From the NCBI RefSeq assembly GCF_940670765.1, contig NZ_CALNVW010000025.1, positions 62,001 to 126,000 of the forward strand: a stretch of DNA of 64,000 nt, given 5' to 3'. The DNA comes from Streptomyces sp. A 4/2. Lineage in GTDB: Bacteria; Actinomycetota; Actinomycetes; Streptomycetales; Streptomycetaceae. The notes below the pieces were generated by a model that saw nothing but the letters and a program-made list of their open reading frames with translations, did no database searches and was not told where the DNA came from. Positions 1 through 64,000 of the stretch are shown piece by piece; position 1 is the first letter of the stretch, and the number at the start of each line of letters is the position of its first letter. Both the position numbers and the translations under genes were made by a program.

Positions 1-234
1 GCCGTAGCCACCGCCGTACGCCGGGAGGACCGGCGGGGGAGGCGGCCATCCGGCGCTCGCCGCCTGGGCCGGTACGGACTCGTCGGCGGTCACCGGTCCC
101 GGAAGCTGCGCGGTGGCTTCGGTGGCGGAAGCGGGCGTGCCCTCAGGAGCGGCAACCGGCACGGGAGGTGCGGACGGGGCGGGTGGTGCGGTCTCGGCCG
201 CCGTGCCCTCGGTGCCCTCGTTCTCGGTGCTCAC
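1..234 (-). CDS. N-terminal fragment of a Pro/Ala-rich protein, possibly an HtrA-type serine protease
   Basis: A GTG start at 234 follows a GAGGAG-type ribosome site about 8 bases upstream; 78 codons run off the left edge. The visible part starts MSTENEGTEG and is rich in Pro, Ala, Thr and Glu, ending in a PPPPPVLPAYGGGYG stretch. It shows no catalytic motif and no membrane segment. Such acidic, proline-rich cytoplasmic extensions precede the single membrane helix of trypsin-like/PDZ proteases in Streptomyces, and from memory such a gene sits next to the phosphodiesterase gene in S. coelicolor. The protease call is therefore inference from context; only the reading frame and its composition are seen. 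Confidence 0.7.
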   Translation of the reverse strand, partial: MSTENEGTEGTAAETAPPAPSAPPVPVAAPEGTPASATEATAQLPGPVTADESVPAQAASAGWPPPPPVLPAYGGGYG

Positions 235-455
235 AGCTCTTTCTCCTCGGTTCCACGTCGTCTCGGTCAGAGTCCCGCTGTGCAAGTGTTGCAAGTGTCT
301 GCGGACAGCTTTTCCCACAGCACGTCGGGGCACTGTAAACGGGAGCTGTGCATCTGCTCCCCCATCCTTTATTTCGGATGAAAAGGATGCACCTTCACAC
401 CGTCGCGTGCTCTTGTCTGCCTCCACCTACCCCGTCACGGTGGCACCATGACGCG

Positions 456-1262
456 GTGAACCACGTACGGCAGCACAGCATCCAGGTCGTCGCCCACCGG
501 GGAGCCTCCGAGGACGCCCCCGAGCACACCCTCGCCGCGTACACACGAGCCATCGAGGACGGGGCGGACGCCCTCGAATGCGATGTGCGGCTCACCGCCG
601 ACGGCCATCTCGTCTGTGTGCACGACCGCCGGGTCAACCGTACGTCCGACGGGCGCGGTGCGGTCTCCGCCCTGGAGCTGTCCGACCTGGCAGCCCTCGA
701 CTTCGGGTCCTGGCGGAGCTGGAAGGACTCCGAGGAATCCCCGGACTGGGACCGCGAGAGCACGTCCGTACTCACCCTGGAACGGCTGCTGGAGCTGGTC
801 CACGACTCCGGACGGCGGGTGGAACTGGCCATCGAGACCAAGCACCCCACCCGCTGGGCAGGTCAGGTGGAGGAGAAGCTCCTCGCGGCGCTGGCCCGCT
901 TCGGTCTGGACTCCCCGGCGCCCGGCGAGGCGTCGCCGGTACGGATCATGAGCTTCTCCGCGCGCTCGCTGCACCGGGTCGCCGCCGCCGCCCCCGCCGT
1001 CCCCACCGTCTACCTGCTGCAGTTCCTGTCCCCCCGGCTGCGCGACGGGCGACTGCCCGCCGGGGCCGGGATCGCGGGCCCGGGGATGCGGATCGTGCGC
1101 AATCACCCCGGTTACGTCGAGCGGCTGCACCGGGCAGGGCACCAGGTGCACGTGTGGACCGTGAACGAGCCCGAGGACGTCGAACTCTGCGCGGAACTGG
1201 GCGTCGACGCCATCATCACCAACCGGCCGAAACAGGTCTTGTCCCAGCTGGGCCGGTCCTAG
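456..1262 (+). CDS. Glycerophosphodiester phosphodiesterase family protein
   Basis: Hydrolyses glycerophosphodiesters to glycerol-3-phosphate and an alcohol. The start is placed at GTG 456 (MNHVRQHSIQVVAHRG), because the family fold begins at VVAHRGASEDAPEHT with the catalytic His-Arg and the EHT metal-binding segment; the open frame extends further upstream but that part is not family-like. The second catalytic region is DALECDVRLTADGHLVCVHD, with the acidic pair and second His. The C-terminus has the barrel-closing segments VHVWTVNEPEDV and GVDAIITNRP. There is no signal peptide, so a cytoplasmic enzyme. The 268-residue length is normal for the family. It stands alone between a divergent gene and an anti-sigma-like gene. 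Confidence 0.88.
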   Translation: MNHVRQHSIQVVAHRGASEDAPEHTLAAYTRAIEDGADALECDVRLTADGHLVCVHDRRVNRTSDGRGAVSALELSDLAALDFGSWRSWKDSEESPDWDRESTSVLTLERLLELVHDSGRRVELAIETKHPTRWAGQVEEKLLAALARFGLDSPAPGEASPVRIMSFSARSLHRVAAAAPAVPTVYLLQFLSPRLRDGRLPAGAGIAGPGMRIVRNHPGYVERLHRAGHQVHVWTVNEPEDVELCAELGVDAIITNRPKQVLSQLGRS

Positions 1263-1414
1263 TACTGGTCACTGCACTGGTTACAGGGAGTGCACCGGCG
1301 CGTTCGATGCGTATTCGATCGTTACGAGTGCATCACCGGGCCCCCTTTGGCCGGTTTCCGGTCCAGTCCACCGGGGCATCCACTCGTTGGCGTGGGGCAA
1401 AGGAGGTCTCGGGG

Positions 1415-1924
1415 GTGGCGTTGGTGGTGGCACAAGAAGTGCCCACGTCGTCGAGCATGGCCGTACCCCACGGCCCTGCGGGCGTGGGTGAGGCTAGGCA
1501 CCGGATGCGTGATCAGTTGCGCAGGACCGGAGTGTCCGACTCGGTGGTCGACGATGCCGTGCTGATCCTTTCCGAACTGCTCAGCAATGCCTGCCGGCAC
1601 GGCAGGCCGCTGGGACAGGCGGAGATCGGTGACGGGGATGTGCGCGCCGCCTGGTGCGTGGACAAGGCAGGCAGACTGACCGTGGAAGTGACGGATGGCG
1701 GGGGTCCGACCCGACCGATTCCGGCCACTCCGTCGGTCACTGCGAGAGGCGGTCGCGGGCTCAACATCATCAGCGCGCTGGCCCGGGAATGGGGCGTACG
1801 GGACAACGCGTCGGGGGAGGTGACGGTCTGGGTGCTCGTCACCGAGGGCCGCCGCGAGGACTTCGCCACGCACGGCGCGGGCCGCGGTCCCGACTTCGCG
1901 GACGTGTTCGACGACCTCGACTAG
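1415..1924 (+). CDS. Stand-alone HATPase_c domain protein (anti-sigma/RsbW-like kinase)
   Basis: A 169-residue protein consisting of one GHKL ATPase domain. A perfect AAAGGAGG at 1399-1406 lies 8 bases before GTG 1415, which fixes the start (MALVVAQEVPTSSS). The N-box is ILSELLSNACRHGR, the G1 box VTDGGGP, and the G2 region ARGGRGLNIIS. The acidic C-terminal tail (PDFADVFDDLD) is unlike RsbW. Streptomyces encodes dozens of such domains; most are thought to act as anti-sigma-factor kinases or partner-switching regulators, but the partner here is unknown. A second member of the family lies at 7846-8319 on the other strand. Confidence 0.85.
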   Translation: MALVVAQEVPTSSSMAVPHGPAGVGEARHRMRDQLRRTGVSDSVVDDAVLILSELLSNACRHGRPLGQAEIGDGDVRAAWCVDKAGRLTVEVTDGGGPTRPIPATPSVTARGGRGLNIISALAREWGVRDNASGEVTVWVLVTEGRREDFATHGAGRGPDFADVFDDLD

Positions 1925-2123
1925 TGCCGCGACCAGATCCGGGCCTGCTCCGGCGACGGACCGGCGGGGTGCACCCGCCGGTTCTCCGGAGGGGGCAGGG
2001 TCCGGTGTACCGGCGAGGCCCCGGGTCGGCGGACCACGCACCGTGTGGCCCCGCACGATCGGCCGGACATCCCATAGGCTCGCGCCAGACACAGGACCAG
2101 CGCAGTCGGGAGAGAGCCGCACC

Positions 2124-3095
2124 ATGGCGAAGAAGCGTCCTCAGACGAAGGCCCCTCAAGGGAACCGCGGGGCCAGCCCTGAGCACATCCCCGCGGTCGG
2201 GGCACGTGAGCCCTGCCCGTGCGGCTCCGGCCGCCGCTACAAGGCCTGCCACGGCCGGGCCGCGGCGCATGCCGTGACCGAACTGGTCCAGCGGCCGTTC
2301 GAAGGTCTGCCCGGCGAGGGCGACTGGGTCGCCCTGCGCGAGCTGGTGCCCGCCGCGACCGTCGAACTGACCCTGAAGGGCGGCCTCCCCGAGGGCGTGC
2401 CGTCCGTGACGCTGGCGACCGTGCTGCCGATGGCGTGGCCCGCGCTGCGCCGGGACGACGGTTCCGTCCTGCTCGGTCTGCAGAACGACACCCCTTCCGG
2501 CGACCTCAGCCGCGACCTGGCCGACACCCTTCAGCGTGCGCTGACCGTGGCGCCCGGTACCCCGGTCGCCTCCCAGCAGGCCGCTCCCGACGGTCCCCGG
2601 CTGCAGGATCTGCTGGACCCCGACGCCCCGTTCGAGCCGGTCGTGCACTCCGGGTTCGAGTTCTGGGTGCCGGATTCGGAGAACGCCGCCGCGGAGGTCA
2701 CCGCCTCGCTGGAGCGCGCGAACGAAGCGGCCATCCCGACCGTGAAGCTCACCTCGGCGGACTCGGCCTACTGGTGCGAGACGCCGGACAAGAACCATCT
2801 GCGCTGGGTCATGCCGTATCCCGAGGAGCGGCTCCTGGACGCCCTGGCCCGGCTGCACGCGGCAGGCACCTCCTCGCTCGGTGCCGGCACCCGGCTGGTC
2901 GGGTCCTTCCGGGCACACGGTCTCACCGTCCCGGTGTGGGACCTGCCGAGCGCGATGAGTGCCGAGGAGTGCGAGAAGCCCGCGGCGGAGTTCGCCGAGC
3001 GGCTGACCGCGGCGCTCGCCTCGGACGCCCCGCTGACCCCGGAGGAGCGCCGGGCGCGCGGCGGGCTCACCAACCGCCAGGTGACCCTCAGCTGA
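2124..3095 (+). CDS. DUF5926 family protein with N-terminal SEC-C zinc motif
   Basis: A 323-residue cytoplasmic protein. It opens with a basic stretch (MAKKRPQTK) and then a SEC-C motif, CPCGSGRRYKACHG at residues 31-44, whose C-x-C-x8-C-H pattern binds zinc; in SecA the same motif contacts SecB and ribosomes. The remainder matches what I recall as DUF5926, an actinobacterial family of unknown function. The start ATG 2124 is supported by a GGGAGAGAG stretch upstream. No neighbour suggests a pathway. The family assignment is from recollection; the zinc motif is seen directly. Confidence 0.82.
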   Translation: MAKKRPQTKAPQGNRGASPEHIPAVGAREPCPCGSGRRYKACHGRAAAHAVTELVQRPFEGLPGEGDWVALRELVPAATVELTLKGGLPEGVPSVTLATVLPMAWPALRRDDGSVLLGLQNDTPSGDLSRDLADTLQRALTVAPGTPVASQQAAPDGPRLQDLLDPDAPFEPVVHSGFEFWVPDSENAAAEVTASLERANEAAIPTVKLTSADSAYWCETPDKNHLRWVMPYPEERLLDALARLHAAGTSSLGAGTRLVGSFRAHGLTVPVWDLPSAMSAEECEKPAAEFAERLTAALASDAPLTPEERRARGGLTNRQVTLS

Positions 3096-3185
3096 GAGTG
3101 ACGACCCTGCGGGAACAGCAGGTGACTCCGGTCACAACTGCCCGTACCCGCAGGTGAGTCGCTGTCCGAATACGTGAGATCGAAT

Positions 3186-3265
3186 TTGCGAACCGCCGAT
3201 CTCTTGTTACCGTTCTATAAGCCCGGTCGTTGGTGCATCCCCCGTCGCCAACGGCCGGGCCTTTC
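3186..3265 (+). ncRNA. Candidate short intergenic RNA with its own promoter and terminator
   Basis: TTGCGA at 3186-3191 and TACCGT at 3208-3213 (16-base spacer) resemble a housekeeping promoter. A few bases downstream a hairpin, 3221-3233 paired with 3248-3260 (13 bp, one G-T pair), is followed by CTTTCC. The loop carries a run of five C. The element ends before the convergent PrimPol-like gene, and no gene follows it on this strand, so it is not a leader. C-rich loops recall the actinobacterial 6C RNA, but I see only one such loop, so family membership is speculative. It could also be just the terminator of the DUF5926 gene. Confidence 0.45.
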
Positions 3266-3340
3266 CATGTCCGGGCCCGCCAATGGCCCGCAGGGGGCGC
3301 GGAGTTGCTTCCCGTACGCCGGTTCACGCGCTGTCGCGCG

Positions 3341-3361
3341 GCGGCCGTATGCCACGGCCGC
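3341..3361 (-). terminator. Hairpin downstream of the PrimPol-like gene
   Basis: A perfect 8-bp inverted repeat (GCGGCCGT at 3341-3348 and ACGGCCGC at 3354-3361, 5-base loop) lies about 15 bases past the stop of the minus-strand gene. There is no T-tract, which is common for Streptomyces terminators. Confidence 0.45.
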
Positions 3362-3375
3362 GCACGCGACGACCG

Positions 3376-4140
3376 TCAATAGGCGAGTCTGCTACCGCCA
3401 CCCGGAGCGCCGGTGCTCGCCTCGACCAGCGCGTCCACCACCGCTCCGACATCCGGCAGCCACGGCGCGGCGGATCCCGGAATCGGCTCCGCCGTACGCG
3501 CCGGGGCCCGGCCGGTCAGGGTGCGTCCCAGGCCCCAGGACGAGAGTCGGGGAGGGAGTTGAGGGACGGGAGAAGGGGCCCGCTCCCACCACACCGGCCC
3601 CTTGCCGGTCTCCGACGGCGGCAGTACGAGATAGCCGCCCTCACCGTGGAAGCGCAGCGAACTGGGCACCCACTCCTTGGCGTGCAGCAGTGCGCCGAGC
3701 CGCTCCAGGGAGTACGGAGCCACCAGCAGCGACCAGCGCGTGGGCGTCGCCACGACCGGGCCGAGCCGCATGCCCAACTGGTCGAGGGCCACCAGGGCAC
3801 GTGCACCCGCGGCAGCCGGAAGGCTGAGCGCGCAGGGCGCACGCCCCCCCGTCGCAATTATCACCGGCGCATCGGGCCGGTTGGTCCACCACCAGCGCAC
3901 CATGCGCGCGTCGGTGGTGGCCGCCAGCAGGCCGGGGTCGAAGGGGTGTGCGCCGGGTACGACGCACTCGGGGTCGGGGCAGGCACAGCCGCGCTCCCGG
4001 CCGCCCGGGGCGGTGTGCCCCACGCCGGGAACCACGGGCCATTGCCAGCCGGTGGCACAGGTCAGCGCCGCATCGAGCTGTGCGTGCCTCCCACTGCGCC
4101 GGAACCGGAGCCCACGTCGCCTTCCGAGGATCTCGCGCAT
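3376..4140 (-). CDS. Bifunctional primase/polymerase N-terminal (PrimPol)-like protein, apparently lacking its acidic motif
   Basis: A 254-residue protein starting at ATG 4140 (MREILGRRRGLRF) after a GGAAAGGAA ribosome site. The fold landmarks of the Prim-Pol family are present in order: an N-terminal Trp/His/Cys-rich region (GCACPDPECVVPGAHP), TTDARMVRWWW with the helix before PDAPVIIATGG, and RFHGEGGYLVLPPS near the C-terminus, typical of the family's GGY...PPS end. The position that normally reads VLDVD (metal-binding acidic pair) reads CALSLPA here, so polymerase chemistry is doubtful. It carries no helicase domain. It may be a nucleic-acid or nucleotide sensor retained from an archaeo-eukaryotic primase. 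Upstream lies a long gap without genes. Confidence 0.75.
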   Translation of the reverse strand: MREILGRRRGLRFRRSGRHAQLDAALTCATGWQWPVVPGVGHTAPGGRERGCACPDPECVVPGAHPFDPGLLAATTDARMVRWWWTNRPDAPVIIATGGRAPCALSLPAAAGARALVALDQLGMRLGPVVATPTRWSLLVAPYSLERLGALLHAKEWVPSSLRFHGEGGYLVLPPSETGKGPVWWERAPSPVPQLPPRLSSWGLGRTLTGRAPARTAEPIPGSAAPWLPDVGAVVDALVEASTGAPGGGSRLAY

Positions 4141-4686
4141 GAGCGCTCGTTCCTTTCCGTTGAACGCCGAGGTCCACATCGCGCCACGCATGCGGCGCAT
4201 CACTGTGTGCACACGAACTCTGAGCCTGTGGTGTGGATTTCCAGCAGGGCGGAGCCTGGTCCGAGTTCATTGGTCGAGCTTGCCGAAGGGTGGCGCATGG
4301 CGCGTGCGTGGCGCGTACCTGTCCCGTGCTGTCCGTGCTGTGTCGCTATGCCACTGTGCGAACCCCGCCATTCGGGGATGGGGCGCGACCCTCGGCGGTA
4401 GAGACGCCCAGGTCTGCCGCCAGGTTCCGGGGCCGTACCAACTGCCCCTGGCCATCACCGATTACGTACCCACCGCATTCGATATGACGCGCTGCCGAAC
4501 GGCCTCAGTCGACATCAAATAACTGCACGGGGGGGTATTTTTCGGCCAAGTTGGCTGTCTACTGGAGAGAGCAGGGTTATCCCACGGACACCAGGAGCCC
4601 CAAGGGGACAATGCTGGACATCTCCTTACTTCTGCGTGTACATGTGGATCCATTGATAGCTACGCAGAATGACTTGGGGGTTTGCG
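4141..4686. other. Intergenic region between divergent genes
   Basis: A 546-base gap between the divergent PrimPol-like and SpoIIE-type genes. It is more AT-rich than its surroundings near 4440-4560 and 4620-4690. I see no convincing RNA gene. It should hold the promoters of both flanking genes. The reading frame of the phosphatase is open back to 4551 but is not protein-like there. Confidence 0.5.
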
Positions 4687-4731
4687 ATGCTATTGAGCGA
4701 AATGCACCAGTCAGAAAGCCGGCTGCCATGA
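4687..4731 (+). CDS. Putative 14-residue leader peptide overlapping the SpoIIE-type phosphatase start
   Basis: ATG 4687 is preceded by GGGGG at 4676-4680 (6-base spacing) and opens a 14-codon frame, MLLSEMHQSESRLP, whose TGA stop (4729-4731) overlaps the ATG at 4728 of the phosphatase frame (ATGA). Either the phosphatase is translationally coupled to this leader, or the leader is the true N-terminus of the phosphatase, separated from it by a one-base frameshift. The start carries a better ribosome site than any start in the main frame. Confidence 0.45.
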   Translation: MLLSEMHQSESRLP

Positions 4732-6155
4732 GCGCCTCCCACCTGCCGAAAGTGGCTGGAATCAACTCCCCAGTTCCGGCTCCCGCGCAGACTGCTGCAC
4801 CTCTTCCGGCCCCCGCACCGGATCCCGCGCCCGGCACAACTCCCGGCGCCCTGATCCAGGACCGGCTGGCCGGCTGGGTCTTCGACCTCACCACGTTGCA
4901 CGAGCTCACCGAACGACTGGCAGCCACCTCCGGCCTGGACGAAGCCCTCCGGGAATTCCTGCGGGCGGGCGCCGCACTGCTCGGGGCCCGCCGCGGTCTG
5001 GTCGTCCTGGAACCGGCCGAACCGAACGGCCCGATCGGCACGCACGGCCCCACGGTCACCGTAGGACTCGGCCTCTCCCACGCCGAGCTCGGCCACATCG
5101 AGACCCTTCCGCGCGGTGTCACCGCGTACGGGCGCATCCTGGACGCCACGGGCGCCGGCGCAGTCCCCGTCGGCGGCTTCGCCGACCCCGACCTCCGCCA
5201 CGACAAGACCCTCGACCCCCGCCTGCGCGACGTGGCGGCCCGCATCGGCTGCGCGGCGAGCTACGCACTCCCACTGGCGAGCGGACCGGCGGGAGTGCCG
5301 AGACCGGTGCTGGGCGCGGCCGTCTGGTTCTACGACGAACCCGCCGAGCCCGCAGGCCGCAGACGCCGCCTCGCCGGGCTCTACGCCCAGTACGCGAGCG
5401 AACACCTGGCCCGGCTGGTCGAGCTGGACCGGGCCCGCATCCGCGTGGCCACCCTCGCCGAGGAGTTGCTGCCCAGCAGGCTGCCCCGGGTGCCCGGCGT
5501 CCAGCTGGCCGCCTGCCACCGCACCGGACCGCGCGGTGGCGGCGACTGGTACGACGCGCTGCCGCTGCCCGAGGGCGCGCTCGGGCTGGCCGTCGGATCG
5601 GTCACCGGATCGGGGGCCGGGGCCACCGCCGCGATGGGGCGGCTGCGGGCCAGTCTGCGGGCGTACGCCGTGATGGAGGGCGAGGATCCCGTCGCCGTAC
5701 TCTCCGACCTCGAACTGCTGCTGCGGCTCACCGAACCCGCCCGCTCGGCCACCGTGCTCTTCGCCTACTGCGAACCCGCGCGGCGCACGATCCTGCTCGC
5801 CGGGGCCGGACACACCCCGCCGCTGATCGTCGGCGACCGGCGCACCGAGTTCGTGGAGACCTCGCTGTCCGCGCCGCTGGGGATGCTCGCCTGCTGGGAG
5901 GCGCCGAGTGCGGCGTTCTCACCGGCCCCGGGAGAAACGGTGCTGCTCTGCACGGACGGACTGCTGCGCCGTACCGGAGACCCCATGGACCGGGCGTTCG
6001 CCCGGCTCCACTCGGCAGCGGCGAGCGTGCCCAGGGCGCTGCTCGGCGATCCTGCCGAGATCGCCGGTCACGTCCTGCGGACGGTGCTGCCCGACGGCCT
6101 CGACCAGCGGGAGAGCCCCGAGGACGTGGTGATCCTGGCGGCCCGCTTCGACTGA
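4728..6155 (+). CDS. SpoIIE-type PP2C phosphatase with GAF-like sensor region
   Basis: A 475-residue cytoplasmic protein. Residues about 1-45 are Pro/Ala-rich, 50-240 form a GAF-like region (ERLAATSGLDEALREFL, typical of the domain start), and 260-475 form a SpoIIE/PP2C domain. PP2C signatures are GGGDWYDALPLP, TDGLLRR and ESPEDVVILAARFD. The position that is normally D-V-x-G-H-G reads SVTGSGAG, so one expected metal-binding Asp is missing and activity may be reduced or altered. Such enzymes usually dephosphorylate anti-anti-sigma factors and so work with HATPase anti-sigma proteins like those at 1415-1924 and 7846-8319. The start is ambiguous; see the leader entry. Confidence 0.8.
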   Translation: MSASHLPKVAGINSPVPAPAQTAAPLPAPAPDPAPGTTPGALIQDRLAGWVFDLTTLHELTERLAATSGLDEALREFLRAGAALLGARRGLVVLEPAEPNGPIGTHGPTVTVGLGLSHAELGHIETLPRGVTAYGRILDATGAGAVPVGGFADPDLRHDKTLDPRLRDVAARIGCAASYALPLASGPAGVPRPVLGAAVWFYDEPAEPAGRRRRLAGLYAQYASEHLARLVELDRARIRVATLAEELLPSRLPRVPGVQLAACHRTGPRGGGDWYDALPLPEGALGLAVGSVTGSGAGATAAMGRLRASLRAYAVMEGEDPVAVLSDLELLLRLTEPARSATVLFAYCEPARRTILLAGAGHTPPLIVGDRRTEFVETSLSAPLGMLACWEAPSAAFSPAPGETVLLCTDGLLRRTGDPMDRAFARLHSAAASVPRALLGDPAEIAGHVLRTVLPDGLDQRESPEDVVILAARFD

Positions 6156-6167
6156 GTCCGGCCGCCT

Positions 6168-6203
6168 CTCCGGTGCCGGCCGGCCCTCCGGTGCCGGCCG
6201 GCC
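6168..6203. repeat. Perfect 18-bp tandem duplication
   Basis: CTCCGGTGCCGGCCGGCC occurs twice head to tail at 6168-6185 and 6186-6203, just after the phosphatase stop codon. Each copy holds the self-complementary GGCCGGCC-type core, so alternative hairpins can form; a terminator role is possible. Confidence 0.7.
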
Positions 6204-6251
6204 CGAACCACGGGCGCCGTGCGGGGCGTTCGGGTAAGAGGCCTTTCGACC

Positions 6252-6293
6252 CTGGGCCCCCTTCCGTACGCCCGTACGATGGAGGGGGCCCAG
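6252..6293 (+). promoter_or_regulatory. Large hairpin in front of the Xaa-Pro aminopeptidase gene
   Basis: A 10-bp perfect arm, CTGGGCCCCC at 6252-6261 against GGGGGCCCAG at 6284-6293, encloses an inner CGTACG self-complementary segment. It ends 37 bases before the GTG start. It may terminate the upstream phosphatase transcript or act in the mRNA leader. Confidence 0.5.
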
Positions 6294-6330
6294 TGTCGTA
6301 ACGCCCCGTGGCGTAACAAGGAGACAGAAC

Positions 6331-7812
6331 GTGTCTGAGGAGCTCACCCCGGCGACCCCCGAGACCCCGGAGAACCCGGAGAACCCGGAAGCAGCGGAGC
6401 CCAAGCCCCGGAAGAACGGCCTGTACCCGGCCGTCACCGAAGAGCTCGCCGCGAACATGAAGTCCGGCTGGGCCGACACCGAGCTGCACGGTCTGGAGCC
6501 GATCGCCCAGGCCGACCGGACCTCCGCCCGCCGTGCCTCGCTCTCCGCGCGCTTCCCCGGCGAGCGTCTGGTGATCCCCGCGGGCAACCTGAAGACCCGC
6601 TCCAACGACACCGAGTACGCCTTCCGCGCCTCCACCGAGTACGCGTACCTGACCGGCGACCAGACCCAGGACGGCGTCCTGGTCCTGGAACCGGCGGAGG
6701 ACGGGCACACCGCGACGGTCTACCTGCTGCCCCGCTCGAACCGGGAGAACGGCGAGTTCTGGCTGGACGGCCAGGGCGAGCTGTGGGTCGGCCGCAGGCA
6801 CTCCCTCGCCGAGGCCGAGCAACTCCTCGGCATCCCCGCGAAGGACGTGCGCGAGCTGCCCACCGCGCTCACGAAGGCCACCGGGCCGGTCCGGAACGTA
6901 CGCGGCCACGACGCCGGCATCGAGAGCGCGCTGACCGACAAGGCCACCGCCGAGCGCGACGAGGAGCTGCGCGTGTACCTCTCCGAGGCGCGCGCGGTGA
7001 AGGACGCCTTCGAGATCGGCGAACTGCAGAAGGCCGTCGACGCGACGGTGCGCGGCTTCGAGGACGTCGTGAAGATCCTCGACAAGGCCGAGGCCACCTC
7101 CGAGCGGTACATCGAGGGCACCTTCTTCCTGCGCGCCCGCGTCGAGGGCAACGACATCGGCTACGGCTCGATCTGCGCCGCGGGCCCGCACGCCACCACC
7201 CTGCACTGGGTGCGCAACGACGGCGACGTCCGCCGCGGTGAGCTGCTGCTGCTCGACGCCGGTGTCGAGACCCACACCCTGTACACCGCCGATGTGACCC
7301 GGACGCTTCCCGTCGACGGGCGCTTCAACGAGCTGCAGCGCAAGATCTACGACGCGGTGTACGAAGCGCAGGAGGCCGGTATCGCCGCCGTCAAGCCCGG
7401 CGCCGCCTACCGCGACTTCCACGACGCGTCGCAGCGCGTGCTCGCCGAGAAGCTCATCGAGTGGGGCCTGCTCGAAGGCCCGGTGGAGCGCGTGCTGGAA
7501 CTGGGCCTCCAGCGCCGCTGGACCCTGCACGGCACCGGCCACATGCTCGGCCTCGACGTCCACGACTGCGCCGCCGCGCGCACCGAGGCGTACGTCAACG
7601 GCACCCTGGAGCCGGGTATGTGCCTGACCGTCGAGCCCGGTCTGTACTTCCAGTCCGACGACCTCACCGTGCCCGAGGAGTACCGCGGTACCGGCGTCCG
7701 CATCGAGGACGACATCCTCGTCACCGAGGACGGCAACCGGAACCTGTCCGCGGGCCTGCCGCGCCGGTCCGACGAGGTCGAGGCCTGGATGGCCGCGGTC
7801 AAGCAGGGCTGA
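6331..7812 (+). CDS. pepP: Xaa-Pro aminopeptidase (M24B, aminopeptidase P)
   Basis: A 493-residue cytoplasmic metallopeptidase that releases the N-terminal residue preceding proline. GTG 6331 follows AAGGAGAC. The first 40 residues are a low-complexity ETPENPENPE extension; the creatinase N-terminal domain lies at about 50-190 and the pita-bread catalytic domain at 230-490. All five metal ligands are visible: Asp in LLLDAGVETHT, Asp in YTADVTRTLP, His in LHGTGHMLGLDVHD, Glu in LTVEPGLYF and Glu in GVRIEDDILVTEDG. Full length for the family. Monocistronic, preceded by the hairpin at 6252-6293. Confidence 0.93.
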   Translation: MSEELTPATPETPENPENPEAAEPKPRKNGLYPAVTEELAANMKSGWADTELHGLEPIAQADRTSARRASLSARFPGERLVIPAGNLKTRSNDTEYAFRASTEYAYLTGDQTQDGVLVLEPAEDGHTATVYLLPRSNRENGEFWLDGQGELWVGRRHSLAEAEQLLGIPAKDVRELPTALTKATGPVRNVRGHDAGIESALTDKATAERDEELRVYLSEARAVKDAFEIGELQKAVDATVRGFEDVVKILDKAEATSERYIEGTFFLRARVEGNDIGYGSICAAGPHATTLHWVRNDGDVRRGELLLLDAGVETHTLYTADVTRTLPVDGRFNELQRKIYDAVYEAQEAGIAAVKPGAAYRDFHDASQRVLAEKLIEWGLLEGPVERVLELGLQRRWTLHGTGHMLGLDVHDCAAARTEAYVNGTLEPGMCLTVEPGLYFQSDDLTVPEEYRGTGVRIEDDILVTEDGNRNLSAGLPRRSDEVEAWMAAVKQG

Positions 7813-7845
7813 CCAGGTCCGCCGGATCCCCGGGGACGCGCTCGC

Positions 7846-8319
7846 TCAGGAAGCCCTGAGCAGCGCGTCCTCGCGCCATTTCAGGACCTTGTCGAAGCGC
7901 ACCATGGCGCCCCGGCCCGGTCTGTTGCGGAAGTCGGCGTGGTCGGAGAGCTGCTCGATCAGACCGAGTCCGCGGCCGTTCTCGGACGGGGCCGACGGCT
8001 GCGCCCGGAGGTTCCGCCGGGCGGCGCCGCGCCCCCGCCCTGCCGGGAAGCCCGGACCCGAGTCGGTGACCTCGATACGGCACCGCTCGCCGTCCAGGAA
8101 CGCGGTCACGCAGTACCCCTGGGACGGGGAAGCGGCGCCCGGTCCTTCGTACCCGCCGTGCTCCACCGCGTTCGCGCAGGCCTCGGTGAGGGCGACCGAC
8201 AGGTCGAAGGAGATGTCCGGGTCGACCCCCGCGGTCTCCATGGCGCCGAGCAGAAGACGGCGGGCCAGCGGAACGCTGGCGGCTTCGCGCCGCAAGTGGA
8301 GAGACCACCAGATGCCCAT
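7846..8319 (-). CDS. ATP-binding protein, anti-sigma-type HATPase_c domain
   Basis: A 157-residue GHKL domain protein. ATG 8319 has a strong AGGAGG ribosome site. The N-box is LTEACANAVEHGG, the G1 box VTDSGPGFP and the G2 box GRGLGLIEQLSDHADFR; the end, RFDKVLKWREDALLRAS, is a short basic tail often seen in Streptomyces members. The organisation is closer to RsbW/SpoIIAB than the protein at 1415. It probably binds a sigma factor or anti-anti-sigma factor; no cognate partner is adjacent. It converges on the aminopeptidase gene. Confidence 0.87.
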   Translation of the reverse strand: MGIWWSLHLRREAASVPLARRLLLGAMETAGVDPDISFDLSVALTEACANAVEHGGYEGPGAASPSQGYCVTAFLDGERCRIEVTDSGPGFPAGRGRGAARRNLRAQPSAPSENGRGLGLIEQLSDHADFRNRPGRGAMVRFDKVLKWREDALLRAS

Positions 8320-8578
8320 GCTCCAGCCTCCTGGCTGCGGCGCTGCCGCTCGACATATCGATACCTATTGCCGCAGGACCCGGGGGGTAAGCACGCGGTT
8401 GACGTGATAACGCTCATTCGGCGGACGCGCGTACCCCGGGCGCCGGTGTACCGGAGGGTGTGTCAGCGGACGCTCCGGCGGGTGCGTCAGCGGGGCCGGC
8501 GCGGCGCCCCGGGACGGATGGTGACCTTCCGGACCTGCCGTACGAAGTGACCCGGGCCAGTGCGATGATGGCCCGGCC

Positions 8579-9400
8579 ATGCTTACCTCTGCCGTACGCG
8601 CCGGAGCCGGTCCACGGCTCCTGAGGACCGCGGTCTTCACCGCGGTCTGCGTCGTGCTGGCCGGGGTGGGGCACACGCTGGCCTCCGGTGCGGCCGTCCC
8701 CTGGTGGCCACTGGCTCTGGGATTCCTCGGCCTGTTCGCGGTGGCGGCGCCCTTCGCCGGGCGCGAGCGGTCGCTGCCGGGCATCGCCGCCGGGCTGACC
8801 GCGGGGCAGCTCGCCCTGCACACCGTTTTCGGCCTCGGACAGCACGGCGCCATGGGTGCGATGGGCCCGATGGGTACGGCGGCGCAGTCCGCCGTCGGCC
8901 ACCCCGGGGGAGACACCTCCGCGCTGGTCGCGCTCGCCGGGAGACTCGTCTGCGGCGCCGGGGCCGCGCCACTGAGCCTCGCCCAGGCGCACAGCATCGT
9001 CACCGCGGCGGGCCTCGACCCGGGCTCGGCCCAGGCCGCACCGCACCGTATGGCGGCGACGGCGGCCACGTCGACCGTCTTCATGCTGCCCACCCTCCCC
9101 ATGGCGCTCGGCCATCTGCTGGCCGCGCTCGCCACCGGCTGGCTGCTGCGGCGCGGAGAGATCGCACTGTTCCGGCTGACCCGGCTGTCGCACGGGGTTG
9201 CCGAGGGGGCGCTCGTGGGCAATCTGCGCGCCGCGCTCGCTCTGGTACGCGCCCTGCGCACCGGACTTCCGGAAGCACCCGCACAGGGACCGCGCGCCGG
9301 GTACGCACCACTCCCCGCTCCACTGTGGACCGCGGGCGAGGCGCTTCAGCACACGGTGATCAGGCGCGGGCCGCCCTCCGCGTACGCACCAGCAGCCTGA
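8579..9400 (+). CDS. Multi-pass membrane protein at the head of the copper block
   Basis: A 273-residue protein with about five or six hydrophobic segments: around residues 17-34, 40-56, 65-85, a central pair around 110-185, and the TM-like stretch before the LLRRGEIALFRL signature. A His/Met-rich loop, GQHGAMGAMGPMG, at about residues 86-98 could bind Cu(I). It lies just upstream of, and in the same direction as, the YcnI, Sco and PCuAC genes, so a role in copper handling is a reasonable inference. I do not recognise a named family. Confidence 0.75.
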   Translation: MLTSAVRAGAGPRLLRTAVFTAVCVVLAGVGHTLASGAAVPWWPLALGFLGLFAVAAPFAGRERSLPGIAAGLTAGQLALHTVFGLGQHGAMGAMGPMGTAAQSAVGHPGGDTSALVALAGRLVCGAGAAPLSLAQAHSIVTAAGLDPGSAQAAPHRMAATAATSTVFMLPTLPMALGHLLAALATGWLLRRGEIALFRLTRLSHGVAEGALVGNLRAALALVRALRTGLPEAPAQGPRAGYAPLPAPLWTAGEALQHTVIRRGPPSAYAPAA

Positions 9401-9443
9401 CGCGGCACCCCCCACGCACGTAGCGAGCGGGAGCGGTGCCGCG
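9401..9443 (+). terminator. Inverted repeat after the membrane-protein gene
   Basis: CGCGGCACC at 9401-9409 pairs with GGTGCCGCG at 9435-9443 (9 bp, 25-base loop). It begins at the stop codon and may attenuate transcription into the YcnI-Sco operon. No T-tract. Confidence 0.35.
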
Positions 9444-9507
9444 CTGCCCGCGCGCACCGGCGTGCGGGCCGCCACCCTTCCCTTTCGCACCGTGGAGTGT
9501 GTTCCGT

Positions 9508-10236
9508 ATGAGCGTCAACACCCGTCGCATCGCCGTGATCGGTGGCATCGCCGCCACCTCCGTCCTGCTGGTCTCGGGCACCGCTTTCGCGCACGTCACC
9601 GTCCAGCCGCAGGGCGAGGCCGCCAAGGGCGGCTACGCCACCATCGCCTTCAAGGTCCCCAACGAGCGTGACAACGCCGCGACCACGAAGCTCGAAGTCA
9701 ACTTCCCGACCGACCACCCGCTCGCCTCGGTGATGCCGGAGCCGGTGCCGGGCTGGCAGGTCAAGGTCACCACGTCCAAGCTCGCCAAGCCGGTGACCCT
9801 GCACGGCAAGCAGATCGACGAGGCCGTCTCGAAGGTCACCTGGACCGGCGGGAAGATCGAGCCCGGTCAGTTCCAGCAGTTCCCGCTCTCCGTCGGCCAG
9901 TTGCCCACCGACACCGACCAGCTCGCGTTCAAGGCGCTCCAGACCTACTCCGACAAGGAGGTCGTGCGCTGGATCGAAGAGCAGAAGCCGGGCGCCGAGG
10001 AGCCCCAGAACCCGGCACCGGTGCTCACGCTCAGCGCCGCCGACACCGCGGGCGCCACCCCGGACAGCGCCTCCGGAAAGACCTCGGACTCCGGCAACGG
10101 GACCGCCACGCGGGCCACCGCTTCGTCGTCCGACAGCAGTGACAACACCGCCAGGATCCTCGGCGTCATCGGCATCGTCATCGGCATCGCGGGCATCGCC
10201 TTCGGTGTCCTCGCCGGCCGCCGCCGTACCCACTGA
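9508..10236 (+). CDS. YcnI family copper-associated membrane protein (DUF1775)
   Basis: A 242-residue exported protein. The signal peptide ends TAFA before mature His29 (HVTVQPQGEAAKGG); in the YcnI family this mature N-terminal His forms part of the Cu(II) site. The DUF1775 domain covers about 29-175 and includes the conserved YATIAFKVPNERD. A Ser/Thr/Asp-rich linker (about 180-208) leads to one C-terminal membrane helix (ILGVIGIVIGIAGIAFGVLAG) and an RRR stop-transfer. The start ATG 9508 has GGAG about 10 bases upstream. First gene of the YcnI-Sco-PCuAC-CopCD-DyP run, so extracytoplasmic copper delivery is the likely role. Confidence 0.9.
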   Translation: MSVNTRRIAVIGGIAATSVLLVSGTAFAHVTVQPQGEAAKGGYATIAFKVPNERDNAATTKLEVNFPTDHPLASVMPEPVPGWQVKVTTSKLAKPVTLHGKQIDEAVSKVTWTGGKIEPGQFQQFPLSVGQLPTDTDQLAFKALQTYSDKEVVRWIEEQKPGAEEPQNPAPVLTLSAADTAGATPDSASGKTSDSGNGTATRATASSSDSSDNTARILGVIGIVIGIAGIAFGVLAGRRRTH

Positions 10237-10272
10237 CGGCCCACCCCCGACCAGCAACTGGGACATTTCTCC

Positions 10273-10944
10273 ATGCGCAGCACGTACAAGAAGTCTCTGA
10301 CGGCCGCCGCCCTCGTGGCGGCGACCGCCTTCTCCCTCGCGGCCTGCAGCACCGACAGCGGCAGCGACAGCTCCGGCAAGAGCTCGGTCGCCGATGTGTC
10401 GGGCGCGACGAAGACGAAGGCCGCGACCGTACTCGACACCCCGTTCAAGAAGCCGGACTTCGTCCTCACGGACACCCACGGCAAGAAGTTCGACTTCCGT
10501 GAGCAGACCAAGGGCAAGCCGACGCTCGTCTACTTCGGGTACACGCACTGCCCCGACATCTGCCCGCTGACCATGAGCAACCTCGCCGTGGCCAAGAAGG
10601 CGCTGCCCAAGGCCGACCAGGACAAGCTCCAGGTCGTCTTCATCACCACCGATCCCGACCGGGACACCCCCGCCGAGCTCGGCAAGTGGCTGAAGGCGCA
10701 GGACCCGTCGTTCATCGGGCTCACCGGAGACTTCAAGACCATCCAGGCCGGAGCCCGCTCGATCGGCATCGGGATCTCCCCGACGACGAAGGAGAAGGAC
10801 GGCACGATCGTCTCCATGCACGGTGCGCAGGTCATGGCGTTCTCGCCGAAGACCGACGCGGGTTACGTGCTGTACGGCGAGGACACCACCGTCGGCGACT
10901 ACACCAAGGATCTCCCCAAGCTCATCAGGGGCGAGACCCCGTGA
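10273..10944 (+). CDS. sco: Sco1/SenC family copper chaperone lipoprotein
   Basis: A 223-residue lipoprotein: signal peptide with lipobox LAAC (Cys25), a Ser-rich linker, then a thioredoxin-fold domain. The copper motif CPDIC (Cys-x3-Cys) lies within GYTHCPDICPL at about residue 94, and the distal ligand His in VSMHGAQVM at about 184. Sco delivers copper to the CuA centre of cytochrome c oxidase; in S. lividans Sco also supports the GlxA radical oxidase and morphological development. Its stop overlaps the next start by 4 bases (GTGA), coupling it to the PCuAC chaperone, its known partner. Confidence 0.93.
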   Translation: MRSTYKKSLTAAALVAATAFSLAACSTDSGSDSSGKSSVADVSGATKTKAATVLDTPFKKPDFVLTDTHGKKFDFREQTKGKPTLVYFGYTHCPDICPLTMSNLAVAKKALPKADQDKLQVVFITTDPDRDTPAELGKWLKAQDPSFIGLTGDFKTIQAGARSIGIGISPTTKEKDGTIVSMHGAQVMAFSPKTDAGYVLYGEDTTVGDYTKDLPKLIRGETP

Positions 10945-11420
10945 GCCGTCTCGCCACCGGGGCCACCGCCTGTGCCATAGCCGCCACCGCGGCGCTGGCA
11001 CTGGCGGGCTGCTCGTCGTCCGGCGACGGCGCGAGCGCGGACGCCCGGCCCGAGCTGAAGGTCACCGAGTCCTTCATGCCCGAGCCGGTCGGCGGCAGCG
11101 GTATGGCCGCCGGATTCGTGACCGTGACCAACAGCGGCTCCACCGCGGACCGGCTCACCTCCGTCACCAGCACCCTCTCCGACGACATCACCCTCCACAC
11201 CACCAAGGACCAGCAGATGCGGGAGGTGAAGTCCCTCCCGGTCCCCGCCCACGGCGAACTGGACCTGGAGCGCGGCGGGAACCACCTCATGTTCATGCAC
11301 CTCAAGAAACAGCCCGAGCGCGGCGAGAAGGTCGCCGTGGAACTGCATTTCGAGAAGGGCGGCGTGCTCAAGGCCGAACTTCCCGTCAAGGAACCCACTT
11401 ACCAGCCGGAACACAAGTGA
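10941..11420 (+). CDS. PCuAC-type extracytoplasmic copper chaperone (ECuC-like) lipoprotein
   Basis: A 159-residue lipoprotein starting at GTG 10941 inside the Sco stop codon; lipobox LAGC (Cys24). The mature domain is DUF461/PCuAC with the expected His and Met ligands: Met residues in GGSGMAAGF, His in ITLHTTKD, Met in QMREVKS and the HLMFMHLKK segment. These proteins hand Cu(I) to Sco. The homologue ECuC in S. lividans is encoded beside sco. Strong translational coupling with Sco supports joint function. Ordinary length and complete. Confidence 0.9.
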   Translation: MSRLATGATACAIAATAALALAGCSSSGDGASADARPELKVTESFMPEPVGGSGMAAGFVTVTNSGSTADRLTSVTSTLSDDITLHTTKDQQMREVKSLPVPAHGELDLERGGNHLMFMHLKKQPERGEKVAVELHFEKGGVLKAELPVKEPTYQPEHK

Positions 11421-11431
11421 GGGACTGACAC

Positions 11432-13420
11432 ATGACGGCGTCCACCGCTCCTCCGCGCTCCGGGCTCCCGCTCGCGCGGCTGCTGCTCGTCACGGCGGCA
11501 CTCCTCGGCACACTGTTCGCCGCGGCCTCCCCCGCCTCCGCGCACGCGGCCCTGCTCGGCAGCACCCCGAACGCCGGGGCGGTGGTCGCCCAACCTCCCC
11601 CGAACGTCGCGCTCACCTTCTCCGAACAGGTCGCCATGGACAACAAGTCCGTCCGCGTCCTCGACCCGAAAGGCAACCGCGCCGACAAGGGCGTACTCCG
11701 TAACTTCTCCAAGGGCAGCACCGTCAGCTACGGCGTCGACCTGCGCCCCGGCCTCGCCAACGGCACCTACACGGTCGCCTGGCAGGCCGTCTCCGCCGAC
11801 AGCCACCCGGTGTCCGGCGCCTTCACCTTCTCCATCGGCGCCCCGTCGAAGACCAGCGTCACGGCGACGGGGGACAACGTCGGCGGCGGCCTCGTCGGGT
11901 TCCTCTACGGCACCGCGCGCTACTTCGCTTACGCCGGGTTCATCCTGCTCGTCGGCGGCGGCGCCTTCGTCCTCGCCTGCTGGCAGCGCGGCGCGGGACA
12001 GCCTCCGCTGCAGAAGCTCGTCGTCCGTGGCTGGCTGACGCTGACCGCGGCCACGCTCGTCCTGCTGCTGCTCAGGGCCCCGTACACCGGATCGGGGCAG
12101 CTCGCCGACGCCTTCGACCTCAGCGCGCTCAAAGCCGTGCTCCAGACCAGACCCGGGGCGGCGCTCGTCTCCCGGCTGCTGCTCCTCGGCGCCGCCGCGC
12201 TGTTCGTCGCCGTCCTCTTCGGCGCCTACGCCAGGCGGGAGGACGGAAAGGAGAAGAAGGACCTCGCCTTCGGCCTGGGCCTCGGCGGAGCGGTCGTCGC
12301 CGCCGGGATCGCCGCCACCTGGTCGCTCACCGAGCACGCCTCGGTCGGCCTCCAGCCGGGTATCGCGATGCCCGTCGACGTCGTCCATCTGCTCGCGGTC
12401 GCCACCTGGCTCGGCGGGCTCACGGCGCTGCTCGTCGCGCTCTTCCGTACTCCGTCCATCGAACGTTCCGCCGTACAGCGCTTCTCCCGTATCGCGTTCG
12501 TCTCCGTCTGCGTCCTGGCGGCCACCGGCGTCTACCAGTCCTGGCGGCAGCTCGGCAGCTGGTCGGCGCTGTTCGGTACGGGGTACGGGCAGCTGCTCCT
12601 GGTCAAGGTCGGGCTCGTCGCGGTGGTCGTCTGCATCGCCTGGTTCTCCCGGCGCTGGACGGGGCGGTTGTCGGAGCACTCCGCCGCCACCGCGCCGGAC
12701 GCAGCCGCGGTCCAGGACACGGCAGTTCCGGTCACGGCGGTCTCGGTCACGGCAGTTCCGGACACCACGGTCCAGGACACCGCTTCGGACGCCGCGGTTC
12801 CGGACACCGCCGCGGAGCGCCCCGAACCGGTGACCGTCCCCGAAGACCCCCGCCGCGCCGCCCAGCTCGCCCGCCAGCGGGCCGCCAGGACCGTGGTGCG
12901 CGAGAAGCGGATCAGGGACGCCGACCCGCACCGCACCGGCCTGCGCAAGTCGGTGCTCGCCGAGGCCGGGATCGCCGTGGTACTGCTGGCCGTCACCACG
13001 GTGCTGACGACCACCGAACCGGGCAGGACCGAGGAGGAAGCCGGGCGGGCCACGTCCGCGACCGCGGCGGTCCCCTCGGGTCCGGTCGACATCACCCTCC
13101 CCTTCGACACCGGCGGCCCCAAGGGAAAGGGGACCGTGGCCCTCGAAATCACCCCGGGCCGCACCGGCGGCAACCAGCTGCACGTCTTCGTGAACAACCC
13201 CGCCGGGAAGCCCTACGACATCCCCGAGGTCAAGATCGCGCTGACCCTCGCGGCGAAGAAGATCGGTCCACTGCCCGTCGTCCCCACCCATCTGTTCACC
13301 GGACACTGGAGTGCGGACGGCGTGCAGATCCCGATGGCCGGCAGCTGGGACGTCGCCGTGACCGTGCGGACCTCCGACATCGACCAGACCACCGTGAACA
13401 AGACAGTGAAGATCGGCTGA
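11432..13420 (+). CDS. CopC-CopD fusion protein, copper import/resistance
   Basis: A 662-residue fusion. The signal peptide ends ASPASA before mature HAALLGSTPNAG, whose N-terminal His is the CopC Cu(II) ligand; a second ligand set lies in SADSHPVSG. The CopC domain spans about 37-130. CopD follows with about eight membrane helices between 150 and 415. The 425-460 region is a low-complexity linker of pentapeptides of the AVxxT type, then a basic Arg-rich cytoplasmic stretch, another helix (about 510-530), and an extracytoplasmic C-terminal domain resembling a YtkA-like/CopC-associated fold (570-660). It sits between the PCuAC chaperone and the DyP peroxidase. Confidence 0.9.
   Translation: MTASTAPPRSGLPLARLLLVTAALLGTLFAAASPASAHAALLGSTPNAGAVVAQPPPNVALTFSEQVAMDNKSVRVLDPKGNRADKGVLRNFSKGSTVSYGVDLRPGLANGTYTVAWQAVSADSHPVSGAFTFSIGAPSKTSVTATGDNVGGGLVGFLYGTARYFAYAGFILLVGGGAFVLACWQRGAGQPPLQKLVVRGWLTLTAATLVLLLLRAPYTGSGQLADAFDLSALKAVLQTRPGAALVSRLLLLGAAALFVAVLFGAYARREDGKEKKDLAFGLGLGGAVVAAGIAATWSLTEHASVGLQPGIAMPVDVVHLLAVATWLGGLTALLVALFRTPSIERSAVQRFSRIAFVSVCVLAATGVYQSWRQLGSWSALFGTGYGQLLLVKVGLVAVVVCIAWFSRRWTGRLSEHSAATAPDAAAVQDTAVPVTAVSVTAVPDTTVQDTASDAAVPDTAAERPEPVTVPEDPRRAAQLARQRAARTVVREKRIRDADPHRTGLRKSVLAEAGIAVVLLAVTTVLTTTEPGRTEEEAGRATSATAAVPSGPVDITLPFDTGGPKGKGTVALEITPGRTGGNQLHVFVNNPAGKPYDIPEVKIALTLAAKKIGPLPVVPTHLFTGHWSADGVQIPMAGSWDVAVTVRTSDIDQTTVNKTVKIG
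12706..12805 (+). repeat. Degenerate 15-bp tandem repeats inside the CopC-CopD gene
   Basis: About seven imperfect 15-base units built on GTTCCGGACACCGC- and GTCCAGGACACGGCA-like sequence encode AVQDT, AVPVT, AVSVT, AVPDT, TVQDT and similar pentapeptides. Unit number is likely to vary between strains. Confidence 0.7.
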
Positions 13421-13425
13421 CCCCT

Positions 13426-14685
13426 ATGAACGACATCTCCAGGAGGCGGCTGCTGGGAACCGCGGGCGCCGTGGGCGCGGGCGGACTCGTGGTGGGGGGC
13501 GCGGGCGGCGCCGCCGCGTACGCCGCCACCTCGGCGGACCCGGCCACCGCGCTGACGACGGTCGGCTCCACCGAGGTCGCCTTCCACGCCGGTGCCGGAC
13601 GCACCCGGCACCAGGCGGGCATCACCACCCCGGCACAGTCCACCGGGTATCTGATCGCCTTCGACCTGGCAGCGGGTGCGGGCCGCGCCGGGGCCGCCGC
13701 GCTGCTGCGCCGCTGGTCGGCGAGCGCACAGCGGCTGATGGCGGGCGAACCGGTCGGCGACGACACCGGAATCGCGCTCGACGCGGGCCCCTCGTCCCTG
13801 ACCGTCACCTTCGGCTTCGGGCGGTCCTTCTTCGACCGCACCGGTCTCACCGCGCAGCGCCCCGGCCGGCTCGACCCGCTGCCCGACTTCTCGTCCGACC
13901 AGCTGGACGCCAGGCGCAGCAACGGTGACCTCTGGGTGCAGATCGGCGCGAACGACCCGCTCGTCGCCTTCCACGCCCTGCGCTCCCTGCAGAACGAGGC
14001 GGGATCGGCCGCCCGCGTGCGCTGGCAGATGAACGGCTTCAACCGTTCGCCCGGAGCCACCGCGTCCCCCATGACCACGCGCAACCTGATGGGCCAGATC
14101 GACGGGACGGGCAACCCGAAACCCTCCGAGAGCGACTTCGACCAGCGCATCTTCGTGCCGGACGGCGACGGCAAGGGCGCGGGCGCACAGCCCGAGTGGA
14201 TGGCGGGCGGCTCGTACGCCGTCGTACGCCGCATCAGGATGCTCCTCGACGACTGGGAGAAGCTCACGGTCGCCAAGCAGGAGAAGGTCATCGGGCGGCG
14301 CAAGAAGGACGGCGCCCCGCTGACCGGTGGCACCGAGACGACCGAGATGGACCTGGACAAGGCCGGGCCGGACGGCAAGTTCGTCATCCCCGACAACGCC
14401 CATGCCCGGATCTCGGCTCCCGAACAGAACGGCGGCGCCGCGCTGTTGCGGCGCACCTTCTCGTACCACGACGGGATCGGCGCGGACGGTACGCCGGACG
14501 CCGGGCTGCTCTTCGTCTGCTGGCAGGCCGACCCGATGCGCGGCTTCGTGCCGGTGCAGCGGAAGCTGGACCGCGGTGACGCGCTGTCGCCGTTCATCCG
14601 GCACGAGGCGAGCGGGCTCTTCGCCGTGCCCGCGGGCCCCGGGCCCGGGGAGTACGTGGGCCAGCGTCTCGTCGAAGGCCACTGA
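13426..14685 (+). CDS. dtpA: Tat-exported dye-decolourising peroxidase (DyP, DtpA-like)
   Basis: A 419-residue haem peroxidase with a twin-arginine signal (ISRRRLLGTAGAVGAGG). The DyP signature GxxDG appears in MGQIDGTGNPKP (about residue 225). The proximal haem His is in DNAHARIS (about 326) and the distal Arg in LLRRTFSYHDG (about 345). Six bases separate it from the CopC-CopD gene. In S. lividans the homologous DtpA peroxidase is co-encoded with sco and ecuc and takes part in copper trafficking to cytochrome oxidase and GlxA. EfeB of iron-uptake systems is the alternative, but no EfeU/EfeO genes are here. Confidence 0.92.
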   Translation: MNDISRRRLLGTAGAVGAGGLVVGGAGGAAAYAATSADPATALTTVGSTEVAFHAGAGRTRHQAGITTPAQSTGYLIAFDLAAGAGRAGAAALLRRWSASAQRLMAGEPVGDDTGIALDAGPSSLTVTFGFGRSFFDRTGLTAQRPGRLDPLPDFSSDQLDARRSNGDLWVQIGANDPLVAFHALRSLQNEAGSAARVRWQMNGFNRSPGATASPMTTRNLMGQIDGTGNPKPSESDFDQRIFVPDGDGKGAGAQPEWMAGGSYAVVRRIRMLLDDWEKLTVAKQEKVIGRRKKDGAPLTGGTETTEMDLDKAGPDGKFVIPDNAHARISAPEQNGGAALLRRTFSYHDGIGADGTPDAGLLFVCWQADPMRGFVPVQRKLDRGDALSPFIRHEASGLFAVPAGPGPGEYVGQRLVEGH

Positions 14686-14745
14686 GCGCGGGCCGTCCTC
14701 GGTGGACGCCCGGCCCCCGGGCGTTCGGGCCATTAGGGTGACCGT

Positions 14746-15681
14746 ATGTCAGCCACGCGCTTCACCTACCTGGGTCCCGAGGGCACGTTCACCGAGGCGG
14801 CCCTGCGTACGCTCCCCGAGGCCGCCACCCGCGAGCTCGTCCCGATGGTGTCCGTACCGGCCGCCCTCGACGCGGTACGGACCGGGGAGGCCGCCGCCGC
14901 ACTCGTACCGATCGAGAACTCGGTCGAGGGCGGTGTCACCGCGACCCTCGACGAACTGGCGGGCGGCGAGCCGCTGATGATCTACCGCGAGGTGCTGCTG
15001 CCGATCGCCTTCGCGCTGCTGGTCCGGCCGGGGACGACACTGGCCGAGGTGAAGACGGTGACCGGCCATCCGGTCGCCCAGCCGCAGGTACGCAACTGGC
15101 TGCGGGCCAATCTCCCCGAAGCGCTGTGGGAGTCGGCCGCCTCCAACGCGGACGGCGCTCGGCTCGTTCAGGAGGGGCGCTTCGACGCGGCCTTCGCCGG
15201 GGAGTTCGCCGCGGCCACCTACGGGCTCGAACCGCTGATCACCGAGATCCACGACGCGCAGAACGCCGAGACGCGCTTCGTCCTGGTGGGACGTCCCGCC
15301 CGGCCCGCGTCACCGACCGGTGCGGACAAGACGTCGGTGGTCGTCTGGCAGCGCGAGGACCACCCGGGTGCACTGCTCGAAATCCTCCAGGAGTTCGCGG
15401 TGCGCGGGGTCAACCTGATGCTGCTCCAGTCGCGGCCGACGGGTGAGGGGATCGGCAACTACTGCTTCGCCATCGACGCCGAGGGCCACATCTCGGACCG
15501 GCGGGTGGGCGAGGCCCTGATGGGGCTGAAGCGGAGCTGCCCGGAGGTGCGGTTCCTGGGTTCGTACCCGCGGGCCGGTGTCGCGCCGGGGGCGGTCCGG
15601 GCGCTGCGGCCGGGGACGTCGGACCCGGAGTTCGTGGCGGCTTCGGACTGGCTGGCGCGCAGCGAGGACGGCCGGGTCTGA
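14746..15681 (+). CDS. pheA: Prephenate dehydratase
   Basis: A 311-residue enzyme converting prephenate to phenylpyruvate in phenylalanine synthesis. The PDT domain occupies residues 1-185: start RFTYLGPEGTFTEAAL, PIENSVEGGVTATLDEL, and the catalytic Thr-Arg-Phe in AQNAETRFVLVGR. The regulatory ACT domain follows, with the ESRP-like segment read here as LLQSRPTGEGIGNYCF (binds Phe) and ending FLGSYPRA. No chorismate mutase domain, as usual in actinomycetes. ATG 14746 has only a weak ribosome site. Downstream of it is a 672-base gap. Confidence 0.94.
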   Translation: MSATRFTYLGPEGTFTEAALRTLPEAATRELVPMVSVPAALDAVRTGEAAAALVPIENSVEGGVTATLDELAGGEPLMIYREVLLPIAFALLVRPGTTLAEVKTVTGHPVAQPQVRNWLRANLPEALWESAASNADGARLVQEGRFDAAFAGEFAAATYGLEPLITEIHDAQNAETRFVLVGRPARPASPTGADKTSVVVWQREDHPGALLEILQEFAVRGVNLMLLQSRPTGEGIGNYCFAIDAEGHISDRRVGEALMGLKRSCPEVRFLGSYPRAGVAPGAVRALRPGTSDPEFVAASDWLARSEDGRV

Positions 15682-16353
15682 GACGGTCGGAGACCGGCGG
15701 TTCCGGGCGGGGGACCGGGCGGGTCTCCGCGCGGGCGGACCGTTCCCGCGGACGGGCCGCGCTGCCGCCGCTGGTCGTACCTCCGGATTTCCACACTCCG
15801 GCAGAGTTATCCACAGGCGGCCTCTCGACCTGGGGACAAGTCGACAGTGCTGGGCGACATGGTCGACAAATCACCCTAGCGACGACACTTCCGTCCACAG
15901 GGCGCCAGGTGGGGCGCTGTCAGCTCAATTCCGTTGATCAACTCTTTAGAGCGAGCAATTCCCACCCGAATGAGTGCGTGGAGTGGGTTTAAGGGGAGAA
16001 CCCTTCGCCCCTCATGAGGCTTTCGGAACGGTCTCGCCCGTGATCCACAGATCTCCCACACAGCCTGTGGATAACATTCCGGAGCTGTGGATTCCTGTGG
16101 ACAAGGGATCCCAAGTCCCGCTCCCCACAAGGGAGGTGGGTCAACGGTCGCGAATGGAATGCCCCATTCCGGGGAATTTCCGCACCGCTATTGACCTCCT
16201 GCGAGCACCCGGTGAAAAGGGATCCCGAAACCGCCGCACGCTTTCCCCCCGCCACGCTCCACCATTCCATAGATAGCGCATCAATTCGGACAAAGTGCCG
16301 CGTGAATGGATAACGAGTCGAGCGCCGGAAGCGGGCACCGGTAGCCTGGTGGG
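15682..16353. other. Long intergenic region with a cluster of DnaA-box-like 9-mers
   Basis: 672 bases without a credible gene between pheA and serS, and more AT-rich than its surroundings from about 15930. It carries TTATCCACA (15807-15815), TGATCCACA (16041-16049), TGTGGATAA (16066-16074) and TGTGGACAA (16096-16104, reverse complement of the Streptomyces consensus TTGTCCACA), plus a degraded TGTGGATTC at 16086-16094. It must also hold the serS promoter. I see no T-box or other known leader. Confidence 0.6.
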
Positions 16354-17628
16354 GTGATTGACCTTCGCCTGCTCCGTGAGGACCCCGACCGTGTTCGCGC
16401 CTCCCAGCGCGCCCGTGGAGAGGACGTCGCCCTCGTCGACGCCCTGCTCTCCGCCGACGAACGGCGCAGGTCGTCCGGGCTCCGCTTCGACGAACTGCGC
16501 TCCGAGCAGAAATCGCTCGGCAAGCTGATCCCCAAGGCGTCGGGTGACGAGAAGGCCGAGCTGCTCAAGAAGACGGGCCAGCTCGCCGCAGCCGTCAAGG
16601 CGGCCGACGCCGAGCAGAACGAGGCCGACGAGGAGACCAGGCGCCTCCTGCTCCAGTTGGGCAACCTCGTGCACCCCGACGTACCGGTCGGCGGCGAGGA
16701 GGACTTCACCGTCCTGGAGACGCACGGCACGATCCGCGACTTCGCGGCCGAGGGTTTCGAGCCCAAGGACCACCTGGAGCTCGGCGAACTGCTGCACGCC
16801 ATCGACACCGAACGCGGCGCGAAGGTCTCGGGCTCGCGCTTCTACTACATGACGGGCGTCGGCGCGCTGCTCGAACTGGCGCTGATCAACGCCGCGATCG
16901 CCCAGGCCACCGAGGCCGGGTTCATCCCGATGCTGACGCCCGCGCTGGTCCGCCCGCGCGCCATGGAGGGCACCGGCTTCCTCGGCCAGGCCGCCGAGAA
17001 CGTCTACCACCTGGAGAAGGACGACTACTACCTGGTCGGCACCTCCGAGGTCCCGCTGGCCGGGTACCACATGGACGAGATCATCGAGGCCGACCAGCTC
17101 CCGCTGCGGTACGCGGGCTACTCGCCCTGCTACCGCCGCGAGGCCGGTACGTACGGCAAGGACACCCGGGGCATCTTCCGGGTGCACCAGTTCAACAAGG
17201 TCGAGATGTTCTCGTACGTCCACCCCGACGACGCGGCGGCCGAGCACCAGCGGCTCCTGGAGTGGGAGAAGCAGTGGCTGACCGGCCTCGAACTGCCCTT
17301 CCAGGTGATCGATGTGGCCACCGGTGACCTGGGGGCCTCGGCATCCCGGAAGTTCGACTGCGAGGCGTGGATCCCGACCCAGGGCAAGTACCGCGAGCTG
17401 ACCTCGGCGTCGAACTGCGACGGATTCCAGGCGCGCCGCCTGTCGGTCCGGATGCGCGAGGGCAAGAAGGTCCAGCCGCTCTCGACGCTCAACGGCACGC
17501 TCTGCGCCGTACCGCGCACGATCGTGGCGATCCTGGAGAACCACCAGCTCGCCGACGGCTCGGTCCGGGTGCCGCCGGTGCTGCGTCCGTACCTCGGTGG
17601 CCGGGAGACCCTCGACCCCGTCAAGTAG
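16354..17628 (+). CDS. serS: Seryl-tRNA synthetase
   Basis: A 424-residue class II aminoacyl-tRNA synthetase charging tRNA-Ser. GTG 16354 starts [18 protein letters not shown], the universal SerRS N-terminus, so the start is secure despite a weak ribosome site. Residues about 30-110 form the long antiparallel coiled-coil arm. The catalytic core follows: [16 protein letters not shown], motif 2 around [22 protein letters not shown], and motif 3 [19 protein letters not shown]. It is complete and of standard length. The following HAD gene starts 49 bases downstream and may be cotranscribed. Confidence 0.96.
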
Positions 17629-17677
17629 GACCGCGGTCCAGGACCGCCCGGCGAAGACGTCTGGAGCCTCTGCCCAC

Positions 17678-18496
17678 GTGAAATCTGCCCTGCCCTACAA
17701 GCTGGTCGCGACCGACCTCGACGGCACACTGCTGCGCGAGGACGGGTCGGTCTCGGAGCGCACCCGTGACGCACTCGCCGCGGTCACCGCGGCGGGTGCG
17801 GCGCACATCGTCGTCACCGGCCGGGCCGCGCCGTGGACCCGGCACGTCCTCGACGACCTGGGCTACCAGGGGCTCGCGGTGTGCGCACAGGGGGCGCAGA
17901 TCTACCACGCGGGCGAGGGCCGGCTGCTCACGTCGGTGACCCTGGACCGTCGGCTGGCCGCGCTCGCGATCGCCAAGATCGAGGCCGGGACCGGACCGCT
18001 GGCCCTGGCCGTGAGCCGGGACGGCCTGGACGGCGAGGTGCTGGTGAGCGCGGACTTCCGCCCGCACGACGGCCCGCTGCCCGTGGTGCCGTTCGAGGAC
18101 CCCGCCGAGCTGTGGTCGCAGCCGCTGAACAAGGTCTACATACAGCACCCGGAACTGAGCGACGACGCCCTCGCACAGACCGCGCGGCAGGTGGTCGGAA
18201 ACCTCGTGGACGTGGTGATGGCCGGCCCTGGCGTGGTGGAGATCCTGCCGCTGGGGCTGAACAAGGCGACGGGCCTGTCACTGGCGGCGCGGCGGCTGAA
18301 GCTCACCGCCGCGGACACGATCGCGTTCGGGGACATGCCGAACGACATCCCGATGTTCGGGTGGGCCGCGCGGGGTGTGGCCATGGCCAATGCGCACGAC
18401 TCGCTGAAGAGCGTGGCGCACGAGGTCACGTCCTCGAACGAGGACGACGGCATCGCCGTGGTGCTGGAGCGGCTCCTCCAGGGGCCTCGGATCTGA
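17678..18496 (+). CDS. HAD superfamily (Cof-type) phosphatase
   Basis: A 272-residue HAD-IIB hydrolase. GTG 17678 has GGAG 12 bases upstream; the protein starts MKSALPYKLVATDLDGTLL. Motif I is DLDGTLL (nucleophile and acid Asp), motif II VVTGRA, motif III the Lys in LNKATGLSL, and motif IV GDMPNDIPM; the C2-type cap lies between II and III. Substrates of such enzymes are sugar phosphates, nucleotides or FMN-like compounds and cannot be read from sequence. A paralogue with the same architecture lies at 31794-32648. It follows serS in the same direction. Confidence 0.9.
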   Translation: MKSALPYKLVATDLDGTLLREDGSVSERTRDALAAVTAAGAAHIVVTGRAAPWTRHVLDDLGYQGLAVCAQGAQIYHAGEGRLLTSVTLDRRLAALAIAKIEAGTGPLALAVSRDGLDGEVLVSADFRPHDGPLPVVPFEDPAELWSQPLNKVYIQHPELSDDALAQTARQVVGNLVDVVMAGPGVVEILPLGLNKATGLSLAARRLKLTAADTIAFGDMPNDIPMFGWAARGVAMANAHDSLKSVAHEVTSSNEDDGIAVVLERLLQGPRI

Positions 18497-18831
18497 ACGC
18501 GTCGCCGGGAAGGCGGGACCGTGCGATGGGCACGGACCCGCCCCGGGCGACTGTCCGGGTGGCACGTCGGAGGGTGATGTGAACACTCCGGTGCCCGACC
18601 CGAACCGCCCCGCTGGGAGCCGGGCGGACTCGATCTCTCGGTCCTGGCCCCGCTCCTCTCCCGGCCCTGTGGTGTGCTGAGCGCCGTACCGCCCAGCCCA
18701 ACCACTGTGCCCGGACCGGGAGTTCACCGCTACTGGTTTTCCGTTCGACTGCTGTACGAAAATGGCGCGCATGCAGTTGTAGGATGACTGGGCAATGGGG
18801 TGAATCGGTGAACGGTTGGATGTGAGTCGGC
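18497..18831. other. Intergenic region upstream of the FCD regulator
   Basis: 335 bases with no gene I can support. TAGGAT at 18780-18785 could be a -10 element about 50 bases before the regulator start; no good -35 is visible. No clear terminator for the HAD gene. Confidence 0.4.
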
Positions 18832-19506
18832 ATGGCACTGCAAGCAGCGGGACGGCACTCCCTGGTGGACACGGTCGTCGAACAGCTGCGGACCCAGCTG
18901 GCCGACGGCGAGTGGGGGGTCGGCGACCGCATCCCCACCGAGCACGATCTCGCCGAGCAGCTCGGTGTCGGGCGCAACACCGTCCGCGAGGCGGTACGGG
19001 TGCTGGTGCACGCCGGACTGCTGGAGTCCCGCCAGGGCAACGGCACCTTCGTACGCTCGACGGCCGACCCGTCCGCCGTGCTGCGCACCCTGCGGCACGC
19101 GGGCGTGCTCGACGTCCTGGAGCTGCGGGTCGGGCTGGAGGCGGAAGCGGCGCGGCTGGCCTCGGTGCGGCGGGACGCGAACGATCTGGCCCGGCTGCGG
19201 GGCGCGCTGACCGCCCTGGGCGAGCAGGGCGACCGGGCCGCCGCCGCGGATCTGGAGTTCCATCTGGCCGTGGTCGAAGCCACCCACAACCCGATGTTCA
19301 CCGAGGTCTACCGCTTCTTCGCCACCCAGGTCCACGAGGTGCTGAGCACCGCGATCGGGGACGGCGAGATGCCGCCGATCGACCTGGGAACACACCGGGC
19401 GCTGGTCGACGCCATCGAGAGCGGCGATCCGCAGGCGGCCGACCGGGTCGCGCGCGCGCTCCTCCAGGAGCCGATCGACGCGGTCAGCGCGCTGCTCGCG
19501 CGCTGA
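18832..19506 (+). CDS. GntR/FadR family transcriptional regulator (FCD domain)
   Basis: A 224-residue DNA-binding protein. Residues about 10-75 form the GntR winged helix: SLVDTVVEQLRTQLADGEWGVGDRIPTE, then the recognition helix in GVGRNTVREAVRVL and the wing RQGNGTFV. Residues about 90-215 are an FCD effector domain; the metal-ligating pattern is seen in DLEFHLAVVEATHN and GTHRALVDAI. These regulators usually sense carboxylic acids. The MFS transporter gene follows 65 bases downstream in the same direction, so the regulator probably controls that transporter. Confidence 0.9.
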   Translation: MALQAAGRHSLVDTVVEQLRTQLADGEWGVGDRIPTEHDLAEQLGVGRNTVREAVRVLVHAGLLESRQGNGTFVRSTADPSAVLRTLRHAGVLDVLELRVGLEAEAARLASVRRDANDLARLRGALTALGEQGDRAAAADLEFHLAVVEATHNPMFTEVYRFFATQVHEVLSTAIGDGEMPPIDLGTHRALVDAIESGDPQAADRVARALLQEPIDAVSALLAR

Positions 19507-19571
19507 CACCGCTCCCTTCTCCCGCCGCCTCCCCCGCTCTCCTCCTGTCGCTCTTCAGAAAGGGGCCTGTT

Positions 19572-20831
19572 TTGTCACGCCCGGATTCGGACCAGTTGCT
19601 CCCCGACGCGGAGGCCGACGTCCGGCCGTCCGCCGAGGGGATCGCCGCACGGCGCGCGCTGCTCGCCCACCCCGTGGTCCTGCTCGTCGGCATCGTGCTC
19701 GCCTCGCTCAACATGCGGGCGGCGCTGGCCAGCGTGTCGCCCCTGGTCAGCGAGATCAGCTCCACGTTCGGCCTCTCGTCGACGGCGTCGAGCCTGGTGA
19801 CCTCGGTGCCTGTGCTGTTCCTCGGGGTGGGCGCGGCGATCGCCCCCTGGCTGGCCCGCCGCTTCGGTACCGAGGTGGTGCTGTTGTGCGCGCTCGTCCT
19901 GCTCGGCATCGGCATTCTGGTCCGGGTACTGCCGTCGGTGTTCGCGCTGTACGGCGGCGGAGTGCTGGCCGGTACCGCGATAGCCCTGCTCAACGTGTTG
20001 ATGCCGGGGCTGATCAAGCGGGACTTCCCGGACCGGGCGGCGTCGATGACGTCCGTGTACACGGGCGCGATGATCGCCGGGGCCACGCTCTGCGCCGCCG
20101 CCTCGGTACCGCTGGAGAAGGCGTTCGGGAACAGCTGGCAGGCGTCGCTCGCCTTCTGGTCCCTGCTGGCGGCGGTCGCCGCGGTGGCCTGGCTGCCGCA
20201 GGTACTGATCGCCCGCGGCCGTACGGGTCACGAGGTACGCGTCACCCCGGCCGGGCCGCCCCGGAGCGTCTGGCGCTCCGCGCTGGCCTGGCAGGTCACG
20301 CTGTTCATGGGGCTCCAGTCGGTGTGGACGTACGTCCTCATCGCCTGGATGCCGACGATCTTCACGGATCACGGGATGAGCCGGTCGACGGCCGGAGCGA
20401 TCTTCGCGTTCAACAATCTGATCCAGGTCGCGGGCGCGTTCGGCGTCCCCCTGCTGGCGGGCCGTATGCGCAGCCAGCGCCCGCTGGTCGCGCTGGTCAC
20501 CTCGATGGTGGCCGTCGGCTACGCGGGCCTGATGATCGCCCCGGTGTCCGGCGCCTGGCTGTGGTCGGCGGTTCTCGGCATCGGCCAGGGCGGCGGGGTG
20601 GGACTGGCCCTGACCATGATCGTGCTGCGTTCGGGCGACGCACAGACGGCGGCCCGGCTGTCCGGAATGGCACAGACGGTGGGCTACCTGCTCGCGGCGG
20701 CCGGTCCGCTGACGGCGGGCGCGGTGTACCAGGCGACGGGCGACTGGACGCTGCCGATCTCGCTGGTGCTGGGGGTGTGCGCGGCGGCCCTGGTGGTGGG
20801 CCTGTTCGCGGCCCGCGACCGGAAGGTCTAG
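19572..20831 (+). CDS. MFS transporter of the CynX/NimT type
   Basis: A 419-residue, 12-helix major facilitator. The start is taken as TTG 19572 (MSRPDSDQLLPD), with AAAGGGG at 19559-19565 six bases upstream. Features typical of the cyanate/nitroimidazole transporter family are LASLNMRAALASVSPL in helix 1, SSLVTSVPVLFLGVGA, GTAIALLNVLMPGLIKRDFP, the second-half start WQVTLFMGLQSVWTYVLIAWMP, and LGIGQGGGVGLALTMIVLRS. The substrate is unknown; members export or import small anions and drugs. It is paired with the FCD regulator upstream. Confidence 0.88.
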   Translation: MSRPDSDQLLPDAEADVRPSAEGIAARRALLAHPVVLLVGIVLASLNMRAALASVSPLVSEISSTFGLSSTASSLVTSVPVLFLGVGAAIAPWLARRFGTEVVLLCALVLLGIGILVRVLPSVFALYGGGVLAGTAIALLNVLMPGLIKRDFPDRAASMTSVYTGAMIAGATLCAAASVPLEKAFGNSWQASLAFWSLLAAVAAVAWLPQVLIARGRTGHEVRVTPAGPPRSVWRSALAWQVTLFMGLQSVWTYVLIAWMPTIFTDHGMSRSTAGAIFAFNNLIQVAGAFGVPLLAGRMRSQRPLVALVTSMVAVGYAGLMIAPVSGAWLWSAVLGIGQGGGVGLALTMIVLRSGDAQTAARLSGMAQTVGYLLAAAGPLTAGAVYQATGDWTLPISLVLGVCAAALVVGLFAARDRKV

Positions 20832-20849
20832 CCGGGAGCTGCGCGGAAG

Positions 20850-21455
20850 TTGCCGGACGGGATTCATCTCCGTACGGAGGACGTGGCGCGGTACTTCGCG
20901 GTATCCACAGACGCCGTCCACAGCATCGTCAGGCGGCACCGCGAAGAGCTGCAGACCAACGGGCTGACCACTCTGAAAGGCCCTGACCTGCACTCCTTTG
21001 AACTGGTCATTTTGACCAGTTCAAAGGACGGCGCCCCGGAAAGTTATCCACAGGGGCGTGCGCACCTGCGTCTCTACACCCGCAGGACCGTCCTCAACAT
21101 CGCCATGCTGCTGCGTGACAGCGAGGTCGCCCGTCGCGTCCGCACGTACCTTCTCGACGCCGAGGAGTCCCGTCCCGCGGTGGCCGTGTTCGATCCTCGG
21201 TACGACGGGATCGACCGCCGCGTCACCGATCTGGAGTCCGCGATGGGCGAGGTCGGGCCCGTGCTGCGGGAGCTGGGGCCGGTGCTGACCCGCATGTCGC
21301 ACCGGCTGGAGGCGATGGACCGGCGGCTCGACGCCACCAACCGGGTCCTCGGCGCGATGAGCGTCCGTCTCTCCGACGTCATCCAGGACGTCGCGGAGAT
21401 CAAGCGGGCGCTGCCACCGGTTCCCCGTCAGCGGCGTGGCAGCCGGCGGCGCTGA
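20850..21455 (+). CDS. KilA/antirepressor-like DNA-binding protein of unknown role
   Basis: A 201-residue protein, start TTG 20850 (MPDGIHLRTEDVARYF) with only a weak ribosome site. Residues 5-40 look like a helix-turn-helix (LRTEDVARYFAVSTDAVHSIVRRHREEL), followed by a strand-rich part ending RLYTRRTVLNIAMLLRDSEVARRVRTYLLDAEE, a layout I associate with phage antirepressor/KilA-N-type proteins that are widespread single genes in actinomycetes. The C-terminal half (about 115-190) is a predicted coiled coil (VTDLESAMGEVGPVLREL, then LTRMSHRLEAMDRRLDAT). A perfect 33-bp palindrome lies inside its coding sequence at 20995-21027. No phage genes surround it. Confidence 0.7.
   Translation: MPDGIHLRTEDVARYFAVSTDAVHSIVRRHREELQTNGLTTLKGPDLHSFELVILTSSKDGAPESYPQGRAHLRLYTRRTVLNIAMLLRDSEVARRVRTYLLDAEESRPAVAVFDPRYDGIDRRVTDLESAMGEVGPVLRELGPVLTRMSHRLEAMDRRLDATNRVLGAMSVRLSDVIQDVAEIKRALPPVPRQRRGSRRR
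20995..21027. repeat. Perfect 15-bp inverted repeat with 3-base loop inside a coding region
   Basis: CCTTTGAACTGGTCA (20995-21009) and its exact reverse complement (21013-21027) flank TTT. It encodes part of SFELVILTSSKDG. The sequence is strikingly AT-rich for this genome, and 16 bases downstream is a TTATCCACA 9-mer (21044-21052). Confidence 0.9.
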
Positions 21456-21476
21456 CCCTCTGAGCAAGGGCACCGC

Positions 21477-21518
21477 ACGACGGCGGGGCCGGAGCTGATG
21501 CCCCGGCCCCGCCGTCGT
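21477..21518. terminator. Bidirectional hairpin terminator between convergent genes
   Basis: ACGACGGCGGGGCCGG (21477-21492) pairs perfectly over 16 bp with 21503-21518 around a 10-base loop. It lies between the stop codons of the KilA-like gene and the ABC permease gene, so it can stop transcription from both sides. Confidence 0.8.
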
Positions 21519-21533
21519 CGTACTCCTGGTGTC

Positions 21534-22253
21534 TCACTCGTCGCCGGCGAGCGTCAGCCTGCGCAGTTTCTGTCCCGCGTACCAGGTGGCCAGGACGGTG
21601 ACCGCCACCAGCAGCACCACCGACAGCGGCAGTCCGACGTCCGACGTGATGGCCCCCGGTGCGCCGATCTTCTCGGCCAGGGACAGCGACCACTGCTGGA
21701 TGCTGAGCGTGCGCGCCCCCGAGACGAAGCTGCCGAAGAGGGTCTCCCAGACCAGGGCGTAGACCAGTCCGGCGACGACCGCGTGCCGGGTGATCGTGCC
21801 GAGGAGCAGGAAGACCGCGGCGTACGCGATGGACGCGACCAGTGCGGCGACCGTGTAGGCGATCGCGATCTGGTGGCCGTTGCCGTTGAGGATCATGCCC
21901 GCGATGAACGTCGGGATCGCGGAGAACGCCATCGTCACGGCGATCGCGACGATGAGTTTCGTGAAGATGATCGTGGGCCGCTTCACCGGCTTGGCGAGCA
22001 GATAGACGATCGAGCCGTCGTCGATCTCCGGGCCGATCGCTCCCGTACCGGCGATGACACCGATCAGCGGCACCATCGTGGCCATGGCGAAGCCGCCGAG
22101 CACATCGGTGGCGACCCCGTCGTCGGCGCCGCTGAAGCCGCGTACCGCTACGGAGATCACGATCAGCAGCGCGGGCAGGATGAACAGAATCGCGGCTCGG
22201 CGGCGGCCGAGCAGGGCCCGGTAGGTGAGCCGGGCGACTGTGGGGTTGTACAT
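21534..22253 (-). CDS. ABC transporter permease (ABC-2 type)
   Basis: A 239-residue membrane protein with six hydrophobic helices: AAILFILPALLIVISVAV, then MATMVPLIGVIAGTGAIG, IIFTKLIVAIAVTMAFSAIPTFI and further. The conserved PEIDDGSIVYLLAKPVKR segment is typical of ABC-2 permeases. ATG 22253 is preferred because AAAGGAG then lies 11 bases away; GTG 22262 is in frame but only 2 bases from that site. It is the last gene of a four-gene operon and pairs with the ATPase at 22271-23182. Substrate unknown. Confidence 0.87.
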   Translation of the reverse strand: MYNPTVARLTYRALLGRRRAAILFILPALLIVISVAVRGFSGADDGVATDVLGGFAMATMVPLIGVIAGTGAIGPEIDDGSIVYLLAKPVKRPTIIFTKLIVAIAVTMAFSAIPTFIAGMILNGNGHQIAIAYTVAALVASIAYAAVFLLLGTITRHAVVAGLVYALVWETLFGSFVSGARTLSIQQWSLSLAEKIGAPGAITSDVGLPLSVVLLVAVTVLATWYAGQKLRRLTLAGDE

Positions 22254-22270
22254 GGACGTCACAGCTCCTT

Positions 22271-23182
22271 TCAGGCCGCTACGAGGTACGAGAAGACCGA
22301 TTCCAGGGACTCGTCCGAGGGCGAGACGGTGAGGAGCCGGATGCCGTGCTCACGGGCCACGCGCGGCAGCAGCTCCGTGAAGCGGCCGAAGTCGACCGCC
22401 TGGATGCGCAGCGCGCCCTCCGTGACGTCCACCTCGATCCCGGCGGTGGACGGGTCGGCGATCAGTGCGGCGGCCAGTACCCGGTCGTCGCTGGACCGTA
22501 CGAGGTAGCGGTGCGGACGGTCCGTCATCAGCCGGCGGATCTTGCGGAAGTCGCCGGAGGCGGCATGCCGTCCCGCCACGATCACCTCGATGTGCGAGGC
22601 GAGTTGCTCGACCTCCTCCAGGATGTGCGAGGAGAACAGCACCGTGCGGCCCTCCGCGCCCATCCGCCGCAGCAGATCCATCAGCTGCATGCGCTGGCGC
22701 GGGTCCATGCCGTTGAAGGGCTCGTCGAGGAGCAGCACGCTGGGGTCGTGGACCAGGGCGGACGCCATCTTCACGCGCTGGCGCATGCCCTTGCTGTACG
22801 TCGCGATCTTGCGGTCCTGTGCCTGCTCCATCTCGACCGTGGCGAGGGCCTGTTGTGCGGCGCGCTCGTTCAGTCCGTGGAGTTCGGCGTTGGCGACGAC
22901 GAACTCACGGCCCGTGAGGAAGTCGTACATCGCCTCCCGTTCGGGCACGATGCCGATCTTCCGGTAGACGGTCTCGTTCTGCCAGATCGTCTCGCCGTCG
23001 AGGGTGACCGCGCCCGTGGAGGGGGCGAGGAAGCCGCCCATCATGTTGATGAGGGTGGACTTGCCCGCGCCGTTGGGGCCGAGGAGGCCGGTGACGCCGG
23101 GGCCGACCGTCATGGTGATGTCGTTGACCGCCACCACGTTGCCGAACCAGCGCGAGGTGTGGTCGATGTTGATCGTGGTCAC
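22271..23182 (-). CDS. ABC transporter ATP-binding protein
   Basis: A 303-residue ATPase. GTG 23182 overlaps the stop of the upstream permease (GTGA), which fixes the start (MTTINIDHTSRWFG). The Walker A box is GPNGAGKST, the Q-loop region is near YRKIGIVPERE, the signature is YSKGMRQRV, Walker B VLLLDEP, followed by FNGMDPRQR and the switch His in SSHILEEVEQL. The DLR/YSKGM form and the C-terminal extra domain (about 225-303) are typical of the CcmA/NatA-like ABC-2 class, often exporters of drugs, lipids or peptides. Partner permease is immediately downstream. Confidence 0.93.
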   Translation of the reverse strand: MTTINIDHTSRWFGNVVAVNDITMTVGPGVTGLLGPNGAGKSTLINMMGGFLAPSTGAVTLDGETIWQNETVYRKIGIVPEREAMYDFLTGREFVVANAELHGLNERAAQQALATVEMEQAQDRKIATYSKGMRQRVKMASALVHDPSVLLLDEPFNGMDPRQRMQLMDLLRRMGAEGRTVLFSSHILEEVEQLASHIEVIVAGRHAASGDFRKIRRLMTDRPHRYLVRSSDDRVLAAALIADPSTAGIEVDVTEGALRIQAVDFGRFTELLPRVAREHGIRLLTVSPSDESLESVFSYLVAA

Positions 23183-24060
23183 AGCCCGACCTTCCGGTAG
23201 CGGCGCATCAGGACGGCGTACGAGCCGGCGATGAGCGCGAGAACGACGAGCAGATAGACCACACCGACACCGGCTCCCGGGCCCACTCCCCCGGGGAAGT
23301 CGGAGGTGGCGCCGAGGAAGGCGGTCTGTACGCCGTCGATCAGGGTGATCGGGGAGAACAGGCCGAGCCAGCTGACCGCTCCGGTCGCACCCTGGGAGAA
23401 GGCGATGGCCTGGACGGTGGAGACCGCGCCGTAGGTGATGGTCAGTACGGCGATGACGGCCGCGACGCCGAAGCCACGGCGCGGGGTGAGCGCGGCGACG
23501 ACCAGGGCGATGCCGGAGAAGAGCAGTGAGAGGAGCGCCACCGAGACCAGTCCCTGGCCGAACCCCTTGGTCTGGTCGGCGAAGTCGAGTTTGGCGAGGA
23601 GCCCGCCGATATAGAGGATCACGATCGGCGTCGCGGTCAGTGCGAACAGGGCCGAGGCCATCGCGGCGTACTTGGCGAGGACGTAGTCGACGCGTTCGAT
23701 GGGGCGCGAGAAGTAGAGCGGGATGGACTTGAACCGCAGGTCGCGGGAGACGGACTGCGGGGCCTGCGCGGCGAGGTACAGGCCGATGATCGCCTGGGTG
23801 ACGATCGCGTACTGCGTGTAGTCCAGCGGCAGGGCCTTCGCCTTGGTCGCCACGGCGACCGCCACGATGATCGCGGCGGGCACGCACATCACGCCGAAGA
23901 GGATCATCGGCAGCACCTTGGACTTGGCCGAACGGCCCAGCCCGTAGGACCCGCGCAGGGACTGCGAGAAGAGGGAGCGGCGGGCGTAGGCACGGCCCAG
24001 GCGCTGGCCGTCGTACTTCCGGTATCCGATGTTGTGGATCTGGGTGGTCTCGGTACTCAT
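23179..24060 (-). CDS. ABC transporter permease (ABC-2 type)
   Basis: A 293-residue membrane protein. ATG 24060 overlaps the stop of the upstream ATPase gene (ATGA). The N-terminus is an amphipathic cytoplasmic segment (IHNIGYRKYDGQRLGRAYARRSLFSQS), the usual start of a Streptomyces family whose permeases carry RYDGxRxGR. Six helices follow, the first VLPMILFGVMCVPAAIIVAV and the last VVYLLVVLALIAGSYAVLM; the loop SRDLRFKSIPLYFSRPIERVDYVLAKY matches the conserved ABC-2 coupling region. Substrate unknown. Confidence 0.88.
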   Translation of the reverse strand: MSTETTQIHNIGYRKYDGQRLGRAYARRSLFSQSLRGSYGLGRSAKSKVLPMILFGVMCVPAAIIVAVAVATKAKALPLDYTQYAIVTQAIIGLYLAAQAPQSVSRDLRFKSIPLYFSRPIERVDYVLAKYAAMASALFALTATPIVILYIGGLLAKLDFADQTKGFGQGLVSVALLSLLFSGIALVVAALTPRRGFGVAAVIAVLTITYGAVSTVQAIAFSQGATGAVSWLGLFSPITLIDGVQTAFLGATSDFPGGVGPGAGVGVVYLLVVLALIAGSYAVLMRRYRKVGL

Positions 24061-25067
24061 CGCGCCTGCACCTCCTGCTTCTGCTGTCCCTGTTGCTGCG
24101 CGGGCGGGGAGTGGTCGGTGGCTTGCGAACGGTCGGTGTGGAAGACCTCGGCGATGTGGTGGCGGCGCTGTTCCATCCGTACGAGCCCCAGGCCCAGGTC
24201 GGCGACCGTGTCGCGCACCAGGTCGTAGGTCTCCTCGCCGGACGCTTCGACCAGCAGGATGTGACCGGCGCCCGGCAGTCCCTCCTCGACGCCCTCGTGC
24301 AGGGTCACTCCCGCGGCGGCCAGCGTCTCGCGCAGCACCTGCGTACCGTCCGGGTGCGTGTCGGTGTCCGTGACCTCGACCGCCAGCGTCGCGGTGGTCT
24401 GGGTGAAGTCGCTGGTGGAGCTGGAGCGGAGCAGCGTGCCGCCGTCGATGACGACGACGTGGTCGCAGGTGCGTTCCAGTTCACCGAGGAGGTGTGACGT
24501 GACCAGGACCGAGATGCCGAAGTCCGTGTGGACCCGGCGGATCAGCGCGAGCATCTCGTCGCGGCCGACCGGGTCCAGGCCGTTGGTCGGCTCGTCGAGG
24601 AGCACCAACTGCGGGTCGTGGACCAGCGCCTGGGCCAGCTTCACCCGCTGTTTCATCCCGGTCGAGTAGCCGCCGATGGGTCGGTAGCGCTCCTCGTACA
24701 GGCCGACGTGGCGCAGCGTGTCCGCGGTGCGCTCGCGTGCCGCGGTGAGCGGCAGTCCGGACATGCGCGCCATGTGGACGACGAACTCGGTGGCCGAGAC
24801 GTCGGGCGGCAGGCAGTCGTGTTCGGGCATGTATCCGACGCGCTCACGGATCTCGGCGCCGCTGGTGGCGACATCGAGTCCGAGCACGGCGGCCCGGCCT
24901 TCCGTGGCGGGGGACAGCCCCAACAGGATCTTGATCAACGTGGACTTGCCGGCTCCGTTGGCGCCCACCAGGCCGGTCACACCGGGTCCGATGTCCAAGG
25001 AGAGCCGGTCAAGTGCGGTCACCCTCGGGAACCGCTTGCTCAGGCTTTCGGTCGCGATCACAGTCAC
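24057..25067 (-). CDS. ABC transporter ATP-binding protein
   Basis: First gene of the ABC operon, 336 residues from GTG 25067 (MTVIATESLSKRFPRVTAL); the frame is open to ATG 25088 but neither start has a clear ribosome site. Walker A GANGAGKST, the VGYMPEHDCLPPD segment after the Q-loop, signature YSTGMKQRV, Walker B LVLLDEPTNGLDP, and switch His in TSHLLGELERT. The C-terminus ends in a Gln-rich tail (PAQQQGQQKQEVQ). It and the ATPase at 22271 are divergent in sequence, so the operon may form two pairs or one hetero-complex. Confidence 0.92.
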   Translation of the reverse strand: MTVIATESLSKRFPRVTALDRLSLDIGPGVTGLVGANGAGKSTLIKILLGLSPATEGRAAVLGLDVATSGAEIRERVGYMPEHDCLPPDVSATEFVVHMARMSGLPLTAARERTADTLRHVGLYEERYRPIGGYSTGMKQRVKLAQALVHDPQLVLLDEPTNGLDPVGRDEMLALIRRVHTDFGISVLVTSHLLGELERTCDHVVVIDGGTLLRSSSTSDFTQTTATLAVEVTDTDTHPDGTQVLRETLAAAGVTLHEGVEEGLPGAGHILLVEASGEETYDLVRDTVADLGLGLVRMEQRRHHIAEVFHTDRSQATDHSPPAQQQGQQKQEVQAR

Positions 25068-25351
25068 ATTCCGAAGGTAGTGGCGCATGTCATGTCCGGC
25101 GTCACCCCAGACGGCTGGATCCCTGTCCGACTCCAGGCGTACAGGACCCGTAGGGGCCCGGTACGAGAGAGCTACGGTCGTCCGTTCGGACCCGCCCCGG
25201 TCCGGGCGGAAGAGCCCGGTGCGCGCGGCGCCGGACGGTCCGGTTGTCCACAGGCTGCGCGGGGCTCTTGACGTAGCCGCCGGGCATTGTCACATTCATC
25301 AGTGTCAAGTTACGAGCACGTACCGCACACAGGACGGGACGGACGGGTGGC
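25068..25351. promoter_or_regulatory. Divergent promoter region between the ABC operon and the M24 operon
   Basis: 284 bases. TTGTCCACA at 25244-25252 is a perfect match to the Streptomyces DnaA box but stands alone. TTGACG at 25268-25273 may be a -35 element for the rightward operon; a direct repeat TGTCA...TGTCA with a 15-base period lies at about 25288-25307. No gene is visible. Confidence 0.4.
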
Positions 25352-26272
25352 ATGGCCTCAGCGGTGAAGTCAGCGGGGAATCCGGGCAGGAAGCCGGTGG
25401 GGACATCGGTGGGCGGTCCGGTGGGGAGTGCCGCCGCGCGGCGGGCACGGTCCGCGCAACTGCAAGGGTTCCGGGAGGTCCAGACCCTTGCGTACGCCTG
25501 TGCGGAGGCGGTCGCCGCCCAGCTCAGACCGGGTGTGACCGAGCGCGAGGCAGCGCGGATGCAGCGCGAGTGGCTGTACCGGCGGGGTGTGCGGGACTGG
25601 TTCCATCTGCCCTTCGCCTGGTTCGGGGACCGGACGGCTTTCACGGGCTTCAAGGTGCCGTTGCAGTTCTTCCCGACGAACCGGCGGCTGGAGGCCGGTA
25701 TGCCCTTCATCCTCGACATGGCCCCGGTCTTCCGGGGTTTCACCGCGGACATCGGCTACTCGGGCTGCCTGGGCCTCAACCCCGTGCACGACCGGCTGCT
25801 CGCCGATCTGGCGGCCCACCGCGAGCTGATCCTGCGCGAGGTGCGTGAGCGGCGCACGCTGCGCACGATCTACCAGGACGTCGACCGGCTGATGGTCCGC
25901 CAGGGATACGCGAACCGGCACCGCGCCTACCCCTTCGGCGTGATCGCGCACAAGGTCGGGCAGGTCAGGGAGCGCCGCTGGTCGCCCCATGTCTTCGGCT
26001 TCGGTACCCGGTCGCTGAAGGGGCTGGCGAGCGACGCGCTGCATGGCCACCGGGACGGCTGGTCACCGCTGTGGAGCCCGTACCGCTTCTCCGACCACCC
26101 GCCCCGGCCCGGACTGTGGGCGGTCGAACCACACCTCGGATTCCGGGGAACCGGCGCCAAGTTCGAGGAGATCCTGGTCGTCACCGACTCGGCCGACCCC
26201 GAGCAGAGCGCCTTCTGGCTGGACGACGATCTGCCGCATGTGCGGCGCTGGGCAGAGGAGAGGGCCGCGTGA
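25352..26272 (+). CDS. M24 family metallopeptidase-like protein
   Basis: A 306-residue pita-bread-fold protein. After a Gly/Val-rich start (about 1-28) the fold begins at QLQGFREVQTLAYACAEAV. Candidate metal ligands are Asp in FILDMAPVFRG, Asp in FTADIGYSG, His in GVIAHKVGQ, Glu in WAVEPHLGF and Glu in KFEEILVVTD, so an active metalloenzyme is plausible, but the LHGTGH-type segment of true Xaa-Pro peptidases is replaced. It is the first gene of an operon with oxidoreductase and hydrolase functions: its stop overlaps the next start (GTGA at 26269). A lipid- or amide-processing role is only inference. Confidence 0.83.
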   Translation: MASAVKSAGNPGRKPVGTSVGGPVGSAAARRARSAQLQGFREVQTLAYACAEAVAAQLRPGVTEREAARMQREWLYRRGVRDWFHLPFAWFGDRTAFTGFKVPLQFFPTNRRLEAGMPFILDMAPVFRGFTADIGYSGCLGLNPVHDRLLADLAAHRELILREVRERRTLRTIYQDVDRLMVRQGYANRHRAYPFGVIAHKVGQVRERRWSPHVFGFGTRSLKGLASDALHGHRDGWSPLWSPYRFSDHPPRPGLWAVEPHLGFRGTGAKFEEILVVTDSADPEQSAFWLDDDLPHVRRWAEERAA

Positions 26273-28035
26273 GCGCAGGGATCGAAGGAGCGCGTGAGCG
26301 CTGGGTGCGCACCGGCGGGATCGAGCTGTGCGTCGCCGAACTGGGCGACCCGGACCGGCCGACGGTCCTGCTGGTGCACGGCTATCCGGACAGCAAGGAG
26401 GTGTGGACCGAGGTCGCGGCGCGGCTGGCCGCGCGCTTCCATGTGGTGCTGTACGACGTCCGGGGCCACGGCAGGTCCACGGCACCGGTTCCGCTGCGCG
26501 GCGGCTTCACGCTGGAGAAGCTGACCGACGACTTCCTGGCCGTCGCCGACGCGGTGAGCCCCGGCCGGCCGGTGCATCTCGTCGGCCACGACTGGGGATC
26601 CGTGCAGTCCTGGGAGTTCGTGACCGTCCCGCGCACCGAGGGCCGGATCGCCTCCTTCACCTCGCTGTCCGGGCCTTCGCTGGACCACTTCGGGCTCTGG
26701 ATCAAGAAGCGGATGTCCCGGCCCACCCCCCGCAGAGCCGCCCAACTGGTCGGCCAGGGAGCCAAGTCCTGGTACGTGTACATGCTGCACACCCCGGTGC
26801 TGCCGGAGCTGGCCTGGCGCGGACCGCTCGGCAGACGCTGGCCGAAGATCCTTGAGCGGGTGGAGAAAGTGCCCCCGGGCGACTACCCGACGGACTCGCT
26901 GCCCTCGGACGCCGCGCACGGCGCCTGGCTCTACCGCGACAACGTCCGCCCCCGGCTGCGCAGACCGCGCGCCGACGCGTACGCGCACGCGCCCGTCCAG
27001 CTGATCACGCCGACCGGGGACGCCTTCCTCTCCGAGCGGCTCTACGACGACCTGGAGCACTGGGCTCCGCAGTTGACGCGCCGTACGCTGCCCGCCAAGC
27101 ACTGGGTGCCGCGCACCCGGCCGGATCAGCTGGCCGCCTGGATCGGCGAGTTCGTCACGGCGCACGAGAACCCGGCCGCCACTCCGCGCGCCGTGGCCAC
27201 CGGGCCGCACGCCGAGCGCTTCGGCGGGCAGCTCGTGCTGGTGACGGGCGCGGCGAGTGGCATCGGGCGGGCCACCGCGTTCGCGTTCGCCGAGTCGGGG
27301 GCCCGGATCGTGGCCGTCGACCGGGATGCGGAAGGAGCGGCCCGTACCGCGGAGATGGCCCGGCTCATCGGCTCTCCCGAGGCCTGGGGCGAGGCCGTGG
27401 ACGTCAGCGACGAACAGGCGATGGAGAAGCTCGCCGCGAAGGTGGCCGCCGAGTACGGCACGGTGGACGTCCTGGTCAACAACGCGGGCATCGGCTTCTC
27501 GGGGCCGTTCCTCGACACCACGAGCGAGGACTGGAAGCAGGTCCTCGACGTCAATCTGTGGGGGGTCATCCACGGCTGCCGGCTCTTCGGCAGGCAGATG
27601 GCCGCGCGCGGTCAGGGCGGCCACATCGTCAACACCGCTTCGGCCGCCGCCTTCCAGCCGTCGAAGGCGCTGCCCGCGTACGCCACGTCCAAGGCGGCGG
27701 TGCTGATGCTGAGCGAGTGCCTGCGCGCGGAGCTGGCCGGGCAGGACATCGGCGTCAGTGCGATCTGCCCCGGCATCGTGAACACCGGCATCACCTCCAC
27801 CGCGCGCTTCGCCGGGGTCTCTCCGGACGAGGAGAGGCGCAAGCAGAAGAAGTCGTCCCGGCTGTACGGACTGCGCAACTACCCGCCGGAGAAGGTGGCG
27901 GAGGCGATCCTGTCCGCGGTGGTGCACAACCGGGCGGTGGTTCCGGTGACACCCGAGGCACGCGGCGCCCTCTTCATGTCACGGTTCGCACCGAAGTCCT
28001 TGCGGGCGGTCGCGCGATGGGAGCCACCGCTGTGA
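26269..28035 (+). CDS. Alpha/beta hydrolase-short-chain dehydrogenase fusion protein
   Basis: A 588-residue two-domain enzyme starting at GTG 26269. Residues about 10-300 are an epoxide-hydrolase-like alpha/beta hydrolase: oxyanion HGYPDSKEVW, nucleophile elbow GHDWGS (Asp nucleophile in the position used by epoxide hydrolases and dehalogenases), and a late His in KHWVPRTRPDQL. Residues about 320-588 are an SDR: TGAASGIGRA binds NAD(P), NNAG, catalytic Ser in NTASAAAFQ, YATSK, and CPGIVNTGI. Similar fusions occur across actinomycetes. The neighbours suggest oxidation and hydrolysis of a lipid-like substrate. The stop overlaps the next start (GTGA at 28032). Confidence 0.92.
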   Translation: MSAGIEGARERWVRTGGIELCVAELGDPDRPTVLLVHGYPDSKEVWTEVAARLAARFHVVLYDVRGHGRSTAPVPLRGGFTLEKLTDDFLAVADAVSPGRPVHLVGHDWGSVQSWEFVTVPRTEGRIASFTSLSGPSLDHFGLWIKKRMSRPTPRRAAQLVGQGAKSWYVYMLHTPVLPELAWRGPLGRRWPKILERVEKVPPGDYPTDSLPSDAAHGAWLYRDNVRPRLRRPRADAYAHAPVQLITPTGDAFLSERLYDDLEHWAPQLTRRTLPAKHWVPRTRPDQLAAWIGEFVTAHENPAATPRAVATGPHAERFGGQLVLVTGAASGIGRATAFAFAESGARIVAVDRDAEGAARTAEMARLIGSPEAWGEAVDVSDEQAMEKLAAKVAAEYGTVDVLVNNAGIGFSGPFLDTTSEDWKQVLDVNLWGVIHGCRLFGRQMAARGQGGHIVNTASAAAFQPSKALPAYATSKAAVLMLSECLRAELAGQDIGVSAICPGIVNTGITSTARFAGVSPDEERRKQKKSSRLYGLRNYPPEKVAEAILSAVVHNRAVVPVTPEARGALFMSRFAPKSLRAVARWEPPL

Positions 28036-28970
28036 GCACCGAGAAGTACACCGAGCAGCACACCGGGACCGACGCGCCGTACGCGATCACCCCGCGCCGG
28101 GTCTCCTTCGACTGGGCCGCCACCCCGCTGCACTGGATACCGGACGAGCCCACCGCCACCCATGTGATCAATGTGCTGCATCTGCTGCTCCCGGCGGGCG
28201 AGCTGTGGTTCGTGAAGGTCTTCAAGGAGGCCCTGCCCCTGGTCGCCGATCCGGAACTGCTCAAGGACGTCAAGGGGTTCATGGGCCAGGAGGCCACCCA
28301 CAGCGTGCAGCACTCCCATGTCCTGGACCACCTCGCCGCCCAGCGGCTCGACACCGCGGCATACACCCGGCACGTCGACTTCCTCTTCGAGAAACTCCTC
28401 GGCGAGCAGCCGCCGTTCGGTGTGCCGGTACCGGAGCGGGAATGGCTGCGCTTCCGGCTGTCCCTGATCGCCGCGATCGAGCAGTTCACCGCAGTCCTCG
28501 GTAATTGGGTGCTGCACGCCGACGCCCTCGACACGGCCGGGTCCGACGCGGTGATGCTCGATCTGCTGCGCTGGCACGGCGCGGAGGAGGTCGAGCACCG
28601 GGCCGTGGCCTTCGACATGTACCAGCACTGCGGCGGCGAAGGGCTGCCCCGGTACGCCCGCAGGATCGAGGGCATGGCCGTGGTCACTCCGGTGCTGCTG
28701 TGGCTGTGGGCGTGGGGCGCCTCGTATCTGGTACGCCACGACCCCCGGCTGGCGGGGAGGCTGCGCTACTCGCTGCGCGGGCACAACAGGGCGGTCGCCA
28801 AAGGGCTGCTGCCCACCTGGGGCGAGCTGGGCTCGGCGATACCCCGCTACTTCCGGCGGTCGTACCATCCCTCCCAGGAGGGCTCGCTGAGCAAGGCGGT
28901 CGAATACCTCGCGACCTCGCCCGCCGCCCGTGCGGCAGCGGGTGCGATCGGGCGGGCGGCCTTGTCGTAG
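28032..28970 (+). CDS. Metal-dependent hydrolase family protein, ferritin-like di-iron pattern
   Basis: A 312-residue protein. GTG 28032 overlaps the upstream stop; ATG 28017 is a possible alternative. I assign it to the metal-dependent hydrolase family (PF10118). Helices carry Glu in PAGELWFVKVFKEA, ExxH in GQEATHS, Glu in AAIEQFTAVLG and ExxH in AEEVEHRA: the E/ExxH/E/ExxH spacing of a carboxylate-bridged di-iron site. A hydrophobic helix (VVTPVLLWLWAWGASYLV, about 218-235) suggests membrane association. Together with the fused hydrolase-SDR this resembles a hydroxylation or oxygenation module acting on a lipid; that is inference. Confidence 0.85.
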   Translation: MSTEKYTEQHTGTDAPYAITPRRVSFDWAATPLHWIPDEPTATHVINVLHLLLPAGELWFVKVFKEALPLVADPELLKDVKGFMGQEATHSVQHSHVLDHLAAQRLDTAAYTRHVDFLFEKLLGEQPPFGVPVPEREWLRFRLSLIAAIEQFTAVLGNWVLHADALDTAGSDAVMLDLLRWHGAEEVEHRAVAFDMYQHCGGEGLPRYARRIEGMAVVTPVLLWLWAWGASYLVRHDPRLAGRLRYSLRGHNRAVAKGLLPTWGELGSAIPRYFRRSYHPSQEGSLSKAVEYLATSPAARAAAGAIGRAALS

Positions 28971-29026
28971 TCCCGCCGCCCCACGGTGCGACGGGCACCA
29001 GGGGCGCGGGCGTGGAGGGAGAGAGC

Positions 29027-29980
29027 GTGTCCGGGCAGAGAACAGGGGCGGCGGAACCCGAGTACCGGATCGAGGACCTGGCGCACCACAGCGGCGCCAC
29101 GGTCCGTACGATCCGCGCCTACCAGGACCGGGGTCTGCTGCCCAAGCCGCAGCGGCGCGGCCGGTCCAACGTGTACGGGGACAGCCATGTCGCACGGCTG
29201 CGGCAGATCGCTGATCTGCTCGACCGGGGCTACACCCTGGCCTCCATCAAGGAGCTGCTGGAGGCGTGGGACGCGGGCCGGGGGCTCGGCGGTGTGCTCG
29301 GTCTCGTCGCCGAGGTCAGCGGAGGCTGGACCGACGAGGAGGCGGACCGGATCTCCCGGGCGGAACTGGTCGGGAAGTTCGGCGGGGTCCGCGACGACGG
29401 GGCCGTGGCCGACGCGGTGGCGCTGGGCGTGCTGGAGCCGATCCCGGGCCGCGACGACGAGTTCCTGGTACCGAGCCCGCAGGAGCTGGACGTAGCGGTG
29501 GAACTGCACGCGGCCGGTGTACCGCTGAAGGCCATCTCCGTTCATCTGCGGGAGCTGCGCGGTCAGGTCGAACACATCGCGTCCCGGTTCCTGGAGTTCA
29601 CGACGGAGCATGTCTTCGCCCGGTACCTGGGGCACCCGCCGCCCGACGAGGCGCAGGTGGCGGAGGCCGCCTCGCTCGTACGGCGGCTGCGACCGCTGGC
29701 ACAGCAGAGCGTCGACGCCGAACTGGCGCGGGCCATGCGGCTGTTCGCCACCCGCCATCTCCAGCAGCACCTGGAACCGGACGGCCCGCCCGTGCATCCG
29801 GAGGGCAGGACGGCCGTAGCGCTCCCGGCAGCCACGATCCGTGCGGTGGAGAAGCTGGCGGGCCGGGAGAACACGGCCGCTTTCATCACTGCGGCCACCG
29901 AACGGGAGCTCCAGGCACGGACGTTGGACGCTCTGACTTATCCCCAGCCCGAAGACGGGCAGGTCGGGCAAAAGCCGTAA
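29027..29980 (+). CDS. MerR family transcriptional regulator
   Basis: A 317-residue regulator. GTG 29027 has GGAGGGAGA directly upstream. The MerR winged helix is at residues about 15-82: YRIEDLAHHSGATVRTIRAYQDRGLLPKP, then RRGRSNVYGDSHVARLRQI. The dimerisation helix follows. The long C-terminal part (about 100-300) contains no Cys-rich metal site and looks like a larger ligand-binding domain, as in other actinobacterial MerR-like proteins. It closes the M24-hydrolase-SDR operon and is the likely local regulator. Confidence 0.88.
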   Translation: MSGQRTGAAEPEYRIEDLAHHSGATVRTIRAYQDRGLLPKPQRRGRSNVYGDSHVARLRQIADLLDRGYTLASIKELLEAWDAGRGLGGVLGLVAEVSGGWTDEEADRISRAELVGKFGGVRDDGAVADAVALGVLEPIPGRDDEFLVPSPQELDVAVELHAAGVPLKAISVHLRELRGQVEHIASRFLEFTTEHVFARYLGHPPPDEAQVAEAASLVRRLRPLAQQSVDAELARAMRLFATRHLQQHLEPDGPPVHPEGRTAVALPAATIRAVEKLAGRENTAAFITAATERELQARTLDALTYPQPEDGQVGQKP

Positions 29981-29992
29981 ACCACACCCGCC

Positions 29993-30046
29993 TTGTCCAC
30001 AGATCCGTCAAATTCCCTGTGGATAAACCCCCTTGCCTGTGGATCA
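29993..30046. promoter_or_regulatory. Three DnaA-box-like 9-mers in 54 bases
   Basis: TTGTCCACA (29993-30001, exact Streptomyces consensus), TGTGGATAA (30018-30026) and TGTGGATCA (30038-30046). They lie between the MerR gene and kptA, with no other feature in the 135-base gap. Confidence 0.55.
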
Positions 30047-30115
30047 TGCGTAACTCGGCGGGCGCAGAAGGTAATTCGGATGCACGCCGGTGCGCTCCGC
30101 TCGCACCCTTGTCGA

Positions 30116-30658
30116 ATGAACGACAGACACACCGTGAAGGTGTCGAAGTACCTCTCCAGACATCTGCGGCACCAGCCCGAGCGCATCGGCATCACTCTCG
30201 ACGAGCACGGCTGGGTGGAGGTCGACACGCTGCTCCGCGCGGCTGCGGCGCACGGACTCCGATTCACCCGGGCCGAGCTGGACCATGTCGTCGCGGTCGA
30301 CGACAAGCAGCGCTTCACCGTCGAAGGCGCGCGGATCCGGGCCAACCAGGGGCACACCGTCGAGGTCGATCTCGGCCTGCCGGCGGCCGAGCCGCCCGCG
30401 TACCTCTACCACGGGACGGTCGCCCGCAGCCTCGACGCGATCCGCGCCGAGGGCCTGCGCCCGATGAACCGCCACCACGTCCATCTCTCGGCGGACCGCG
30501 GGACGGCGACCCGGGTGGGCGCCAGGCGGGGACGCCCGGTGGTGCTGAGCGTGGACGCCGGGGCCATGCACGGCGCCGGCCACGTCTTCCGGGTCAGTGC
30601 CAACGGGGTATGGCTCACCGACCGGGTGCCGCCGGAGTTCCTGCGCCTCCGGGGCTGA
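30116..30658 (+). CDS. kptA: RNA 2'-phosphotransferase (KptA/Tpt1)
   Basis: A 180-residue enzyme that transfers an internal RNA 2'-phosphate to NAD+, giving ADP-ribose cyclic phosphate and nicotinamide. In eukaryotes it finishes tRNA splicing; its bacterial substrate is not settled. The catalytic quartet expected of Tpt1 is visible: Arg-His in SRHLRHQPERIG (about residue 18), Arg in RIRANQGHT (about 66), and Arg in GHVFRVSANGVWL (about 164). Motifs YHGTVARSLDAIRAEGLRP and MNRHHVHLSAD are canonical. ATG 30116 has no strong ribosome site. No RNA ligase or RtcB gene is adjacent. Confidence 0.93.
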   Translation: MNDRHTVKVSKYLSRHLRHQPERIGITLDEHGWVEVDTLLRAAAAHGLRFTRAELDHVVAVDDKQRFTVEGARIRANQGHTVEVDLGLPAAEPPAYLYHGTVARSLDAIRAEGLRPMNRHHVHLSADRGTATRVGARRGRPVVLSVDAGAMHGAGHVFRVSANGVWLTDRVPPEFLRLRG

Positions 30659-30686
30659 CCGGATCCGCCGCCCGCCCCGGTCCGGC

Positions 30687-31586
30687 TCAGTTCAGCTGCT
30701 TCGGCGCCTCGGTCGCGATCCGCTCGAAGACCTTCTCGTCGGCGGCGAAGATCGTTCCGGGGATCGGTGCGTGGATCACGATCTCGTCGATACCGAGTGC
30801 CGCGTACCTGCCCGCGAAGTCGACGAAGGCGTCGAGGGACTCCATCGGACGGCCCTCGTCCGGAGTGAAGCCGGTGAGCAGGATCTTCTCGACACCTGCG
30901 ACGTCCCTGCCGATCTCGTCACAGGCGGCGGCGAGCTTGCCGATCTGCCCCCGGACGGCTTCGACCGACTCCTCGGAGGTGCCGGTCTCGAAGATCTTCG
31001 GGTCGCCCGTCGTCACCCAGGCCTGCCCGTGTCCCGCGGCGATCCGCATTCCGCGCGGACCGGTGGCGGCGACGGCGAACGGGAGCCTCGGCCCCTGCAC
31101 ACAGCCGGGCAGATTACGGACCTCGTCGGCGGAGTAGTACGTGCCCCGGTGGGACACCGAACCCTCGGTCAGCAGCCGGTCGAGCAGCGGTACGAACTCC
31201 CCGAAGCGGTCGGCCCGCTCCCGCGGGGTCCACGGTTCCTGGCCCAGCGCCGTCGCGTCGAACCCGCTGCCCCCGGCGCCGATACCCAGGGTGATCCGGC
31301 CGCCGGAGACATCGTCCAGCGCGATCAGGTCCTTGGCGAGCGTCACCGGGTGCCGGAAGTTCGGCGAGGTGACGAGCGTGCCCAGCCGGATGTGCCCGGT
31401 CGCCGCCGCCGCCGCGGTCAGCGTCGGCACCGCACCGAACCACGGGCCGTCGCGGAACGGCACCCGCCAGGACAGATGATCGTAGGTGTACGCGGTGTGG
31501 AAACCCAGCCCCTCGGCGCGCACCCACTGCTCACGGCCACCCTCGCGCCAGCGGCGGACGGGGAGAATCACGGTACTCAGACGCAT
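30687..31586 (-). CDS. LLM class F420-dependent oxidoreductase
   Basis: A 299-residue luciferase-like TIM-barrel protein. ATG 31586 is the natural start (MRLSTVILPVRRW). Family landmarks: FHTAYTYDHLSWR, TGHIRLGTLVTSPNFRHPVTLAKDLIAL, GGRITLGIGAGG, and a C-terminal GIDEIVIHAP. The cofactor is probably F420H2, as in many actinobacterial homologues, though FMN cannot be excluded from sequence. No F420-biosynthesis genes are adjacent. It is convergent with kptA and divergent from the HAD gene. Confidence 0.87.
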   Translation of the reverse strand: MRLSTVILPVRRWREGGREQWVRAEGLGFHTAYTYDHLSWRVPFRDGPWFGAVPTLTAAAAATGHIRLGTLVTSPNFRHPVTLAKDLIALDDVSGGRITLGIGAGGSGFDATALGQEPWTPRERADRFGEFVPLLDRLLTEGSVSHRGTYYSADEVRNLPGCVQGPRLPFAVAATGPRGMRIAAGHGQAWVTTGDPKIFETGTSEESVEAVRGQIGKLAAACDEIGRDVAGVEKILLTGFTPDEGRPMESLDAFVDFAGRYAALGIDEIVIHAPIPGTIFAADEKVFERIATEAPKQLN

Positions 31587-31793
31587 GGCCACGACCCTAC
31601 GTCGTACCCGCCCCCGGGCGGACCCGGTCGCCGGACCGGACCGCACGCACCCCACCCGGCGGCGCCTCCGGGGACGGGAACGCGGCCCGGACGCTCACCG
31701 GCGGGGCCCGCCCGGCTCAGCCGCGTGCCCGCGCACGCTCTCAGATGTGCGACCTTTCGCACGCCCGTGCGCTCCGTGCGGGAGAATGGTCCG

Positions 31794-32648
31794 GTGACCT
31801 CAGCTACCGGCCCCGCCGCCCCCCTTCCGCCCCGGCTGATCGCCACCGATCTGGACGGCACCCTGCTGCGGGACGACAGGACCGTCTCGGACCGCACCAT
31901 CGCCGCGCTGGCCGCCGCCGAGGAGGCCGGGATCGACGTCTTCTTCGTCACCGGTCGTCCGGCCCGGTGGATGGATGTCGTCAGCGACCACGTCCACGGC
32001 CACGGCCTCGCCATCTGCGGCAACGGCGCAGCCGTGGTCGACCTGCACGGCGACGGAGGCGGACACGTCTTCGTCAAGGTCCTCCCCCTGGAGCGCACCG
32101 ACGCACTCGACGTGATCTCCATCCTGCGAGCCGCCGCACCCGGCATCTCGTTCGCCGTGGAGCGGACCGGCGGCATCCACCACGAACTGGCCTACCCCCC
32201 GATGCAGTTCGACCCCGCATCGAGCGTCGCACCCGCCGAGAAGCTGCTCGCTCCGGACTCCGACATCGCGGATCAGCCGGTACTGAAGGTGCTCGCGCAC
32301 CACCCCGAGCTGGCGCCCGACGACTTCCTCGCCCTGGCGCGCGCCGCCGTCGGGGACCGCGCGTCCATCACCCGCTCCAGCCCGACCGCGCTGCTGGAGA
32401 TCAGCGGCGCCGGTGTCTCCAAGGCGGGCACCCTGGAACTGTGCTGCGCCGAGCGGGGCATCGCCCCGTCCGAGGTCGTCGCCTTCGGTGACATGCCGAA
32501 CGATGTCGAGATGCTGAGCTGGGCGGGCACCTCGTACGCGATGGGCAACGCCCACCCGGAAGCGGTGGCCGCCGCTTCGGGGCGGACTCTGACGAACAAC
32601 GAGGACGGCGTCGCGGTCATCATCGAGCAGATCCTCAAGGCCCGCTGA
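31794..32648 (+). CDS. HAD superfamily (Cof-type) phosphatase
   Basis: A 284-residue HAD-IIB hydrolase. GTG 31794 follows a GGGAG ribosome site. Motif I DLDGTLLRDD, motif II FVTGRP, motif III Lys in VSKAGTLEL, motif IV GDMPNDVEM; cap domain between. It resembles the protein at 17678-18496 throughout (ATDLDGTLL...VSxRT; GDMPND; NEDGVAVxxE at the C-terminus) and so is a paralogue. The physiological substrate is unknown. Confidence 0.9.
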   Translation: MTSATGPAAPLPPRLIATDLDGTLLRDDRTVSDRTIAALAAAEEAGIDVFFVTGRPARWMDVVSDHVHGHGLAICGNGAAVVDLHGDGGGHVFVKVLPLERTDALDVISILRAAAPGISFAVERTGGIHHELAYPPMQFDPASSVAPAEKLLAPDSDIADQPVLKVLAHHPELAPDDFLALARAAVGDRASITRSSPTALLEISGAGVSKAGTLELCCAERGIAPSEVVAFGDMPNDVEMLSWAGTSYAMGNAHPEAVAAASGRTLTNNEDGVAVIIEQILKAR

Positions 32649-32682
32649 CACCTGGCGCCTCACCACGAGTCCCGCTGACACC
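32641..32682. repeat. 30-bp-spaced direct repeat spanning the HAD stop codon
   Basis: CCCGCTGACACC occurs at 32641-32652, where it includes the TGA stop, and again at 32671-32682; each is followed by (T)GGCGCC. It looks like a local duplication of the gene end. Confidence 0.6.
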
Positions 32683-32729
32683 GGCGCCGCTGCTGCCCGG
32701 CGGTCCGGCGCGGTCCCGGCCCGGCGCAG

Positions 32730-34439
32730 CTACAGCGGGGCCTCCCACACCACCGTCGTGCCGCCGCCCCCGCCGCCGAGTCCCGGACCGTGGCTGCTCG
32801 ATCCGCCCAGCGACTCCGCGCGCCTGTCGAGATTGCGCAGCCCGCTGCGGCGCCCGCCCTCCGGAATGCCGACACCGTCGTCGGCAACGGTGAGACGCAC
32901 CGCCGGACGGCCGTCGTCCAGGTGCGCGGTAGCGTCGACGACCACTTCGATACGGGAGGCACGGGCGTGCCGGAAGGCATTGGACAGCGCCTCCCGCAGC
33001 GCAGCAATCAGGTTCTTCCCCGTCAGTTCACCGACGGCCGTGTCGACCGCGCCCACAAAGCGGTGTTCCGGCTTGAACCCGAGTGGCACGGCCGCCATGT
33101 TGATCTCCCGCAGCACCCGCTTGCACAGCCCCGAGGGCGCTTCGGCGGGCCCCTGCTGGAGCGCGAAAATGGCGGTGCGGATCTCCTGGATCGTGACGTC
33201 CAGTTCGTCCACGGCCTTCCCCACACCGTCTCTGACCTCGGGCATCGCGGACTGCCGGTGGGCGCCCTCCAGCATCATTCCGGTGGCGAACAGCCGCTGG
33301 ATGACCAGGTCGTGCAGATCGCGGGCGATCCGGTCGCGGTCCTCGAAGACCGCGAGGCGCTCCCTGTCCCGCTGCGCGTCGGCCATCATCAGTGCCAGCG
33401 CGGCCTGTGAGGCGAACTGCGCGGCCAGCGAGCGCTCGGCCGCGCTGAACGGCCGGGCGCCCCGCTCGCGCGGAGTCGCCAGTACGCCCAGCAGACGGCC
33501 CCCGCTGTGCAGCGGCAGCAGCATGCTCGGCCCGTACTCCCTGCCGAGATCGGTGATCATCCGCGGGTCGGTGGCCGAGTCGTCCACGAACACCGGGGAG
33601 CCCGAGAGCAGCGTCGCCACGATGCCGCTCTCCGGCGGGGCGATCATCCCCAGCGCGGGGCCGGGCCGGTCGGTGGAGGAGAGGGCGACGACCTCAAGAC
33701 CGCCCTCGGTGGCGGGCAGCATGACCACCCCGACCGCCGCGTCCGCGAGCCGGCGCGCCTGCTCGGCGACCACCGAGAGCGCGTCATCGGCATCGCCACC
33801 GGCCAGCAGCGCCGTGGTGACGGCCACCGAGCCGTCGATCCACCGCTCACGCTGCCGGGCGGCCTCGTACAGCCGCGCGTTGTTGATCGCGATGCCCGCC
33901 TCGGTGGAGAGGACCCGGACCATGTGGAAGTCGGCGTCGGTGAATTCGGCCCCGCCCTTCTTCTCGGCGACGTAGAGATTGCCGAAGGTCTCCCCCTGTA
34001 CCTGGACGGGTCCCCCCAGGAAGGTCCGCATCGGCGGATGGTGCGGAGGGAACCCGCCCGCGCGCGGATCCTCCGTCAGATCGGTGAGCCGCACCCCGTG
34101 GGACTCGTTGATCAGCGCGCCCAGCAGCCCGGTCCGCCCGTCGGGGATCCGGCCGATCCTGGCCGCGTCCTCGGGTGCGATGCCGTACGTGACGAAGTCG
34201 CTGAGGCCGCCGCGCTCCCGGTCGACGACCCCGATGGCCGCGTACCTGGAGTCCGTCAGCCCCGCCGCGGTCTCGCAGATCCTGTTCAGGGTGGAGTGCA
34301 GTTCGAGCCCCGTGCCGATGGTGCGCATGGCGTCGAGCAGCTGCGGCACACGCTCGGTGAGTTCGGCGGAGAGCCCGCGCAGGCTGTGGTTCGCGCCGGT
34401 GGGGGGCTTCGGGGGATCGGTCGGATCCGGAGCTGGCAT
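32730..34439 (-). CDS. GAF-domain sensor histidine kinase (DevS-like)
   Basis: A 569-residue cytoplasmic kinase. The start is set at ATG 34439 (MPAPDPTDPPKPP); ATG 34463 and 34505 are in frame. A Pro-rich tail precedes two GAF domains (about 45-200 and 210-370), a HisKA_3 dimerisation helix with the phosphorylated His in DRIARDLHDLVIQRLFATG (about 383), and an HATPase_c domain (N-box ALREALSNAFRHARA, G1 VADDGVGIP, then RSGLRNLDRRAESLGG). The layout matches DevS/DosT, redox and gas sensors of mycobacteria. No response regulator is adjacent. It is next to cydABCD, in the same direction but downstream, which fits a respiratory-sensing theme; haem binding is unproven. Confidence 0.9.
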   Translation of the reverse strand: MPAPDPTDPPKPPTGANHSLRGLSAELTERVPQLLDAMRTIGTGLELHSTLNRICETAAGLTDSRYAAIGVVDRERGGLSDFVTYGIAPEDAARIGRIPDGRTGLLGALINESHGVRLTDLTEDPRAGGFPPHHPPMRTFLGGPVQVQGETFGNLYVAEKKGGAEFTDADFHMVRVLSTEAGIAINNARLYEAARQRERWIDGSVAVTTALLAGGDADDALSVVAEQARRLADAAVGVVMLPATEGGLEVVALSSTDRPGPALGMIAPPESGIVATLLSGSPVFVDDSATDPRMITDLGREYGPSMLLPLHSGGRLLGVLATPRERGARPFSAAERSLAAQFASQAALALMMADAQRDRERLAVFEDRDRIARDLHDLVIQRLFATGMMLEGAHRQSAMPEVRDGVGKAVDELDVTIQEIRTAIFALQQGPAEAPSGLCKRVLREINMAAVPLGFKPEHRFVGAVDTAVGELTGKNLIAALREALSNAFRHARASRIEVVVDATAHLDDGRPAVRLTVADDGVGIPEGGRRSGLRNLDRRAESLGGSSSHGPGLGGGGGGTTVVWEAPL

Positions 34440-34476
34440 ACCCCGAAGCCTAGTTAGTCCCATTTGGAGTGGAAAG

Positions 34477-37400
34477 TCAGATTCTGTCGGCTCCGAGGAG
34501 ATCACCGGCCTCTTCCCGCTCCAGCATCCGCCGCAGCGGGCCCTCCGAAGCGGCCAGCTCGGCGTACGGTCCGCGCTGCACCACCCGGCCGCCGTCCAGC
34601 ACGATCACCTCGTCGACGGCGTCCAGACCCCGGAGCCGGTGCGTGATGAGCAGCGTGGTGCGCCCTTCGGTGGCGGCCAGCAGATCGGCGGTCAGCGCGT
34701 CGGCGGTCGCCAGATCGAGATGCTCGGCCGGCTCGTCCAGTACGAGTACGGGGAAGTCGGCGAGCAGCGCGCGGGCCAGTGCGAGGCGCTGGCGCTGGCC
34801 GCCCGAGAGCCGGGCACCGTGCTCGCCGACCGGCGTGTCGAGCCCCTCGGGCAGCCCGTCCACCCACTCCAGCAGCCGGGCGGCGGCCAGCGCGTCGCGC
34901 AGGTCCTCCTGCGAGGCCCCGGTGCGGGCCAGCCGCAGGTTCTCCCGGAGGGAACTGTCGAAGATGTGCGCGTCCTGGGCGCACAGCCCGACGAACCCGC
35001 GCACCGCGTCACCGTCCATCGCACCGGCGGCCACCCCGCCGAGGGTGTACGTCCCGGTCTCGGCGTCCAGGAAGCGCAGCAGTACCTGCGCGAGCGTCGT
35101 CTTGCCGGACCCGGAAGGGCCGACGACAGCGACCCGCCGGCCGGCTTCGAGACGGAGAGCTACCCCGTCGAGCGCCTTCCGCCGCTGTCCCGGGTAGCGC
35201 GCGCTCAGCCCGCGCACCTCCAGCGGGAACGGCAGGTCCACCGCCGTCCCGACCGCCACCGGGTGCTGCGGTTCCTGTACGGGGACGGGCGCGTCCAGCA
35301 CCTCGTACACCCGCTCCGCGCTCCGTCGCACCCGCTGCCGGTACTGCACGGCGAGCGGCAGCCCGGTGACCGCTTCGAAAGCGGCCAGCGGCGTCAGGAC
35401 CACCACGGCGAGTTCCACACCTGCGAGCCGCCCGTCGCGCACGGCCTGCACTCCGACCACCGCGGCAGCCGCGACGGTCAGCCCGCACACGAGCGCGGTC
35501 AGCCCGCCGCCGAGCGCGGTGGCGGTGGCTCCCCGCGAGGCGATCCGGGTCAGCGTCCGGTCGGCGTCCCGGGTCGCACGCAGCCTCCCGCGCAGCGCAC
35601 CGGCGACCGTCAGCTCTGCGGTTCCGGAGAGCAGATCGACGACGCGGGTGGCCAGCACTCCGCGTGCGGGGGCCAGTTGACGCTCGGCCCGTCGGGCGAA
35701 GGCGCCGCTCAGCACGGGCACCCCGATCCCGGCGGCGAGCAGCCCCACGGCGAGCACGGCGCCCGCGGCGGGCAGCAGCCAGGCGGTGAATCCGACCGCG
35801 CCCGCGCCCACCACCACGGCGACCGCCGCCGGGAGCAACCAGCGCAGCCAGTAGTCCTGGAGCGCGTCCACATCAGCCACCAGCCGCGACAGCAGATCCC
35901 CGCGGCGCACCCGGCCCAGACCGGCCGGGGCGATCCGCTCCAGCCTGCGGTAGACGGCGACCCGCAGGTCGGCGAGCATCCGCAGCACCGCGTCGTGCGA
36001 CACCAGCCGCTCGGCATAGCGGAAGACGGCCCGCCCGGTCCCGAAGGCCCGCGTCGCCGTGACCGCGACCATCAGGTACAGCACCGGCGGCTCCTGGGAA
36101 GCCCGCGAAATGAGCCACCCCGAGGTCGCCAGGAGACCCACGGCGGACCCCAGGGCGAGACTCCCGAGCAGCAGGGCCAGCAGCAACCGCCCCCGCAGCG
36201 CACCGGCCGTGTCCCGCACCCGCGCCAGCGGACCCCGTCCCGACCGTCCTGAGCGGGGAGCGTCAGAAGCCGGAGCCTCGTCGGCCGCTGCCTCCTCGGC
36301 AGCGCGCGGGGCGGGCACGGTGGTCCGGTCGTCCGGCCCGTCCGTGACGAGCGTGCCGGACGGCCGGAGCGGCCCCGGAGCCAGCGCCACGACCCGGTCG
36401 GCCACGGCGAGCAGCGCGGGGCGGTGCACCACCAGCACCACGGTCCGGCCCACCGACAGACGCCGCACCGCGTCGACGATGCCTGCCTCCGTCTCGCCGT
36501 CCAGCGCCGCCGTGGGCTCGTCGAGCAGCAGGACCGGCCGGTCGGCGAGGAACGCCCTTGCCAGTGCGAGCCGTTGGCGCTGTCCGGCGGAGAGCCCCGC
36601 ACCGCCCTCTCCCAGCACCGTCTGCACGCCGTCCGGCAGCGCGGAGACAAAACCGTGGGCTCCTGCCTCCCGCAGGGCGTCGTGCACCGCGGACTCCTCC
36701 GCATCGGGCCGCGCCAGCCGTACGTTCTCGGCGATCGTCCCCGCGAACAGGTACGGCTGCTGCGGTACCCATGCGATCTGCTCCCGCCACCGCTCGGGCG
36801 AGAGCGAGGCCAGTTCCACGGAGCCGACCCGTACCTGTCCCTCGTCCGGGGGCGCGAAGCCCAGCAGGACGTTGAGCAGCGTCGACTTCCCGACTCCGCT
36901 CGGTCCCGTGACCGCGACCGTCTCCCCGGCCTCCACGATCAGCGAAGCCGAATCCAGTGAGGGTTCCGTGCGGCCGGGGTGGCGTACCGTCACCTGGTCC
37001 AGTTCCAGCCGGAGCGAGTCCGGAAACTCCCGGTCACCACCCGTCGGCAGCGGTGTCTCCAGAACGGCGAAGATCTCCTCGGCGGCCGAGAGCCCCTCCG
37101 CCGCCGCGTGGTATTGCGCCCCCACCTGCCGCAGCGGCAGATACGCCTCGGGAGCCAGCACGAGGATCACCAGCCCCGTGTACAGGTCCAGTTCCCCCTT
37201 GACCAGCCGCAGCCCGATGCCCACGGCAACCAGGGCCACCGAAAGGGTCGCCAGCAGCTCCAGGGCGAACGACGACAGGAACGCGATCCGCAGCGTCCGC
37301 AGCGTGGCCTTCCGGTACTGGTCCGTGATGGCCCTGATCGATTCGGCCTGGGCCTTGGCCCGCCCGAACACCTTCAGCGTCGGCAGCCCGGCGACCACGT

Positions 37401-38013
37401 CCAGGAAGTGCCCCGACAGCCGGGACAGCAGATGCCACTGCCGGTCCATCCGCGCCTGGGCGGCCCAGCCGATGAGCATCATGAACACCGGAATCAGCGG
37501 AAGCGTCACCACGATGATCGCCGCCGACACCCAGTCCTCGGTGACGATCCGCGCCAGCACCGCCACCGGCACCACCACCGCGAGCCCCAGCTGCGGAAGG
37601 TAGCGCGAGAAGTAGTCGTCGAGCGCGTCGACACCACGAGTGGCGAGCGCGACCAGCGATCCCGTCCGCTGCCCGGTCAGCCACTGGGGCCCCAGCTCGG
37701 CAGAGCGCTCCAGCAGCCGGCCGCGCAGTTCGGACTTGACCGCCGCACTGGCCCGGTGCGCGGCCAGCTCGGTCAGCCAGGACACCAGTCCCCGGCCCAG
37801 CGCGACCGCCGCGAGCAGCAGCAGGGGTGTCCGCAGCCCGGCCCCGTCGAGACCGTTCTGGAACGCCCCCACCACCACATCGGCGATCAGCATCGCCTGG
37901 GCCACGACCAGGCCCGCGCCGGCCAGCCCGAGGACCACCACCGCCCCCAGGAAGAGACGGGTGGCGCCGGCGTACCGGAGCAGACGCGGGTCGATCGGTT
38001 TCACGTGAAACAT
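34477..38013 (-). CDS. cydCD: Fused CydD-CydC ABC exporter for cytochrome bd assembly
   Basis: 1178 residues: two ABC exporter halves in one chain. The first half (about 1-560, CydD-like) has six helices and an ATPase with GPSGVGKST, LSAGQRQRLALARA and VLLLDEP; after an Arg/Ala-rich linker the second (about 600-1178, CydC-like) has GPSGSGKTT, LSGGQRQRLALARA and VLVLDEP. CydDC exports thiols/haem-related reductant needed for bd oxidase maturation. It follows cydB by 6 bases. The first codons, MFHVKP, are formed by a parS site; GTG 38004 inside that site has GGGGG 8 bases upstream and could be the real start. Confidence 0.93.
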   Translation of the reverse strand: MFHVKPIDPRLLRYAGATRLFLGAVVVLGLAGAGLVVAQAMLIADVVVGAFQNGLDGAGLRTPLLLLAAVALGRGLVSWLTELAAHRASAAVKSELRGRLLERSAELGPQWLTGQRTGSLVALATRGVDALDDYFSRYLPQLGLAVVVPVAVLARIVTEDWVSAAIIVVTLPLIPVFMMLIGWAAQARMDRQWHLLSRLSGHFLDVVAGLPTLKVFGRAKAQAESIRAITDQYRKATLRTLRIAFLSSFALELLATLSVALVAVGIGLRLVKGELDLYTGLVILVLAPEAYLPLRQVGAQYHAAAEGLSAAEEIFAVLETPLPTGGDREFPDSLRLELDQVTVRHPGRTEPSLDSASLIVEAGETVAVTGPSGVGKSTLLNVLLGFAPPDEGQVRVGSVELASLSPERWREQIAWVPQQPYLFAGTIAENVRLARPDAEESAVHDALREAGAHGFVSALPDGVQTVLGEGGAGLSAGQRQRLALARAFLADRPVLLLDEPTAALDGETEAGIVDAVRRLSVGRTVVLVVHRPALLAVADRVVALAPGPLRPSGTLVTDGPDDRTTVPAPRAAEEAAADEAPASDAPRSGRSGRGPLARVRDTAGALRGRLLLALLLGSLALGSAVGLLATSGWLISRASQEPPVLYLMVAVTATRAFGTGRAVFRYAERLVSHDAVLRMLADLRVAVYRRLERIAPAGLGRVRRGDLLSRLVADVDALQDYWLRWLLPAAVAVVVGAGAVGFTAWLLPAAGAVLAVGLLAAGIGVPVLSGAFARRAERQLAPARGVLATRVVDLLSGTAELTVAGALRGRLRATRDADRTLTRIASRGATATALGGGLTALVCGLTVAAAAVVGVQAVRDGRLAGVELAVVVLTPLAAFEAVTGLPLAVQYRQRVRRSAERVYEVLDAPVPVQEPQHPVAVGTAVDLPFPLEVRGLSARYPGQRRKALDGVALRLEAGRRVAVVGPSGSGKTTLAQVLLRFLDAETGTYTLGGVAAGAMDGDAVRGFVGLCAQDAHIFDSSLRENLRLARTGASQEDLRDALAAARLLEWVDGLPEGLDTPVGEHGARLSGGQRQRLALARALLADFPVLVLDEPAEHLDLATADALTADLLAATEGRTTLLITHRLRGLDAVDEVIVLDGGRVVQRGPYAELAASEGPLRRMLEREEAGDLLGADRI
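37997..38012. promoter_or_regulatory. parS: parS site overlapping the cydCD start codon
   Basis: The 14-bp palindrome GTTTCACGTGAAAC is intact at 37998-38011; over 16 bp it reads TGTTTCACGTGAAACC on the minus strand, 15 of 16 matches to the Streptomyces ParB site TGTTTCACGTGAAACA. It covers codons 1-6 of cydCD (MFHVKP). Confidence 0.9.
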
Positions 38014-38019
38014 CCCCCA

Positions 38020-39021
38020 CTAGTGGGCATCGGCGATGTGCTGCGTGCCCAGCCGCTTGCGGAACACCCAGTAAGTCCAGCCCTGGTAGAGCAGGACCAG
38101 CGGCGTCATGATGCCCGCCACCCAGGTCATGACCTTGAGCGTGTAGTGGCCGGACGCCGCGTTGTCGATCGTCAGATTCCAGGCCGAGTTGAGCGAGGAC
38201 GGCATCACGTCGGGCGCCAGCGAGAGGAACAGCGCCGCCACCGTGGCGGCGATGGCCACCCCGGTGAAGGTGAAGGCCCAGCCCTCCCGCTCCCGTGCGT
38301 TCATCACGAACGCCACGACCAGCGCGGCCAGTGCCACGCAGAGCGCGATCAGTGTGGAGCCGTCTCCCCGGTCCGCCTGCAGCCAGATCAGGAAGGCAGC
38401 CGCGAGCGCCACGGTGACGACCGCGGCCTTCGCCGCGAAGGCCCTGGCGCGTACCCGGATGTCCCCGACGGTCTTGAGCGCCGTGAAGACAGCCCCGTGC
38501 AGCGTGCACAGCGCGGTGAAGGCGAATCCGCCGAGGAAGGCGTACCCGTTCAGCAGGTCCCCGAAGGAACCGGCGTAGTCCTGATGGCTGTTGACCGGCA
38601 CACCGTGGACCAGGTTGGCGAAGATCATCCCCCAGAGGAAGGGAAGCAGCAGCGAGGTGGTGAAGAGCGCCCACTCCCAGTTGCGCTGCCAGCTCTCCTC
38701 GGGCCGCTTGTGTCGGTACTCGAAGGACAGCACCCGCACGATCAGCAGCAGGAGGACCAGGACGAGCAGCAGATAGAAGCCGCTGAAGAAGGTCGCGTAC
38801 CAGACCGGGAAGGCGGCGAACATCGCACCGGCCGCGGTGATCAGCCACACCTCGTTGCCGTCCCAGACGGGACCGATGATGTTGATCAGTACCCGTCGCT
38901 CCCGGCGGTCCCTGGCCAGCAGCCGGGTGAGAATGCCGACCCCGAAGTCGAAGCCTTCGAGGAAGAAGTAGCCGGTCCACAGAACGGCGATCAGCAGAAA
39001 CCAGAAGTCGTTGAGGCCCAT
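38020..39021 (-). CDS. cydB: Cytochrome bd ubiquinol/menaquinol oxidase subunit II
   Basis: A 333-residue membrane subunit of the oxygen-scavenging terminal oxidase. ATG 39021 follows GAGAGGAGAG. About eight or nine helices; family landmarks are FWFLLIAVLWTGYFFLEGFDFGVG, the NEVWLITAAGAMFAAFP segment, FEYRHKR and LVHGVPV, and the C-terminal WTYWVFRKR. It starts 13 bases after cydA ends and is followed by cydCD 6 bases on, so cydA-cydB-cydCD is one operon. Confidence 0.96.
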   Translation of the reverse strand: MGLNDFWFLLIAVLWTGYFFLEGFDFGVGILTRLLARDRRERRVLINIIGPVWDGNEVWLITAAGAMFAAFPVWYATFFSGFYLLLVLVLLLLIVRVLSFEYRHKRPEESWQRNWEWALFTTSLLLPFLWGMIFANLVHGVPVNSHQDYAGSFGDLLNGYAFLGGFAFTALCTLHGAVFTALKTVGDIRVRARAFAAKAAVVTVALAAAFLIWLQADRGDGSTLIALCVALAALVVAFVMNAREREGWAFTFTGVAIAATVAALFLSLAPDVMPSSLNSAWNLTIDNAASGHYTLKVMTWVAGIMTPLVLLYQGWTYWVFRKRLGTQHIADAH

Positions 39022-39034
39022 GACGTCTCTCCTC

Positions 39035-40615
39035 TCAGTACGCGAAGGTCAGGGGTTTGTCGGCGTCCTCGTCCGGACCGCCGGATCCACCGGGTCCGCC
39101 GGACGAGGGCCCGCGCAGCCGTGGGTCCTTGGCCGGTGGCTGTTCGTCGGTGTCGGGGCCCATCACCGCGTACTTCTTCATCAGCCGGACGTTGATCCAG
39201 CCCAGCACCGTGTACAGCGTCATCAGGACGATCAGCGAGATCAGCATCTCCGTCTGGGAGACCCCGGGAGAGACCGAGTCGGCCGTCTTGAAGAGGCCGA
39301 ACACCGCCCAGGGCTGCCTGCCCATCTCGGTGAAGACCCAGCCGATCGAGTTGGCGATCAGCGGGAAGACCAGTGAGGCCATGCCGACCCGCCAGCCCCA
39401 CTTCGTGAAGAAGGGGTTGAGCTCCCGGCCCGCAGTCAGCATCAGCTTGGGCGCCTCGTCGTCACCGGTGCGGTGCTCGGGCAGCAGCCACTTCTTCTTC
39501 CGGGTGAGCCAGAGTCCGGCGGCTGCGGCCACGGAGGCCGTGAGCCCGATGCCGATCATGAGCCGGAAGCCCCAGAAGGTGACGAAGATGTTGGGTACGT
39601 AGTCGTCGGGCTTGCCGCCGTACTTGGCCGCCTCCGCCTTCGCGGTCTCATGGATGCCGGGCACCGCGGTGTGGAAGTCGTCATGGGCGAGGAACGACAG
39701 TATCCCCGGGATCGACAGCTCCACGGAGTTGTGGCCCGCTGCCACGTTGCCGACCGCGAAGATCGAGAACGGCGCAGGTGCCTCGGTGTCCCAGAGCGCC
39801 TCGGCAGCGGCCATCTTCATGGGCTGCTGCTCGAACATCACCTTGCCCAGCTGGTCGCCGGAGAGTGCGGTGAGGATGCCCGCGGTCACCGTCATGACCA
39901 GGCCCATGCGCAGCGAGGTGCGCATCATGCCGGTGCGCTTCCGGTCGGTCGCGGTGCCCGCCGCCCTGGCCCGCCTGATCTTCCACAGGTGGTAGCTGGC
40001 GATCCCGACGACGAAGGCGCCGCCGGTGAGGAAGGCCGAGGTCATGGTGTGGGTGAAGACGACCAGCGCGGTCTTCTGGGTGAGCACCCCCCAGATGTCG
40101 TTGAGGTGGGCCACGCCGGTGGCGCGGTCGATGCTGTACCCGACGGGGTGCTGCATCCAGGAGTTGGCCGCCAGGATGAAGTACGCCGAGAAGGTGGTGC
40201 CGATCGCCACCATCCAGATGCAGGCGCAGTGGAGCTTCTTCGGCAGCTTGTCCCAGCCGAAGATCCACAGTCCGATGAACGTGGACTCGAAGAAGAAGGC
40301 GATCAGCGCTTCCATCGCGAGCGGGGCACCGAAGACGTCACCGACGAACTTCGAGTAGTCGGACCAGTTCATCCCGAACTGGAACTCCTGGACGAGGCCG
40401 GTGGCGACCCCGATCGCGAGGTTGATCAGCAGGAGCTTCCCCCAGAACTTCGTGGCGTGGAAGTACTTCTCCTTGCCGGTCCGCACCCAGGCGGTTTCGA
40501 AGCCCGCGGCGATCGCCGCGAGGGAGATCGTGAGGGGGACGAACAGGTAGTGGTAGACGGTGGTCAGCCCGAACTGCCATCGCGCCAGGGTATCCGGCGC
40601 CAGAGCTAGTTCCAC
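39035..40615 (-). CDS. cydA: Cytochrome bd oxidase subunit I
   Basis: 526 residues, the haem-bearing subunit that oxidises menaquinol and reduces O2 at high affinity. GTG 40615 has AAGGAG 9 bases upstream. The N-terminus ARWQFGLTTVYHYLFVPLTI carries the haem b595 ligand His; the conserved quinol/haem region includes WIFGWDKLPKKLH, ILAANSWMQHPVG, and the GWVFTEMGRQPWAVFG end of the Q-loop region. The C-terminus is a short Pro/Gly-rich tail. First gene of the operon; expression should be repressed by Rex when NADH is low, through the operator at 40700-40715. Confidence 0.96.
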   Translation of the reverse strand: MELALAPDTLARWQFGLTTVYHYLFVPLTISLAAIAAGFETAWVRTGKEKYFHATKFWGKLLLINLAIGVATGLVQEFQFGMNWSDYSKFVGDVFGAPLAMEALIAFFFESTFIGLWIFGWDKLPKKLHCACIWMVAIGTTFSAYFILAANSWMQHPVGYSIDRATGVAHLNDIWGVLTQKTALVVFTHTMTSAFLTGGAFVVGIASYHLWKIRRARAAGTATDRKRTGMMRTSLRMGLVMTVTAGILTALSGDQLGKVMFEQQPMKMAAAEALWDTEAPAPFSIFAVGNVAAGHNSVELSIPGILSFLAHDDFHTAVPGIHETAKAEAAKYGGKPDDYVPNIFVTFWGFRLMIGIGLTASVAAAAGLWLTRKKKWLLPEHRTGDDEAPKLMLTAGRELNPFFTKWGWRVGMASLVFPLIANSIGWVFTEMGRQPWAVFGLFKTADSVSPGVSQTEMLISLIVLMTLYTVLGWINVRLMKKYAVMGPDTDEQPPAKDPRLRGPSSGGPGGSGGPDEDADKPLTFAY

Positions 40616-40699
40616 GTCGTCACTCTCCTTACGTGGCTGTGGTCACAGCGGCAGTCTGCCCCTTTGATCCCACCCAGCCCGGATGAAAAGGGACACGCT

Positions 40700-40715
40700 T
40701 GTGAAAGCGTTCACA
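40700..40715. promoter_or_regulatory. Rex operator (ROP) upstream of cydABCD
   Basis: TGTGAAAGCGTTCACA is a near-perfect inverted repeat matching the Streptomyces Rex site (TGTGAACGCGTTCACA-like). It lies about 85 bases upstream of the cydA start; a partial second copy (TTCACAAG) overlaps its right side. Rex is an NADH/NAD+-sensing repressor known to control cydABCD in S. coelicolor. Confidence 0.88.
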
Positions 40716-40755
40716 TTCACAAGCAATATTACGTAAGCACTTTTGACATGACGAA

Positions 40756-40782
40756 GGCGGGGTGCCTTTACGGCACCCCGCC
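40756..40782. terminator. Terminator of the hisC-type gene
   Basis: GGCGGGGTGCC (40756-40766) pairs with GGCACCCCGCC (40772-40782): 11 bp, 5-base loop. It lies just past the minus-strand aminotransferase stop and before the cyd promoter region, insulating the cyd operon from read-through. Confidence 0.8.
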
Positions 40783-40829
40783 CTGTTTCGACCCTGTTCG
40801 GAAGGGCCTCCCGCCCTCTGCCCGAAGAG

Positions 40830-41909
40830 CTACAGCTCCTTGCGGAAGGCCGCCGCCGCCTGCAGGAAGAGATCGTTGCCCTCGGCCTCGCCGATCGTGA
40901 CGCGTACGCCCTCGTCCCCGAAGGGACGCACGACCACGCCGGCCCTGTCGCAGAACGCCGCGAAGTCGCCGGTGCGCTCACCCAGCCGCAGCCACACGAA
41001 GTTCGCCTGCGTCGCGGGCACCTTCCAGCCCTGGCCGACCAGGCCCTCGTACACCCGCTCCCGCTCGCCGACCAGCGCGCCGACCCGGCCCAGCAGTTCG
41101 TCCTCGGCCCGCAGCGAGGCCACCGCCGCGTCCTGTCCCAGCTGGCTCACGCCGAAGGGCAGCGCGGTCTTGCGCAGCGCGGCGGCCACCGGCTCATGGG
41201 CGACGGCGAAGCCGACCCGCAGCCCGGCCAGGCCGTACGCCTTGGAGAAGGTCCGCAGCACCGCCACATTGGGGCGGTCCCGGTAGAGCTCGATGCCGTC
41301 GGGGACATCGAGGTCACGGTTGAACTCGCGGTACGCCTCGTCCAGGACCACCAGGATGTCGGACGGCACCCGGTCCAGGAATCGCTCCAGCTGCGCCCTG
41401 CGCACCACGGTGCCGGTCGGGTTGTTGGGGTTGCAGACGAAGATCATCCGGGTGCGCTCGGTGATCGCGTCGGCCATCGCGTCCAGGTCGTGGACCTCGT
41501 CGGAGTCCAGCGGCACCTGCACCGCGGTCGCCCCGCTGATCCTCGTGATGATCGGGTACGCCTCGAACGACCGCCAGGCGTAGATCACCTCGTCGCCCGG
41601 CCCCGACGTCGCCTGCAACAGCGACTGCGCGACACCGACGGATCCGGTGCCGGTCGCCAGATGGGAGACGGGGACCCCGAAGCGCTCGGCCAGTTCGTTC
41701 ATCAGGCCGGTGCACGCCATGTCCGGGTACCGGTTGAAGGTGCCGGCTGCGGCGATCGCGCTCTCCATCACACCGGGCAGCGGCGGATAGGGGTTCTCGT
41801 TGGAGGACAGCTTGTACGCGACCGGACCGTCGGCAGCGGCCGGCTTGCCCGGTACATAGGCGGGGATGCTGTCCAGTACGGCGCGCAGCTTGGGGCTCTT
41901 CTCGCTCAC
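40830..41909 (-). CDS. hisC: Histidinol-phosphate aminotransferase family enzyme
   Basis: A 359-residue fold-type I PLP enzyme. GTG 41909 has GAGGAGG upstream ([25 protein letters not shown]). Signatures: [31 protein letters not shown], and the PLP Lys in [16 protein letters not shown]. Streptomyces carry a second hisC inside the his operon; this stand-alone copy is commonly annotated hisC or as an aromatic-amino-acid (phenylalanine) transaminase, so it may act on aromatic keto acids instead. Overall specificity is unresolved. Confidence 0.9.
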
Positions 41910-42244
41910 AGCGGGTCCTCCTCGGCTCGGATAGGCACACCTTATGAGGGCCGGCGGCTGCTGCGAATGGCGGGCACGGGAAGGGGGAGCGCTGCCGCAT
42001 CCGGCGCGCGCCGGTGGCTTGCGCCGTGGCGCGCGTCCCTCGAACCAGTGAGTTGAGACCTCATCGCAACATCAGCCATGGGGCAGGTTCAGGTCGATCG
42101 ACACCCGAGACTCCCATGACCAAGGGGCCAACTCCCGTGCATTCCAAGGCGATCGGCTCTAAATGATCATGCAGAAACGTGCCTGTCAACGGATGCATAT
42201 GCGCTCAGTCCCACCCCCCTCCATCGACCTACTATCGGCTCGCC
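41910..42244. other. Intergenic region between hisC and the LacI-type gene
   Basis: 335 bases between divergent genes. A 19-bp segment at 41926-41944 (CTCGGATAGGCACACCTTA) matches 13 of 19 positions of the DtxR-family iron box TTAGGTTAGGCTAACCTAA. Otherwise I see no gene, tRNA or strong hairpin. Confidence 0.4.
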
Positions 42245-43366
42245 ATGACAGCAGCAGGGAAGCACCAGGTGAGCCGGGCGGAGACTCCCCGCAGGGCCAA
42301 CCGGCAAGGACGAGCGGGCATCCGGGACGTGGCCGCCGCAGCCGGTGTCTCCATCACGACCGTCTCCGACGCGCTCAACGGCAAGGGCAGGCTCCCGGAC
42401 GCCACCCGCCGCCATGTCCGCGAGGTCGCAGACCGGCTGGGCTATCGCCCTTCCGCCGCGGCCCGAACCCTCCGTACCGGCAAGTCGGGCCTCATCGGCC
42501 TGACCGTGACGACCTACGGGGATGAACCTTTCACCTTCACCGAATTCGCGTACTTCGCCGAGATGGCCAGAGCCGCCACCTCCGCCGCGCTCGCACGCGG
42601 CTATGCCCTCGTCATCCTCCCCGCCACCTCACGCCACAGCGCGGTCGACGTCTGGTCGAACGTCGCCCTCGACGGCACCGTCGTCATCGACCCCTCCGAT
42701 CACGACCCGGTCGTCAGCGAACTCGTACGCCAAGGGCTCCCCGTCGTCTCCGACGGACGCCCGGCGGGCTCCCTGCCCGTCACGGCCTGGGTCGACAACG
42801 ACCACGAAGCCGCGGTCCTCGATCTGCTCGACCACCTGGCCGCCGCCGGAGCCCGCCGTATCGGGCTGCTGACCGGCACCACCACCGACACCTACACCCG
42901 CCTCTCCACCACCGCGTATCTGCACTGGTGCGAGCGGGTCGGACAGGACCCGGTCTACGAGTCCTACCCCGCCCACGACCCCTGCGCCGGAGCCGTCGCG
43001 GCCGACCGGCTCCTCGCCCGCCCCGACCGGCCCGACGCCGTGTACGGGCTCTTCGACCCGAACGGCACCGACCTGCTGGCAGCGGCGCGACGGTACGGAC
43101 TGCGCGTCCCCGAGGATCTGCTGCTGGTCTGCTGCAGCGAATCCACCGTGTACGCCAGCACCGAGCCGCCCATCACCACCCTGTCCCTCAAGCCCCGCCG
43201 GATCGGCACCGCGGTCATCCAGTTACTCATCGACGCCATCGAAGGCATCAACGACGACCACCCGGTCGAGCAGGTGATACCGACCGAACTCATCGTCCGG
43301 ACCTCCTCGCAGCGCCGTCCGCCGCGCACCACGGTGAGCGCACCGCGCTCTCCCGCCCCGGACTGA
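42245..43366 (+). CDS. LacI family transcriptional regulator with a TTA codon
   Basis: A 373-residue regulator from ATG 42245. The helix-turn-helix is GIRDVAAAAGVSITTVSDALNGKGRLPD, and the hinge helix RPSAAARTLRTGK; the periplasmic-binding-like core follows with PDAVYGLFDPNGTDLLAAAR and IPTELIVR near the end. The ligand is unknown. The codon at 43223-43225 (residue 327, in VIQLLIDAI) is TTA, the rarest Streptomyces codon, read only by the bldA tRNA. Expression should therefore be tied to late growth or development. Confidence 0.9.
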   Translation: MTAAGKHQVSRAETPRRANRQGRAGIRDVAAAAGVSITTVSDALNGKGRLPDATRRHVREVADRLGYRPSAAARTLRTGKSGLIGLTVTTYGDEPFTFTEFAYFAEMARAATSAALARGYALVILPATSRHSAVDVWSNVALDGTVVIDPSDHDPVVSELVRQGLPVVSDGRPAGSLPVTAWVDNDHEAAVLDLLDHLAAAGARRIGLLTGTTTDTYTRLSTTAYLHWCERVGQDPVYESYPAHDPCAGAVAADRLLARPDRPDAVYGLFDPNGTDLLAAARRYGLRVPEDLLLVCCSESTVYASTEPPITTLSLKPRRIGTAVIQLLIDAIEGINDDHPVEQVIPTELIVRTSSQRRPPRTTVSAPRSPAPD

Positions 43367-43538
43367 TCGCCTCATTAGGCGCGAAACGGTCAGTCGACCC
43401 CAGGAGCGCACGGATTCAGCCCCCCTGGTGCGTCACACATACCGAGTCGCATTCCTATGATGGGCGGACGACACCGCGGACCCCCCGACCAGGCAGGTCC
43501 GACCGGTGCACGGCGGCGCGACGGTGGTGGAGGGGTCG

Positions 43539-44630
43539 ATGACTCAGGGGGCCGGTCTGGAACCCGCGATGCGGACGGCGACAGTGCGGGACTTCCGCGT
43601 ACCGCCTCTGCCCGCGCCCGAGCACGTCCACGACGCCGGGAGGCCGCCTCGGTACGCCGCCGGTGAGGAGCCGGACGGATACACGCCGACCCAGCGGGAC
43701 CTCCCGGTCATCGGCCGCGGCGCCCCCGCCGACACGCTCGTCGTACGGACCGTGCCCGACCCCGCGGCGGCCGACGCCGCCGAGACGGCCGTCGCCGATG
43801 CCGACGGGGGCCCCGGGCCGCTCTTCGTCGTCGGTGACGTCCACGGGTACCTCGACGAGCTCCTGGCCGCCCTGCGCGCCCAGGGGCTCATCGACGCCGA
43901 GGGCAACTGGTCCGCGGGCAACGCCCGGCTCTGGTTCCTCGGCGACTTCACCGACCGCGGACCCGACGGCATCGGCGTCATCGATCTCGTCATGCGGCTG
44001 TCCGCCGAGGCCGCGGCCTCGGGCGGCTACTGCAAGGCCCTGATGGGCAACCACGAACTGCTGCTGCTCGGCGCCAAGCGTTTCGGCGACACCCCCGTCA
44101 ACTCCGGTGCGGGTACCGCCACTTTCCAGGCCGCCTGGCTGCTGAACGGCGGCCAGAAGGCCGACATGGACCGGCTCCAGGACGTTCATCTCCAGTGGAT
44201 GTCCCGGCTCGACGCCATCGAGCTGGAGGACGACCACCTCCTGGTGCACTCCGACACCACGGCCTATCTCGACTACGGCGATTCCCTCGAAGCCGTCAAC
44301 GACACCGTCCGCGAGACACTCACCCGCAACGACGCCGACGAGTGCTGGGACCTGTTCCGCAAGTTCACCAAGCGCTTCGCGTTCCGCGACGAGTCGGGGC
44401 CGCAGGCGGTCCGGGAGCTCCTCGGGGTCTTCGGCGGCCATCGCATCGTCCACGGTCACAGCCCCATTCCGTATCTGCTGGGCGAGGTCGGGGCCGAGGA
44501 CGGCGAGGACGGACCGCGCACGGTCATCGAGGGGCCGCACGTGTACGCCGACGGGCTCGCCATCGCCATGGACGGCGGCGTGACCATGGCCGGAAAGCTG
44601 CTCGTGGTCCGGCTTCCGCTCCCCAACTGA
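43539..44630 (+). CDS. PPP-type metallophosphoesterase
   Basis: A 363-residue phosphoesterase. ATG 43539 follows GGAGGGG; GTG 43506 is in frame. A Pro/Ala-rich N-terminus (about 1-90) leads to the calcineurin-like core: GDVHGYLDEL, GDFTDRGPDG, GNHELLLLG, LLVHSDT, and GHSPIPY supply all the di-metal ligands. Such proteins include PrpA/ApaH-like phosphatases acting on phosphoproteins or dinucleoside polyphosphates. The substrate here cannot be chosen. It is followed by an unrelated membrane protein gene. Confidence 0.9.
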   Translation: MTQGAGLEPAMRTATVRDFRVPPLPAPEHVHDAGRPPRYAAGEEPDGYTPTQRDLPVIGRGAPADTLVVRTVPDPAAADAAETAVADADGGPGPLFVVGDVHGYLDELLAALRAQGLIDAEGNWSAGNARLWFLGDFTDRGPDGIGVIDLVMRLSAEAAASGGYCKALMGNHELLLLGAKRFGDTPVNSGAGTATFQAAWLLNGGQKADMDRLQDVHLQWMSRLDAIELEDDHLLVHSDTTAYLDYGDSLEAVNDTVRETLTRNDADECWDLFRKFTKRFAFRDESGPQAVRELLGVFGGHRIVHGHSPIPYLLGEVGAEDGEDGPRTVIEGPHVYADGLAIAMDGGVTMAGKLLVVRLPLPN

Positions 44631-44785
44631 TCGGCGGACCGAGAGGCGATTTACGGAAACCCTCTGTTACCCCGTGCCATTACCGCTCTACCATCGGGTT
44701 ATCCGTAGCAGGCTCTCCTCCGTTCACGTCCGACCGCCCGTCAGAAGGCGGGCGGTCCAGGCCAACGGAGCATCGGGGGATGCAC

Positions 44786-45613
44786 ATGAACAGCGATTCG
44801 CACCTGCGGACCGAAGACCGCCCGGAGTTCGAGCGAGTTCTCGACGACGCGCTGCGCGCCGCACCGGACCGACCGGACCTCGCCGCAGTGGGACAGCGGC
44901 TCAACAGCGAACAGCTGCGCACCATGGTGCTCAACGCGGATGCCCTCGTCACCACGGCCGCGGCAGCCGAGTACGAGCACTTCGTGAAGATGCGGGCCGA
45001 GCTGCGCGCACCCGCCGCGGCCTCGGTACGGACCGCCGTTCTCACCCCGGGCCGGGGCGGGACCGGTTCGGGCGCCGGGCTCACCGCCGTCGTCGCCGTG
45101 CTGGCCCCCGTACTGGCGGGCACCGCAGCCGCGATCTTCCTGCTGGTGGGCTATCTGCTGAAGGCTCTCAGCGCACCGCCCGCCTTCGCCGACACCATGG
45201 TCACCGCGGGCTGGGCCTTCGCCGCGCTCACCGCTGCCGCCATCCTGTTCGCCGCGATCGGGCTGCTCATCACCGCCCTGCGCAACAGCTCGAACGAGGT
45301 GCACCGGGAGGCCGAGGAGGAGAACGGCGACGACGAACTGTCCGAGGAGGTCGCCCGCGCCCGTGACGCCTGGCGTCACGCGCTGCTGGAGCGGGGCATC
45401 GTCCCGTTCCTGCGCAACGCCCTCGCCGACCCCAGCGCCGACCCGGCGGCCCCCGCCCCGTACCGTCCGGCGGGCCGCATCCCCAGCCTCGGCTACAGCC
45501 GGCCCGACTTCACCGGCCCGGACGAAGGAACGGCCGCCCACGAGCGTCCCAGTTTCACCAGCCCGGACTTCACCAGTCCGGACTTCGGCGGCCCCGACCA
45601 CCAGCCGGAGTAG
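44786..45613 (+). CDS. Two-helix membrane protein with repetitive PDF-rich tail
   Basis: A 275-residue protein; ATG 44786 has GGGGG 6 bases before it (ATG 44780 is possible). Residues about 1-85 are soluble and helical. Two hydrophobic helices follow, LTAVVAVLAPVLAGTAAAIF and WAFAALTAAAILFAAIGLLI, then a charged coiled-coil-like part (EEENGDDELSEEVARARDA). The C-terminal 40 residues repeat PDFTxPD/PSFTSPDF units. From memory this is a family of Streptomyces transmembrane proteins without known function. Not part of an obvious operon. Confidence 0.82.
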   Translation: MNSDSHLRTEDRPEFERVLDDALRAAPDRPDLAAVGQRLNSEQLRTMVLNADALVTTAAAAEYEHFVKMRAELRAPAAASVRTAVLTPGRGGTGSGAGLTAVVAVLAPVLAGTAAAIFLLVGYLLKALSAPPAFADTMVTAGWAFAALTAAAILFAAIGLLITALRNSSNEVHREAEEENGDDELSEEVARARDAWRHALLERGIVPFLRNALADPSADPAAPAPYRPAGRIPSLGYSRPDFTGPDEGTAAHERPSFTSPDFTSPDFGGPDHQPE

Positions 45614-45618
45614 GACCG

Positions 45619-45678
45619 CCCCGGACCGGCAGGCCCCCTGGACTTCGCCGAAGCCGGGGGGGGGCTGCCGGACCGGTC
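45619..45678. terminator. Bidirectional terminator between convergent genes
   Basis: CCGGACCGGCAGGCCCCC near 45621 pairs imperfectly with GGGGGCTGCCGGACCGG near 45660-45677 (one mismatch and a bulge). It separates the membrane-protein gene from thiC. Confidence 0.6.
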
Positions 45679-45681
45679 GGC

Positions 45682-47575
<1,894 letters not shown>

Positions 47576-47656
47576 TGCCCCCACGCTAACGCCATCCCCC
47601 GGGCGCTGAACAGAGGGCCCCCGCCCGGCCCCCTCGGTTCTTGCGATGATCGGCCG

Positions 47657-48982
47657 GTGACCTCGCTCCAGGAACAGCACAGCCACACGCACGGCCACGG
47701 CCCCGCCGCACCGGTGTCGACGCATCTGCGCAAGGTCGTCGCGGCGGTGCTGATTCCCTTCGGTGCGGCGGTGATTGTCGGTCTTGTGGTGCTCTGGCCG
47801 GGCGGTGCGCCTCCGCACGCACGCAGCGGTGTCGGCTTCGACCGGCAGACGCAGCAGGGCAGGGTGGTGGCCCTGACGCCGGTCAACTGCCAGGACGTGC
47901 AGGCCGGTCAGCCGTCCGCGCCGCCGGGCGGGTCCTCCGCCACGGAGCAGCCGACGAGCCAGGGCGGGCAGGGCGGGCAGGGCAAGCTGTGCAAGAAGGC
48001 CAAGGTCGAGGTGGCGAGCGGCAAGGACAAGGGACGTACGTTCACCGAGCTCGTCCAGCCGGACGCACCGCGGCAGTTGCACCAGGGACAGGGCGTGATC
48101 GTGGCGTACGCGCCCGACGCACCGCGTGATCTCCAGTACTCGGTGTCCGACGTGGACCGGAAGTTCCCGATGGCGCTGCTGGCCGGCATCTTCGCGCTGG
48201 TGGTGGTCGCGGTGGGCCGGATGCGGGGGCTGATGGCGCTGGTGGCCCTGGCCGTCAGCTTCGCCGTACTGACGCTGTTCATCCTGCCCGCGATCCTGCA
48301 GGGTTCGAATCCGCTGGTCGTGGCGGTCATCGGGGCGAGCGCGATCATGCTGATCGCGCTCTACACCTGTCACGGGCTGACGGCGCGCACCTCGGTCGCG
48401 GTCATCGGCACGCTGATCTCGCTGATGCTGATCGGGCTGCTCGGCTCGCTGTTCATCGGCTGGGCGAGCCTCTCCGGCAACACCGACGACAGCACCGGAC
48501 TGATCCATGGCCTGTACCCGCACATCGACATGAGCGGGCTGCTGTTGGCGAGCGTCGTCATCGGCTCGCTCGGAGTGCTGGACGATGTGACGGTCACCCA
48601 GACCTCCGCCGTCTGGGAACTGCACCGGGCGGACCCCACGATGGGCGCACGCGGGCTCTACCGCGCCGGGATCCGGATCGGCCGCGACCACATCGCGTCG
48701 GTCGTCAACACCCTCGTCCTGGCGTACGCGGGCGCCGCCCTGCCGCTCCTGCTGCTGTTCTCCATCGCGCAGAGCAGCGTGGGTACGGTGGCCAACGCGG
48801 AGCTGGTGGCCGAGGAGATCGTACGGACCCTGGTCGGGTCCATCGGCCTGGTCGCCTCGGTGCCGGTGACCACGGCGCTCGCGGCGCTGGTGGTGGCCGC
48901 GGACCGGCGGAGCGGGGGAGAGGGGCACGCCCCGCCCGGCCGGGCGGTGCGGGGCGGTGGGGGCCGCCGCCGCAGACGCTGA
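47657..48982 (+). CDS. YibE/F-like integral membrane protein
   Basis: A 441-residue protein from GTG 47657. The N-terminus is His-rich (EQHSHTHGHG), followed by a TM helix (VVAAVLIPFGAAVIVGLVV), an extracytoplasmic domain (about 60-170), and seven or eight helices (about 175-420) with the YibE/F motifs LDDVTVTQTSAV and GLYPHIDMSG. The C-terminus is a basic Gly/Arg tail. The family's function is unknown; in Lactococcus/Bacillus relatives they have been linked to envelope or extrusion functions only by annotation. Confidence 0.85.
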   Translation: MTSLQEQHSHTHGHGPAAPVSTHLRKVVAAVLIPFGAAVIVGLVVLWPGGAPPHARSGVGFDRQTQQGRVVALTPVNCQDVQAGQPSAPPGGSSATEQPTSQGGQGGQGKLCKKAKVEVASGKDKGRTFTELVQPDAPRQLHQGQGVIVAYAPDAPRDLQYSVSDVDRKFPMALLAGIFALVVVAVGRMRGLMALVALAVSFAVLTLFILPAILQGSNPLVVAVIGASAIMLIALYTCHGLTARTSVAVIGTLISLMLIGLLGSLFIGWASLSGNTDDSTGLIHGLYPHIDMSGLLLASVVIGSLGVLDDVTVTQTSAVWELHRADPTMGARGLYRAGIRIGRDHIASVVNTLVLAYAGAALPLLLLFSIAQSSVGTVANAELVAEEIVRTLVGSIGLVASVPVTTALAALVVAADRRSGGEGHAPPGRAVRGGGGRRRRR

Positions 48983-49010
48983 TCCAGGTCCGTACCGGGA
49001 GGTATCGCGG

Positions 49011-49445
49011 TCAGCCCGCGTTCTCCTCGGCCAGGATCCGGCCGAGCGCCTCGTCCAGGTTTCCGTCGAAGTCGCCCAGGCTGCGCTCCTGTCCGAGCGG
49101 GACGAGCTTGTCGGTGCGGTCGAGGAAGGCGATCAGCGGCGCGCTGCCCGCCCGGAAGAGCGCGCGGTCGGCGCCGACCTGGAGCCGCAGATGGACATCG
49201 GACAGTCCCGTCGGCTCGCTGGGTGAGATGTGCACATCGCCGTCGCCCGTGGGGGCGTTGATCCCGTCGAGGAGCAGTTCGCGACCGAACGTCCAGGTCA
49301 CCGGTGCGTCTCCGGGAAGGTGGAAGGTCATCCGGATCGCATACGGGTCACCCACCTCGTAGCGGAGTTCCACCGGAATACGGAACGAGAGCTCCTCGGA
49401 GACGAGGAAGCTCATCATGACCTCTGCCTGGACCGATTCGCGCAT
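49011..49445 (-). CDS. ssgA: SsgA, SsgA-like protein controlling sporulation-specific cell division
   Basis: A 144-residue protein starting MRESVQAEVMMSFLVSEE, which I recognise as SsgA. SsgA-like proteins occur only in morphologically complex actinomycetes; SsgA activates sporulation septation and affects where SsgB and FtsZ localise, and drives hyphal branching. The family signatures ELSFRIPVELRYEVGDPYAIR and FGRELLLDG and the C-terminal LDEALGRILAEE are all present. Its expression depends on SsgR, encoded just upstream (49560-50330). Confidence 0.95.
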   Translation of the reverse strand: MRESVQAEVMMSFLVSEELSFRIPVELRYEVGDPYAIRMTFHLPGDAPVTWTFGRELLLDGINAPTGDGDVHISPSEPTGLSDVHLRLQVGADRALFRAGSAPLIAFLDRTDKLVPLGQERSLGDFDGNLDEALGRILAEENAG

Positions 49446-49559
49446 GTCCCTACCCCGCAGTAGACGCCGTGTTGGATCGCAAGATGGCCGGGACTGTTCC
49501 CTCAGGCCCTCTTGACGTAATCGTGCTGTAAGCGCTAGCGGATCACAAGGAGTGATATT

Positions 49560-50330
49560 TCAGATACTGATAGAGAACGCGAGCGAACCGAGTAAAGCGC
49601 CAACCTCGGACCGTAGCGTTTCGACTGCGGAGCGCAACCGTTCTTCCTCGTTCGCAGGGCCGGAAATGGCCATCGCGGCGGCACCCGATCCGGCCGTGAT
49701 CGGGATGGCCGCGCAGACCGTTCCGAGGGCGTACTCCTGCTGCTCGACGATCGGTTGCATACGTTCCGCAGCGGCCAGTCGCCGCAGCAGGATGCCCCGG
49801 TCACGCACCGAATGGCGGGTCAGCGGACGGACCGGATAGCGGTCCAGATGGTCCTCGCGCGAGGCCGCGTCGAGCTGGCTCAGCAGACACTGACCAAGGG
49901 CGTGTGCATGACCGGTTTCACGGAAGTCCGCCCATTCCTCGACAGCGGGCGCGGCGGGTGTGTCGGAGACCGCGACGAGCTCGATCTCGCCCTGGCGGTA
50001 GACCGCAAAATAAACCGGAACCCCGAGCGCGTCACGCCAGTGGGTGAGTGAATCGACCAGCGTGGCCCGGCGGTTCTGCACCGCTCCGCCGCCCGCCAGC
50101 CGCTCGGCTGCGGGTCCGATGACGAACACGCCGCGCTCGCGGCGCAGATATCCCTCGTGCGTCAGGGTCCGCAGCAGGTGATAGGCGGTGGGGAGGGGGA
50201 GTCCCGCCTCCCGGGCGAGCTGTTTGGCGGGGGCTCCGTCGGTGTGGGAGCCCACGGCCTCCAGCAGTCTGAGCGCTCGCTGCACCGAGCCGATCAGCGT
50301 GGGAACAGCGGTACGAGGCGTTGTCGCCAA
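49560..50330 (-). CDS. ssgR: SsgR, IclR-family activator of ssgA
   Basis: A 256-residue IclR-type regulator from TTG 50330 (MATTPRTAVPTLIGSVQRALRLLEAV). The winged helix is at 10-70 (ARLPLPTAYHLLRTLTHEGYLRRE, in parts) and the IclR effector domain at 85-250. In S. coelicolor ssgR lies directly upstream of ssgA and its product activates ssgA transcription; the same order is seen here, with a 114-base gap that should hold the ssgA promoter and the SsgR target. The TTG start suggests low-level translation. Confidence 0.93.
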   Translation of the reverse strand: MATTPRTAVPTLIGSVQRALRLLEAVGSHTDGAPAKQLAREAGLPLPTAYHLLRTLTHEGYLRRERGVFVIGPAAERLAGGGAVQNRRATLVDSLTHWRDALGVPVYFAVYRQGEIELVAVSDTPAAPAVEEWADFRETGHAHALGQCLLSQLDAASREDHLDRYPVRPLTRHSVRDRGILLRRLAAAERMQPIVEQQEYALGTVCAAIPITAGSGAAAMAISGPANEEERLRSAVETLRSEVGALLGSLAFSISI

Positions 50331-50534
50331 GCGGTCACCCCCAGCATGCGGACGGACACGCCACCCGCCGCGGGGGCTCCCCCGCAGGCCCCGCCCCGCA
50401 CAAACCGCAGGTCAGAGCGGTTTCAGGCCATTTTTCCCGAGGAGGCGGCAGAGCTTTCCACTCTAATCACAGCCTCCGTCCGGGCGGGGACACAGCTGTC
50501 CCCGTTCCCCCGGCCGGGCTAACGGCCGCAGGGG

Positions 50535-50753
50535 CTACCAGTCGTTCCGCGAGGACGACGAGGAGGTGAACTTCCGTACGACGTAGATGAGTCCGCCGAC
50601 GAGCGCGACGAAGACCAGCGCCTTGAAGAGCAGCCCGATCACGAACCCGACGACCGTCGCGATGAGGCTGCCGAACACGACCAGGGCGATGACAGGCACC
50701 GCGACCCACTTCACCCACCACGGCATTCCCGCGTAAATCTCTCGGACCGCCAT
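50535..50753 (-). CDS. Small membrane protein (DUF5326-like)
   Basis: A 72-residue protein with two hydrophobic helices, WWVKWVAVPVIALVVFGSLI and VIGLLFKALVFVALVGGLIYV, joined without a charged loop, and a Ser-rich tail (TSSSSSRNDW). I associate it with DUF5326, a conserved actinobacterial family without known function. ATG 50753 follows GGAAGAGG. It stands alone upstream of ssgR. Confidence 0.8.
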   Translation of the reverse strand: MAVREIYAGMPWWVKWVAVPVIALVVFGSLIATVVGFVIGLLFKALVFVALVGGLIYVVRKFTSSSSSRNDW

Positions 50754-50910
50754 CGCCCTTACCTCTTCCTGGGTCTTCCTGGACCACGCCGGCCACTCCG
50801 GGTGCTCTGCTTCCGATGCTAAAGGCGCCCGGGGCAGCGGCGGGGGCCTCGCAGCCCTTGAACTCCCCTGAGCCTCCCCCTACGGGACTCCGGGAGATCC
50901 CGGCCGGTCC

Positions 50911-51228
50911 TCAGCCCTCGGGCGGAGAGAAGACCACGAGAACCCGCAGGTCCTCCGAGATGTGGTGGAACTTGTGCGCCACCCCGGCCGGTACGTACAC
51001 CACACCGCCGCGCGCGACCTCGGTCGTCTCCGTCCCGACGGTGATCGAGGCCCGGCCGCTGACCACGAAGTACACCTCGTCCTGTCCGTGCGGCTGCTGC
51101 CGGTCGGTCCCGCCCGCGTCCAGTGCGTACAGCCCGACCGACATGTTCCGTTCGCGCAGGAACTGCAGATACGCGCCGTCGTTGGCAGCGCGCTCCGCCT
51201 CCAGTTCGTCCAGCCGGAATGCTTTCAT
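50911..51228 (-). CDS. Small cupin-domain protein
   Basis: A 105-residue single-domain cupin. Motif 1 is PHGQDEVYFVVSGRASI (G-x5-HxH-type with His, Asp/Glu); motif 2 is YVPAGVAHKFHH. Metal ligands His, Glu and His are plausible. It is probably a small dioxygenase- or isomerase-type enzyme or a sugar-binding domain. Divergent from the DUF360-like gene at 51280. Confidence 0.85.
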   Translation of the reverse strand: MKAFRLDELEAERAANDGAYLQFLRERNMSVGLYALDAGGTDRQQPHGQDEVYFVVSGRASITVGTETTEVARGGVVYVPAGVAHKFHHISEDLRVLVVFSPPEG

Positions 51229-51279
51229 CGCTCTTCAGCCCCTGCACTCGTACCGATCGTGTCTGCCACGATCAGACAC

Positions 51280-51657
51280 ATGAAGAATTTTGTAGTCAAG
51301 ACGGTCGCCAATGCCGCGGCCCTGTTCGTAGCTGTCTGGCTACTCCAGGACATCACGCTGGGGGGCGACTCCACCGGTCGCAAGGCCGTCACGCTGGTCA
51401 TCGTCGCGCTGGTCTTCGGCGTGGTGAACTTCGTGGTGAAGCCGATCGTGAAGTTGATCTCCTTCCCTCTGTTCATCCTCACCCTCGGGCTGATCACGCT
51501 GGTGATCAACGCCCTGATGCTGCTGCTGACCTCCTGGCTGGCGGGCACGCTGAACCTCGCCTTCCACGTCCACGGTTTCTGGACGGCTGTTCTGGGCGGC
51601 CTGATCATCTCGATCGTCTCGTGGGCGATGAACCTCGCCCTGCCCGACGAGGACTGA
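51280..51657 (+). CDS. Four-helix membrane protein (PF04020, 'phage holin family')
   Basis: A 125-residue protein with four hydrophobic helices (VVKTVANAAALFVAVWLL, AVTLVIVALVFGVVNFVV, LFILTLGLITLVINALML, FWTAVLGGLIISIVSWAM). PF04020-type proteins occur singly in bacterial chromosomes; despite the database label there is no phage context here. ATG 51280 lacks a clear ribosome site and follows directly after an inverted repeat, so a leaderless transcript is possible. Its stop TGA precedes the next start by only one base. Confidence 0.83.
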   Translation: MKNFVVKTVANAAALFVAVWLLQDITLGGDSTGRKAVTLVIVALVFGVVNFVVKPIVKLISFPLFILTLGLITLVINALMLLLTSWLAGTLNLAFHVHGFWTAVLGGLIISIVSWAMNLALPDED

Positions 51658-51658
51658 G

Positions 51659-52822
51659 ATGACCACGACGCCCGAGATGCCCGGGACGGCCGCCGGAGAC
51701 GGAACACGCGCGGTACGGGCCGGGCTGCCCACGCCGGTCAAGTACGAACCGACCCTGCCGGGGCCGGTCTTCGCCGCCCACTACCACCTGCCGGGCGAAC
51801 CCATAGGGCCGTACACCTACGGCCGCGACACCAACCCGACCTGGACGCACCTGGAAGCGGCCATCAGCGAGCTGGAGTCCCCCCGGGAGCCCGCCGAGAC
51901 GATCACCTTCGCCTCCGGCATGGCAGCGGTCTCCGCGGTCCTCCTCTCCCAGGCCCGCGCCGGGGACACGGTGGTCCTCCCCGACGACGGGTACCAGGCA
52001 CTGCCGCTCGTACGCGAACAGCTGGAGGCGTACGGCATCACGGTGCGCACCGCGCCGACCGGTGGCGACGCGCAGTTGCGCGTGCTGGACGGCGCCCGGC
52101 TGCTGTGGATCGAGACCCCGTCCAACCCGGGTCTCGACGTCTGCGACGTACGGCGGCTCGTGGCTGCCGCGCACGCGGGCGGAACGCTGGTCGCCGTCGA
52201 CAACACCCTCGCGACACCGCTCGGGCAGCAACCGCTGGATCTCGGCGCGGACTTCGCCGTGGCGAGCGGCACCAAGGGCCTGACCGGACACGGGGACCTC
52301 CTGCTCGGTTACGTGACCTGCCGCGACCCGGAGCTCGCCGCCCGGGTCAGGAAGTGGCGCAAGGTGGTCGGGGCGATCCCCGGACCGATGGAGGCCTGGC
52401 TCGCGCACCGCTCGCTCGCCACGATCCAGCTGCGCGCGGACCGGCAGTCGGCGAACGCGCTGGCGCTCGCCGAGGCACTGGGCGAGCGCACGGAGATCAC
52501 CGGACTGCGCCATCCCGGACTGCCGTCGGACCCCGCGCACCGGACGGCGGCGGGGCAGATGCGCCGCTTCGGCTGCGTGGTCTCGTTCGTGCTGCCCGAC
52601 CGCGAGCACGCCGAACGCTTCCTGGACGCACTGCGCCTGGTCGACGACGCGACCAGCTTCGGCAGCGTGCGCTCCACCGCGGAGCGACGGGGGCGCTGGG
52701 GCGGCGACGCCGTGCCGGAAGGCTTCGTCCGCTTCTCCGCGGGCGTCGAGGACACCGCGGATCTGGTGGCCGACGTACTGCGGGCGCTGGACGAGGCCAG
52801 GCTGGAGCAGCCCGCTCCGTAG
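51659..52822 (+). CDS. Cystathionine gamma-lyase (Cys/Met metabolism PLP enzyme)
   Basis: A 387-residue PLP enzyme that should cleave cystathionine to cysteine, 2-oxobutyrate and ammonia. ATG 51659 immediately follows the upstream stop. The family features are YTYGRDTNPTWTHLEAAISELE, the SGMAAVSAVL segment, D in LVAVDNTLATP, and the PLP-Lys box SGTKGLTGHGDLLLG; this box reads differently from the classical TKYxxGHSD, as in several Streptomyces enzymes. Related enzymes (gamma-synthase, methionine lyase) cannot be excluded. Confidence 0.88.
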   Translation: MTTTPEMPGTAAGDGTRAVRAGLPTPVKYEPTLPGPVFAAHYHLPGEPIGPYTYGRDTNPTWTHLEAAISELESPREPAETITFASGMAAVSAVLLSQARAGDTVVLPDDGYQALPLVREQLEAYGITVRTAPTGGDAQLRVLDGARLLWIETPSNPGLDVCDVRRLVAAAHAGGTLVAVDNTLATPLGQQPLDLGADFAVASGTKGLTGHGDLLLGYVTCRDPELAARVRKWRKVVGAIPGPMEAWLAHRSLATIQLRADRQSANALALAEALGERTEITGLRHPGLPSDPAHRTAAGQMRRFGCVVSFVLPDREHAERFLDALRLVDDATSFGSVRSTAERRGRWGGDAVPEGFVRFSAGVEDTADLVADVLRALDEARLEQPAP

Positions 52823-53024
52823 CCCGGCTACGCGCGACGGACGGTCCGAGCCTCCCCCCTCATGGCTCGGACCGTCCCGGTTCCACGCGCGAAGAACCGT
52901 CCGGACAAGGCTAGTTGACCCAGCGTCAGTGTCCAATCACAGGAGCGACAGGGACCTATCGACATATTTATAGTTGTACCCGGGCGGGGATGCCTTCGAC
53001 GCAGCCAGACAGGAGGGCACGGCC

Positions 53025-53921
53025 ATGGACCTCGCCCTGCTCCGCACCTTCGTCACCGTGCACCGGGCCGGATCGTTCACCCGGGCCGCAGCGCTCCTCG
53101 GTCTCTCCCAGCCCGCGGTGACCAGCCAGATCCGCACCCTGGAACGGCAGTTGGGCCGCCCACTGTTCCTGCGACGGGCCCGCGGGGTCACCCCGACCAC
53201 CATCGGTGACGAACTCGCCCACCGCGCCGCTCCGCACCTGGACGCCCTCGTCGAGATCACCGGGACCGGCCTCGACGAAGAGGCGGGCCCGCGCACCCTG
53301 CATCTCGCGGGGCCTCCCGAATTCGTCGCGCTGCGCGCTCTGCCCGCGCTCACGCCTCTCGTTCCGCAGGGCATCGCCTTGCGGGCCTCTTTCGGCCATG
53401 CCGAAGAGACGCTGGACGGGCTGGCCGCCGGACACCACGATCTGGCGGTCACCACGGTCCGGCCACGCGGCGGGCTGCTCACCGCGACCGCCCTCTGCGA
53501 CGAGGAGCACGTCCTGGTCGCCTCGCCCCGCTGGGCCGCCCGCATCGGCCCCGGCACACTGCTGCGCGAGGGACCCTCCGTACTCGAAGACCTGCCGGTG
53601 GTGGACGTCCACGAGTCGCTGCCTCTCGTCTCCCGTTACTGGGCCGCCGTGTTCGATACCCGCCCGGCTGCCACGGGGGCCGTCGTCACACCCGACCTGC
53701 GCGCTGTCCTGCAGGCCGTCGCCGCAGACGCCGGGCTGGCCGTACTGCCGCGATATCTGTGCGAGGAGGCCCTGGAACGGGGCGGGTTGACGGCTCTGCT
53801 CAGCCCTCCGGTGCCGCCGCTGCGCACCTACTTCCTCACCGTGCGCACCGGCACTCTGGCCCTCCCGCACCTGGCCCGTGCCCATGAATGGCTGTTACGG
53901 GCTGCCGCCGACTGGTCCTGA
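53025..53921 (+). CDS. LysR family transcriptional regulator with a TTA codon
   Basis: A 298-residue regulator; ATG 53025 has AGGAGGG upstream. The helix-turn-helix is at residues 1-60 (RTFVTVHRAGSFTRAAALLGLSQPAVTSQI). The LysR substrate-binding domain occupies 90-290. The codon at 53895-53897 (residue 291, near the end) is TTA, so full-length protein needs the bldA tRNA. Truncation at that point would remove only the last eight residues. Probably controls a neighbouring gene; the divergent or downstream targets are unproven. Confidence 0.9.
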   Translation: MDLALLRTFVTVHRAGSFTRAAALLGLSQPAVTSQIRTLERQLGRPLFLRRARGVTPTTIGDELAHRAAPHLDALVEITGTGLDEEAGPRTLHLAGPPEFVALRALPALTPLVPQGIALRASFGHAEETLDGLAAGHHDLAVTTVRPRGGLLTATALCDEEHVLVASPRWAARIGPGTLLREGPSVLEDLPVVDVHESLPLVSRYWAAVFDTRPAATGAVVTPDLRAVLQAVAADAGLAVLPRYLCEEALERGGLTALLSPPVPPLRTYFLTVRTGTLALPHLARAHEWLLRAAADWS

Positions 53922-53981
53922 AGGGACCTCCTGCTGTGGGAGATGCGTTTCAGAGGGGTGTCCGCGGGCCAATCTCCTTCC

Positions 53982-54464
53982 ATGACCGAACGTCCAGTGG
54001 TCAAGCGCACCGCCCGCGCCGTCCTCCTCGACGGCGACCATCTGATCCTGATCAAGCGGACCAAGCCCGGCGTGGACCCGTACTGGGTGACCCCCGGCGG
54101 CGGGGTCGAGGCCGAGGACTCCACCGTCGTCGAAGCCCTGCACCGCGAGGTCGACGAGGAACTCGGCGCCAAAATCGTCGATGTGGTTCCCTGCTTCGTC
54201 GACACCGTCGAGCACGTCCCCGACGACGGCGGAGTGGCGGGCGTGAAGGTCCAGCACTTCTTCGTCTGCCGCCTGGCATCGATGGACCTGGCTCTGCGGC
54301 ACGGGCCGGAGATCGAGAAGCCCTGCGGCGACTACGAAATCGTCCGGGTCCCCTTCAGCCGGGTCGGCATCGCCGCCGTCCATCTCGTACCGCTCTCGCT
54401 CCGGCACTACCTCGACGGCAACATCGAAGGCGTACGGGCGCTGCAGGCACCCGACCTGGGCTGA
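53982..54464 (+). CDS. NUDIX hydrolase
   Basis: A 160-residue NUDIX protein. The Nudix box G-x5-E-x7-REUxEExGU appears as GGGVEAEDSTVVEALHREV followed by DEELGAKI. ATG 53982 (MTERPVVKRTARAVLL) is preferred although GTGGGAG precedes ATG 53943 in frame. The substrate is unknown (often a nucleoside diphosphate linked to another moiety). It is convergent with the HAD gene at 54509. Confidence 0.88.
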   Translation: MTERPVVKRTARAVLLDGDHLILIKRTKPGVDPYWVTPGGGVEAEDSTVVEALHREVDEELGAKIVDVVPCFVDTVEHVPDDGGVAGVKVQHFFVCRLASMDLALRHGPEIEKPCGDYEIVRVPFSRVGIAAVHLVPLSLRHYLDGNIEGVRALQAPDLG

Positions 54465-54508
54465 GGCAGTCGGCGCCCGCCGCCCGCTCGCTGTCGCGGG
54501 TGAGGTCG

Positions 54509-55138
54509 TCAGCCCTCGGCCAGCAGCCCGTACGCCTCGCGCAGATCTCCGCCCGCGTAGCGGTGCGTGGCCAGCCCCGCCAGCCGGCCGTCCGCGTTCA
54601 CCGCGACCGCCTCCGGCACCGCGGCGAAGAGCTCCACGTCGGACATCGAGTCCCCGTACGCGACGCAGTCCGCCCGCCCGACGCCGAACTCCGTACAGAG
54701 CCGGTCCGCGATCCGTACCTTCGCCGCCGCGCTGAGAATCCCCGCCGGGTCCACCGGCTGTGTGAACGGCACGTCCGGGAAGCGCGAGCCGTGTGCCGCG
54801 TGCGCGCCCCAGCCGAGCAGCCGCTCCACGAAGAACGACGGCGAGAGCGAAATGACGGCGCAGTAGTCGCCGCGCTCCCGGATCTCCCGCCAGACCTCCC
54901 GGATCCCGGCGAGCCACGGCGCGGCCTCGAAGGCAGCCGTCACGTGGTCCACGGTCAGCCCCGACCACAGGGCATGGACCCGCACCGCGTACTGCGGCGG
55001 GCCGATCCGGCCCGAGACGAACTCCCTTTCCAGCACGCCGATCTCGTCCAGCAGCCCCAGCTGCCGGGAGATCTCCACCGGCGCGGCCGAACCGCGTATG
55101 AGCGTTCCGTCGAGGTCGAAGAGATGCAGACGTGTCAT
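54509..55138 (-). CDS. HAD family hydrolase (SerB-like)
   Basis: A 209-residue HAD-IB-like phosphatase. Motif I is FDLDGTLIRGS, motif II Ser in ISLSPSFF, motif III Lys in AKVRIADRL, motif IV GDSMSDVELF. The short C1 cap is between I and II. It resembles phosphoserine-phosphatase-like enzymes, but the substrate cannot be read from sequence. ATG 55138 is divergent from the membrane protein gene with the parS-overlapping start. Confidence 0.88.
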   Translation of the reverse strand: MTRLHLFDLDGTLIRGSAAPVEISRQLGLLDEIGVLEREFVSGRIGPPQYAVRVHALWSGLTVDHVTAAFEAAPWLAGIREVWREIRERGDYCAVISLSPSFFVERLLGWGAHAAHGSRFPDVPFTQPVDPAGILSAAAKVRIADRLCTEFGVGRADCVAYGDSMSDVELFAAVPEAVAVNADGRLAGLATHRYAGGDLREAYGLLAEG

Positions 55139-55205
55139 GTACGCCGAGGCTAGTACAGCCGGTTACTCCCCCTGTCGGACGCCGGAACGGCCGAAGCACG
55201 ACACC

Positions 55206-55751
55206 GTGTTTCACGTGAAACCTCTGACCCGTCCCGTACGCCGGGGCGCCCTCGTGATCCATGTCGCCGTCTCGGTGGGTTGGCTGGGCCTCACCGTGGG
55301 GCTGCTCGCGCTCGGCATCACGGCGTACACCTGCGACAGCGCGGCCATGACGCAGGCTGCGTACCGCTCCATGAAGGTCTTCGGTGACTGGCTGGTCGTC
55401 CCCATCGCCCTGCTCACCCTCATCTCCGGTGTGGTTCTCTCCCTCGGTACGCGCTGGGGCCTGGCCCGCTACCACTGGGTCTGGATCAAGTTCTGGCTGA
55501 CCCTCGTCACGGTCACTGCCTCGACCTTCGCCCTCCGCCCCACCATCGACGCGGCAGCCGCCTCCGGAATCCCCCACCACAGCCTGGTCGCCGCCCCCGT
55601 CGTCGCCTCCACCGCGTACTTCTTCATGACGGCGATCTCCGTGCTGAAGCCGTGGGGCCTGACCCGGTGGGGGGAGAAGAGGCGTGGGGAGAAGAACCGT
55701 CAAACATCACGGAAAACGGTGGACGGAGCACCCGCACATCAGCGAGCCTGA
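55206..55751 (+). CDS. Four-helix membrane protein (DUF2269-like)
   Basis: A 181-residue integral membrane protein starting at GTG 55206, MFHVKPLTRPVRRGALV, where the first codons are formed by a parS site; GTG 55215 is a possible alternative. Helices: VIHVAVSVGWLGLTVGLLAL, FGDWLVVPIALLTLISGVVL, WVWIKFWLTLVTVTASTF and VVASTAYFFMTAISVLK. The conserved His/Trp segment RYHWVWIKFW suggests a redox or transport role. The C-terminus is a basic, soluble tail of about 30 residues. Confidence 0.83.
   Translation: MFHVKPLTRPVRRGALVIHVAVSVGWLGLTVGLLALGITAYTCDSAAMTQAAYRSMKVFGDWLVVPIALLTLISGVVLSLGTRWGLARYHWVWIKFWLTLVTVTASTFALRPTIDAAAASGIPHHSLVAAPVVASTAYFFMTAISVLKPWGLTRWGEKRRGEKNRQTSRKTVDGAPAHQRA
55207..55222. 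promoter_or_regulatory. parS: parS site overlapping the start codon of the membrane-protein gene
   Basis: GTTTCACGTGAAAC is intact at 55208-55221; the 16-mer TGTTTCACGTGAAACC matches 15 of 16 positions of the Streptomyces ParB site. As at cydCD it forms the codons for (M)FHVKP. About 17.2 kb separates the two sites. Confidence 0.9.
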
Positions 55752-55756
55752 CCCCC

Positions 55757-56611
55757 ATGCCCTCACCCCTCGACGCGTTGCCCATCCGCCGTCTGACCAC
55801 CCACGACCTCGTCTCCTGCGCGGACCTCTCCGAGAACCGTGGTTGGCCGCGCGAGGAGCACAAGTGGGGCCTGTTGCTCACGGCGGGAACGGGCTACGGC
55901 ATCGACGCGCCGGGCGGCAACGGGCTCGCGGGCGCGTGTGTGGTCACCTCCTACGGCCCCGGACTCGCCGCCATCGGCATGCTCCTGGTCGCCAAGGAGT
56001 ACGTCCGGCAAGGCGTCGGGCGGCGTATGATGCAGCACACGATCGCTGAATTCCAGGACACCGCACTCACCTTGTACGCCACCGAGTCCGGACAGCCGCT
56101 GTACGAACAGCTCGGCTTCAAGACCACCGGCAAGGCCACGCGGGTCCTTGGCCGCTTCCAGCCGCACGGGCTGGCGCCGACGGTGGCCACCCGGCCGGCC
56201 ACGGCGAGCGACCTGCCCGTGATCGTGCGCCTGGACAGTGAGGTGTTCGGCGAGGACCGCACCCACATGATCACGCGGCTGCCCGCCTTCGCCGACCAGC
56301 TCCGGGTCGCCGAGGACGCCCACGGCATCACCGGTTACGCGGCGGCCTGGCCCAACATGGACACCCATGTGGTCGGCCCGCTGATCGCCCGCGACACAGC
56401 GACGGCGAAGGCTCTGATCGCCTCACTCGCTGCGGGCACCGAGCGCCCGCTGCGTTCCGACATCGACGTCCGTCACGACGAACTCCTCGACTGGCTCAAG
56501 AACAGCGGCCTGGAGCCCGTGGGCTCCACCGCAGTGATGGTGCACAAGATCCGCGACCTTCCTGGCGACTGGACCCGGCGCTTCGCACCCCTGACCGTGG
56601 CCGCCGGGTAG
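55757..56611 (+). CDS. GNAT family acetyltransferase (tandem domain)
   Basis: A 284-residue protein. The N-terminal GNAT fold (about 8-150) has AAIGMLLVAKEYVRQGVGRRMM as its acetyl-CoA-binding motif (Q/R-x-x-G-x-G/A: RQGVGRR) and YEQLGFKTTGKA as the C-terminal motif. The second half (about 150-284) is a related but degraded GNAT domain (ITGYAAAWPNMDTHVVGPLIARD). From memory, this twin layout is a family common in actinomycetes. ATG 55757 lies 5 bases after the upstream stop, so it may be cotranscribed with the membrane protein. Confidence 0.86.
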   Translation: MPSPLDALPIRRLTTHDLVSCADLSENRGWPREEHKWGLLLTAGTGYGIDAPGGNGLAGACVVTSYGPGLAAIGMLLVAKEYVRQGVGRRMMQHTIAEFQDTALTLYATESGQPLYEQLGFKTTGKATRVLGRFQPHGLAPTVATRPATASDLPVIVRLDSEVFGEDRTHMITRLPAFADQLRVAEDAHGITGYAAAWPNMDTHVVGPLIARDTATAKALIASLAAGTERPLRSDIDVRHDELLDWLKNSGLEPVGSTAVMVHKIRDLPGDWTRRFAPLTVAAG

Positions 56612-56635
56612 CCGGGAGCCGGACCGGTCGGCAGG

Positions 56636-57892
56636 TCAGTGGTGCGCGGGTACCGCGGGCCGCTGCTCGGTCTGCCCGGCCGGCTCGACCTGCTCGGTCA
56701 GCGGTGACTGCTCGGCCGCCGTCTCCGTACCGGAAGGGTGCGTGGAACGGCTCCGTCGCTCCAGTGCGCCGGAGACGAGCGCGAGGACCAGTGCCGATCC
56801 GGCGAGTACCGCACCGACCCAGTTGGGGGCGGTGTAGCCGAGTCCGGCCGCGATGACGATCCCGCCGAGCCAGGCGGACAGCGCGTTGCCGAGGTTGAAG
56901 GCACCGATGTTCAGGGCGGAGGCCAGGGTCGGTGCGCCCGCCGCTCGGTCCAGCACCCGCTTCTGCAGCGGCGGGACGGTCGCGAACCCGAGCCCGCCGA
57001 TCAGGAAGATCGTGACGGCCGACGCGATCCTGTCGTGCGCGGTGAGCGTGAACAGGGCCAGCACCAGCGCCAGTCCGCCCAGTGACACGTAGAGCATCGG
57101 CATCAGCGCCCGGTCCGCGAACCTGCCGCCGATCAGATTGCCGCCGACCATTCCGAGACCGAAGAGCACCAGCAGCCACGTGACGCCCGATTCCGAGAAC
57201 CCCGCGACCGTGGTCATCATCGGGGAGATGTAAGTGATCGCCGCGAACACCCCGCCGAACCCGAGAACCGTCATCGCCATCGCGAGCAGCACCTGCACAT
57301 CACGCAAGGCGGCGATCTCGTGGCGCAGCCGTACGCCCTCCGGCCTGGGCTGCTCCGGTACGAGCCTGGCAACGCCGACCAGCCCCAGGACACCGAGCCC
57401 GGCGACGAGCAGGAACGTCAGCCGCCAGCCGATGTCCTGGCCGATGAGCGTGCCCAGCGGTACACCGATGACATTGGCCAGGGTCAGCCCGGTGAACATC
57501 ATCGCGATGGCGCCCGCCTTCTTGTGCGGTGCGACCAGGCCCGCGGCGACGACCGAGCCGATGCCGAAGAACGCCCCGTGCGCGAGCGAGGCGACGATCC
57601 GCCCGGCCAGCATCACGCCGAAGACCGGCGCGGTCGCGGAGACGACATTCCCGACGATGAACAGGCCCATCAGCAGCATCAGCATGTTCTTGCGGGAGAT
57701 GCGGGTGCCCAGCACGGTCATCAGCGGGGCACCGACGACGACCCCGAGGGCGTACCCGGTGACGAGGAACCCGGCCGTGGGGATCGATACCTGGAAGGAG
57801 GCCGCGACCTGAGGCAGCAGCCCCATGATCACGAACTCCGTGGTTCCGATACCGAACGCCCCGATGGCCAGGGCGAGGAGCGCGAGTGGCAT
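56636..57892 (-). CDS. MFS transporter (DHA1, AraJ/PbuE-like)
   Basis: A 418-residue, 12-helix major facilitator starting ATG 57892 (MPLALLALAIGAFGIGTTEFVIMGLLPQVA), the characteristic N-terminus of the DHA1 drug/sugar efflux type. Other signatures: GYALGVVVGAPLMTVLG, GRIVASLAHGAFFGIG. The C-terminal 35 residues are a Glu/Gln-rich cytoplasmic tail. Divergent from a MarR regulator at 58060; the shared region contains operator-like repeats, so drug-responsive control is likely. Substrate unknown. Confidence 0.9.
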   Translation of the reverse strand: MPLALLALAIGAFGIGTTEFVIMGLLPQVAASFQVSIPTAGFLVTGYALGVVVGAPLMTVLGTRISRKNMLMLLMGLFIVGNVVSATAPVFGVMLAGRIVASLAHGAFFGIGSVVAAGLVAPHKKAGAIAMMFTGLTLANVIGVPLGTLIGQDIGWRLTFLLVAGLGVLGLVGVARLVPEQPRPEGVRLRHEIAALRDVQVLLAMAMTVLGFGGVFAAITYISPMMTTVAGFSESGVTWLLVLFGLGMVGGNLIGGRFADRALMPMLYVSLGGLALVLALFTLTAHDRIASAVTIFLIGGLGFATVPPLQKRVLDRAAGAPTLASALNIGAFNLGNALSAWLGGIVIAAGLGYTAPNWVGAVLAGSALVLALVSGALERRSRSTHPSGTETAAEQSPLTEQVEPAGQTEQRPAVPAHH

Positions 57893-57929
57893 GGGGTCTT
57901 CACCTTCAGAGGAAGCACAGCTTGATTGA

Positions 57930-57990
57930 TTGCAGAAGCGCTTTACTTGCGCAGACAATACTTGCAGGCGCCGATTAATTGCAAGCGCCG
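57930..57990. promoter_or_regulatory. Operator-like repeats between the MFS and MarR genes
   Basis: Inverted repeat CTTGCA (57961-57966)/TGCAAG (57980-57985) and direct repeat TACTTGC (57944-57950 and 57959-57965). TTGCA also occurs at 57930-57934. Such TTGCA-based palindromes are typical MarR-family operators. They lie in the 167-base gap between the divergent genes. Confidence 0.6.
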
Positions 57991-58059
57991 ACTATCGCGG
58001 TTATGTCCTATCCTGGATCTCAGCCGCGCCGGGGCGCAGGACGACGGAGGAGAACACCC

Positions 58060-58548
58060 ATGCCAGCGACCGACCCCGCACTCACCGCCCTCGCCCACGG
58101 CTGGTGCGCCCTCTCCCTGCTGCACGGCCGCATCGAGGCCCACACCGAGAAGGCCCTCCAGCGCGGCCACGGGCTCAGCGTGCGCGAGTACTCCCTCCTC
58201 GACGTGCTCAGCCGCCAGCACGACGGGCCGGGCGGCCACCTCCAGATGAAGCAGGTCGCCGACGCCGTGGTGCTCAGCCAGAGCGCCACCACCCGGCTGG
58301 TCACCCGGCTGGAGGACCGCGGGCTGCTCACCCGCTACCTCTGCGACACCGACCGGCGCGGCATCTACACGGACGTCACCGAGGCCGGACTCGCTCTCCT
58401 CGGCGAGGCCCGCCCCACCCACACCGCCGCACTGGGCGAAGCCCTCACCGAGGCCGCCCGGAACCCCGAACTCGCCCCGCTGGTCAGGGCCGTCGAAGAA
58501 CTCAGGCCGACCGCCCGACCCGTGCGGACGCACCCCACGCACGAGTAG
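58060..58548 (+). CDS. MarR family transcriptional regulator
   Basis: A 162-residue regulator. ATG 58060 has GGAGGAGAA upstream. The winged helix is at about 35-105, with the recognition helix in QMKQVADAVVLSQSATTRLVTRLEDRGLLTR and the wing DTDRRGIYTDVTEAG. It is divergent from the MFS transporter and presumably represses it until a ligand binds. Confidence 0.9.
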   Translation: MPATDPALTALAHGWCALSLLHGRIEAHTEKALQRGHGLSVREYSLLDVLSRQHDGPGGHLQMKQVADAVVLSQSATTRLVTRLEDRGLLTRYLCDTDRRGIYTDVTEAGLALLGEARPTHTAALGEALTEAARNPELAPLVRAVEELRPTARPVRTHPTHE

Positions 58549-58558
58549 CCTCCGCACC

Positions 58559-59011
58559 ATGAGCGACCTGGAGATCCGCCGCGCGGACGAGAACGACATC
58601 CCGGCCATCGTGGCGATGCTCGCCGACGACCCCCTCGGCGCCCGGCGCGAATCCCCGGACGACCTCACCCCGTACACCGCGGCCCACCGACGGATCGCCG
58701 CCGACCCCCACCAGCACCTCGTCGTCGCCGTACGCGATGGGCGCGTCGTCGGCACCCTTCAGCTCACCGTCATCCCCGGCCTCTCGCGCCGGGGCGCCAC
58801 CCGCGCCCTCATCGAAGGCGTACGCGTCCATGCCGACGAACGCGGCAGCGGTCTCGGCACCCGGCTCATCGAGTGGGCTGTCGACACCTCCCGCAGCCAG
58901 AACTGCCGGCTGGTCCAGCTGACCTCCGACACCACCCGCACCGATGCCCACCGCTTCTACGAACGGCTCGGCTTCACCGCCACGCACCTCGGCTTCAAAC
59001 TCCAGCTCTGA
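58559..59011 (+). CDS. GNAT family acetyltransferase
   Basis: A 150-residue single-domain acetyltransferase: LEIRRADENDIPAIVAML, GTLQLTVIPGLSRRGATRALIEGV, and the acetyl-CoA motif RGSGLGTRLIEW, closing with HRFYERLGFTATHLGF. It starts 10 bases after the MarR stop and so may belong to its operon. Substrate unknown; similar proteins often acetylate antibiotics or aminoacyl compounds. Confidence 0.88.
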   Translation: MSDLEIRRADENDIPAIVAMLADDPLGARRESPDDLTPYTAAHRRIAADPHQHLVVAVRDGRVVGTLQLTVIPGLSRRGATRALIEGVRVHADERGSGLGTRLIEWAVDTSRSQNCRLVQLTSDTTRTDAHRFYERLGFTATHLGFKLQL

Positions 59012-59150
59012 GCCGGACCGGCGAAGGCCGGCGGGCTGCGGCCCGGCCCGTGGCACCGGCCCACCGAACCACGGACGCACATCGGCCGGCCGCACACCCA
59101 CACAGCCGCACCACCGAAGACCGCACCCACGGAACGGACGACCAGGGCCC

Positions 59151-60314
59151 ATGCACCGGATCAGCAACGAACAGCGCCGCACCCGTCTGGGCCGCCGTCA
59201 CCGCCTCGTCCCCTCCGCACGGGCCACCACCCCCGTCGAAGCCGCGGACGCCGTCGTCGCCCTGCACGCCACCGACGCCGCGACCCTCTACCTCTCCGTC
59301 TGCGCACGGCTGACCGACGCCGACTCCGCCACCGTCGAGCGGGCCCTGTACGACGACGTCGCCCTCGTCCGGCTCCTCTCGCTGCGCAACACGCTCTTCG
59401 CCATGTCGCGAGAGGTCGCCCCGCACGTCGACGCGTCCACCGCACGCGCCATCGCGGCCAAGGAGCGCAGAACGTTCCTCAAACACCTCGCGGACGACAG
59501 CGGGGACCTCGACGAACGTTGGCTCGCCGAGACCGAGGCCGCGACACTCGCCGCGCTCACCACCCGCGGCGCCGCCACCGGGAGTGAACTCTCCGCTGCC
59601 GTCCCCGCGCTGCGCACGAAGATCACGGTCTTCCCCGGCAAGAAATGGCAGGCTGAACAGGGCGTCGCGTCCCGTGTCATCCGCCTCCTCGCCGCCGACG
59701 GCCACATCCGTCGCGACCGCCCCCGCGGCTCCTGGACATCGAGCCAGTTCCGCTGGACGGCCGCCACCCCCTGGCCCGCCGTCCCGGTCCCCGAGGCCAA
59801 GGCGGAAGTGGCCCGCCGCTGGCTCCACTCGTACGGACCGGCCACCGAGGCGGACCTCGCCTGGTGGACGGGGTGGACCCTGACGGACAGCCGCAGAGCG
59901 CTCGCGGTGATCGACGCGGAGGAAGTCCAACTCGACGACGGGGTAAGCGGATTCGTCGTCCCCGGCGACACCGCTCCCGAACCGCCTGTCGAACCCTGGG
60001 CCGCCCTGCTGCCCGCCCTCGACCCCAGCGCCATGGGCTGGGCGGACCGCACGTTCCACCTCGACGCGGAGCACCGCTCGGCCCTCTTCGACCGCGCGGG
60101 CAACATCGGCCCGACCGTGTGGTGGAACGGCAAGATCATCGGCGGGTGGGCACAGCGCGCCGACGGCGAAGTGGTGTGGCGCCTGCTGACGGATCCGGGC
60201 CAGGAGGCCGTGGCGGCGATCGGAGTGGAGGCGGCGCGGCTGTCGGAGTGGGTGGGGGACACCCGGATCACGCCGCGGTTCCGGACTCCGCTGGAACGGG
60301 AACTGACGAGCTGA
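59151..60314 (+). CDS. HTH_42 (AlkZ/YcaQ-like) winged-helix protein
   Basis: A 387-residue protein of the HTH_42 superfamily, which includes the DNA glycosylases AlkZ and AlkX/YcaQ that excise bulky or crosslinking lesions. ATG 59151 starts MHRISNEQRRTRLGRRHRL. The family core includes YDDVALVRLLSLRNTLFAM, LRTKITVFPGKKW and MGWADRTFHLDAEHRSALFDRAGNIGPTVWWNGKIIGGW. The catalytic QxQ (or QxD) position near residue 39-41 reads H-A-T, so chemistry may differ. In Streptomyces such genes can give self-resistance to genotoxins; no toxin genes are visible here. Confidence 0.87.
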   Translation: MHRISNEQRRTRLGRRHRLVPSARATTPVEAADAVVALHATDAATLYLSVCARLTDADSATVERALYDDVALVRLLSLRNTLFAMSREVAPHVDASTARAIAAKERRTFLKHLADDSGDLDERWLAETEAATLAALTTRGAATGSELSAAVPALRTKITVFPGKKWQAEQGVASRVIRLLAADGHIRRDRPRGSWTSSQFRWTAATPWPAVPVPEAKAEVARRWLHSYGPATEADLAWWTGWTLTDSRRALAVIDAEEVQLDDGVSGFVVPGDTAPEPPVEPWAALLPALDPSAMGWADRTFHLDAEHRSALFDRAGNIGPTVWWNGKIIGGWAQRADGEVVWRLLTDPGQEAVAAIGVEAARLSEWVGDTRITPRFRTPLERELTS

Positions 60315-60363
60315 CCTGTTGGACGCACAGCGCCCAGGACGCCGGATCGCGGGCCGGCCGACC

Positions 60364-60402
60364 GGGCCCGGATCCGCACATCGAGAGCGCTGATCCGGGC
60401 CC
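60364..60402. terminator. Bidirectional terminator between convergent genes
   Basis: GGGCCCGGATC (60364-60374) pairs perfectly with GATCCGGGCCC (60392-60402): 11 bp, 17-base loop. It lies in the gap between the HTH_42 gene and the beta-lactamase-like gene. Confidence 0.75.
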
Positions 60403-60434
60403 TTGCCGCAGCCTTTGCCGCAGCCCTTGTCGCA
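60401..60434. repeat. Three imperfect 11-12-bp tandem repeats
   Basis: CCTTGCCGCAG, CCTTTGCCGCAG and CCCTTGTCGCA follow each other at the end of the beta-lactamase-like gene, just inside the terminator. Probably slipped-strand duplications. Confidence 0.5.
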
Positions 60435-61820
60435 CTACCGGGGAAGGCCGCGCCAGCCTCCCTCGTCGACGCCGCCCGGCACCACCGACGCGGGCTCGTA
60501 CGGCTGCCGGGTGAACACGAAGGAACCCAGATCCAGATGGCTCACCTTGCCGTCCCGCCGTACGACGCGCAGCGTCTCCCCCGCGTAGTAGCCGTCGAGC
60601 CCCGTCCAGGTCCCGTCCTTCTCCGCACGGAAGCTGGAACTCCGCCCGCCGCCCGCCAGCGGGCCGAACTCCACCCCGCCGTCCGCCACCAGCCGCAGAC
60701 CGGCCACCGTCGTCCCCCAGTACCAGGGCCCGGCCAGCTCCAGCAGCTCCGCGTCCATCTCCGGGAGCGGGCGCCACGGTTGCGGCAGTCCCGGTTCCGC
60801 GTCCGCGACGATCCGAACGAGATCAGCGGCCACCGACGGGGTATCGGCCCCCGATGTGGCATTCGCCAGCGCCACCCCGGCCACACCGTCCTCGACGCAC
60901 ACCCACAGCCCGGCGGTGAACCCGGGCAGCGAGCCCGTGTGCCCGACGAGTGTCCGGCCGTCACGGCGGACGAGCTGCACCCCCAAGCCGTAGCCGCCGT
61001 CCCACTGACCGGCCTCCGGCGCAGCCGCCGGCGCGCGCATCTCCCGTACGGATTCCGCGCTCAGCACCCGGTCGTCGCCCTGGGCCAGGAACGCGGCGAA
61101 CCGGCACAGATCCGCGGCCGTCGACCACAACTGCCCCGCGGCTGCCATCAGCCCCAGGTCCTCCGACGGCTCGGGCAGCATCACATCCGCCCACGGATGC
61201 ACCGCCCATCCCCCGGCATGCGGTGCCTGCGGCTGCGCAGTCGTACGGTCCATCCCCAGCGGTACGCAGATCTCCCGCCGCACCACCTCCGCCCAGGTCT
61301 CACCGCGCAGCGCCTCCACCACCGCGCCGAGCAGCGTGTATCCGGGGTTGGAGTAGTGATGGCGCCGCCCCGCCGGATGCAGCGGCGGACCCTCACCGAG
61401 CACATCCGCCAGCTCCGGCCGCAGCTCGCTCGACGAACGCTCCCACCACTCGCCCGGCGTCTCGGCCGCCAGACCGGCGGTGTGACCGAGGAGTTGAGCG
61501 ATCGTCACCGCGCCCACACCGGTGCCCGGGAGGTGCTTCTCCAGCGGGTCCGCGAGATCGAGCAGCCCCTCGTCGCGCAACCGCATCACCGCCACGGCCG
61601 TGAACGGCTTGGTGATCGAGCCGATCCGGTACTGCGTGTCCGCGTCCGGCGCGTGCCCGTCCACGCAGCTGCGCGCCCCCGACCACACCAACTGTCCGTC
61701 CCGCATCACCGCCCCCACCAGCGACGGCGCACGCCCCTTGGACTGAGCCGTGGCAACCCGGTGCAGGAGAGCCCGCCGGGTACCGGGGAGGAGATCTGTA
61801 AAGGAATCCGAAGATGTCAT
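60435..61820 (-). CDS. Serine hydrolase of the class C beta-lactamase/penicillin-binding family
   Basis: A 461-residue protein. The catalytic SxxK is SITK in QYRIGSITKPFTAVAVM (about residue 68), the second motif YSN in HYSNPGYTLLG (about 155), and the third motif HTG in VGHTGSLPGF (about 300). There is no signal peptide, so a cytosolic esterase or peptidase is more likely than a beta-lactamase. The C-terminal about 130 residues form a separate beta-rich domain (PWYWGTTVAGLRLVADG onward). Substrate unknown. Confidence 0.87.
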   Translation of the reverse strand: MTSSDSFTDLLPGTRRALLHRVATAQSKGRAPSLVGAVMRDGQLVWSGARSCVDGHAPDADTQYRIGSITKPFTAVAVMRLRDEGLLDLADPLEKHLPGTGVGAVTIAQLLGHTAGLAAETPGEWWERSSSELRPELADVLGEGPPLHPAGRRHHYSNPGYTLLGAVVEALRGETWAEVVRREICVPLGMDRTTAQPQAPHAGGWAVHPWADVMLPEPSEDLGLMAAAGQLWSTAADLCRFAAFLAQGDDRVLSAESVREMRAPAAAPEAGQWDGGYGLGVQLVRRDGRTLVGHTGSLPGFTAGLWVCVEDGVAGVALANATSGADTPSVAADLVRIVADAEPGLPQPWRPLPEMDAELLELAGPWYWGTTVAGLRLVADGGVEFGPLAGGGRSSSFRAEKDGTWTGLDGYYAGETLRVVRRDGKVSHLDLGSFVFTRQPYEPASVVPGGVDEGGWRGLPR

Positions 61821-61951
61821 GGTCGAGACCTACCCGATGATCCGGTCCCGGTCGACCCCGTACCCGGCAGGCAGCCCGCACACCGACAAGTCTCGACGGC
61901 GCACCACCGGACCGGACCTGATCTCGCGGGCGATGCTCGCAGAGTGGTAGG

Positions 61952-62521
61952 TCAGGTGACTTCCCAGGCCGCCTCGACCATCTGGAAGATCTCGTCCACC
62001 GCGGCCTGCGGATCGTCCGCCTCACGGGCCAGCGAATAGGCGTCGATCACGAACCTCGCGATGGTCCGGCAGGCCGTCGTGGTCTGTGACAGGCCGGGAT
62101 CGGCAGCGATGGCCGTTGCCAGCGCCTCCGCATGACGCAGCCGCATCGACTCCTCGTACTCCCGCAGGGCACGTGACTCGTCGATCATGCGGTAGATCGG
62201 GACGGTGCCGTCCGCCGTGCAGTGCCGGACCATCTCCTGGATCTCGCGGCGCAGCACGGGAATGAGCGGTTCGTGCGGCGCGCGGGTGGTGACCGCCTGC
62301 GTGAGGCGTTGCTCGAAGTTGTCGTCCTGCTCGAACACCAGGGCCTCTTTCGAGGCGAAGTGGGAGAAGAGCGTGGTGACGGCCACGTCGGCCTCGGCGG
62401 CCACATCGCGGATGCCCACCGCGTCGTACCCGCGATCCAGGAAGAGCCGCAGGGCGGTGTCGGCGATCTTCTGCCGGGTCGCGGCCTTCTTGCGCTCACG
62501 GCGTCCGGGCGGCTCGGTCAT
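61952..62521 (-). CDS. TetR family transcriptional regulator
   Basis: A 189-residue repressor. ATG 62521 starts MTEPPGRRERKKAATRQKIADTALRL, the usual TetR N-terminus. The helix-turn-helix is GIRDVAAEADVAVTTLFSHF; the C-terminal ligand domain follows. It is divergent from the oxidoreductase at 62593 with a 71-base gap containing TAACCGTT direct repeats, so it very probably controls that unit and itself. Confidence 0.92.
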   Translation of the reverse strand: MTEPPGRRERKKAATRQKIADTALRLFLDRGYDAVGIRDVAAEADVAVTTLFSHFASKEALVFEQDDNFEQRLTQAVTTRAPHEPLIPVLRREIQEMVRHCTADGTVPIYRMIDESRALREYEESMRLRHAEALATAIAADPGLSQTTTACRTIARFVIDAYSLAREADDPQAAVDEIFQMVEAAWEVT

Positions 62522-62549
62522 GCCGCTGACACTATCAAATCCAAAGGAG

Positions 62550-62574
62550 TAACCGTTTCTAAACAATAACCGTT
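62550..62574. promoter_or_regulatory. Candidate TetR operator
   Basis: TAACCGTT occurs at 62550-62557 and 62567-62574 (17 bases between starts), with a GTTTCTAAAC palindrome at 62555-62564 between them. AT-rich for this genome, and placed where it would cover both divergent promoters. Confidence 0.6.
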
Positions 62575-62592
62575 AGTGCTACGGTCGACCGC

Positions 62593-63486
62593 ATGAAGAG
62601 AGTGAGCTTCGCCGAGTTCGGCGGTCCCGACGTTCTCCGCCTCGAAGGCGCCGAGGAGCCCCACGCGGGCCCCGGCCAGATACGCGTCGCCGTGCGGGCG
62701 GCGGGCGTGAACCCCGTCGACTGGAGAATCCGTGAAGGCCAGTTCCAGAAGGTCCGCCCGGTCGTCCTGCCCGCCGGAGTCGGGCAGGACGCCTCCGGGG
62801 TGGTGGACGAGGCCGGCGAGGGCGTCGAAGGAGTCGAGGTCGGCGACCACGTGTTCGGGCGAGGCTCAAGCACCTATGCCGAGTTCGCCGTGCTGTCGGC
62901 CTGGGCCCGGATGCCCGAGGGGCTGACCTTCGAAGAGGCGGCCGGATACCCCTCCGTGGTGGAGACCGCGCTGCGCATCATCCGCCAGGCAGGTGTGCGG
63001 CCCGGCCAGACGCTGCTGGTCAGCGGAGCGTCCGGGGGCGTCGGATCGGCAGTACTGCAGATCGCCCGCGACCGCGGCATCACGGTGATCGGCACGGCCG
63101 GAGCCGCGAACCAGGACTACCTGCGCAGCCTGGGTGCCCTCGCCACGACGTACGGCGAGGGCTGGTTCGAGCGGGTGCGGCAGCTCGGCCGTGTCGACGC
63201 AGCGCTCGATCTGACCGGCTCCGGCGTGATCCGCGAACTCGTCGGACTGACCGGGGACCCGCGGAAGGTGATCTCCATCGCCGATCTCGGCGCGCCGGAG
63301 CACGGTGTCCGGTACTCCGGCGTGACCGGGAACGTACCGGAAGCCCTCGCCGAGGCCGTCGGCCTCATCGCACGGGGAAAGCTCCACATCCCGGTCGAGA
63401 AGTCGTACACGCTCGCCGAGGCCGCGGCCGCGCACATCGACAGCCGGGCCGGTCACACACGCGGGCGCCGGGTGATCGTCGTCTGA
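62593..63486 (+). CDS. Zinc-independent MDR-type alcohol dehydrogenase/quinone oxidoreductase
   Basis: A 297-residue NADP-dependent medium-chain reductase: [16 protein letters not shown] and [11 protein letters not shown] in the GroES-like domain, [16 protein letters not shown] binding NADP, and C-terminal GRRVIVV. No zinc-ligating Cys cluster, so it belongs to the quinone-oxidoreductase/enoyl-reductase branch. Its expression is probably controlled by the divergent TetR regulator; the FAD monooxygenase starts 97 bases downstream. Confidence 0.9.
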
Positions 63487-63583
63487 GCCGTTTCCTGCCC
63501 GAGGGCACAGCCCGGCAAGCCGCCTTCCTTCCAGCGATCCTGCCCGGACCCACCCGGCGGACGGACGACACGCAAGGAGCTTC

Positions 63584-64000
63584 ATGCACACTCCTGTCAC
63601 GATCATCGGCGCCGGACTCGGCGGCCTCGTCCTGGCCCGCGTCCTGCACCTCCACGGCATCCCCGTCACGGTCCACGAGGCGGAGTCCTCCCCGACGGCG
63701 CGTTCGCAGGGCGGGATGCTCGACATCCACGACCGCAACGGCCAACTCGCCCTCAAGGCTGCCGGTCTGACGGACGAGTTCCGCGGCATCGTCCTGGAGG
63801 GCCGCCAAGCTATACGGATCCTCGGCCGAGACGGGACCGTCCTGTTCGACAAGGCCGACGACGGCACGGGCGGAAGTCCCGAGGTACAGCGCGGCGAACT
63901 GCGACAGATCCTGCTCGACTCACTCCCCGCCGGCACCGTCCGATGGGGCCACGCGGCCACCGGCGTCCGTGCCCTCACCCAAGGCCGTCACGAGGTGACC
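63584..64000 (+). CDS. FAD-dependent monooxygenase (TetX-like), 3' end missing
   Basis: 139 codons visible. The protein starts [21 protein letters not shown], the GxGxxG dinucleotide fold, with the acidic residue at the end of the second strand (VTVHEAES). The segments [19 protein letters not shown] and the downstream [17 protein letters not shown] contain the family's Arg-rich FAD-contact motif. Sequence pattern is that of TetX-type flavoprotein monooxygenases that hydroxylate aromatic or tetracycline-like compounds; tetracycline inactivation cannot be claimed from this part. ATG 63584 has AAGGAG at 63574-63579. Cut off by the window edge. Confidence 0.85.

Follow-up and report, generated by a model that had tools for sequence, protein, structure and literature searches.

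A gene on a Streptomyces-type chromosome carries, within its own reading frame, a perfect palindrome that is very likely to be the cognate operator of the protein the gene encodes. Three points were established by computation: palindromy is found at fixed codons, the sequence of the site has changed with its symmetry kept, and a code relating helix residues to bases held on genes that were not used to derive it. Self-recognition is strongly inferred from co-variation; binding itself, autorepression and a link to DnaA are also inferences, as neither binding nor expression data exist.

The palindrome and the gene that contains it

The palindrome lies at 20994-21028 of the window, by which we mean the whole stretch of 64,000 nucleotides that was analysed, positions 62001-126000 of contig C25. 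It has two 16-bp arms around a 3-nt centre (TCCTTTGAACTGGTCA TTT TGACCAGTTCAAAGGA) and writes the peptide SFELVILTSSKDG in the reading frame 20850-21455. No other perfect palindrome in the 64 kb with a loop of at most 5 nucleotides is as long, the runner-up having arms of 11 bp, and base composition predicts only about 0.001 palindromes of such size per window. A preliminary description, made from the sequence alone, had reported a 15-bp exact inverted repeat with a 3-base loop at 20995-21027, AT-rich in a GC-rich genome. Both claims held: the repeat is really one base longer on each side, and its G+C content is 40% against 70.5% for the window. The same description considered such a sequence unlikely by chance in a coding region, which agrees with the expected number but calls for caution, since long palindromes are frequent outside coding sequence in Streptomyces. 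A palindrome score of at least 10 was reached in 51/109 non-coding 600-nt stretches lying 300-900 nt upstream of the homologues described below, versus 57/109 of the genes. Because the upstream stretches are equally palindrome-rich, our case depends on the fixed position within the coding sequence, the odd centre, the comparison with synonymous shuffles, and co-variation, and not on rarity alone.

No second copy of the palindrome (30 specified bases, up to 3 mismatches) was found in the 8.3-Mb genome, and its 18-base core occurred at one other genomic place, at 3 mismatches. Across the site the alignment with homologues is mostly ungapped, without an insertion against most of them. An inserted or mobile palindromic element was rejected on the single genomic copy together with this alignment.

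Table 1. Positions of the gene, the palindrome and related features in the window
Feature	Position	Strand	Remarks
ORF6N-like protein gene as listed	20850..21455	+	TTG start; 5'-truncated relative to homologues
GTATCCACA, weaker DnaA-like box, codons 18-20	20901..20909	+	In 42/70 SF1 genes, including the window gene
Codons of predicted second HTH helix, residues 20-29	20907..20936	+	Low-confidence single-sequence model; homologous helix in better ORF6N model, via profile alignment
Codons of residues 24-25 (His-Ser), co-varying with half-site	20919..20924	+	From helix/half-site comparisons
Palindrome, proposed operator of the encoded protein	20994..21028	.	Centre base 21011; same codons palindromic in 89/109 homologues
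AGTTATCCACAG (codons SYPQ)	21042..21053	+	DnaA-type box TTATCCACA at 21044-21052; identical in 57/58 SYPQ homologues
Codons of predicted long C-terminal helix, residues 121-187	21210..21410	+	Highest-confidence part of the model; possible coiled coil for oligomerisation

By sequence, the relation of the encoded protein to ORF6N is weak. Searched against Pfam, the window protein matched neither KilA-N nor ORF6N at any E-value up to 1, and no Bro-N or KilA-N match was returned for it or for 30 members of its family; ORF6N was matched at E≤0.1 by 11/30 family members (best 1.5e-4). A profile-profile comparison of the family with ORF6N (hhalign) was also weak (probability 16%, E 0.0016, 48 columns). 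Searches of PHROGs and NCBIfam with the window protein returned only weak or uninformative matches, and a search of the PDB by sequence returned nothing useful. The single-sequence structure model of the window protein was poor (mean pLDDT 59.7). A fold search with an ORF6N model gave no match at E≤0.001, the best being a Ski-like DNA-binding fragment (E 0.1), with MerR/RacA-type domains lower. We treat the gene as a divergent ORF6N-like gene on a Streptomyces-type chromosome, the genus being inferred from composition, size and gene order. The label "KilA-like" of the preliminary description held in part, ORF6N being a domain of the same network.

In 71/75 homologous loci examined, the start codon lies 32 codons further upstream, and the window copy is without that part (about 32 N-terminal codons). 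The listed TTG comes only 18 nt after the stop of the preceding transporter gene, in the same frame (window 20829-20850), whereas in homologue L003 the transporter frame stops 326 nt before the equivalent point. Because of the missing codons and the close transporter stop, we infer that the window copy was 5'-truncated by a deletion of about 300 nt that left the palindrome and the SYPQ box (Table 1) intact. It is possible that the truncated copy is inactive. In a decayed-looking homologue, L083, with an in-frame stop 4 codons before the aligned start, the SYPQ box is lost and the palindrome is weaker.

Palindromes and recognition helices in related genes

Matches to the gene were found in 111/295 genomes of the genus, its own genome counted. 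The weakest and some partial places were left out, so that 110 loci were used; L138 was dropped for its short frame, leaving 109 usable frames. The peptide at the palindrome varies; it is flanked by a conserved HTH-like part on one side and, on the other, by a conserved part with the consensus SYPQ...LYTRRTVLNIAMLLRDS. A palindrome scoring at least 8 was present at the same codons in 89/109 homologues, with an odd-sized centre in 89/89. In 58/109 homologues it beat all 60 synonymous-codon shuffles, and it was better than the best palindrome in the other gene parts examined in 89/109 and equal to it in 12/109. Weak palindromes, equalled by more than 3 of the 60 shuffles, were found in 20/109. 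The genes fall into SF1, of 70 genes, and SF2, of 39, two subfamilies whose palindrome centres lie at nt 161 and nt 149, respectively, of the aligned frame; half-site sequences vary between lineages, with pairing retained. A separate observation was made in SF2, where alignment columns 103-107 hold near-invariant uncommon codons (GCA 37/38, CGT 38/39, CGT 32/38), suggesting a further DNA element in the coding sequence.

The half-site was compared with the residues of the putative recognition helix. For this comparison a small bonus was given to the two family-wide centres when the centre was chosen, and L090, which is frameshifted, was excluded from the SF1 tables. Helix classes corresponded to half-site classes: KK with GGGACA, RR or KR with GCGACA, RQ with GTGACA, KS with GGTCCA and HS with TGGTC. 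Residue 25 predicted half-site base -6 in 65/69 SF1 genes (baseline 26), as K to G in 19/20, R to C in 19/21, Q to T in 17/17 and S to G in 7/7; in SF2 it predicted base -4 in 35/39 (baseline 24). Between the window gene (..VHS..) and its best match, L003 (..IKK.., 68% identity), helix and half-site have changed together, and L004, the sole other HS gene, has TGGTC in common with the window gene. With protein distance controlled (partial Mantel), residue 24 ranked second and residue 25 third of the 68 columns in SF1; in SF2, with 58 columns, they ranked sixth and fourth. This ranking was not exclusive to the helix: another column came first in SF1, and other columns were also high. Since the genes share ancestry, counts of this kind are not independent, and only 2-3 tree-based independent pairs on supported branches were available in SF1, none in the wrong direction (p 0.5-1).

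Genes of other phyla were reached by scanning genome contigs for TGAACTGGTCA, 1-9 bases and TGACCAGTTCA. The scan gave 13 loci, with a spacing of 7 bases in all, from records named Flavobacteriia, Bacteroides, Bacteroidales, Muribaculaceae, Spirochaetales, Omnitrophota, Fibrobacter, Opitutia and the like. In nine loci the palindrome lies within an ORF6N-type frame as ELVT..DQF or ELVKNFDQF; the frames of L066 and L069 are fragments, and in L074 the palindrome is also read in another frame as LNWSQSVTSS, before an ORF6N-like tail. The exact half-site pair had no match in viral contigs, so no viral source was found. Outside an intact ORF6N frame, the same dyad was observed in L068 (782-810), where an ORF6N fragment starts with it, and, with a near-copy directly after it, in L073 (2601-2629).

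ORF6N genes fetched irrespective of palindromes, from plasmid records and genomes, showed many different palindromes at the same place, and the motif LRSQ-VTSS is written by palindromes of ORF6N genes. Our first ORF6N set held 64 anchored genes, 11 of them from loci fetched by palindrome; 17 frames without the anchor motif were left out. A score of at least 8 was reached by 60 of the 64, all odd-centred (60/60), while 58/64 beat 40 synonymous shuffles and 59/64 beat the rest of their own gene. Without the 11 palindrome-fetched genes, the corresponding numbers were 50/53 for the score, 49/53 for the shuffles and 50/53 for the rest of the gene. Neighbour genes in the ORF6N loci reached a score of 10 in 8/148 cases, versus 60/70 for ORF6N genes.

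In the first set, the residue at LYG+10 ranked first of 103 columns and matched base -4 of the half-site (Q to A 26/27, E to G 15/15, R to C 14/14; n=58). Seven or so of the Q rows carry A by the way the loci were found; without the palindrome-fetched loci the code read Q to A 19/19, E to G 14/14 and R to C 14/14. Profile alignment makes LYG+10 equivalent to residue 25 of the window protein. On the tree of this set, from which L074, L188, L067 and L174 were left out, the residue changes 20 times and the base 20 times; independent pairs on supported branches numbered 6, 6 and 4 and ran 5:0, 5:0 and 4:0 (sign test 0.06-0.125), which cannot reach 0.05 alone.

The code from the first set was applied to a later set of 60 previously unseen ORF6N loci with 62 frames, of which 51 were usable once 5 without the helix motif and 6 without the anchor had been dropped. 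A palindrome scoring at least 8 was found in 49/51, odd-centred in 49/49. The code (Gln to A, Glu to G, Arg to C) was right in 43/43 for the left arm and 42/43 for the right arm, against a permutation maximum of 27/43 in 10000; eight genes with K or L at the code position fall outside it. The 43 matches are not 43 independent trials, because the later-set genes share ancestry and one order supplied most of them. That order, of Bacteroidota-type genomes, is also the source of much of the first set, and the genes were thus unseen, not unrelated.

In the related domains, 15/24 Bro-N genes and 13/18 KilA-N genes beat 20 whole-gene shuffles for the palindrome, those of KilA-N being mostly even-centred and in FNYxEF-type codons. 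In two distant actinobacterial matches, L326 and L327, the frame picked by the script, possibly the wrong one, contained no matching element. Two side observations concern ORF6N loci. In L188, L174 and L067, two to four successive similar palindromes, 39-75 bp apart, lie within one ORF6N gene; and L157 and L158, Segatella copri plasmids of 4.1 and 3.0 kb, have as annotated genes only ORF6N and a replication initiation gene.

These sets bear on the explanation that the palindrome is a single product of chance or of a mutational artefact such as template switching. It would be in keeping with the variability of the segment at the protein level and with the truncation of the window copy. Against it, palindromes occupy the same codons in 89/109 homologues and in 50/53 and 49/51 ORF6N genes, with odd centres and differing sequences, and we regard it as virtually eliminated. 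Another explanation is that the site is read by another regulator or a related paralogue, with which the encoded protein co-evolves only indirectly. Some genomes do hold several ORF6N genes, and nearby genes can carry similar sites; however, each gene's site matches the helix of its own product (43/43 in the later ORF6N set), and the window genome has no other full-length match to the site of the window gene. We consider this highly improbable.

The palindrome might also act as an mRNA hairpin, in attenuation, stability or translational control, rather than as a DNA site. The stem would form in the mRNA, and a hairpin in a coding region could pause ribosomes. Among unpaired positions of the ORF6N, SF1 and SF2 sets together, G.U was seen 36 times, A.C 43 times and other combinations 81 times. 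By set, G.U versus A.C was 14 vs 16 in ORF6N, 16 vs 10 in SF1 (a slight G.U excess) and 6 vs 17 in SF2 (the reverse). The dyad centre falls on codon position 1 in 51 and position 2 in 11 of 62 ORF6N genes, and on position 3 in the Streptomyces genes. With centres in all three codon positions, there is therefore no common peptide under selection. The lack of an overall G.U excess over A.C, together with the centres in all three reading frames, favours DNA over RNA. Furthermore, one-base centres are common, which suits a DNA dyad, and a hairpin leaves no place for co-variation of the half-site with the HTH helix. An RNA role is thus very hard to sustain.

Additional copies of the site were found in a minority of genes. 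Upstream near-copies of a gene's own site (up to 4 mismatches) occurred in 13/99 ORF6N genes, versus 5/99 for another gene's site; upstream numbers were 1/62 versus 0 in SF1 and, at up to 6 mismatches, 0/39 versus 3 in SF2. Downstream, an own-site copy at up to 6 mismatches was present in 9/39 SF2 genes versus 2/39 controls, about 860-910 nt away (for example in L132, L131 and L143). Over whole loci, 45/212 sites had an extra near-copy at up to 7 mismatches, versus 9/212 for a random other site. At +40 to +600 no own-site near-copy was found in SF1 (0/62) or SF2 (0/39), and the window gene has one dyad. Looping cannot be general, because most genes are without a second site nearby.

The window family resembles ORF6N (PF10543), with Bro-N (PF02498) and KilA-N (PF04383), in an HTH region that aligns, though only weakly by profile, in a palindrome at the homologous place of the gene and in the same specificity position of the helix. 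A palindrome at that place with a helix-linked half-site is a shared property found here and not a published criterion. The two differ in that the window protein has no Pfam match, the dyad centre of the Streptomyces genes is at codon position 3 instead of 1 or 2, and DnaA-type boxes are known here only in the Streptomyces family.

DnaA-type boxes and proximity to dnaA

The high-affinity DnaA box is TTATCCACA in E. coli and TTGTCCACA in S. coelicolor (PMC4285127). SYPQ is written AGTTATCCACAG in 57/58 Streptomyces SYPQ genes. Its codons AGT, TAT and CCA are otherwise little used in genes of the Streptomyces family, with shares of only 8%, 13% and 7% among the codons for their respective amino acids. 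SF2 and some SF1 genes have CCTGTGGANAAC, which is GTTNTCCACAGG reversed, at another place and on the other strand; it is present in 42/42 PV[DE]N genes, with the encoded residue being D in some and E in others. A box of the form TTNTCCACA lies near the dyad in 66/70 SF1 and 39/39 SF2 genes.

The dnaA gene is on the same contig as the window gene, about 80 kb away. In 36/36 genomes, chosen for few contigs, the gene lies 26-104 kb from dnaA: SF1 is mostly 74-104 kb to one side, and SF2 with RQ-type SF1 mostly 26-41 kb to the other. Plain inheritance alone could explain this proximity. Counted over the genome, TTATCCACA has 18 occurrences, 8 of which are on the contig with dnaA; those in the window are at 15807, 16066, 21044 and 30018, and two of the origin-near boxes are upstream of a seryl-tRNA synthetase gene. 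Because the proposed operator is beside one or two DnaA-type boxes and the gene is near oriC, expression of the Streptomyces gene is probably tied to DnaA or replication, which is an inference.

These findings could instead mean that the site is replication-related, the gene being a domesticated initiator or a partner of DnaA with an internal site and DnaA boxes, as in lambda O. In favour are the boxes near the dyad in 66/70 SF1 and 39/39 SF2 genes and the position near dnaA in the 36/36 chosen genomes; the lambda ori, too, lies inside gene O. Against it, there is one dyad and not iterons, and non-Streptomyces ORF6N genes adjoin a separate replication gene on two small plasmids. We consider a replication site unlikely. 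This reading is compatible with self-recognition and concerns its purpose.

A probable cognate operator inside its own gene

Self-recognition remains the explanation that we prefer. The encoded protein would have a helix-turn-helix (HTH) and be related to the ORF6N, Bro-N and KilA-N proteins. A dimer of it may read the two half-sites with the second HTH helix, in which residue 25 of the window protein, equivalent to the place of Gln, Glu or Arg in ORF6N, is a putative main determinant of specificity. With the site embedded in the codons for the DNA-binding domain, the operator would accompany the gene wherever it goes. Binding in the transcribed region would most likely repress the gene itself, by a roadblock, or by looping where a second copy exists; the upstream own-site copies in a minority of ORF6N genes would permit looping there, and the long predicted C-terminal helix may aid oligomerisation. 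An intragenic operator would make the gene self-limiting wherever it is moved, a purpose that is inferred.

The preliminary description had offered three roles for the palindrome. Its autoregulatory operator for the protein itself is favoured by co-variation and palindromy, without experimental data on binding or autorepression; its cis-encoded mRNA stem is disfavoured by the absence of an overall G.U excess and by the helix co-variation; and its recombination or conjugation site found no support. Its remark that a DNA-binding-like N-terminal part made self-recognition attractive is supported by the half-site following the recognition-helix residues. It had proposed a comparison of homologues for conservation of the palindrome beyond codon constraints, which was run: the amino acids are not kept, the palindrome is at the same codons in most homologues, and the half-site tracks the helix residues. 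The case that it named as refuting, the same amino acids without a palindrome, was not seen among the homologues, although some palindromes are weak (20/109).

Several known systems are comparable in part. Phage lambda O has its recognition sites in its own coding sequence, and the specificities of O and ori vary together among lambdoid phages. It is alike as a DNA-binding protein with recognition sites inside its own gene; it differs in its several iterons and initiator role, whereas here one dyad lies in the codons of the DNA-binding domain, in many phyla, with no initiator role shown. Internal operators in transcribed coding sequence, repressing with looping, are known as lac O2 and gal OI, but these are located in the regulated enzyme gene and not in the repressor's gene. 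Rickettsia palindromic elements are palindromic DNA in protein genes, read in frame, that occur as inserted repeats in unrelated genes; unlike them, the element described here is no insertion against most homologues and is a single copy in its genome. HK022 Roi, a phage DNA-binding protein of the wider network, is reported to bind within its own gene. As a precedent it was rejected, since the palindromes in roi had arms of only 6 bp.

Phages, plasmids and bacterial chromosomes often encode ORF6N, Bro-N or KilA-N proteins, and for most of these the DNA target is unknown. A search of the open-access literature on the three domains gave no description of an intragenic self-operator. Among these papers, "palindromic" in PMC6591296 refers to CRISPR, PMC4257102 deals with pneumococcal Ant and Bro gene pairs, and PMC10111431 with a domain-swapping Bro network. 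Subscription papers and preprints were largely outside this search, and we therefore do not claim absence from print.

A bolder reading extends to the whole ORF6N/Bro-N/KilA-N superfamily, and we lean towards it by a small margin. Here the codons for the DNA-binding domain would contain the protein's own operator, in any one of the three frames, the motifs LRSQ-VTSS, ELVTxxDQF and FNYxEF would partly be translations of operators, the residue-to-base code would reveal targets, and the Streptomyces unit, joined to DnaA boxes near oriC, would be a replication-linked self-limiting switch.

If each gene does hold its own cognate site, the targets of these proteins would be readable from sequence alone, and the recognition code would be directly testable. 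The double constraint of a protein domain and an operator on one stretch of DNA would explain the conserved protein motifs. For Streptomyces, it would point to an unrecognised DnaA-linked locus near oriC.
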